This document shows, in pieces, positions 1-27,693 of a stretch of DNA of 27,693 nucleotides. Position 1 is the stretch's first letter; each line of letters opens with the position of its first letter. The stretch comes from a virus, in IMG/VR virus record IMGVR_UViG_3300044673_000539, positions 1 to 27,693 of that record; one strand, 5' to 3'. Made by a program: the position numbers and the translations under genes. The notes under the pieces were generated by a model that saw nothing but the letters and a program-made list of their open reading frames with translations, was not told the DNA's origin and ran no database searches.

Positions 1-95
1 GAAAGGAGTGCGGCATGGTTTCCCATTGCTGCTTCTTTTTCCTTAGCATATTGTTCTTCGATAAGAGCGATACGAGCATCAAAGAAGGCTTTTAA
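1..95 (-). CDS. Tape-measure-like continuation in the -1 frame (partial, runs off the window)
   Basis: Directly after the stop of the 508-aa tape measure ORF, the -1 frame stays open to the window edge. From about base 89 it reads AFFDARIALIEEQYAKEKEA and continues for nine more residues. This charged helical sequence with a DARIALIEEQY-type segment is what I expect inside Bacteroidota phage tape measures. An in-frame ATG exists only at base 26 and would discard most of the segment. It is either the rest of the tape measure, separated by a frameshift (sequencing error, mutation or recoding), or a separate downstream gene. The sequence beyond the window would decide. Confidence 0.5.
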
Positions 96-1618
96 TTATC
101 GGGAGTTGAAAAGTTAATGTCTATTGGCTCAGCTGCATCAGCTATATTCTGAAGCTCTTTATCTAATATCTCACCGTATTTTGTAATGTTATCCAGCAGG
201 TTCCTGAATTCTTCTTCACCACCTTCAAGCAGCATCCTCTCTCCTTCTACCAGAGATTGCTGCATTAACTTTAACGCTTCTGCTTCATCCTTAATGGCAT
301 CTGTCTCATCCACTATCTGAACTATTCTTACCTCAGAAACTTTTTGTTCCTCCTTTATCTGCTGGGCCGTCATCGAATGAACCTGTGTTCTTATGCGGGC
401 GGTATTTTCATATGCGGAGTTTTCCGATTCAGCTACTCCTTTGTATGCTGCAACAGTTTTATCGAGCAGGTTATCAGTTGCATTATTTAGCTTAACCAGG
501 TCATTGGCATATTTCTTTGTAGCTTCATCAGTCGCGTCCAGAACAGCTTTAAGCTTTAACTTCTCAGCTGAGGGGGCAAGTGATGTATTAACGCCTGTCA
601 TTCCCGAAACTTTCGCTTCTGATTGGGTGATATCTTCAAGTCTCTGCTTAGCCTCCAGGTATGCTTCAGCGTTGGTCTTCATCCCTGAATCAAAATCTTT
701 AATAAGCTCGACAATCCGATCCTTGCTCAGCTTCGATGCCTGCATTGCCATCATCATCTCATTATCATAGCCTTTCTGGGCGATTTTGGTACGCATGCTT
801 GCAAGGTCTTCCTCAAGCTTAATCAGGTCCTTTCCTGCTTGAAGTCTCTCATCACGTGAGAGCTCTGCATTTTTTACCTTCTCTTCCAGATCACGCCTTG
901 TTTTTAGGGCATCAGCCTCAGCCACAGTCATTGTTCGCTGGTTTGCTTCAATCTCATCCATAACCGCTGCATATTCCCTGCCTGCCTTAATAGCATTTTC
1001 GATATTCGTAAAGAAGTTACTCCAATCACCTGAAGCCATTGTCCTCCAGAATGCATTCATGCCTTCACTTAACCCAGAGGTAAATATTTCCCACTTAGTA
1101 GAAAGATCATCGGTTGCAGAAATTATCTTTTTAAAAGCCATGCCGGCGCCTGCAGCAATGGCAGCCCATCCGAATGCAGGAAGAAGACCGGCAGCCACGT
1201 CTTTAAGTTTTCCCATGGCTCCTTTCTGCTCAGTAATTTTGCCCGTAACCTCCTTAATTCTTGTATCTATCTGATCATGCTTCTTCTTAAGATCGAGGTA
1301 CTCCTTGCTGTTCGTGTTAACTCCCTTCATCTCATACCTGAGCTTTGCAGCGGCTTTCTGCATGTCATTAATTGAAGCGGAAGATAAATTCTTAAGTACT
1401 GCACCAACATCAAAAGAAGTCTTCTTCAGGGTATTCATCTCCTGGCTGTTCTTCCTTATCTCCTTATTAATCTGCTGCAGTGCTTTAGGGTCTCCGAGAG
1501 CGTTTTTTGAAAGCTCGCTCAACCTTGCTGCCTCCCGCTGCAGTTCCTTTAGTTTCGATATGGCCTGCTCGTCGTTAATGTATACCGGTATCCGTGCTTC
1601 CTGGTTAATTTCAGCCAT
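92..1618 (-). CDS. Phage tail tape measure protein (N-terminal part or short form)
   Basis: Tape measure proteins set tail length and lie inside the tail tube until DNA ejection. This 508-aa protein is mostly charged coiled coil. It has heptad-rich stretches around residues 20-130 and 220-300. A Gly/Ala-rich hydrophobic helix near residues 140-165 (AAGLLPAFGWAAIAAGAGMA) is the type of membrane-active segment found in tape measures. It is the last structural gene in transcription order, 3 nt after a tail-completion-like gene, which fits the role. It is short for the family, and the reading frame continues in -1 after its stop, so the annotated end may not be the biological end. Confidence 0.75.
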   Translation of the reverse strand: MAEINQEARIPVYINDEQAISKLKELQREAARLSELSKNALGDPKALQQINKEIRKNSQEMNTLKKTSFDVGAVLKNLSSASINDMQKAAAKLRYEMKGVNTNSKEYLDLKKKHDQIDTRIKEVTGKITEQKGAMGKLKDVAAGLLPAFGWAAIAAGAGMAFKKIISATDDLSTKWEIFTSGLSEGMNAFWRTMASGDWSNFFTNIENAIKAGREYAAVMDEIEANQRTMTVAEADALKTRRDLEEKVKNAELSRDERLQAGKDLIKLEEDLASMRTKIAQKGYDNEMMMAMQASKLSKDRIVELIKDFDSGMKTNAEAYLEAKQRLEDITQSEAKVSGMTGVNTSLAPSAEKLKLKAVLDATDEATKKYANDLVKLNNATDNLLDKTVAAYKGVAESENSAYENTARIRTQVHSMTAQQIKEEQKVSEVRIVQIVDETDAIKDEAEALKLMQQSLVEGERMLLEGGEEEFRNLLDNITKYGEILDKELQNIADAAEPIDINFSTPDN

Positions 1619-1621
1619 GGC

Positions 1622-2020
1622 TTATTCTTTTTCGTTTATTGCATATACAACTGTTCTGGCGGCCTCCTCAGAATATTTCTGAGCCAGAATTTCTTTAAGC
1701 CGCATCACTTCCCTGTAAAAGATCTTCGAGTACCAGAGCTTCTCTTTCCTTTTGGGTGTAAAGCCCAGGTCGCCCGAATTACCAGCTTCAAATCCTTTAC
1801 CCGTTCCCATGTCAACAAATATTCCGTATAGCTTAAAAGAGAATTCAACCTTGTCAACATCATTCCCCGCGCCGGTCAGCAAAGAATTCTGCAGAGATCT
1901 GTAAAGCTCACCGGTATCATAAATATTCATTTCGGCAATCTTTGCCTGCCACATCTTAATTACAATGTCAGCCCAGGCGCTAATTGTTTCAGCTTTATTA
2001 AGCGGTCCAGTCTGCGGCAT
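1622..2020 (-). CDS. Putative tail completion / HK97 gp10-like protein
   Basis: This 132-aa protein is encoded between the connector-type genes and the tape measure, the usual place for HK97 gp10-like and tail-completion proteins. The segment LYGIFVDMGTGKGF (about residues 64-77), followed by a basic stretch and a helical C-terminus, resembles the 'Y..yvE.GTg' core common in gp10-like neck proteins. Its start lies inside the end of the previous gene (23-nt overlap), so the two are probably translationally coupled. The assignment rests on position, size and this motif only. A minor tail role is the main alternative. Confidence 0.5.
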   Translation of the reverse strand: MPQTGPLNKAETISAWADIVIKMWQAKIAEMNIYDTGELYRSLQNSLLTGAGNDVDKVEFSFKLYGIFVDMGTGKGFEAGNSGDLGFTPKRKEKLWYSKIFYREVMRLKEILAQKYSEEAARTVVYAINEKE

Positions 2021-2471
2021 TGTACTTAAGCTCTATCGGTTCTTCAACTGTAAAATTAAAGTACAGGCCGCTGCACCCGGTGGCAAATGCCGGAGGCACT
2101 TCGTAAAACCTTATTCTCGATAAATCAAGAACAGGTATCTGCAGCCGGTCCTTAATCATTTTACTCAGCAGCTGCCGGTAAATTGTGCGGGCTTCATTCA
2201 TTACCTCGGCTCTTTTTGCCATGTCGCCATAGTCAGCCTTTCCGAGTATGAATACGTAATAAGACAGCCTGTCGTAAAATCCCGATCCCGAACCACGAAA
2301 TGTTTCCCCATCCTGGTTATCGCATACAGCAAAAAAATAATTTTTGCGTCGGCTCTCCTGCAGCACTCCTTCAAGCGCCGCAATGCTGCTCACTTTTACG
2401 AATGCGTATTTATCCTTGGTTGCTTTAAGCTTCGAATGAAGCCCCTGCATATATGTTACCGGGTCGAACAT
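1998..2471 (-). CDS. Putative tail terminator / neck protein
   Basis: This 157-aa protein of mixed alpha/beta character lies between the 252-aa connector-region protein and the gp10-like protein. It begins MFDPVTYMQGLHSKLKATKD and later has an Arg/Ala-rich helix (residues about 85-110) and a beta-rich C-terminus. Size and place match tail terminator proteins (gpU/gp17-type), which cap the tail tube and join it to the connector. I recognise no catalytic motif. The 23-nt overlap with the next gene suggests coupled translation. Function is inferred from synteny. Confidence 0.4.
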   Translation of the reverse strand: MFDPVTYMQGLHSKLKATKDKYAFVKVSSIAALEGVLQESRRKNYFFAVCDNQDGETFRGSGSGFYDRLSYYVFILGKADYGDMAKRAEVMNEARTIYRQLLSKMIKDRLQIPVLDLSRIRFYEVPPAFATGCSGLYFNFTVEEPIELKYNAADWTA

Positions 2472-2475
2472 GGTT

Positions 2476-3234
2476 CTATTTTTTAGTTATAAGGTTATAC
2501 TCAACAGCTCTCTGCTCTAGCTCATCGAGAGCATCCATGGCAGGCTGTTTCATCAGCTGCTGTTTAATGGTGATATCGCCGTTGCTCAGCTGGTGAACCA
2601 TACCGTTTATATAGTCGCGCGGCTTAAATGGCCTGTTGCTCTTTTCGCCTGAGAACAGCGAAGGGCAGCGCACTGGTATATAACTCCTGAATCCCACATA
2701 CCACATGAACACTGAATTCTTTACCGCAGCATCAACACTCCGGAAGATCTTCGCCCTGGTCTGTATCCGGGATGCGTTCCACCTCTCCCAGGGTCGCCGG
2801 TATAAAACAGCTATCAGGTTATCCAGGTGAACAGGATCCTTTGTTTCGGTGTACGCGAAATAATAATTTTCCGCCATCAGGTATTCTTCAAAGCATGCAT
2901 TGTACAACCTGTAATGCCGTGCCCTGGACAGCTTTATCCGGGGCAATGGCTTAACCTCCCCGGGCTGTAGCAGAAAACGGCATTTCTCCGCCATTTGTGC
3001 AATCGTTTCAGGAGTTAAAAGAAAAGGTTTCTTCAGCATCCCATGGCTGAACCACCTTGCCCCATCCGGCTCAGGATCCCGGTAAGAGATAAGCTTCAGC
3101 CCAGCCAGGAACAAAGCTGCCTGAGAAAGAAATTCAGTCTCAGTAAGCTTCATCTGAAACAGGCACGCGATAAATTTGAACTGCTTAGCTGTCAGTTCAA
3201 TCATACGGCCGGGCAGCTTCATTCTAAGTTCCAT
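2476..3234 (-). CDS. Hypothetical virion-module protein
   Basis: I do not recognise this 252-aa protein as a named family. It is basic and rich in aromatic residues (for example ENYYFAYTET and FMWYVGFRSY), with no signal peptide, membrane segment or catalytic motif. It begins in the codon that ends the upstream DUF6712-like gene (overlap at 3234) and stops 4 nt before the tail-terminator-like gene, so it belongs to the head-tail connector gene string. A structural or assembly role (connector, tail assembly chaperone) is plausible but not shown by the sequence. Confidence 0.45.
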   Translation of the reverse strand: MELRMKLPGRMIELTAKQFKFIACLFQMKLTETEFLSQAALFLAGLKLISYRDPEPDGARWFSHGMLKKPFLLTPETIAQMAEKCRFLLQPGEVKPLPRIKLSRARHYRLYNACFEEYLMAENYYFAYTETKDPVHLDNLIAVLYRRPWERWNASRIQTRAKIFRSVDAAVKNSVFMWYVGFRSYIPVRCPSLFSGEKSNRPFKPRDYINGMVHQLSNGDITIKQQLMKQPAMDALDELEQRAVEYNLITKK

Positions 3235-4091
3235 TAAAACAGGCTTGAAAAGATTGTTGATTCAGCTGTATTTACATATCCGGCAGCAATCCTGGCAGCA
3301 TACTCATCACTATCGAAATATGCTTCAAAGCTTTCAGGGTTAGCATCCATGTACCTCAGGGCATCAGCAGCAATTTTCTCTGCAGCATCAATGTTCCCCG
3401 TTGCCAGGCATCCAAGCACTGATTTTAAAAGAACAAGAACTTTCTTGTCATCCAGTGCAAGATCATCATCGCGCTGCAGCTCAATAAGGTCACCTACATA
3501 ATCTTTCGAGAACACAGGTTCAATCCTCATCATGGTCTCTTGTATAAGCTTAGGACGCAGCTGCAGGAAATCTTTCCTGGTACCTGTCCACTGGCTGTAT
3601 TGCTTCAGCTCCGCGGCAGTACTTATCAGGCACTCCGAAAGTATGGTGTAAGCAGGAGATCCCTTCCATAAATCATGATATTCGGTATGCTCTTCGAGAT
3701 ACTCGATCAATAATTCAGCTTCGTTATCCCTGCGAATAAGACATTGTTCGCGTAACCTTTCAACTCGCTCCTTGCTGGCCGGTACCAGGTTATTCGCGCT
3801 TACAACCCCAAATCCCTGGTTGGTATGTGTGAGATCCAGGAAGGGAATTGCATCCCAGTAAGCATGATTGGCAATAACGCTCCTGCAGAGATTGAGTAAG
3901 TCTTCATCAGCGGTTTCACCTGAGCTCGATTCAACTGAGTCGTTTACCTGGTTGTACAGATCCTTCCCCAGCAACTGGCTCTTGATCCACAACTCAGCGC
4001 TCTTAACGTATGCCTCAAGATCAGAAAACTCAGTGAGGCTTGCAGCTGTCGGTATAACAGCCTTAAACTGTTCCAGCGTTTTTAGTATCAT
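3234..4091 (-). CDS. DUF6712-like head-tail connector-region protein
   Basis: This 285-aa, largely helical acidic protein begins MILKTLEQFKAVIPTAASLT and resembles the DUF6712 proteins that follow portal genes in Bacteroidota phages. That match is from memory and was not searched. Early helices (residues 20-75) include SAELWIKSQLLGKDLYNQV. The C-terminus has Ala-rich helices ending in PESFEAYFDSDEYAARIAAG. Its start overlaps the portal gene by 29 nt. Position right after the portal suggests a connector or adaptor that bridges portal and tail. Confidence 0.55.
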   Translation of the reverse strand: MILKTLEQFKAVIPTAASLTEFSDLEAYVKSAELWIKSQLLGKDLYNQVNDSVESSSGETADEDLLNLCRSVIANHAYWDAIPFLDLTHTNQGFGVVSANNLVPASKERVERLREQCLIRRDNEAELLIEYLEEHTEYHDLWKGSPAYTILSECLISTAAELKQYSQWTGTRKDFLQLRPKLIQETMMRIEPVFSKDYVGDLIELQRDDDLALDDKKVLVLLKSVLGCLATGNIDAAEKIAADALRYMDANPESFEAYFDSDEYAARIAAGYVNTAESTIFSSLF

Positions 4092-5481
4092 CGTTCTGAT
4101 TTGTTTTTTGAGTTCCTTCGATCGCGTCAGTTTTCTTATCCAGGGTAGTAAGCATCAGATCCGGAATGTCGAACTCCAGATCCCACCCGTTAAATTCACT
4201 TATCAGGTAAAATGGCTGTAGGTGAATATCCCTGGTAAGCTTTTCGAGAGCCTGCTTCATGGTAAAAAGCTCACGGGCTTCAGTACCATTAATCGATTTA
4301 TTGTTCCCAGGAGAGCTGCCGATCAGCGATGGATGAACACCCATGGCATAAGATATTATGTTGCTGGCCTCCTCGCTGTCCTCAATATAATCACCGCCTT
4401 CTTTGTCTGCTCCAATACGTTCGATTCTTACCATCTTCTGCTCTTTCCCGTTAGGATCGATGTAGTAAGTGGAGAACCAGCTTTTATTCTGATTGTCAAT
4501 ACCTGAGAGAAAGTTCTTGATATTGTCAATCTCCTTTACCTTCCTTTCCTTTTGCTTAGTCGGATCATTTATAGACTCCGCCTTGAAGAGATTGCCAAAA
4601 TAATCCTTATGTAACTCAATCAGGTATTTAATTACCATGCCATTCTTCATCTTTGCAATTTTTGCAATGGGAATCATCGCTTTCAAGGATGCCCATCCCG
4701 AATTGAAAGTACTGGCATAATGTGGGAACGGGTAGTATTTCATCCCTGGTGTCGGGATCCTGTTCACGATAGCGAACATTCTTTTATCGGTTGGCTTGCC
4801 GGTCTTGCCAGTTTCCGGATTAGGTTCCTTTCCCAGCCTTACCATCAGATCTCCAACAGGGTCATCCTCATCCAGGAGTGGTATTGCCTCAATATCTTCA
4901 TCCTTTGGCGAATCTTTCCAGCTGGCATAAAACACATGTTCAACCTGTCCGTTCTGAGGATTACATGTTTCGAACCTGCAATTAACCGCTTCCTTGTGGC
5001 GGATCTGCACAATCTTCTTCCCTTCTTTGTCCAGGATAATCACAAGCACAGAAAAGAGGAAATGCTTAACATCGGTAAACTGCTCAGCAAGGAACTTAAT
5101 CATGTTGTTCCTCTTAAAGAACCGCTTGATATCGGCATCTGTATATTCCCTACTTAATACAGACACGCCGTTTTCAGTAACTTTCAACCCACGTCCGTAT
5201 GCAGTACACACATTGAACCACATATTACTGCTCATTACTTCATCATCGCGGATCTTTTCCAGAACCTGGTACGGCTGTTCATTCTCGCTTCCCCAGGGCA
5301 CGAATCCCCGGTAACCTTTTTTCTTTTCAACAGGCTTCACATCCTCATAATCAAAGAAACGACTAGTCTCTTCGGTAATGAGAGCTGCAAAAGCCTCGGT
5401 CACTCCTGGTATAACATGCACACCGAAGGAAGAAGATTGAATTTCTAGGTCTGCGCCTGGCAGAGAACTTTTATTTTTCAT
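4063..5481 (-). CDS. Phage portal protein
   Basis: Portal proteins form the dodecameric ring at one capsid vertex through which DNA is packaged and the tail attaches. This 472-aa protein shows the family layout. An N-terminal arm is followed by PWGSENEQPYQVLEKIRDDEV (in part, residues about 62-80). A clip/stem region runs around KKEGKKIVQIRHKEAVNCRF-type strands. The central part has YPFPHYASTF and GWASLKAMIPIAKIAKMKNG. The C-terminal region carries EEASNIISYAMGVHPSLIGS and ELFTMKQALEKL, typical of portal crown/wing helices in Bacteroidota phages. Terminase genes lie upstream and connectors downstream. The start overlaps the end of the 74-aa gene by 4 nt (ATGA). Confidence 0.85.
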   Translation of the reverse strand: MKNKSSLPGADLEIQSSSFGVHVIPGVTEAFAALITEETSRFFDYEDVKPVEKKKGYRGFVPWGSENEQPYQVLEKIRDDEVMSSNMWFNVCTAYGRGLKVTENGVSVLSREYTDADIKRFFKRNNMIKFLAEQFTDVKHFLFSVLVIILDKEGKKIVQIRHKEAVNCRFETCNPQNGQVEHVFYASWKDSPKDEDIEAIPLLDEDDPVGDLMVRLGKEPNPETGKTGKPTDKRMFAIVNRIPTPGMKYYPFPHYASTFNSGWASLKAMIPIAKIAKMKNGMVIKYLIELHKDYFGNLFKAESINDPTKQKERKVKEIDNIKNFLSGIDNQNKSWFSTYYIDPNGKEQKMVRIERIGADKEGGDYIEDSEEASNIISYAMGVHPSLIGSSPGNNKSINGTEARELFTMKQALEKLTRDIHLQPFYLISEFNGWDLEFDIPDLMLTTLDKKTDAIEGTQKTNQNDDTKNAGTV

Positions 5482-5702
5482 AAGAATACCTCCTCACCGG
5501 ATACATTAAATATGAGCACTGCTTTAATTTTTCTGATTTCGCCTGAGTTAAGGAACTTTATGTTGAAAGTATTCCCATGGAAATAGGAACTTAAGCACAC
5601 AACATTCCTGGCATGAACTATCTCACCGTTTTTTTTCCAGAAAGACACGTCAAAAGGCTGCTTGCTTTCGATGATTTTCCGCGCATCAGACAGGTTTAAC
5701 AT
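5478..5702 (-). CDS. Small hypothetical protein before the portal
   Basis: This 74-aa protein starts MLNLSDARKIIESKQPFDVS. I prefer this ATG at 5702 to the upstream in-frame ATG (97-aa form), because the extra 23 residues are Cys/Leu-rich and overlap a possible small gene. The body looks like a small beta-barrel, with alternating strands around VSFWKKNGEIVHARNVV and FNIKFLNSGEIRKIKAVLIF. The stop overlaps the portal start (ATGA), so translation is probably coupled. I know no family for it. Confidence 0.6.
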   Translation of the reverse strand: MLNLSDARKIIESKQPFDVSFWKKNGEIVHARNVVCLSSYFHGNTFNIKFLNSGEIRKIKAVLIFNVSGEEVFL

Positions 5703-5706
5703 TGTT

Positions 5707-5811
5707 TTACAAGTTTGTAATGAAGATAAAATGCGATATGCCTGCAGGAAAGGACAGCATAAGCAAACCATGTGTAATAAGTGTCACTTTATTCCATTTA
5801 CCGCTTTTCAT
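5707..5811 (-). CDS. Possible 34-aa hydrophobic small protein
   Basis: A short frame with ATG at 5811 and TAA at 5709-5707 encodes 34 aa. It has a basic start (MKSGKWNK) and a hydrophobic remainder (LITHGLLMLSFPAGISHFIF). Its stop is 4 nt before the ATG of the 74-aa gene, a spacing usual for coupled genes. It could be a small membrane protein or simply leader sequence. There is no clear Shine-Dalgarno site. The call rests on spacing and composition only. Confidence 0.25.
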   Translation of the reverse strand: MKSGKWNKVTLITHGLLMLSFPAGISHFIFITNL

Positions 5812-5906
5812 AATTCATGCATTTGTCAATCAGCCATTCAAGGGTAAGCCGCTGCAGAAAAAGTCACTTTACACTGAAGCGGAACCCCGCACCGCCCTGA
5901 GCCTTT

Positions 5907-5922
5907 GGGGGTAATTACCCCC
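5907..5922. repeat. 16-bp perfect palindrome between large terminase and portal genes
   Basis: GGGGGTAATTACCCCC is perfectly self-complementary and lies 35 nt past the large terminase stop in the 255-bp gap before the 74-aa gene. There is no T-run after it, so it is not a classical intrinsic terminator. It could be an operator, a processing hairpin or chance. Its core GGTAATTACC recurs at 11052-11061, upstream of the glycosyltransferase gene. Confidence 0.4.
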
Positions 5923-5957
5923 TCCCGCGGCATGTTATATGCCTGCCCCTTTGTTAG

Positions 5958-7586
5958 TTACCGAAATGCGCTAATCATTGTATCATCGAAGCCCTCAGCA
6001 GCAGGAAACTTATTCATTCCAATGAAGAGAGTGTCCCAGGCATCAGTGCCATCAGTACGATGCTGCAGGAGATCCTCCTCTGACTCGGCAATCTTCTCCC
6101 CTGACTTGTCTTTCTGAAATCCCTGGGATGTGATCTTAACTCCGGTATTTTCCATGGCCAGTAACAATGCTTCATTGTTAGGCCTGTTGAACATTGGAAA
6201 TAGATGATGCTGGCCTTTCATAGCTGCATATATCATCCTGTGCTTATCTACATGCGGCACAGGATTACCCAGATGAACGCGATCAACAGACCATTTCAAT
6301 CGTTCAAACTCGGTACAGATCACAGATGCAAAGTCATCATCACCTACAGCATAGTTTGTCCCTAGCGCTGTATTGTCATAGTAGTATACAACACGCTTAC
6401 TATTATGAAAGCGATAGTATTCACAGAAGTCCTGAACAACTTCACGTATCTTCCTTTCATACTTTACATAAAAGCTCTTAAGCGTTAGCATCTTGATACC
6501 CTGCCTCTGGCCTGCTACAAGCCAATTGATATTCGCATTATAATCGAATGCTATGCAGATAGGCTTATCCCTGTCAATATCTCCATCCTGCAGGCAATTA
6601 TTATCCTTTACAGCATCATAGTTATAATTAAGCTTATCCAGGTGTGAGTTATCAAAGCTATCATAGTAATGTACATTATCCTTGAGCGCTGCATAGAAGT
6701 TGCCTGCATTGTTCTTTATCTTCCTGCATAGTATAGAGGTCTGAAAAACAAGTGGAGGAAGATCCCTCTTCATCCACTTGATATAGCGCTCACCTAAAAG
6801 CAAAAGGTTCTCAATACTGCTCCATTCCCGGTAATAGACTGCAACGGACCTGAGCTTAGCCAGGGCAATATCAATTTCCCTCAGCTGAGTCTTCAGGTAA
6901 GGAATATCTTCCTTCTTAAGCCTTTGAGTGAGTTCCCACTTCTCATATATCAGGCCATGAATTGTATCGATGAGATCCGGATCCTGTTTATCCTTGTAGG
7001 TAAGAAACCAGCTGCCAGCCTTTGAAGTAGGCATATCGGAGATAATAAGCATGCCATGATGAAAAGGGCACTGTCCAAAATGACCTTTAAATCCGCCATT
7101 TGCCGGAAATGTCTCTTCCTTAAGCTTCTGAAACTTAAGAAATTTCGCTTCATCGAGTGAGAGCCAGTCCAGGGTAAGTGAGTTTGATGTACCAGGTCGA
7201 TCCTGAGAGATGAACCTGATTATCGTGCCATTATACCAGATCATTGCATTTTCATAGCTGGCCGGCTCAATAATAGGCTTCTGAAAATTGCTGTTTTGGG
7301 GAGGTTTACGCCCGATATAATAATGCACATCCCTTTTATACCCGAATGAATCAAGCGCCTGGAGTGTTCCCGGGAGGGTCCGGCTCAGGATCTGCTGATA
7401 AGTACTTCCTACAATACCACCGGTAGATCTGGGCATTACCTGAACATTCCTGAGAACAAAAGGAGCTGCAAAACCATGTGATTTACCGAGGCGCCTTCCA
7501 CCAACAATCACCGATGTATGAGCGCCGGTGTACATGAATTCAAGCTGTGGATCGTTAAAGTAGATCTTCTTCCTGCTCTTTGTCAT
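5958..7586 (-). CDS. terL: Terminase large subunit
   Basis: TerL is the packaging motor: an ATPase that pumps DNA into the prohead and a nuclease that cuts the concatemer. This 542-aa protein has a Walker A-type loop GGRRLGKSHG at residues 29-38. A Walker B-like segment, WLSLDEAKFL at 141-150, carries the catalytic acid pair DE. A C-terminal RNase H-like nuclease fold has acidic residues at D348 (CIAFDYNAN) and D404 (YYYDNTAL), and further acids near RTDGTDAWDTLF. The small terminase gene precedes it and overlaps by 32 nt. Length and motif order are normal for the family. The mode of packaging cannot be read from the sequence. Confidence 0.93.
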   Translation of the reverse strand: MTKSRKKIYFNDPQLEFMYTGAHTSVIVGGRRLGKSHGFAAPFVLRNVQVMPRSTGGIVGSTYQQILSRTLPGTLQALDSFGYKRDVHYYIGRKPPQNSNFQKPIIEPASYENAMIWYNGTIIRFISQDRPGTSNSLTLDWLSLDEAKFLKFQKLKEETFPANGGFKGHFGQCPFHHGMLIISDMPTSKAGSWFLTYKDKQDPDLIDTIHGLIYEKWELTQRLKKEDIPYLKTQLREIDIALAKLRSVAVYYREWSSIENLLLLGERYIKWMKRDLPPLVFQTSILCRKIKNNAGNFYAALKDNVHYYDSFDNSHLDKLNYNYDAVKDNNCLQDGDIDRDKPICIAFDYNANINWLVAGQRQGIKMLTLKSFYVKYERKIREVVQDFCEYYRFHNSKRVVYYYDNTALGTNYAVGDDDFASVICTEFERLKWSVDRVHLGNPVPHVDKHRMIYAAMKGQHHLFPMFNRPNNEALLLAMENTGVKITSQGFQKDKSGEKIAESEEDLLQHRTDGTDAWDTLFIGMNKFPAAEGFDDTMISAFR

Positions 7587-8148
7587 CTTCAGGCTTCAAT
7601 TCTTCGTATGGAACATCGGTTATTTCAATGTCGGCAATATACTTTTCAATCATGCGTTTTTTCTTCTCCCTGATATCTGGATCCTTCTTCAGTCCCAGGG
7701 AGCTCGGATCATCTGTGGGCTCAAAAGTTTGCGGAACAATTTCATCAAACGGAAGCGGATCTGCATCAGGTTTATCGAGCATGTTGTATTTACCCATCTT
7801 GTCTGCAGCTATGGCCATGGCCTTAGGATCCTTCTGGAGCTTTGCAAGCCTGTAAGCTTCCTCGAGGAAGGTATTAACCCTGTATCTTATCCAGGCTTTT
7901 TCCGGATTTTTGATGTTACCAAGCAATATTTCAATCACCTGGATATCCTCATAGGCTGTTTTTCCCGTAACACCAAATTCGTGAACAATCAGGTCGCGGA
8001 TCCGGGACCGGCTGGTCGATGGAAATTCATACCAGTGGGAGAAGCCTACCCTCACGCGTTTTACTCTGTCGCGGTAAGCCTCCGGAATCTGGTCGATATT
8101 TTCGTACAGGTACTTCCGGCAGATCTCAAGTGTTCCCGGGCGAGGCAT
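7555..8148 (-). CDS. terS: Terminase small subunit (putative)
   Basis: This 197-aa protein lies directly upstream of TerL with overlapping frames, the usual terS position. The N-terminal part (residues about 20-75) looks like a DNA-binding HTH: SRSRIRDLIVHEFGVTGKTA followed by YEDIQVIEILLG. The central helices (about 85-125) contain WIRYRVNTFLEEAYRLAK and KAMAIAADKMGKYNML, as expected for oligomerisation. The acidic C-terminal tail (EEDKEQEEDLL-type) would contact TerL. TerS recognises the packaging site and loads DNA onto TerL. Its start overlaps the end of the previous gene by 1 nt. Confidence 0.75.
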   Translation of the reverse strand: MPRPGTLEICRKYLYENIDQIPEAYRDRVKRVRVGFSHWYEFPSTSRSRIRDLIVHEFGVTGKTAYEDIQVIEILLGNIKNPEKAWIRYRVNTFLEEAYRLAKLQKDPKAMAIAADKMGKYNMLDKPDADPLPFDEIVPQTFEPTDDPSSLGLKKDPDIREKKKRMIEKYIADIEITDVPYEELKPEDDKEQEEDLL

Positions 8149-8906
8149 CAGATACCGAATTTACTGAGCTCATCAAGTGTCTTCTGGTCCATCTCCTCAC
8201 CTGCATCCTTCAGCTCACCCACCCGTATCTTTAAATTATCGATGATTATCTCAGCTTTCTTCTCATTGATGCCAGCCTGAAGCTTCTTAAGGTTGGTTGA
8301 GATGAATTTCCGGTTTGCATTGATCCTTTTATGGTCAATTTTCTCATTGCTTTGGCCATTTTTCTCATTACGGTTTTCATCAGGATCCCAGGCATCGATC
8401 ACCGCCCAGTTATCCCTTACCAGGTCATCAAGATCTGCCAGCTGGCCGGTTAATACCCCGCGATCTTCCACACTGGCATTATCCATCAGCTTCGACTTTT
8501 CATGCAGGGCACGCATCTGCTTGTAAGCATCCCTGTTCTGGTCCCAAAGCTTCCTGATGTCGCCTGGCAGCTGATCTACATCGATTACATTGCCGTCACG
8601 AATAATTTTTTTCGTCTCAAGGTTTTCATCTCTTGGCACCCTCCTGATAGGAGCCACTTTTTCAGACTTTGCAGATTTTGGCGGTTTTGGCGGTTTTGGC
8701 GGCTTGAAATTGCTTTGTTGTGGAGCCTTCGGAGCTTCAGCCTTTGGCATTGCCTTTAAAACCTTTTCAAGCTCATATTTCAGCTTTGCAGCGTTTTTCT
8801 TCTTAGAGAGGTTCTGCAGGAGAACCCTGTTTTTCGAATGCTTTGTTAAAAGCAGCAAACCTTCTTCATAGTGCCTGTCTACTTCCTTGAGATCTAACGT
8901 AACCAT
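8148..8906 (-). CDS. Hypothetical coiled-coil protein with PPK repeats
   Basis: This 252-aa soluble protein sits between the glycosyltransferase and small terminase genes. The N-terminal helix region (1-60) is Lys/Leu-rich. A linker at about 65-80 carries PPKPPKPPK repeats, encoded by a short tandem DNA repeat near 8680-8705. The conserved-looking middle part reads LPGDIRKLWDQNRDAYKQMR (residues about 113-132), and the C-terminus is strongly charged helix. I recognise no enzyme motif. Proteins of this appearance precede terminase genes in Bacteroidota phages, but their role is unknown to me. It overlaps the glycosyltransferase end by 13 nt, so it is likely cotranscribed with it. Confidence 0.55.
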   Translation of the reverse strand: MVTLDLKEVDRHYEEGLLLLTKHSKNRVLLQNLSKKKNAAKLKYELEKVLKAMPKAEAPKAPQQSNFKPPKPPKPPKSAKSEKVAPIRRVPRDENLETKKIIRDGNVIDVDQLPGDIRKLWDQNRDAYKQMRALHEKSKLMDNASVEDRGVLTGQLADLDDLVRDNWAVIDAWDPDENRNEKNGQSNEKIDHKRINANRKFISTNLKKLQAGINEKKAEIIIDNLKIRVGELKDAGEEMDQKTLDELSKFGI

Positions 8907-11020
8907 AATCTTAGTGTTTGTTGAAGTTTATGAATTCCTATTTCCTGACCTTTCTTACTTTCAAGGAATCTTTTTAGCTGTATATTCCTGGGGGCGAACT
9001 GGATGACAATTGCAACGCCCTCCTCATAGTTGCAACCTTTCCTAAACCAGTCTTCAACGGCCTTTCTCTTATCCGTCGATGTAAAAAACAACTCATATTC
9101 TGAGGCATCAGGATACATTATCTGCAGCTCATCCTCCAGAACATCAGTGAGGCCGTGATCATTAAAATTGAAAACTATCTTATCAGCCAGGTAGATCCTG
9201 ATCTCCTCTGCAGTCATGGGGTTATAGATCTTCCCGTTCCTGCCTCTTATATCCTCTCCATGGAAGATCGATGAGCTATTCAGGTAGATATTACTGCATG
9301 TAAATGCATTATTATAGATATCCCACTTTGCAAGTATCTGCAGAAATTCTTTCTTATCAACAGGCTGCGGACAATGAGCCCGGTCATAATTATTGTCAGT
9401 AAGGCCTCTTTTTTTAAGCTCGTGCCCGGTGGCATAAACATAATCATACCAGGCTGAAGGCCTGAAGGTACTGTCATGATGACCTACATGCCGGTGCTCT
9501 TCAATATCCTTTACAGCATCATACATAATCGCACCTTCATGCCATCCTTTAAAATCGGTAAACGACAGATCTGCATTCAGAAGGGTATCATCAGTGCAGA
9601 AGACAAACTGGTCACTCACACGCGGATCCTTACAGGCTTCAGCAAGTTTCAGCAGCATCCTAGAGTCTTTAACAAAAGCGTTATTATCCTGAACAGGGAT
9701 TTGAATCACATCTCTGAGCCAGTATGGGCAATCTCCCACAACGACAACATTCCTCAGGTCCCTGAAGTGCTTTTTAAAAGAACGAATACTGTACCTGATT
9801 TCATTATCCATCCATATACTTCCTTTCCCCAGCACATAAACAACATCAATACCAGGAGAGCTCAAGCTGTCAGGTGTGCCTCCATATGCTCCTGTATTAC
9901 CGGTTTGTGTAACAACGAGATCTAACCAGTACTGCTTTTTAATTATTAATGAAAGCTTGCTTATATAAGTATAATCACCGCCTTTCTGGCTTTCAAATGC
10001 CAGCTTATGCTTATGCTTGGCATGAAAAATGAAGCACGGCATCCCAATATCTTTCCGTACTATCTTTTGGGTTTTAAAGTTTGCGGGAGAAGGAATAATT
10101 CTGCCTGTTGGCCATCTCATTTTAACGAAATAAATAGCATTGTCCTCCCTGAGTTGGTAAGATACCTGTTCCAGAACTGAGCTGTCAGCCAGGTAATCAT
10201 CATCATCAAGAATGAATATCCAGCCTCCTTTAACGTGGGCAATTAATTCATTCAGATAAAGGTTGTATGGCGCTGTGTCAATTTCATTTTTGAATCTTTT
10301 ATGAACCATAACCGGTTCAATACCTGCAGCCCGTACATAAACGGCCGTATTTTCATCATCGGCGCTCACCAGTATATTCACATTCTCGTATCTCTGCGAC
10401 CTTATCGATTCAATACAACGGTTGAACAGCTGCTCCCTGTTCGATGATCTTATCAGAACATTAATTGTATTATCCATCAGATGATCTTTATATTTCTTGC
10501 CTTCCATCAGCCGGTAATAATGCATCAGGTAGATACCTTGCATAAGAAGTATCTTGAAACCATGCTTCAGCATCTGTTCTGATATCTGGGTATCTACTCC
10601 GAGAAGGTTGGCGCCATCGGTCACTCTCATCATATCCTTCCTGATCTGCATCCAGGTACCCTTCTTAATGCACATCAGATGTCCGGCTATATGTTGATTT
10701 AACTCGACTACCTGAAGATGGTACTTCTCATAGATCTCTCTTGATTTTTTCCGGTGATATATTATTGAGTCATTCTCCTGGATAATACCAGGCGGAACCA
10801 TATAACCATAACCGCAACGGCTGGAATAACATGTAAATAAACCTGTATCAGGATATTTTTCTACATACTCCTGTACCTGGTGCCCGAAATTGCTTTCGAA
10901 AAAGAGAGTATCACCATCCAGAAAACAACCCCAGTCATCATCCTGTAGTAAAGCCATACAATCGTCGTATGCTTCAAAGAGCTTCTTGTTTAAGGAGTAT
11001 GGAGTAAAATAATATATCAT
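8894..11020 (-). CDS. Three-part glycosyltransferase (GT-A like + GT2 + Stealth-like)
   Basis: This 708-aa protein seems to hold three transferase-like units. Residues 1-180 look like a GT-A fold, with DDDWGCFLDGDTLFF around 27-41 and a DGD metal/nucleotide motif at 35-37. Residues 184-390 form a family 2 glycosyltransferase: INVLIRSSNREQLFNRCIES at its start and WIFILDDDDYLAD with the acidic motif at 272-275. Residues 391-520 begin IDVVYVLGKGSIWMDNEIRY and continue to VFCTDDTLLN, resembling Stealth/capsule phosphotransferase or a third GT-A fold. No membrane segment or signal peptide is seen. It would move sugars from nucleotide donors to an unknown acceptor. It lies in the virion module just after a terminator and has its own leader. 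Substrate is unknown: virion glycosylation or host surface change are both possible. Confidence 0.82.
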   Translation of the reverse strand: MIYYFTPYSLNKKLFEAYDDCMALLQDDDWGCFLDGDTLFFESNFGHQVQEYVEKYPDTGLFTCYSSRCGYGYMVPPGIIQENDSIIYHRKKSREIYEKYHLQVVELNQHIAGHLMCIKKGTWMQIRKDMMRVTDGANLLGVDTQISEQMLKHGFKILLMQGIYLMHYYRLMEGKKYKDHLMDNTINVLIRSSNREQLFNRCIESIRSQRYENVNILVSADDENTAVYVRAAGIEPVMVHKRFKNEIDTAPYNLYLNELIAHVKGGWIFILDDDDYLADSSVLEQVSYQLREDNAIYFVKMRWPTGRIIPSPANFKTQKIVRKDIGMPCFIFHAKHKHKLAFESQKGGDYTYISKLSLIIKKQYWLDLVVTQTGNTGAYGGTPDSLSSPGIDVVYVLGKGSIWMDNEIRYSIRSFKKHFRDLRNVVVVGDCPYWLRDVIQIPVQDNNAFVKDSRMLLKLAEACKDPRVSDQFVFCTDDTLLNADLSFTDFKGWHEGAIMYDAVKDIEEHRHVGHHDSTFRPSAWYDYVYATGHELKKRGLTDNNYDRAHCPQPVDKKEFLQILAKWDIYNNAFTCSNIYLNSSSIFHGEDIRGRNGKIYNPMTAEEIRIYLADKIVFNFNDHGLTDVLEDELQIMYPDASEYELFFTSTDKRKAVEDWFRKGCNYEEGVAIVIQFAPRNIQLKRFLESKKGQEIGIHKLQQTLRLWLR

Positions 11021-11051
11021 GGTGATATTGTCTTCAGAAAAGTAATGAAGA

Positions 11052-11061
11052 GGTAATTACC
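11052..11061. promoter_or_regulatory. GGTAATTACC palindrome upstream of the glycosyltransferase gene
   Basis: A perfect 10-bp palindrome lies 31 nt upstream of the glycosyltransferase start, between that start and the preceding terminator. The same ten bases form the core of the longer palindrome at 5907-5922. It may be an operator or promoter element. With only two copies, chance cannot be excluded. Confidence 0.25.
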
Positions 11062-11071
11062 GTTGAAGGAC

Positions 11072-11103
11072 AAAAAAAGCCCCGGCAATGCCAGGGCTTT
11101 AAT
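11072..11103 (-). terminator. Rho-independent terminator after the capsid gene group
   Basis: On the minus strand an 11-bp stem (arms 11090-11100 and 11076-11086, loop of 3 nt) is followed by seven T's. One arm position is a G-U pair in the minus-strand RNA but a C-A mismatch in the opposite transcript, which supports the minus orientation. It separates the protease-capsid group from the glycosyltransferase-terminase-portal group. Confidence 0.85.
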
Positions 11104-11122
11104 TATGATAGAAAGTCAGGGA

Positions 11123-11680
11123 TTAGACACTCGGGTTCTGATCACCATCATCGGATATAATTGCGCCGTCATAGAACGGGAAGGGAATATAGTCAGAAGC
11201 TGACACCTCGATGTTTATACCGCGTTCACCTGTTGGGGTTGAACCGATATTCATCGATGCCTTGGTATCAGTTGTGAACATTTCACTTCCTGCAACACGC
11301 CATTTACCTGAGTCCTTCTCGCGGAACAACCACACCAGGTCAGTGTTGTTTGCAAGCTTGCAGAAGGCTGATGCTTTTTCCTCTGTAAGTGAGCAGACAA
11401 CATTAAGCTTATTGTTGAATGACTTGCAACGGATTTCGCCCTGAGGCTCAGCCTGAGCCGGAGACTTCACATCGATGCAGTTGACCTTCTTCCATGTTGC
11501 CAGGGCAGCAAGAGTAAAGTCACCTACATAAGTCACTTCCTGGGCTGCACTTGCCGGAGCTGCAGGCAGTTCTGGCCATGCAGTGATCTTTGACTTCGGT
11601 ATGTAGTAGAGCTCAGGATAAATACCGGGGACGGACTTTGATCCGTCAACCCAGTCGAGATTATCAAAATTTACAGGCAT
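11123..11680 (-). CDS. Putative structural protein (major tail or capsid-associated)
   Basis: This 185-aa, beta-rich protein begins MPVNFDNLDWVDGSKSVPGI, has an Ala/Pro linker (WPELPAAPASAAQE) and ends with an acidic tail. It immediately follows the major capsid gene (14 nt) and precedes a strong terminator, so it is probably made in high amount with the capsid protein. Similar proteins next to Bacteroidota phage capsid genes look like tail tube or decoration proteins. No motif decides between these. Lack of a signal peptide and the strand-rich composition (for example LNVVCSLTEEKA, GERGINIEVSASDYIPFPF) fit either. Confidence 0.55.
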   Translation of the reverse strand: MPVNFDNLDWVDGSKSVPGIYPELYYIPKSKITAWPELPAAPASAAQEVTYVGDFTLAALATWKKVNCIDVKSPAQAEPQGEIRCKSFNNKLNVVCSLTEEKASAFCKLANNTDLVWLFREKDSGKWRVAGSEMFTTDTKASMNIGSTPTGERGINIEVSASDYIPFPFYDGAIISDDGDQNPSV

Positions 11681-11694
11681 AATTCCTCCTTTTG

Positions 11695-12666
11695 TTAGGA
11701 TGATGCTGAAACTGCAGCCAGTTTTCCAACAAGCAGCCTTTCGGGGCTGAGTGTTTCGAACTGTGTGCCGAAGAACATGGTTGTTACGAACTGAAGCTTG
11801 AAGGGATTATCGCCCCTGCGAACCTCAATCTGCTCCTCTTCGCCCTGCTGGTTAACACCAACAAGCAAATTTTCCTTGGTTGTGATCTCCAGGTAGGGAG
11901 CATCCTTCTTCCCTATAAGAGGAACAAGCTCGCACCTGTTGTCAGATCCTTCCAGGAAGGTCTTCTTGAACTCCTTATTGTAAGGAGCAGCTCCAACTGT
12001 AAGCTGGTAGTCATCGCAATATGCATCATAAATTGTCTGAGGCATAACAAGCTTGGAAACTTCACCCTTAAGCTCATCGGATGAAGCACGGTAGAATGCT
12101 TTCAGCATATCAACAGCATTACTGGCAGTGATAGCTTCAGCAAAATCATACCTGTTTTTCTTTGCAACAGTAATATTGTTGGCAATGATCTCAGCTGCAA
12201 CTATGGTGTCAAATCCGTTGAAGAGCGCCGACGTTGTTTTGCCTGATGCGTTCCTTACACCATTAAAGATCGATTTGTTCAGACCTCCGCTGATCTTCCT
12301 CATCATGAGCGTAAGAACAGCCTTATTGATATCGAGATCCTTAAGGCCTTCACCCTTGGTAACTGCAGCGCCGTAAAGCGATGATACCAGAGTGTTCGGA
12401 TCGAAAAGCTTAATAGCCTGACCAAGGTATGTTTCGAGGTCACGGCCATTTATAACCATGTTGTCATCAGCGTCATCAAGGTCACCAGTGTAAGGCATAA
12501 GCTCTACAGGTCCGGAAAGCTGGCCGACAGTCTCCTTATAGCGGACGCCGGTTCTCAGGGTCATGTGCTCCAGTGTCTGGGCGAGACCCAAAACAGCCAT
12601 TATCAGAAGCTCCTTGCGAAACTTCTGTGCTGCAGTGTTCAGTTGGGAATGTGATACAGTTGGCAT
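11695..12666 (-). CDS. Major capsid protein
   Basis: This 323-aa protein follows a ClpP-like prohead protease gene and precedes a terminator, the standard position of an HK97-fold capsid gene. The helical N-terminus (AAQKFRKELLIMAVLGLAQT), middle spine-helix-like segments (LYGAAVTKGEGLKDLDINKA) and C-terminal strands (FKLQFVTTMFFGTQFETLSP) fit this fold. Length is within the usual 300-400 aa. The protein would form the icosahedral shell. The call rests on synteny plus overall sequence character, without a single diagnostic motif. Confidence 0.8.
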   Translation of the reverse strand: MPTVSHSQLNTAAQKFRKELLIMAVLGLAQTLEHMTLRTGVRYKETVGQLSGPVELMPYTGDLDDADDNMVINGRDLETYLGQAIKLFDPNTLVSSLYGAAVTKGEGLKDLDINKAVLTLMMRKISGGLNKSIFNGVRNASGKTTSALFNGFDTIVAAEIIANNITVAKKNRYDFAEAITASNAVDMLKAFYRASSDELKGEVSKLVMPQTIYDAYCDDYQLTVGAAPYNKEFKKTFLEGSDNRCELVPLIGKKDAPYLEITTKENLLVGVNQQGEEEQIEVRRGDNPFKLQFVTTMFFGTQFETLSPERLLVGKLAAVSASS

Positions 12667-12692
12667 TTTATCTCAGTTTTTCTTGGTTGCTG

Positions 12693-13784
12693 CTATTTGA
12701 AAAGCTTATCTACCTTGTCCCAGGTTTCTTTGGCATTCGAATATGACTCGAAGCCGTCGGTAGTAGTCTTGGTTGAATCAGTCTTCTTAACCACCCTCTT
12801 GTTCTTCGCTCCCGGACCTTTCTTCAGGGCTTCATTTTCAGCCTCGAGTTCAGCAATTCTCTGATCCCTGGCATCCTCGGTCTCCTCAGTCTCTTCCTCA
12901 GTTTCTTCGGTTTCCTCTTCGGTCTCCTCAGTCTCTTCAGTTTCTTCTTCGGTTTCTTCAGTTTCCTCCTCCTGAGTCTCCTCAGTAGTTTCTTCCTGAT
13001 GGTTGTTAATCCAATCAAGAATTTCCTGCTCGGTGGCTTTTTCGCCAAGCTTGCAGGCTGTTCTTAAAACTTTTATGTCCATATCGGTGTCGTCATTTGG
13101 TGTAAACATGTCATGCGCCTGGGAGAAGAAGCGATCGAAAAAGCCTTTGCCCTTCACCAGGGAATCAAATTCATCCATTATCTTATCGAGTGGCATGCCT
13201 GTGATCTTGTTGGAAATCTTCTTGGTGCCTTTCTCGATCAAATCAACTAGCCCTTCAGTCTTGGCTTCATCAGCTGACAGCCAATGATCATTATAATCGA
13301 AGTATTGGGCCTTTATTTCTTCAGATGTTTTTGTGCCCCTCGATGCTATGCAGGATATAAGGCTGTCCTGAACCTTATCGAGCATACCAAGCACCTGCCT
13401 GATATCGCGGGCATTGCCATATGCTCCTGTGCTGGGTGAGTGAAGCATTGTTAGGGCATTATCGGCAGAATGTACGTTGCCTGCAGGAGCAGCCATCAGA
13501 AGAACAGCGCCCATTGATGCGCAAAGCCCTTCATTATAGGTATGTATCTCTGCTTTCGAGGCCCTCATGGCATTGAAAATGGGCAGCCCATCAAAAACAC
13601 TTCCGCCAGGAGAGTTTATCCTGACGTTAATCCGTGCATAATCATTCTCAAGGGCTTTGAGATCTGCAACAAATCGCCTGGCTGTTATGCTCTCTTCAAA
13701 CCATGAATCTCCGATGACACCATAAATAAGAATGTCAACGGAATTCTCTGTCTTGTTCTGAACGGAATAATACTTTCTGGCCAT
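12693..13784 (-). CDS. ClpP-like prohead protease with acidic C-terminal (scaffold-like) extension
   Basis: This 363-aa protein joins a ClpP-type serine protease (residues about 1-190) to an acidic tail. The oxyanion/binding segment GGSVFDG is at 60-66. The nucleophile is S90 in CASMGAVLLMA, the His is H115 in MLHSPSTGAYG, and the Asp is probably in the LSADEAKTEGLVDLI stretch (169-183). Residues 264-303 are almost only Glu and Thr, followed by a short helix (RIAELEAENEALKKG). This tail probably serves as scaffold and is removed during head maturation. The capsid gene follows 26 nt after the stop. ClpP-scaffold fusions are well known in tailed phages. Confidence 0.9.
   Translation of the reverse strand: MARKYYSVQNKTENSVDILIYGVIGDSWFEESITARRFVADLKALENDYARINVRINSPGGSVFDGLPIFNAMRASKAEIHTYNEGLCASMGAVLLMAAPAGNVHSADNALTMLHSPSTGAYGNARDIRQVLGMLDKVQDSLISCIASRGTKTSEEIKAQYFDYNDHWLSADEAKTEGLVDLIEKGTKKISNKITGMPLDKIMDEFDSLVKGKGFFDRFFSQAHDMFTPNDDTDMDIKVLRTACKLGEKATEQEILDWINNHQEETTEETQEEETEETEEETEETEETEEETEETEEETEETEDARDQRIAELEAENEALKKGPGAKNKRVVKKTDSTKTTTDGFESYSNAKETWDKVDKLFK
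12876..12995 (-). repeat. Low-complexity Glu/Thr repeat in the protease-scaffold gene
   Basis: About 120 bp of degenerate tandem repeat encodes TEE/TEETEE units (residues 264-303 of the protease). Such tracts tend to vary in copy number by slippage. It probably forms the acidic part of a scaffold domain. Confidence 0.75.
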
Positions 13785-13843
13785 TGCCGTAGCTTTACGT
13801 TACAGAGATAAGCCAGCTGCAGGGGTAAATAAAGGACTATGAA

Positions 13844-14221
13844 TCAGGAAACAGAACTTCCTGAAGGCGAATTACACCTTACTGAACAGCGATAACCGTT
13901 AAATGAACCGGGCGTTTTATCGATAACCTTCTGGAAGCTCATCCTTGCACAATAGAAGTCATCACCGGTAAGGTGTTCAAGTGCATTGGTATCAGTGAGC
14001 CTGAACTGAAGCTTCCGCCCTCTTAATTTTTTCATCAAAGCATCCATGACAACTGTCACTCCTGCAATGTTAAACTGTACCGATGTTTTATGAAGCTGCC
14101 CGTTTGAAGTCTCATCAGTATCCTCATTTAATACTCCGCTTTCAGGAATGCTATCCAGGGAAGCAAAATTCTCCTCACCTATTATCCTGTACTCGACTTT
14201 GCTGATTACTACACTATGCAT
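13844..14221 (-). CDS. Hypothetical protein at the head of the capsid group
   Basis: A 125-aa protein beginning MHSVVISKVEYRIIGEENFA, with strand-rich body (SVQFNIAGVTVVMDALMKKL; RKLQFRLTDTNA) and a Cys/Ser-rich end (NGYRCSVRCNSPSGSSVS). It has no signal peptide or membrane segment and lies 59 nt before the protease gene. I recognise no family. A minor virion or assembly role is possible from position only. Confidence 0.5.
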   Translation of the reverse strand: MHSVVISKVEYRIIGEENFASLDSIPESGVLNEDTDETSNGQLHKTSVQFNIAGVTVVMDALMKKLRGRKLQFRLTDTNALEHLTGDDFYCARMSFQKVIDKTPGSFNGYRCSVRCNSPSGSSVS

Positions 14222-14284
14222 GAATTCATTTTTTAACCTTGATTTCTGATATTTTAGCCGCTAAGGGTTAAATCATTTTATATC

Positions 14285-14806
14285 TTATTGTCCCTCAGCC
14301 TGTAATAGTTCCGAGAACCGTTTTTCATCGTTTTTTTTGCGATTCCGGTAATCATATTTCTTCATCGCATCAAAATTTGCCACGTTGTTTCGTATGTTTA
14401 AACCTCTCAGCAGGGCATCTATTATCTGCTTCTGGTCCCAACACTTATTATAACCCGTTTCAAAGCACCTTTCGATCCATTTCCGGTATTCATATTCAAT
14501 ACCGTCAATGATCTTCTGTTCTCCCCAGCTGCTCACTTTTAAAAAGTGGAAGCTGATCCCGTGATGGTTCACCCTGTTCACCGGCAATATAAAGGTAACA
14601 TTGTGGTCAAGCAAAGCCCTCTTTACCGGCAGGTCGCTTGTAATGATATTTGAATGTATAAGCTTGCCTATATCGTGATTCCTGGAAACAATGATTTCCT
14701 TCTGTTCCGGAGGAGTCTTAAATACGAACCGGCAGTAAGCTTCAAGAAGCGGCGGAAGCGAGATTGTGATCTGTGGTTTTGTTGTCAGGTCGATTTTGGT
14801 CTTCAT
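14285..14806 (-). CDS. Hypothetical phage protein (first gene of the virion module)
   Basis: A 173-aa basic, His/Asn-rich protein. The N-terminus has TTKPQITISLPPLLEAYCRF and the middle HNVTFILPVNRVNHHGISFH. The helical C-terminus reads IIDALLRGLNIRNNVANFDA, then a basic stretch (KKYDYRNRKKNDEKRFSELL). It is the first gene after the 14955-14990 terminator and a 28-bp dyad, so a promoter for the virion genes probably lies just upstream. The basic C-terminus suggests nucleic acid binding, but I see no named domain. Confidence 0.5.
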   Translation of the reverse strand: MKTKIDLTTKPQITISLPPLLEAYCRFVFKTPPEQKEIIVSRNHDIGKLIHSNIITSDLPVKRALLDHNVTFILPVNRVNHHGISFHFLKVSSWGEQKIIDGIEYEYRKWIERCFETGYNKCWDQKQIIDALLRGLNIRNNVANFDAMKKYDYRNRKKNDEKRFSELLQAEGQ

Positions 14807-14842
14807 TCAGTTAAGGTTATTGCGATCATAAAAGCTACTTTT

Positions 14843-14870
14843 CTATACTTGATCTCTCAATCATGTATAG
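14843..14870. promoter_or_regulatory. Imperfect dyad, possible operator of the virion operon
   Basis: CTATACTTGAT (14843-14853) and ATCATGTATAG (14860-14870) form an inverted repeat with 10 of 11 positions matching around a 6-nt centre. It lies 37-64 bp upstream of the first virion-module gene on the minus strand, where a regulator of late transcription would bind. There is no T-run, so it is not a terminator. Confidence 0.4.
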
Positions 14871-14954
14871 GAAAACACAGTTTTGTATATACATCCCGGA
14901 AGATGGATGGAAAATGAAGATCAGCGGACATTCAAATGTACTAAAGAGTACTTA

Positions 14955-14990
14955 CAAAAAAAAGAGGCAGGAACAGATCCTGCCTCTTAA
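14955..14990 (-). terminator. Rho-independent terminator before the virion operon
   Basis: On the minus strand a perfect 11-bp stem (arms 14978-14988 and 14962-14972, loop of 5 nt) is followed by a T-rich tail (complement of the A-run at 14956-14963). It ends transcription coming from the exported-protein gene and insulates the virion operon. Confidence 0.88.
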
Positions 14991-15017
14991 AATTCAGAAA
15001 ACATGTCAGAAGAAGCG

Positions 15018-15416
15018 TCAATATCCTGCACCGCCGTTGCTGGTACTTATTACTGTCGGGGTTACGTTATACCTGGTATTAAATAATCTTAGCCTGGTAC
15101 ATTGTCGGTGACTGAAACAAAAATCATTAATATTTACATCGCACTTGGATAGGGAACTTTTAAAAGCCGGCGATTCTTCCCTGAGACCAGAGCTCTTTCT
15201 GATCTCGACCGATAAAGATCCGGGATCCCGGGTCGCTATCACTGTAACGCATTCGAATGACAGGTTTACTGCCTGGATGTCGGTCGCTTGCTGAGCGTAG
15301 TCGAAGCATGCGGGCAGTACGAACTGGCCGACATCCTTTTCGGACGCGGCAACACTGGGAGCCGATGCAAAGAACATCAGTCCGATCAGTCCCAGGAGTA
15401 AAAGAAATTTCTTCAT
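15018..15416 (-). CDS. Small exported protein of unknown function
   Basis: This 132-aa protein has a clear Sec signal peptide: MKKFLLLLGLIGLMFFASAP, with likely cleavage after SVAA or nearby (residue about 23-25). The mature part has four or more Cys (CFDYAQQ, FECVTV, KCDVNINDFC, RQC) that could form disulfides. No family is recognised. It stands alone between the non-coding region and a terminator. Part of the mature sequence (residues about 37-45) is encoded by a REP-like repeat, and the C-terminus is Arg/Thr-rich with weak coding appearance, so the gene may be degrading or recently altered. Confidence 0.5.
   Translation of the reverse strand: MKKFLLLLGLIGLMFFASAPSVAASEKDVGQFVLPACFDYAQQATDIQAVNLSFECVTVIATRDPGSLSVEIRKSSGLREESPAFKSSLSKCDVNINDFCFSHRQCTRLRLFNTRYNVTPTVISTSNGGAGY
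15282..15307. repeat. REP-like repeat inside the exported-protein gene
   Basis: Plus-strand bases here read GTCGCTTGCTGAGCGTAGTC then GAAGC. From memory this closely resembles a short repeat scattered in intergenic regions of many Bacteroidota and other genomes (GCTTCGACTACGCTCAGC type). Finding it within a reading frame is unusual. Only one copy is seen in this window. Confidence 0.45.
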
Positions 15417-15525
15417 ACCGTTTTTGTTTTTGTGAAGATCTATAGAAAAATTAGCAGATCTTAAATTAGTACTGCCAGGTTAAACAAAACAGGACAGTGA
15501 TAAATCAGGTATCGTAAAAATGGAA

Positions 15526-15552
15526 GCCCCGGAATGTTCTACCATCCGGGGC
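15526..15552 (-). terminator. GC-rich hairpin, possible weak terminator or RNA element
   Basis: GCCCCGGA (15526-15533) pairs with TCCGGGGC (15545-15552) around an 11-nt loop. On the minus strand it is followed by a short T-run (TTCCATTTTTACG). It lies between the iteron-like region and the exported-protein gene. The long loop and late T-run make it a poor classical terminator. Confidence 0.4.
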
Positions 15553-15735
15553 CCAATCTCGCTGCATTTCTCCTGGTGCTACAGGGTAAAAGATAAACAA
15601 ATATAAAAAGTCACAATCTTAAAAAATCGGAGTGTTCAAATATTTTCAATTTTTTTGACTCTCTTATCTGTGCAATGTAGCTGATAAGGAACTGATTTGA
15701 TAAAAAGCCTCGAAAAAACTGTAACCCTGTAACAA

Positions 15736-15779
15736 TTTTACAAAGTATTGATTATCAATACAAATGTAACTTTGTAAAA
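15736..15779. repeat. Nested palindromes inside the iteron-like array
   Basis: Outer arms TTTTACAAAG (15736-15745) and CTTTGTAAAA (15770-15779) are perfect complements. Within them GTATTGAT (15745-15752) and ATCAATAC (15754-15761) form another perfect dyad around one base. This could form a cruciform or serve as a dimer binding site. Confidence 0.6.
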
Positions 15780-15838
15780 GTGTAACTACAGGTTGTAGTT
15801 CCGATTTGAATTTGTAACCGGCTTCTCTGAAGTTATAT

Positions 15839-15876
15839 GGTTACACTTTTTTTTGTAACCATGAAAAAGTGTAACC
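15839..15876. repeat. Perfect 13-bp inverted repeat in the iteron-like array
   Basis: GGTTACACTTTTT (15839-15851) and AAAAAGTGTAACC (15864-15876) are perfect complements across a 12-nt loop, which itself contains another TGTAACC. Each arm carries one copy of the array hexamer, so the dyad pairs two binding-site-like units head to head. Confidence 0.65.
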
Positions 15877-16100
15877 AGAAAATGTAACCTTGAACTACTC
15901 TGATTTTCAATTTCTTGGAGTATAGTTACAGAGTTACAATTTTTTCTATGATATTTCAGGGAAGAGAAAGGGAAAGGAAGGGCAGGCAAGCCCTGGAGAG
16001 GGGTGAAAAAGCAAAAACCGGCACAACGTCCGGCAATATGTAACATGGTACCAGGGAAGAAGATTAAAGGTGCCTGCGGCGCTTAATTGATTGCATCATA

Positions 16101-16134
16101 CAAAAACAGAACCCGGCTGTTAAACCGGGTTCTG
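16101..16134 (-). terminator. Rho-independent terminator ending the DGR-downstream gene string
   Basis: CAGAACCCGG (16107-16116) and CCGGGTTCTG (16125-16134) form a perfect 10-bp stem with an 8-nt loop. On the minus strand it is followed by TTTTTG. It lies 53 nt past the stop of the 81-aa gene and probably ends the long early/DGR transcript. Confidence 0.85.
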
Positions 16135-16186
16135 GTGTAAGATTGGCGGGATTGAAATGTTAATCCTGCATTGAAGATAAGGATTT

Positions 16187-16432
16187 TCAATAGATACGCC
16201 TAATATCTACCCGGCAAGCCTTAGTATCCCAGCTGCCATCTTCATTCTTCAATCCATGACCGCTCGCAGTGACGCTTACATTTCCCTCAGTGTTTTCTTT
16301 TACAAGAGCAGCAATATGCGGCTTAGCTGCATCAAATTCCTCTTGGCTCTGACCGGCAATAGAGTTACTGTGGTCGTCGAGAGCCTTAACAATCTCGTCT
16401 ACCGTTCCTGTTTTAATGAAAGTCCAACTCAT
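16187..16432 (-). CDS. Small hypothetical protein
   Basis: An 81-aa acidic protein starting MSWTFIKTGTVDEIVKALDD, with a helical first half and a strand-rich second half (GNVSVTASGHGLKNEDGSWD, CRVDIRRIY). It looks like a compact alpha/beta fold and has good coding character. It is last in the gene string before the 16101-16134 terminator. I recognise no family and cannot assign a role. Confidence 0.6.
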   Translation of the reverse strand: MSWTFIKTGTVDEIVKALDDHSNSIAGQSQEEFDAAKPHIAALVKENTEGNVSVTASGHGLKNEDGSWDTKACRVDIRRIY

Positions 16433-16445
16433 ATAATATAGGGTT

Positions 16446-16646
16446 TTACGAAGCCCGCCCAGGGCTGTTATGTTGTTTTGCTTTTTTCCTGGTGTTATCC
16501 TGCTGCAGCTTTAACCTGGCTTCCAGGCCGCAGCAATGTTTGTACTTCAGCCCGCTTTTACAGGGGCATGAATCGTTATTTTGAGGCTTCCTGGTACTTG
16601 TTACCGTAGGATGAGGTCTTGGGTTAATGTGTGTTTTTTGGTTCAT
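16446..16646 (-). CDS. Small SEC-C motif (zinc-binding) protein
   Basis: This 66-aa protein carries NDSCPCKSGLKYKHCCG (residues about 24-40), a match to the SEC-C motif (CxC...HCC) found at the C-terminus of SecA and in many small proteins, where three Cys and a His/Cys bind zinc. Outside the motif it is basic and Asn/Gln-rich, perhaps disordered. It lies 5 nt after the stop of the zinc-finger-like gene and 13 nt before the 81-aa gene. The partner of this motif is unknown. Confidence 0.75.
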   Translation of the reverse strand: MNQKTHINPRPHPTVTSTRKPQNNDSCPCKSGLKYKHCCGLEARLKLQQDNTRKKAKQHNSPGRAS

Positions 16647-16651
16647 CAGAA

Positions 16652-16990
16652 TTAGCTGTTAGGATTTATATTCTTTAAAGAAATATCGGTCATAGCAGGA
16701 ATGGTTACTGAATAACTCCCGTCAGCATTCGGCATACATAGGTATCTTCTATTTTCCGGTGAAACATACACATGTTCCTGAATTCCCGGATTAGCTTCGG
16801 CGATTACTAAATTTGAATCAGCTGCAGGAATAATAAAAGGCATCTCAAATTCCTCTGTTACCGTAATAACCTTCGATCCGTTGCATACTGGGCATCTATC
16901 GGTAGTAGAAGATGAAGTGCCCGTGGTGGGCACAAAGCCGGTTGCTTTACAGTGGCGGCATCCTGATGGATAAGTTCTGATTGCTTTCAT
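16652..16990 (-). CDS. Small DnaJ-type zinc-finger-like protein
   Basis: This 112-aa protein starts MKAIRTYPSGCRHCKATGFV. The ATG at 16990 is chosen over an upstream TTG. CRHCKATG and CPVCNGSK are two CxxCxxxG-type units like those of the DnaJ central zinc domain, separated by a Thr/Ser-rich loop, so they probably bind one zinc. The rest is strand-rich (MPFIIPAADSNLVIAEA) and ends DISLKNINPNS. It lies in a row of small Cys-rich genes downstream of the retroelement. Function is unknown. Binding of protein or nucleic acid is possible. Confidence 0.6.
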   Translation of the reverse strand: MKAIRTYPSGCRHCKATGFVPTTGTSSSTTDRCPVCNGSKVITVTEEFEMPFIIPAADSNLVIAEANPGIQEHVYVSPENRRYLCMPNADGSYSVTIPAMTDISLKNINPNS

Positions 16991-17011
16991 AAAAATCAAC
17001 TTATGGGTTTA

Positions 17012-17584
17012 TTAAATTTTGAAATTACATCCACTACTAATTGTACAATGCATATCCGACGTCTGCCAATTACAAAAACGGTTATGAAGGCACTCGGGTA
17101 GGATCTGTTGAGCGGGTATTGTAACGGCTTTGTTCTGCATAGTCACAATCCTCGCCACCAGATCACCGATTTCACTCTGCAGCTTCTTGATCTTCTTTCT
17201 CAGCTCCTTCGATTCATTTATTAAAGCCAGGTTATATTCCCTGGCGCGGAATTCTTTCTTCTCAGCTTTGGTTATTGCGCTTGTTGGCTGCAGATCCTTT
17301 ATGGTCGCCTGAAGCTCTTCGATAAGGGAATTGGCTTTGCCCAGTTCGATATTAGAGCAAGCAAGCTGCTTCTTAAGGTCCTTGATCTCGCTCCTGGCAA
17401 ACAGAAGCTTTTCAAAATCGGTATGATGACCGGGTACAAAGATCCTGTCCGGGTGAGGATCCGTATCGCACATACCCGGACCCCAGTTGCTACCATTCGT
17501 TATCACTTCCTCCTTCTGGCAGTCGTTACTCATGCATGCATGGTACACGCAGCCATGTGCGCTTATTTTACAAGGCTTGCTCAT
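17012..17584 (-). CDS. Cys-rich protein with central coiled coil
   Basis: This 190-aa protein has three parts. A Cys/His-rich N-terminus (CKISAHGCVYHACMSNDCQK, residues 5-24, then a second Cys near 39) precedes a long coiled coil (residues about 55-155, with LLFARSEIKDLKKQLACSNI and ELRKKIKKLQSEIGDLVARI). A Cys-rich C-terminus follows (CLHNRFCNWQTSDMHC). Both ends may bind zinc and the middle would dimerise. It follows the 103-aa gene with no gap, so it is likely coexpressed with the reverse transcriptase. I do not recognise the family. A link to the retroelement is suggested only by position. Confidence 0.55.
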   Translation of the reverse strand: MSKPCKISAHGCVYHACMSNDCQKEEVITNGSNWGPGMCDTDPHPDRIFVPGHHTDFEKLLFARSEIKDLKKQLACSNIELGKANSLIEELQATIKDLQPTSAITKAEKKEFRAREYNLALINESKELRKKIKKLQSEIGDLVARIVTMQNKAVTIPAQQILPECLHNRFCNWQTSDMHCTISSGCNFKI

Positions 17585-17896
17585 TTATGTAAACATTAAT
17601 CTTTGATTATCCTTTACTATGGTGGTCACAAAAGGGAAATTGCTTTTAGGCACCTGTTCTATTTGCTCAATCAGGCATGTAGATCCTGTGAACAGAACAT
17701 GTTTCACATCATTTATGGAGATCTGCATGTAAAGGCATCTCTCCGATCCGCGATCCTGGTATGATTTCACCTTCGATTTTTCAATCTTGTATTCATGAAC
17801 AAGTATTTCCCTGTTCAAAACTCTCTCCATCTTAATCTTATCTCCTTCAAAACCCTTTGATGGAGCCTTAATGTTAAACTGACTGAACTGGTACAT
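17585..17896 (-). CDS. Small beta-rich protein next to the DGR reverse transcriptase
   Basis: This 103-aa protein starts MYQFSQFNIKAPSKGFEGDK. It shows an alternating basic/strand pattern (REILVHEYKIEKSKVKSYQD, CLYMQISINDVKHVLFTGST) and ends with VPKSNFPFVTTIVKDNQRLM. It resembles a small OB-like or single-stranded nucleic-acid-binding protein, but this is an impression only. Its start overlaps the reverse transcriptase end by 23 nt, so the two are probably coupled. It is not an Avd protein, which is a helical bundle of about 120 aa. It could take an accessory role in the retroelement or be a general phage protein. Confidence 0.55.
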   Translation of the reverse strand: MYQFSQFNIKAPSKGFEGDKIKMERVLNREILVHEYKIEKSKVKSYQDRGSERCLYMQISINDVKHVLFTGSTCLIEQIEQVPKSNFPFVTTIVKDNQRLMFT

Positions 17897-18842
17897 TTAA
17901 AAGTTTATTTAATAGGTTATTACTGTCGCAGTGCTTTGCCCAACCGGTATAAGAAGCTATTGTTTGAGCATTACAGTGCCCGGCCAGCTTTCTGGCAAAA
18001 TTCTTTTTAATGCTCTTACGCAGCTTAACATGAGTGTGCCTGAATACATAGCCAACAAAGTCGATTCCCCTGGCATCAACAGGAAACACCTGGTAATTTG
18101 ATTTAATACTGAGCCTCAACTTTTGATCCAGATAGCTCCTTATCTCGGCCAGCAATGCATGGAGATACTGTTTATTATTGGCAAGTATTACCAGGTCATC
18201 AGCATACCTGAAATAATATTTTACCCTCAGATCCTCCTTCAGCCAGTGGTCAAAATACGTCAGATAGAAATTAGCAAGGTATTGGCTCAGGTAGTTGCCA
18301 ATCGGAAGGCCGTCAGCGCTGTCGATAATTCCATCCAGCAACCATAAAAGATCATTGTCTTTAATCTTCCTCCGGAGAAGCATCTTTAATATATCACGGT
18401 CAACACTCGGGTAAAATTTTCTTATATCGAGCTTCATGCAGTAGGTTGTTCCGGGAATATCCTCCAGTGCCTTTCTGAGATCCCGGGCTGCTGCATGTAT
18501 CCCCCGTTTTTTAATGCAGCTGTAAGTGTTGGCTGTAAATGAGGCCACAAACACAGGCTCCAGTACATTCATAACAGCATGATGCACTATCCTGTCGGGG
18601 TAATAGGGGAGCCTGAAGATCAGTCGTTCTTTTGGCTCATATATGTGAAAGGTGGTATATTCTGAAGTAACGTAGGTCTTATTCATAAGCGCCTGGTGCA
18701 GGAGCTGAATGTTTTGTTTCTGGTTCCTGTCATGTTCAATAATGCCAGGTTGTTTTGTTTTGCCTTTACGGGCAATGGAGTCTGCCAGGTTAAGATTCTC
18801 AACACTGCAGATCTTCTCATATAAATTTCCGTGTCTTTTCAT
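17874..18842 (-). CDS. DGR reverse transcriptase
   Basis: This enzyme copies the template repeat RNA into adenine-mutated cDNA for transfer to the variable repeats. Numbered from the ATG at 18842 (322 aa), it has LDIRKFYPSV at 138-147 (catalytic Asp of motif A), GLPIGNYLSQ at 178-187 and YADD at 213-216. The IGNxxSQ form in place of the retron/intron QGxxxSP type marks DGR reverse transcriptases. I choose MKRHGNLYEKI as start: it has AAAGG a few bases upstream and matches the usual family N-terminus. The in-frame extension to 18929 is Lys/Arg-rich and overlaps the TR-RT spacer. No maturase or endonuclease domain is present. TR lies 111 nt upstream. Confidence 0.95.
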   Translation of the reverse strand: MKRHGNLYEKICSVENLNLADSIARKGKTKQPGIIEHDRNQKQNIQLLHQALMNKTYVTSEYTTFHIYEPKERLIFRLPYYPDRIVHHAVMNVLEPVFVASFTANTYSCIKKRGIHAAARDLRKALEDIPGTTYCMKLDIRKFYPSVDRDILKMLLRRKIKDNDLLWLLDGIIDSADGLPIGNYLSQYLANFYLTYFDHWLKEDLRVKYYFRYADDLVILANNKQYLHALLAEIRSYLDQKLRLSIKSNYQVFPVDARGIDFVGYVFRHTHVKLRKSIKKNFARKLAGHCNAQTIASYTGWAKHCDSNNLLNKLLNVPVQSV

Positions 18843-18953
18843 ATTGCCTTTGCTTTCAAAAGATCGCGTTCTCCTTTCCCGGGTACCAGCGCTCTTGCTT
18901 TTTTTCTTGATTTTTTGCCATGTGGGCAAGGTCTATGTTGCATTAGATTGCTT

Positions 18954-19030
18954 AGGTGCGAACTGACGTTCGAATTCGTGTTATCGTAGTTGTAATTCGT
19001 GTTCGAAAAGCCGAACCCTGAGGAAAGAAC
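18954..19030 (-). other. DGR template repeat (TR)
   Basis: This 77-bp segment lies between target A and the reverse transcriptase and is nearly identical to segments in both target genes. On the sense (minus) strand it carries 20 adenines and is rich in AAC/AAT codons, as TRs are. Read in the same frame as the targets it would give SGFGFSNTNYNYDNTNSN. All 20 TR-VR differences are at adenines. Ends are sharp: GTTCTTTCC at the 5' side and CACCT at the 3' side. Near its 3' end it has AGTTCGCACCT where both VRs have GGTTCGCGCCT, the pattern of an IMH*/IMH pair. Confidence 0.96.
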
Positions 19031-19068
19031 TGACAGCTCCGGCAACATACAACCTCAAATTAGTGTTT

Positions 19069-19488
19069 TTACTCTGAGTAGAGGAAATAATCCTTGTATA
19101 AGTCCTCAAACTGATTGGCTATGTATAAAGCCTTCTCTGATGTATCAGTACAAAGGCGCGAACCGACGTTCGAATCCGTGTCATCGTAGCCGTAACTCGC
19201 GCTCGAAAAGCCGAACCCCGAGGAAAGAACCCTGTACCATGGGAAGTACTTATATTGATCCCAGTTAGACCAGTCGGGCCTCCAGCCATTATTAATTGCC
19301 CTGTATATTATTGTCAGCTTATAGTTGGCAATAATTGGCTTCCTTAAATCCTCAGGAATGTTAGATACGTCGGGCAGTGCTGCAGGATCCAGTCCAAGTT
19401 TCTTGCAGGCATCTTCGAATGTTTTGATGCTTTTGTAATCGAACTTCTCTGAGCTCTTTGCTGTTTTTTTCGTTTTTGTTGTCATCAT
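19069..19488 (-). CDS. DGR target protein A (variable protein)
   Basis: This 139-aa protein has a Lys-rich start, a helical region KTFEDACKKLGLDPAALPDV (about residues 22-41) and a Trp-rich segment (INNGWRPDWSNWDQYKYFPW). The variable segment follows (residues about 87-112, SGFGFSSASYGYDDTDSNVG), then a fixed end, TSEKALYIANQFEDLYKDYF. The SNVGSRLC stretch recalls the IGFRLC end of C-type-lectin DGR targets, but the fold is not proven. No signal peptide or membrane segment. It is a paralogue of target B directly upstream (8 nt apart) and lies 20 nt before the TR-containing gap. This protein type is frequent in Bacteroidota phages. Its ligand is unknown. Confidence 0.9.
   Translation of the reverse strand: MMTTKTKKTAKSSEKFDYKSIKTFEDACKKLGLDPAALPDVSNIPEDLRKPIIANYKLTIIYRAINNGWRPDWSNWDQYKYFPWYRVLSSGFGFSSASYGYDDTDSNVGSRLCTDTSEKALYIANQFEDLYKDYFLYSE
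19154..19230 (-). repeat. DGR variable repeat 1 (VR1, in target A)
   Basis: Exactly 200 bp from the TR with the same 77-bp length and no gaps. It differs from the TR at 10 positions, all T to C on the plus strand (A to G in sense). Three of these are shared with VR2. Changed codons turn NTNYNYDNTNSN into SASYGYDDTDSN. Confidence 0.96.
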
Positions 19489-19496
19489 TTCAAATG

Positions 19497-19952
19497 TTAG
19501 GTTAAGAAATCTTTATATAAGTCAGTGAATTGTTTACCGGCATATTCAGCCTTCTCCGAGGTCTCAAAGCAAAGGCGCGAACCGACGTCCGAATTCGCGT
19601 TATCGCAGTTGCAATCCGTGCGCGAAAAGCCGAACCCCGAGGAAAGAACAAAGTATGGCCACCATTTACGCTGATTGCTATTGTTCCAGTCGGGAGTCCA
19701 GCCCTGGTTGATAGCTGCTATAACTACCTTAATTTTCTTATACGCAGCTTCATCTTTGGTGTCAGTGGCAACACATACTGCATCAGGATCAATCCCGAGA
19801 GCTTCACAGGCATCTTCAAAAGTCCTGATATCCGTGAACTTCTTTTTACTTAACGCCTCCTTGGTGAAAGAATTCTCAAGCTGCTCTTTGAAAAAGTCAG
19901 GCACTGAATCATAGAGCTTTCTGGCTGTTTTTAAATCAATTGTTAATGACAT
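19497..19952 (-). CDS. DGR target protein B (variable protein)
   Basis: This 151-aa protein is a paralogue of target A with an extra N-terminal helix region (DLKTARKLYDSVPDFFKEQL). It shares FTDIRTFEDACEALGIDPDA (about residues 39-58) and AAINQGWTPDWNN. The variable segment is at residues about 102-127 (SGFGFSRTDCNCDNANSDVG), followed by a fixed end, TSEKAEYAGKQFTDLYKDFL. VR changes introduce two Cys (C-N-C) absent from target A. No export signal is seen. It is first of the DGR gene string. The leader contains ATAAACCCT before its start. Function is unknown beyond presumed ligand binding. Confidence 0.9.
   Translation of the reverse strand: MSLTIDLKTARKLYDSVPDFFKEQLENSFTKEALSKKKFTDIRTFEDACEALGIDPDAVCVATDTKDEAAYKKIKVVIAAINQGWTPDWNNSNQRKWWPYFVLSSGFGFSRTDCNCDNANSDVGSRLCFETSEKAEYAGKQFTDLYKDFLT
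19573..19649 (-). repeat. DGR variable repeat 2 (VR2, in target B)
   Basis: 619 bp from the TR, 77 bp, no gaps. Ten differences from the TR, nine T to C and one T to G on the plus strand (A to G and A to C in sense), again only at TR adenines. Seven of the ten positions are not shared as differences with VR1 or are hit independently at shared adenines, so this VR has its own mutation history. Confidence 0.96.
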
Positions 19953-19972
19953 AATTAATAAGTATTTAGGGT

Positions 19973-20272
19973 TTATGATTTATTCTTTACCAGGTACAGG
20001 GTCATGTTAAACACCCCGTCACAATAGATCCATATATCGTCACCGGCCTTATAGCTTTTAGCATTCTGAATGCTAAATCTTAATGGCTTGCACCTGGGAA
20101 ACTTTTGATGAAGAGCATCTATCTTATCCTGGAACTCTTTCTTGAAATTTTTAAGCTCGATATCGATGATAAGACAGCGGTTCATTTCATTGGCGAGCTC
20201 CTTTGCTGCCTTTTCAAGGTTGTTCTTCGACTGCCAGTGGTCGCAAGTGATGCATGAGAAATAAGTTTTCAT
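19973..20272 (-). CDS. Small hypothetical protein upstream of the DGR
   Basis: A 99-aa form starts MKTYFSCITCDHWQSKNNLE at 20272, 17 nt after the acyl carrier protein stop. A longer frame from 20344 would add CERCGG and give a four-Cys zinc ribbon (CxxC...CxxC), but it needs a 55-nt overlap with the acyl carrier protein gene, so I prefer the short form. The middle is helical and charged (LEKAAKELANEMNRCLIIDI) and the end strand-rich (GDDIWIYCDGVFNMTLYLV). No family is recognised. The start remains uncertain. Confidence 0.5.
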   Translation of the reverse strand: MKTYFSCITCDHWQSKNNLEKAAKELANEMNRCLIIDIELKNFKKEFQDKIDALHQKFPRCKPLRFSIQNAKSYKAGDDIWIYCDGVFNMTLYLVKNKS

Positions 20273-20289
20273 ATCGTTAGTTATTATGG

Positions 20290-20553
20290 TTAGGCTTGTT
20301 TCAGTTTCAATAACATATCCTCCACATCTCTCACACTTGAACATTTGATCTTATCGATCATCTCATCCGGGATGGTGATGGAAAGCTCTTTTTCCAACTG
20401 ACAGACAAATTCTACAGCATCGAGACTGTCAAATCCAAGATCTGCATCGAGAATATTTTCATCATGAATATCCCCACTGTTAAGTTCAGGCTTAACTTTT
20501 ATTATGCTGTCAATAACAGCCTGTTCAATTAATGCCATGTACATAAGTTTCAT
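20290..20553 (-). CDS. Acyl carrier protein
   Basis: This 87-aa acidic helical protein matches acyl carrier proteins throughout. Helix 1 is ALIEQAVIDSIIKVKPEL. Then comes NILDADLGFDSLDAVEFVCQ, with the phosphopantetheine attachment Ser in the DSL motif (about residue 43), helix 2 following it, and helix 4 VRDVEDMLLKL. ACPs carry acyl or peptidyl chains as thioesters for fatty acid, lipid A or secondary product enzymes. No synthase, transferase or phosphopantetheinyl transferase gene is nearby, so host enzymes would have to load it. The start could also be the Met at residue 4 or 6. It lies 3 nt after the previous stop. Confidence 0.88.
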   Translation of the reverse strand: MKLMYMALIEQAVIDSIIKVKPELNSGDIHDENILDADLGFDSLDAVEFVCQLEKELSITIPDEMIDKIKCSSVRDVEDMLLKLKQA

Positions 20554-20556
20554 TTT

Positions 20557-20820
20557 TTACAACAAATTGAATTCCTCCACTGCAGCATCCCGGCCTTTAA
20601 TTATTTCTTCCTTCAGATATGCCACCAATGCGTTGCTTAGATTCATTGGTACTGGCATTTGTTCTCTGCCATCGTTATCATATTCGATAATTAAGCGAGG
20701 ATTAAGCGATATTGGATCTGCATTTTCTTCAGGAATCCACTCGAAACAATTTAATGCCTCTGAAAACTCTCTGATTTTTCTGTTAAGCGCGTTGGCTTTT
20801 TCTAATGTTGTTACATCCAT
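20557..20820 (-). CDS. Small hypothetical protein
   Basis: An 87-aa acidic protein starting MDVTTLEKANALNRKIREFS. A helical N-terminus, a short strand region (NPRLIIEYDNDGREQMPVPM) and a C-terminal helix (NALVAYLKEEIIKGRDAAVE) are visible. It lies between the 77-aa gene (7-nt gap) and the acyl carrier protein gene (3-nt gap) and is probably cotranscribed. I know no family. Confidence 0.6.
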   Translation of the reverse strand: MDVTTLEKANALNRKIREFSEALNCFEWIPEENADPISLNPRLIIEYDNDGREQMPVPMNLSNALVAYLKEEIIKGRDAAVEEFNLL

Positions 20821-20827
20821 TTTGCTT

Positions 20828-21061
20828 TTATTTTAGGTTGGTTAGTTCTTCAACTTTCTTTTCAAGCCATTCCAGGTAATCAGGATCTGACCTTGTGAAC
20901 CTGATGAGATCATAGCGGCCGACGAGCTCCATTTTTTCTGAGTCGGTTATATCAATTACCCACTGGCCTTTCGATCTCCATACATGAAATTCAAGCTCCT
21001 CTTCATCGTAAGGGAATCGCCCCATCTCTTCTTTGTAGAGGTGTTTAGCGTCTATTGCCAT
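20828..21061 (-). CDS. Small hypothetical protein overlapping the endolysin end
   Basis: A 77-aa protein starting MAIDAKHLYKEEMGRFPYDE. I place the start at 21061 because the longer frame lies in the endolysin gene out of frame. The overlap with the endolysin is then 17 nt. It is acidic with aromatic residues (ELEFHVWRSKGQWVIDI) and ends in a helix (DYLEWLEKKVEELTNLK). The pattern is compact and plausible as coding. Function is unknown. Confidence 0.55.
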   Translation of the reverse strand: MAIDAKHLYKEEMGRFPYDEEELEFHVWRSKGQWVIDITDSEKMELVGRYDLIRFTRSDPDYLEWLEKKVEELTNLK

Positions 21062-21470
21062 AACCCATTGCGTTTTGAATCTTATCCCAGTAATCTTTTG
21101 TCTTAGGTCCGCTGCCATTCCACGCCCGGGCAACTGTCTCCAGATCCGTAGGACCATACTTGCCGGCATAGTACATATAGATCTTCCTGGCAACATTGCG
21201 GTCAAGGCAGTCCTCCAATGTATAATGGCTGCCGGTTCTCTGGTTGTAATCATCGAGCCTTATCTTCCTAACCTGACCTGGTCCGTAAGCCCATTCGTCA
21301 CGGTTTATTGTAGTATCCGGTTTCCCCTGCAGCTCAACTTTAATAGTGGCATGCCATTGCTTTTCAAAAGGATTCAGGGGAACACCCACGCCGATCGGCA
21401 GCTCTGTCCTCCCGGGGGCGAACAGATCTGCAGAGATTAAAACGAATAATAAGGCTATCAATCGCTTCAT
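21045..21470 (-). CDS. Exported lytic transglycosylase-like endolysin
   Basis: This 141-aa protein has an N-terminal signal sequence (MKRLIALLFVLISADLFAPG, cleavage perhaps near residue 20) and a lysozyme-like domain. E59 in RDEWAYGPGQVR is placed like the catalytic Glu of soluble lytic transglycosylases (ES.GPGQ type). The later KYGPTDLETVARAWNGSGP resembles the [Y/W]NGG substrate-binding segment of that fold. It would cut peptidoglycan during lysis and, with its own export signal, may not need a holin for export. No holin gene is obvious nearby. The domain is short but complete for a small SLT-type enzyme. Confidence 0.8.
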   Translation of the reverse strand: MKRLIALLFVLISADLFAPGRTELPIGVGVPLNPFEKQWHATIKVELQGKPDTTINRDEWAYGPGQVRKIRLDDYNQRTGSHYTLEDCLDRNVARKIYMYYAGKYGPTDLETVARAWNGSGPKTKDYWDKIQNAMGYGNRR

Positions 21471-21472
21471 GG

Positions 21473-21778
21473 TTACAGTGTTACATTTTTACTTTCTTTA
21501 GTACGTTTTTTATAGGGTAAAAAAACATACTTCTGAATGGCAATAAACCCTTTCGTGAATGTGAGCCCGTCCATGTAGGTGTCCCTGTTTTTCCTCATGT
21601 ACCATTTTGCCACTTCAATAAACAGATCCCTGTTCCGTGTTTTTGAAACCGAGCTGATAACCAGAACATCTCCTGTCTTCATTGCCTTTAACAAATCCTC
21701 GACACCTGAAATGTATTTTTCAAGTTGCTCAGTACTCATTTGCGTGGCTTTTTCGCGTATAACATCCGGTATGTTCAT
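21473..21778 (-). CDS. Small hypothetical protein between primase-helicase and endolysin
   Basis: A 101-aa basic protein starting MNIPDVIREKATQMSTEQLE. Helical first third, then strand and helix (GDVLVISSVSKTRNRDLFIE, AKWYMRKNRDTYMDGLTFTK), ending with a Lys-rich tail. It has no membrane segment and so is not a holin. It lies 21 nt after the primase stop and 2 nt before the endolysin start. I recognise no family. Nucleic acid binding is possible from charge only. Confidence 0.55.
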   Translation of the reverse strand: MNIPDVIREKATQMSTEQLEKYISGVEDLLKAMKTGDVLVISSVSKTRNRDLFIEVAKWYMRKNRDTYMDGLTFTKGFIAIQKYVFLPYKKRTKESKNVTL

Positions 21779-21799
21779 AAATATTCGATTGTGAGTGAG

Positions 21800-24586
21800 T
21801 TAAAATGGTTTGTCTTCTTCATTTATTTCAAGGTTCTGCCCTCTGGCAGCTTCAAGCATCATCTCAGCGCTAATCTCCTTTGTCTGGATGTAGATATATT
21901 CGGCTGCAGCTCCCTTGCTATCCTTCCTTATTATCCTGCCGCTGCTGTTTTTGAACTGTTCCGGATTAAACTTCTCTACATACTCGGTGTACTTGCACCA
22001 TGCCTTAAGCGCTTTGGTGAATTTGTTGGTGGTCCACTTGTGCTGTCCGCTCCTGTCAGCAAAATCTTTGAAGGCGATATCCCTTTCAATAAGATTGTCA
22101 CAATTGCCATTCTCCTTGTCGAAATAAACATCAGCCCAGTTCTTGAATACCTCTGTCATCTCTGTCCTGAGGTTACGCTTGGTTACATTGTCCATCGGCG
22201 GGTTAATCTTTATCTCCCTGGGCACGCTCAGGTAAAACTGCAGGCAGGTAGCAAAGAAGTTAAAGTCATTGTTCCATTCATCTTCAGTATAGTCCAGGAA
22301 GAGGTTTTTACCGAAGTCATCCCTTATTGTAAAATCCTCATCATACTCTTCACCCTCGGTTTTTACGTGGTAGTAATCTGAGAATACAGTATACAGGATC
22401 CTGCCCTCGGTACTTGGATCTATATTGCGAAGTGTGAAGTTTGATGTGATGCAGAATTTAGGAACATGCTCGAAAGGGATTTCATATGATTGATTGTTTT
22501 TAGGGTTCACTTCCATGTCGCCCTGGAGAGCATTGAAGAAGAATCCAAAATTGAGGTACTGGTCGCCGTCGTCTACAAGTATGTAATCGGTATGCTCTGT
22601 TACCCTGTCGTACACATGCGGGTTCTCGGTTAACTTAGGGTTACGCCCGTTGAGGGTAACGCTCTTCATGAAGTACCTCATTGTACGATAACAGAGCGAT
22701 TTTCCTGAGCGCCCATGGCTCTCCCCTGTCTCGGTAATTTTGTTATCCATGGCGAACACGCACCATGGCCGGGCAGGATCCTTATAACGGTGCAGCAGGT
22801 AACCTATACTGAAGATCTTGTTTATGAGATGCTGCTCCTGTTCCCAAACTTCTTCCTCCTCGAGTAGCGGACTTGCAATATTCCACTTATCTGTTTCCTG
22901 AGCCGATTCGGATGAAGCTCTCTTTCTTTCAGCCTTCCAATGTATCCTGGATGCATTAATCAGAAACCTGAAGAATATGCTTTCCTTGTTATGGATCTCA
23001 ATGCTGAATTCATTATCATCCTTGTTATGCTTAACTGTAAACGGAGGATCCTTCTTGCTTACCTTATGCTTTATAACCTCCTCTTCCCATACACAGCGAT
23101 CAACTTCATTTATCTTCATTTCAGTGATGCCGGCAGCAGTAACCCTCCATGTTTTATTAATGAAGAAGAGGTACTGGGCATTCTTGTCATAGTCTGTAAA
23201 ATCAAGCGTTATCTCATCCAGTCCTCTCAGGCTCGATTCTCCCAGCTGCTTACTCCTGTGAATTGTATTCCTCAGGGGAATAGGAAGGTAGCGCTCCTTC
23301 ATAAAATTCTGGATGAATTTGCGGCAGTCATCAGGATCGGTCTCTGAAACAATATTCCCGTTCATATGTATCAGCATCATACCATCCTTGGCATTCTTAT
23401 TCTCGATCTGGTAAAATCCGTTAGCCTGTAGGAAATGGTAAGCCTGTTCGTTATTGAAGAAATAGTCAAGCTTGCTGTCTTTGTAGATCTCATCCCAGAA
23501 GCGCAGTGGCATGGCAACTCTCAGGAGCTTGTTAAAGTCCTCGATCTTAGGCCATATATCCACGTAATCTCTGAAGTCTTTCCTGGGCTTTCCACGATGG
23601 TCATTATAATCCCTAAGCTTATCGGGCAGCCATATAGTACGAATGTCGAGGTACTGCAGCCCGAGCTTGTAAGCCTGGCGCTTTCCTGTTGAATCGATAT
23701 CCGGAAGATTGTAAATTATCTCCGCCATCTTATTGAGATCGGAATACAGCTTGTAATCCATTATCTGTGTTTCCGAGTTCATCCATATAACCTGGTACCC
23801 GAAACCGGCCACATTCAGAGCATCCCTTTCACCGCTGGCCAGGATTACTTCCTTCAGCTTTCTCATCTTTTTCTTATCCGGATCATTGCTCTCCGGATCA
23901 AACTCCTCATTCAGCTCATCCCAGGCTTTCTTTACCTGCGAAAGTCCATTAACAAAATCTTTAGGCCTTGTGCCGGTATAGCGGAAACGGTATTGTTTTT
24001 CAGGATTCTTAGGCTGGTAGATCTTCTTGAAATCGCCATGATCAACCATGAAGATCGGGTAATTCTCATTGCTGGTTGTTACCTGAGCTTCGCGGTTCTT
24101 TATGTAAGTAAAGCTGTTAAGCGAATAAACATTATACTTTTTGCATACGGCTGCAGTAACCAGCGGACCCAGCTCAGCCAGCTCCTTTTCGGTTATCTCA
24201 TCCTTTATGTCAAAGTACATCTCCCCTTCCTTCTCATCCTGCCTGGCCGGCCGCTTCTCGAAACTTGGCTTATTAATTTCAGGGTTAATTCCTCCGATAC
24301 CATACCTGCTGGCAAGCTTCACGATGGCTTCCCGGTACGAGAGCTCTTCTTCTTTCATGCACACCTGGATGCCATTGCGAGAAACAGAGTCGTCGCCAAA
24401 GTCAGTAACCACCCAGTTGCCATCGGCAAGCTGCTTCATTCTTGCCGATGGGGTTTTCTCGTCACGGATCTTGAATTCTTTCCTGTTCGATTTCAGGCAG
24501 TCGGCCGCCTGAGGGTAATAATGTAATATGATGTTGAGACCTCCCTGAGTTGCATTCAGGATCTCCTGCTGGTCAATGTATGGCAT
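21800..24586 (-). CDS. Primase-helicase (phage replication protein)
   Basis: This 928-aa protein combines a primase and a helicase for phage DNA replication. The N-terminus (1-100) resembles the CHC2-type primase start (FKIRDEKTPSARMK, NWVVTDFGDD) but lacks the zinc Cys set. A Toprim-like segment follows at about 247-272 (VILASGERDALNVAGFGYQV). The C-terminal part is an SF3/D5-like ATPase with Walker A GESHGRSGKS at 621-630, Walker B YILVDDGD at 668-675 and a later basic region (FCITSNFTLRN). This is the fused architecture common in Bacteroidota phages. It follows the early gene block (123-nt gap) and precedes the small genes before the endolysin. Confidence 0.88.
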   Translation of the reverse strand: MPYIDQQEILNATQGGLNIILHYYPQAADCLKSNRKEFKIRDEKTPSARMKQLADGNWVVTDFGDDSVSRNGIQVCMKEEELSYREAIVKLASRYGIGGINPEINKPSFEKRPARQDEKEGEMYFDIKDEITEKELAELGPLVTAAVCKKYNVYSLNSFTYIKNREAQVTTSNENYPIFMVDHGDFKKIYQPKNPEKQYRFRYTGTRPKDFVNGLSQVKKAWDELNEEFDPESNDPDKKKMRKLKEVILASGERDALNVAGFGYQVIWMNSETQIMDYKLYSDLNKMAEIIYNLPDIDSTGKRQAYKLGLQYLDIRTIWLPDKLRDYNDHRGKPRKDFRDYVDIWPKIEDFNKLLRVAMPLRFWDEIYKDSKLDYFFNNEQAYHFLQANGFYQIENKNAKDGMMLIHMNGNIVSETDPDDCRKFIQNFMKERYLPIPLRNTIHRSKQLGESSLRGLDEITLDFTDYDKNAQYLFFINKTWRVTAAGITEMKINEVDRCVWEEEVIKHKVSKKDPPFTVKHNKDDNEFSIEIHNKESIFFRFLINASRIHWKAERKRASSESAQETDKWNIASPLLEEEEVWEQEQHLINKIFSIGYLLHRYKDPARPWCVFAMDNKITETGESHGRSGKSLCYRTMRYFMKSVTLNGRNPKLTENPHVYDRVTEHTDYILVDDGDQYLNFGFFFNALQGDMEVNPKNNQSYEIPFEHVPKFCITSNFTLRNIDPSTEGRILYTVFSDYYHVKTEGEEYDEDFTIRDDFGKNLFLDYTEDEWNNDFNFFATCLQFYLSVPREIKINPPMDNVTKRNLRTEMTEVFKNWADVYFDKENGNCDNLIERDIAFKDFADRSGQHKWTTNKFTKALKAWCKYTEYVEKFNPEQFKNSSGRIIRKDSKGAAAEYIYIQTKEISAEMMLEAARGQNLEINEEDKPF

Positions 24587-24708
24587 ATAAGTTGGTTAGA
24601 AAGTTCCTGAATAGAGTTAGCTGATCCGAATCCTTTGCCCGTTCAAAATCAGATTGATTTCGATATCGAGGCTCATGCGCTGATGTATGTTGTCTGGACC
24701 CTTAAGCT

Positions 24709-25197
24709 CTACAGTTCCAACCGGAATATGCCCTGTTCAACTTTCTCACTTATAACCTTATCCAGCGTACCAAGAATGCCAGGATTGAGTTTTTCAGGCT
24801 GGTGTGATTTTTCTGGCTTAGGCTGCTTTTCTTCTTCTTCTTTTTTAGCCTTAAGGGGCTTCTCCTTCTTCGCTTTCTTCTCCTTCTTCTCTTTTTTTAA
24901 GGCAGGAATTGTTTCCATGCCGCTACCCTCAATGTTAGGTTCCTGTTTTTTCGCTTGCCATACAGCTTCTTCCGAAGGAAACTTAAAGCTGGCCAGTGGT
25001 TCTTTTGTTAAAAACCATTCATAAGCGCGGGCCCATGCTGTAGATCCACACTTATCGAACGATTTTGGGTTAAGCATGAAGCTGATATAGATCGGATTCA
25101 TGTTCAGTAATTTTGCTGCATCCCTGCTCCAGAGATGTTCCTCAGCAAGCGCTTTCTTTAAAGCTGCAGATACTTCTGATTTGTTAATGTTTTCCAT
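24709..25197 (-). CDS. HTH-like DNA-binding protein with Lys/Glu-rich linker
   Basis: A 162-aa protein. The N-terminal part (about 1-65) looks like an HTH: SAALKKALAEEHLWSRDAAK then LLNMNPIYISFMLNPKSF, followed by WARAYEWFLT. The middle (about 100-135) is a low-complexity Lys/Glu/Pro tract with many KKEKKEKKAKKEK-type units, probably disordered and nucleic-acid-binding. The end NPGILGTLDKVISEKVEQGI is helical. It lies just upstream of the primase gene and could help replication initiation or act as regulator. No named family is certain. Confidence 0.6.
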   Translation of the reverse strand: MENINKSEVSAALKKALAEEHLWSRDAAKLLNMNPIYISFMLNPKSFDKCGSTAWARAYEWFLTKEPLASFKFPSEEAVWQAKKQEPNIEGSGMETIPALKKEKKEKKAKKEKPLKAKKEEEEKQPKPEKSHQPEKLNPGILGTLDKVISEKVEQGIFRLEL

Positions 25198-25216
25198 ATC
25201 ACGGGTTAATTAGGAT

Positions 25217-25552
25217 TTAAGCAGATTTTAATTCATATACCGGAGTTTCATCCTCCACTTTTTTGAAAATATATCCTCCGCATGAATGCCTCTTCCCTTC
25301 AATTACCCTGTGCAGATCTCTCCTGTTCACGCAAAGCTTTTCTGAAGCTTCATTAGTGCTTTTATATCTTCCTACTTCATTGCCAAGCCGGTCATATGCA
25401 ATAACCTCTTCCTGGTCAGAATAAAAATGATCGGTACCCACAACAAGCGCCATCTGTATGTAAAGCCTGCAGGCAGTGTCAATATCAGCTCCCTGCTTTA
25501 TAAGATTAGCCAGCTCAGAGCTAAGTGAGTTTATAACCTTATCGCGTGTCAT
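25217..25552 (-). CDS. NUMOD1-like DNA-binding protein without nuclease domain
   Basis: This 111-aa protein has a helical N-terminal half and, from about residue 50, EVIAYDRLGNEVGRYKSTNE and EASEKLCVNRRDLHRVIEGK followed by GGYIFKKVE. This is the NUMOD1 pattern (YD..G..I..y.S..EAa..L.v....I....G....GGY.W), a DNA-binding unit usually attached to HNH or GIY-YIG homing endonucleases. No nuclease motif is present here or in the neighbours, so it may have been taken over as a regulator. It lies 19 nt before the HTH gene start and follows the 110-aa gene. Confidence 0.7.
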   Translation of the reverse strand: MTRDKVINSLSSELANLIKQGADIDTACRLYIQMALVVGTDHFYSDQEEVIAYDRLGNEVGRYKSTNEASEKLCVNRRDLHRVIEGKRHSCGGYIFKKVEDETPVYELKSA

Positions 25553-25558
25553 AGTTTC

Positions 25559-25891
25559 TCAGTTCTGAGGTGCGATAAATCTTTCTTCCCTGGCCTTTAT
25601 TTTTCGGCGGTATTTATCGAGTATCTTCCTGGCATCTTCCCCATCAGGATCCATGGCTATAGTCTCCAGTTCGAGGCGCATCTGCAGGTTATCCCAGCTC
25701 ACAGAATTTCGTCTTATTGTCTTTAGCTGCGGATGAGGATTGACAGGGCCAAGCTTTCTTTCTTCCAAAATCTTCATGCAGAACAGCGCTCCTTCCTGTT
25801 CAACACAGTCGTCGCCCTGCTTAACAGTATCTCCATATATGGGGCAGGAAAAGGAATACGGAGCCGATTTAATAATGTAATTGTTTTCCAT
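25559..25891 (-). CDS. Small hypothetical early protein
   Basis: A 110-aa protein beginning MENNYIIKSAPYSFSCPIYG. Three Cys in the first 40 residues (CPIY, DDCVEQ, FCMKI) could hold a metal. The second half is a charged helix (DARKILDKYRRKIKAREERF). It lies 6 nt before the NUMOD1-like gene. Its leader contains telomere-like units (AACCCTAACCCTAAACCCTG) just before the ATG. Function is unknown. Confidence 0.55.
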   Translation of the reverse strand: MENNYIIKSAPYSFSCPIYGDTVKQGDDCVEQEGALFCMKILEERKLGPVNPHPQLKTIRRNSVSWDNLQMRLELETIAMDPDGEDARKILDKYRRKIKAREERFIAPQN

Positions 25892-25934
25892 CAGGGTTTA
25901 GGGTTAGGGTTTATATTTCAATCTGGGAAGCCCC

Positions 25935-26017
25935 GGCGTTGAACGAAGTGGGAGAACATTACCGCTGATCTTCATTGATCCATTCGTCTCCCGGTAGAAA
26001 GAACGCTGTTCAACGCC
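25935..26017. ncRNA. Structured intergenic element, possible leader RNA
   Basis: GGCGTTGAAC (25935-25944) and GTTCAACGCC (26008-26017) are perfect 10-bp complements enclosing a second stem GGGAGA (25950-25955) / TCTCCC (25987-25992). It lies in the 134-bp gap between the 68-aa gene and the 110-aa gene, so on the minus strand it would form the leader of the latter. It could be a regulatory RNA, a processing hairpin or a protein binding site. There is no T-run as in a terminator. Confidence 0.4.
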
Positions 26018-26025
26018 CGGCAAAC

Positions 26026-26232
26026 TTACCCGCCATGTTCGTTTGTATCTTTGATCCTGAAGAGGTTCGTATCTACTGCCTTTATAAGTTCCAAGGTTCT
26101 ATCAATTTCTGGATCGTAGTAATCTTTCACCTGCTGATCCGAGCTCCGGAGAGCACGTTCTGACAAGGTTGTAGTATATGCGTCCAGGGCGCGGCGTATA
26201 CGCTCGAGGTTAGGTCTGTCTTCTATTATCAT
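26026..26232 (-). CDS. Small hypothetical early protein
   Basis: A 68-aa helical protein starting MIIEDRPNLERIRRALDAYT, with many charged residues and no membrane segment. Its start overlaps the stop of the 50-aa membrane protein gene (ATGA), so they are probably coupled. No family is recognised. Confidence 0.5.
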   Translation of the reverse strand: MIIEDRPNLERIRRALDAYTTTLSERALRSSDQQVKDYYDPEIDRTLELIKAVDTNLFRIKDTNEHGG

Positions 26233-26381
26233 GGCACAATGTTTTTATAACAGAAATAAATCCACAATCCTTCTGCTGCAAGTATCAGCAACATTATTCC
26301 TACCGCCCTGTAAATAGCTTTTCTCTCCTCTGGAGTAAAGTCACCATCATTCGATGTAGGATCATTAAAATAGTTTTCCAT
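26229..26381 (-). CDS. Small membrane protein (50 aa)
   Basis: ATG at 26381 to TGA at 26231-26229 encodes 50 aa. The first half is acidic/charged (MENYFNDPTSNDGDFTPEER). The second holds one transmembrane helix (AVGIMLLILAAEGLWIYFCY). It overlaps the upstream 118-aa gene by 17 nt and the downstream gene by 4 nt (ATGA), which supports it as real despite its size. A role at the host membrane (for example superinfection exclusion) is possible but not shown. Confidence 0.6.
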   Translation of the reverse strand: MENYFNDPTSNDGDFTPEERKAIYRAVGIMLLILAAEGLWIYFCYKNIVP

Positions 26382-26721
26382 TTTCTGAAGAAGTTAGTTC
26401 GGGTTTTCGGCGAGCGCTTACTGAAGCTGAAGCGGAAGCAATAATAAGCACAGCCTGGTAATGGATATCATTAAACTCAAGCTGCCTTTTCAGGCTGCAG
26501 CTCGAACCCGCGCCCGGGAGGATATTTTCGATCTCGCCCTTGTACTGGCATATAAACCTTGCCATGTACAGATCGTTCGAGTAGGAGTATGCTTTCAGCA
26601 TGGTCTCAACCGTATGCATGTCAGCTGCAGGTTTATGGCTTTTGCCCAGCCTTATGAGAAGCCTCCTCTGTTTAATGACTGCTTCAAGCCATCGCCTGGC
26701 GTCAACTGCGAATCTTGCCAT
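26365..26721 (-). CDS. Hypothetical early protein
   Basis: A 118-aa basic helical protein starting MARFAVDARRWLEAVIKQRR. The middle has ADMHTVETMLKAYSYSNDLY and the end is Ala/Ser-rich (IIASASASVSARRKP). No membrane segment or motif is recognised. Its ATG overlaps the stop of the 45-aa gene by 1 nt (TAATG), and it belongs to the early gene string. Confidence 0.5.
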   Translation of the reverse strand: MARFAVDARRWLEAVIKQRRLLIRLGKSHKPAADMHTVETMLKAYSYSNDLYMARFICQYKGEIENILPGAGSSCSLKRQLEFNDIHYQAVLIIASASASVSARRKPELTSSENGKLF

Positions 26722-26858
26722 TATTTTGAGGGTTTATTGCGGTTTGCTCTGATGATCCTCTGCAGTCTTACAATCTGCTCTGCCCTTTCCTTCGAAATTT
26801 CAACTGGTCCAATGCCAGGAAAGGAAGCAGTTACTGTCTGTTTACCTTTAGCTTTCAT
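26721..26858 (-). CDS. Small basic protein (45 aa)
   Basis: ATG at 26858 to TAA at 26723-26721 encodes 45 aa starting MKAKGKQTVTASFPGIGPVE and ending in a basic helix (RLQRIIRANRNKPSK). It begins 2 nt after the LuxR-like gene stop and shares a TAATG junction with the next gene, so it fills the gap exactly. Basic charge suggests nucleic acid binding. No family is known to me. Confidence 0.5.
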   Translation of the reverse strand: MKAKGKQTVTASFPGIGPVEISKERAEQIVRLQRIIRANRNKPSK

Positions 26859-26860
26859 AA

Positions 26861-27421
26861 TCAAATAAGTTTGCGTTGCATTGCGAAATTCATAACCTCT
26901 ATTGAGGAATGGCAGCCAAGCTTCTCGCGTATCGATTTCAGCTGTGTTTCAATGGTCTGAATATGTGTGCCCCTGGCAGCTGCAATTTCCTTATGAGCTT
27001 TACCGGCTATAAGCATGAAGAACACTTCTGTTTCCACCCTCTCGAGTACGCCGTTCGGACCTTTTATCCTGCCGCATACCTTACCTTCACCAGGGCACTC
27101 GCCACGGCGGCCGCAATCCCAACACTCGGGGTAAAGAGTGCCCTCGGCATCCATGTCGGGAATATTATCGAAGTTTCCGAAGTTGCATTTTACATATTGC
27201 TGAAGCATGCTTTTTGCATCTTTAAAGCCGAAATCCTTTTTAAGCGAATCCATGGCTGGCTTGTTGGCAAGCATGTGCTGCAGGAAAGCGTCCTGGATAT
27301 CTTCCCTTAGCAGCTCAAACGGAATGGGGCGGCCGTTGTACAGAACAAAGAGCTCTGCATTGTGGATGAAGATCTCAAGCTTGTCATCCATGAGGCCGGC
27401 GGGTAGTTGAATGGGTCTCAT
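26861..27421 (-). CDS. LuxR-type HTH regulator with Cys cluster
   Basis: This 186-aa protein ends in a GerE/LuxR-type HTH (residues about 127-186): LERVETEVFFMLIAGKAHKE, then IAAARGTHIQTIETQLKSIR and EKLGCHSSIEVMNFAM. The middle carries CWDCGRRGECPGEGKVC (about 99-115), a four-Cys cluster that may bind zinc or an Fe-S centre. The N-terminal half is helical with no receiver domain. Bacteroidota phages often encode this type among their first genes. It probably controls early/late switching. The start overlaps the upstream small gene by 4 nt. Confidence 0.8.
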   Translation of the reverse strand: MRPIQLPAGLMDDKLEIFIHNAELFVLYNGRPIPFELLREDIQDAFLQHMLANKPAMDSLKKDFGFKDAKSMLQQYVKCNFGNFDNIPDMDAEGTLYPECWDCGRRGECPGEGKVCGRIKGPNGVLERVETEVFFMLIAGKAHKEIAAARGTHIQTIETQLKSIREKLGCHSSIEVMNFAMQRKLI

Positions 27422-27636
27422 AATGAACTTAGTTTTTCTTTACGGCTTTTAAGCGAAGCCTGATATTCCTGTGCCAAGGCGATTGCGCAGTCAATAATCT
27501 CATCATTGTTATATCGTCCATTCATAACTGCTTCAATTGCTGATTTACTGGCCCTCCTCCCTAAGCTTTCATACAGCTTACTTTGCCATCCGCGGGGCAT
27601 CCTTTTCTTTAATTTCTTTAAGTCCTTGATAATCAT
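27418..27636 (-). CDS. Small HTH-like protein (first gene of the early string)
   Basis: This 72-aa basic protein starts MIIKDLKKLKKRMPRGWQSK. It continues LYESLGRRASKSAIEAVMNG and RYNNDEIIDCAIALAQEYQA, a pattern like a small Cro/C1-type HTH (helix 2 'YESLGRRAS', recognition helix 'KSAIEAVMNG') followed by a helix seen in many Bacteroidota phage and prophage early proteins. It would act as regulator. Its stop overlaps the LuxR-like gene start by 4 nt (ATGA). The upstream region is A/T-rich and may hold the promoter, which lies at the window edge. Confidence 0.6.
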   Translation of the reverse strand: MIIKDLKKLKKRMPRGWQSKLYESLGRRASKSAIEAVMNGRYNNDEIIDCAIALAQEYQASLKSRKEKLSSL

Positions 27637-27693
27637 ATTAAAATGGTATTGCGTTATGTATGTATTTTATATTATATTTCTATTGTCTTAATA
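27637..27693 (-). promoter_or_regulatory. A/T-rich leader, probable promoter region of the early string
   Basis: The last 57 bp upstream of the first early gene are very A/T-rich and have no credible frame. A promoter is expected here, but I see no clear TTTG/TAnnTTTG pair. Confidence 0.3.

Follow-up and report, generated by a model that had tools for sequence, protein, structure and literature searches.

The DNA analysed here (hereafter the window) is a virus record of 27,693 bases that stands alone. Its minus strand carries a compact diversity-generating retroelement (DGR) cassette in the order target 1 (T1), target 2 (T2), TR, spacer, reverse transcriptase (RT), and a small gene referred to as ORF103. 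The cassette consists of the following features:

19497..19952, minus strand: T1, an open reading frame (ORF) of 151 aa matching phrog_11581 (E 1.5e-29), from a target (T) family present in 90 loci
19573..19649, minus strand: VR1, codons 102-126 of T1
19069..19488, minus strand: T2, an ORF of 139 aa, paralogue of T1, matching phrog_11581 (E 3.2e-32)
19154..19230, minus strand: VR2, codons 87-111 of T2
18954..19030, minus strand: TR, 77 nt with 20 adenines
18954..18967, minus strand: IMH*-like 3' end of the TR (GTCAGTTCGCACCT; GTCGGTTCGCGCCT in the VRs), from codon comparison of 126 VRs at 77 loci
18831..18933, minus strand: predicted structured TR-RT spacer RNA, RT-17-like (RF03020, 30.3 bits; covariation)
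18916..18928, minus strand: predicted hairpin 1 of the spacer RNA (UGCC..GGCA)
18861..18895, minus strand: predicted stem 2/3 of the spacer RNA
17874..18842, minus strand: DGR reverse transcriptase, 322 aa from its ATG (RVT_1; phrog_1423, E 1.5e-126; motifs intact)
17585..17896, minus strand: ORF103, 103 aa, overlapping the 3' end of the RT gene, proposed substitute for Avd

The first-pass annotation had read positions 17874-19952 as a complete DGR with two paralogous targets, one TR and an RT on one strand, and both this anatomy and the adenine restriction of all 20 TR-VR mismatches (see below) bear it out. The elements that it named are present, and a single TR does serve two targets. Its downstream limit has to be moved, however, as ORF103 takes the cassette to 17585, and the annotation had noticed neither this proposed accessory gene nor the structure of the template RNA. 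The cassette is located between lysis/replication genes and head genes, with no recognised tail-fibre gene nearby. About 0.3 kb upstream of T1, at 20290-20553 on the minus strand, the window also encodes a phage acyl carrier protein (PP-binding, E 1.7e-10; phrog_5934).

VR1 and VR2 each differ from the TR at 10 positions, and every mismatch falls on one of the 20 adenines among the 77 TR bases, for which the chance is ~1.7e-7 per VR and ~3e-14 for 20 out of 20 jointly. Likewise, the 12 sites that distinguish VR1 from VR2 are all TR adenines, and TR-VR identity stops sharply at the edges of the 77-nt repeat. No adenine-limited repeat pattern was found elsewhere in the window. A plain tandem duplication plus a third fragment would be in keeping with the paralogy of T1 and T2, but it is practically excluded, as an origin of the differences by drift or gene conversion is refuted by the adenine restriction, the identity is cut off sharply at the 77-nt repeat, and the same pattern recurs in 115 loci. 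Changes at TR adenines cannot reach a stop codon, and ~1.9e11 protein variants can be reached through them.

Three of the 10 mismatches are identical A>G changes in both VRs (core positions 11, 66, and 73, 0-based), and positions 66 and 73 form a TR/VR difference that is fixed class-wide (126 VRs, 77 loci). The first codon of this difference is GGN in all VRs and mostly AGT or AGC in TRs, and the second is CGC or CGG in nearly all VRs and mostly CAC, CAG, or CAT in TRs, giving the residues G..R in VRs versus S..H in TRs. Judged from this codon comparison, the fixed 3' difference corresponds to the expected IMH/IMH* pair, which would mean that homing leaves the VR intact at its 3' end. The earlier statement that 10 of 10 VR differences lie at TR adenines therefore holds for their position but not as a count of mutations: with three mismatches common to both VRs, two of them fixed, ~7 sites per VR are real products of mutagenesis. 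The spectrum of changes is also unusually uniform, with A>G making up 19 of the 20 TR-to-VR changes in the window (19154-19649) against a class mean of 54%, and only 5 of 199 class VRs reaching 90% G; this near-pure A>G spectrum may be due to chance.

The class of related loci was built by a scan with the window RT, which yielded 80 loci from viruses and 58 from genomes. Adenine-limited TR-VR pairs are present in 115 of 140 related loci, and in a typical locus the TR precedes the start of the RT by ~180 nt and the VRs precede it by ~370 and ~780 nt. Of the 90 loci that contain small T-family targets, 48 have two copies, 29 have three, and three have four, so that two tandem targets are the norm. 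The window DGR thus belongs to a widespread class of Bacteroidota-phage DGRs that usually have two or three small targets in tandem. The cassette moves as a unit, as exemplified by locus L002, where the same five elements are placed between the small and large terminase genes. A further branch of related DGRs lacking ORF103 was found in viral contigs, one of them 362 kb long (L046, L048, L051, L060, and L071); three of these (L046, L048, and L051) have an additional VR-bearing target behind the RT.

The window RT contains the motifs IGNYLSQ and YADD, confirming the IGNxxSQ and YADD motifs reported in the first-pass annotation, and matches phrog_1423. It departs from the class at only two of the 106 columns that are near-invariant among 85 relatives, and we found none of the inactivating RT mutations that had been named as evidence against an active element. 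Its start is most likely the ATG at 18842 rather than the TTG at 18929.

Between the TR and the RT, the spacer is conserved across 42 sequences as one hairpin and one longer stem. Two-sided changes that keep the pairing are present in 11 of its 12 pairs, with a covariation score of 0.63 versus 0.21 for shuffled and no more than 0.11 for slid controls. As the window spacer alone folds no more stably than its shuffles (z = 1.0), the case for a structured spacer rests on covariation. The window spacer aligns over its full length to the Rfam family RT-17 (RF03020; 30.3 bits, E 6e-4), below the gathering score of 40.4, while four relatives (L114, L118, L125, and L131) are above that score at the same place. 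On this comparative evidence, the TR-RT spacer is predicted to be a covarying RNA related to RT-17, which would link this orphan RNA family to DGR template RNA. By analogy, such an RNA agrees with what the spacer does in the BPP-1 DGR, where it recruits RT and Avd (PMC12875486).

Directly downstream of the RT, ORF103 belongs to a family that a profile search detected in 116 of 140 RT loci, where it mostly overlaps the RT gene or lies immediately next to it. Avd is considered indispensable in the only DGR that has been studied in depth, and is missing from many others. Searching IMG/VR with ORF103 only, we recovered 80 loci, 79 of which have an RT directly upstream; the remaining one starts at contig base 2. 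In 792 Bacteroidota genomes, each of the 18 matches has a DGR RT no more than ~1.5 kb away, and among 50,697 phages the window ORF103 has only two matches, the archaeal viruses ANMV-1 and vir525, each with the homolog directly behind a DGR RT. No ORF103 was found in plasmids. In L061, L114, L123, hankyphage p00, and four more genomes, the ORF103 domain is fused to the C-terminus of the RT, a state that requires two to four changes on the RT tree, where some joins are on long branches. The hankyphage p00 RT (L229, 3001-4305) is 434 aa long and includes the domain at residues 329-422, and the ANMV-1 protein AJP62065.1 (L220, 3986-4282), annotated as hypothetical in what was the first DGR from an archaeal virus, is a member of the family. 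The crAssphage LMMB RT (L223, 3001-4296) has an unrelated C-terminal extension of ~100 aa without an ORF103 profile match.

The distribution of Avd is different. Its profile PF22296 matches BPP-1 and nd12, both of which lack ORF103 in the profile search, and Avd was absent by this profile from 45 class records (the window and 44 related ones), hankyphage, ANMV-1, and vir525. PF22296 is the useful Avd control, because PF05635, which is absent from the same 45 records, also misses the BPP-1 Avd. ORF103 itself has no match in Pfam, NCBIfam, PADLOC, or PDB sequences. In its structural model (pLDDT 89), the strand order is that of an OB-like barrel, and Foldseek matches in PDB include OB folds (HIN domains, TDRD3, and RPA), although at E 0.15 or worse and none significant. 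Based on this model, ORF103 probably forms a small, OB-like beta-barrel and serves the RT as a nucleic-acid-binding cofactor, and we infer that it binds template RNA or cDNA.

Alternatively, ORF103 might be a co-transcribed passenger, an RT-neighbour gene with no role in retrohoming, the DGR then functioning with no accessory protein or with one from the host. Related DGRs without ORF103 exist, namely a jumbo-phage group (L046/L051/L060) and a Firmicutes group (L128-L136), and ORF103 is therefore not indispensable for all relatives. In gut phages, it lies ~0.4 kb behind the RT with a 128-aa ORF in between, and its role as a cofactor is deduced from sequence rather than biochemistry. Nevertheless, we consider a passenger quite improbable, given its attachment to DGR RTs in 79 of 80 viral loci and 18 of 18 genome matches, its several fusions to RT, its occurrence behind distant RTs in archaeal viruses, and the absence of Avd where ORF103 is present. 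The 128-aa ORF of the gut phages was also considered as an accessory and set aside as a probable tail-neighbour gene; by eye it resembles the ORF behind the hankyphage RT, which matches DUF4376, not Avd, and was set aside on the same grounds. The name of the small "Avd" ORF in hankyphage was based on size and charge only (PMC6199706).

We tentatively propose, with slightly less than even confidence, that ORF103 is a DGR-specific RT cofactor replacing Avd, and that together with the RT-17 spacer RNA it constitutes a second retrohoming machinery, in Bacteroidota phages (including hankyphage, where it lies within the RT) and archaeal viruses, which has gone unrecognised as one family. Known DGR accessories are Avd, HRDC, and MSL, and according to PMC10053308, Wu et al. 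2018 put forward one more protein, which has no entry in Pfam or CDD; ORF103 is possibly that protein. No description of the ORF103 family was found in the literature searched, with Wu et al. 2018 and Weinberg et al. 2017 outside that search. What is added here is the family-wide RT linkage, the fusions, the membership of hankyphage and ANMV-1, and the connection to RT-17. The family is found exclusively with DGR RTs, in some cases within the same polypeptide, and one of its carriers, hankyphage, can be cultured and has had its DGR activity measured there (PMC12135933), which makes the question of Avd replacement directly testable.

Compared with established systems, the window contains a known kind of DGR with an alternative accessory module. 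It shares with the BPP-1 DGR (Mtd/Avd/TR/Brt) the RT family, TR-to-VR adenine mutagenesis, IMH/IMH*, and a structured TR-RT spacer. In BPP-1, however, Avd (PF22296) is encoded between the target and the TR, and a single large C-lectin target carries a VR of 134 bp, whereas the window has ORF103 behind the RT and two small targets with 77-bp VRs. BPP-1-type DGRs also have a hairpin/cruciform behind the VR, whereas no inverted repeat or hairpin of at least 7 bp was found near or behind VR1 or VR2. Hankyphage p00 of Bacteroides shares the ORF103 domain, there as part of the RT, but has one very large tail-fibre target, a TR/VR of 117 bp, and a distant RT (35% identity). ANMV-1 similarly has its ORF103 homolog directly behind the RT, but differs in its large tail-fibre target AdtA, its 114-bp repeats, and its archaeal host (PMC4372165). 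DGRs with two targets are already known (~13%; PMC10743442); the tentaclin systems nd4 and nd12 likewise use one TR for two targets, although nd12 has Avd and its two targets are dissimilar (PMC10743442), unlike the two paralogs in the window.

We are confident that the cassette is a complete phage DGR with one TR serving two targets, an RT, an RT-17-like spacer, and ORF103 as the proposed substitute for Avd. In the proposed mechanism, the TR and the spacer following it would be transcribed together with the RT, and the RT, with ORF103 instead of Avd, would bind the folded RT-17-like spacer. From an inferred priming site, the RT would then reverse-transcribe the TR, introducing errors at adenines; the resulting cDNA would replace the VR of T1 or T2 but spare its 3' (IMH) block.

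Activity of this class was assessed in six near-identical contigs from different metagenomes (L004-L009), which have a cassette of this kind with three targets and an RT 74% identical to that of the window. Among their VR columns, 37 of 244 vary, 35 of them at TR adenines, versus 15 of 7,256 columns outside the VRs, with many of these 15 at contig ends. The TR is constant, and the three VRs each vary independently. Comparing VRs in related phages had been set beforehand as a test in the first-pass annotation, and the adenine-limited variation next to a constant TR is the outcome expected of an active element. DGR activity is thus supported for the class by this sequence signature. Other IMG/VR contigs contain no copies of the window TR or VRs, and no close relative of the window phage was found among them. 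With its intact RT, its VR1 and VR2 diverged only at TR adenines, and the variation in L004-L009, the window phage likely has an active DGR too. An intact but inactive cassette, in which VR1 and VR2 record past events, would accord with the odd spectrum (A>G in 19 of 20 changes versus 54% in the class), but appears improbable because the RT is intact at 104 of 106 near-invariant columns, the T1 and T2 frames are both open, and VR variation at adenines is seen in relatives from this class.

The proteins to be diversified, T1 and T2, are members of PHROG 11581, to which PHROG assigns no function. The AlphaFold model of T1 is helical around the VR loop (pLDDT 89; 57-78 for the loop), has no fold match in PDB, and has uncharacterised phage proteins as its only BFVD matches; as modelled, a C-lectin fold of the target is not supported. 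The VR is not at the very end of either protein, being followed by ~25 codons in T1 and 28 in T2. Probably, T1 and T2 are small stand-alone proteins, diversified in tandem, with a variable loop that binds a changing ligand. By analogy with phage DGR targets, which are mostly tail or receptor-binding proteins (PMC8144416), they are most likely virion-associated recognition or decoration proteins, and a homolog in phage Versailles is annotated as a tail protein, although only by profile. In a reading that is compatible with the DGR mechanism, the targets may instead act inside the cell, for example against host defences or as interaction modulators. This would suit proteins for which visual inspection reveals neither a signal peptide nor a membrane segment and whose cassette lies between lysis/replication and head genes, far from any recognised tail-fibre gene, or between the terminase genes in L002. 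Set against the known targets and the Versailles annotation, we regard an intracellular role as a serious but rather unlikely alternative to a virion-associated one.

Elsewhere on the minus strand, the window encodes a 708-aa glycosyltransferase-like protein (8894-11020; Glycos_transf_2 and a weak Stealth CR2 match), located within the head-gene block with the terminase genes on one side and the capsid region on the other, and a small protein with an I-HmuI/NUMOD-like domain (25217-25552; E 2.5e-8).
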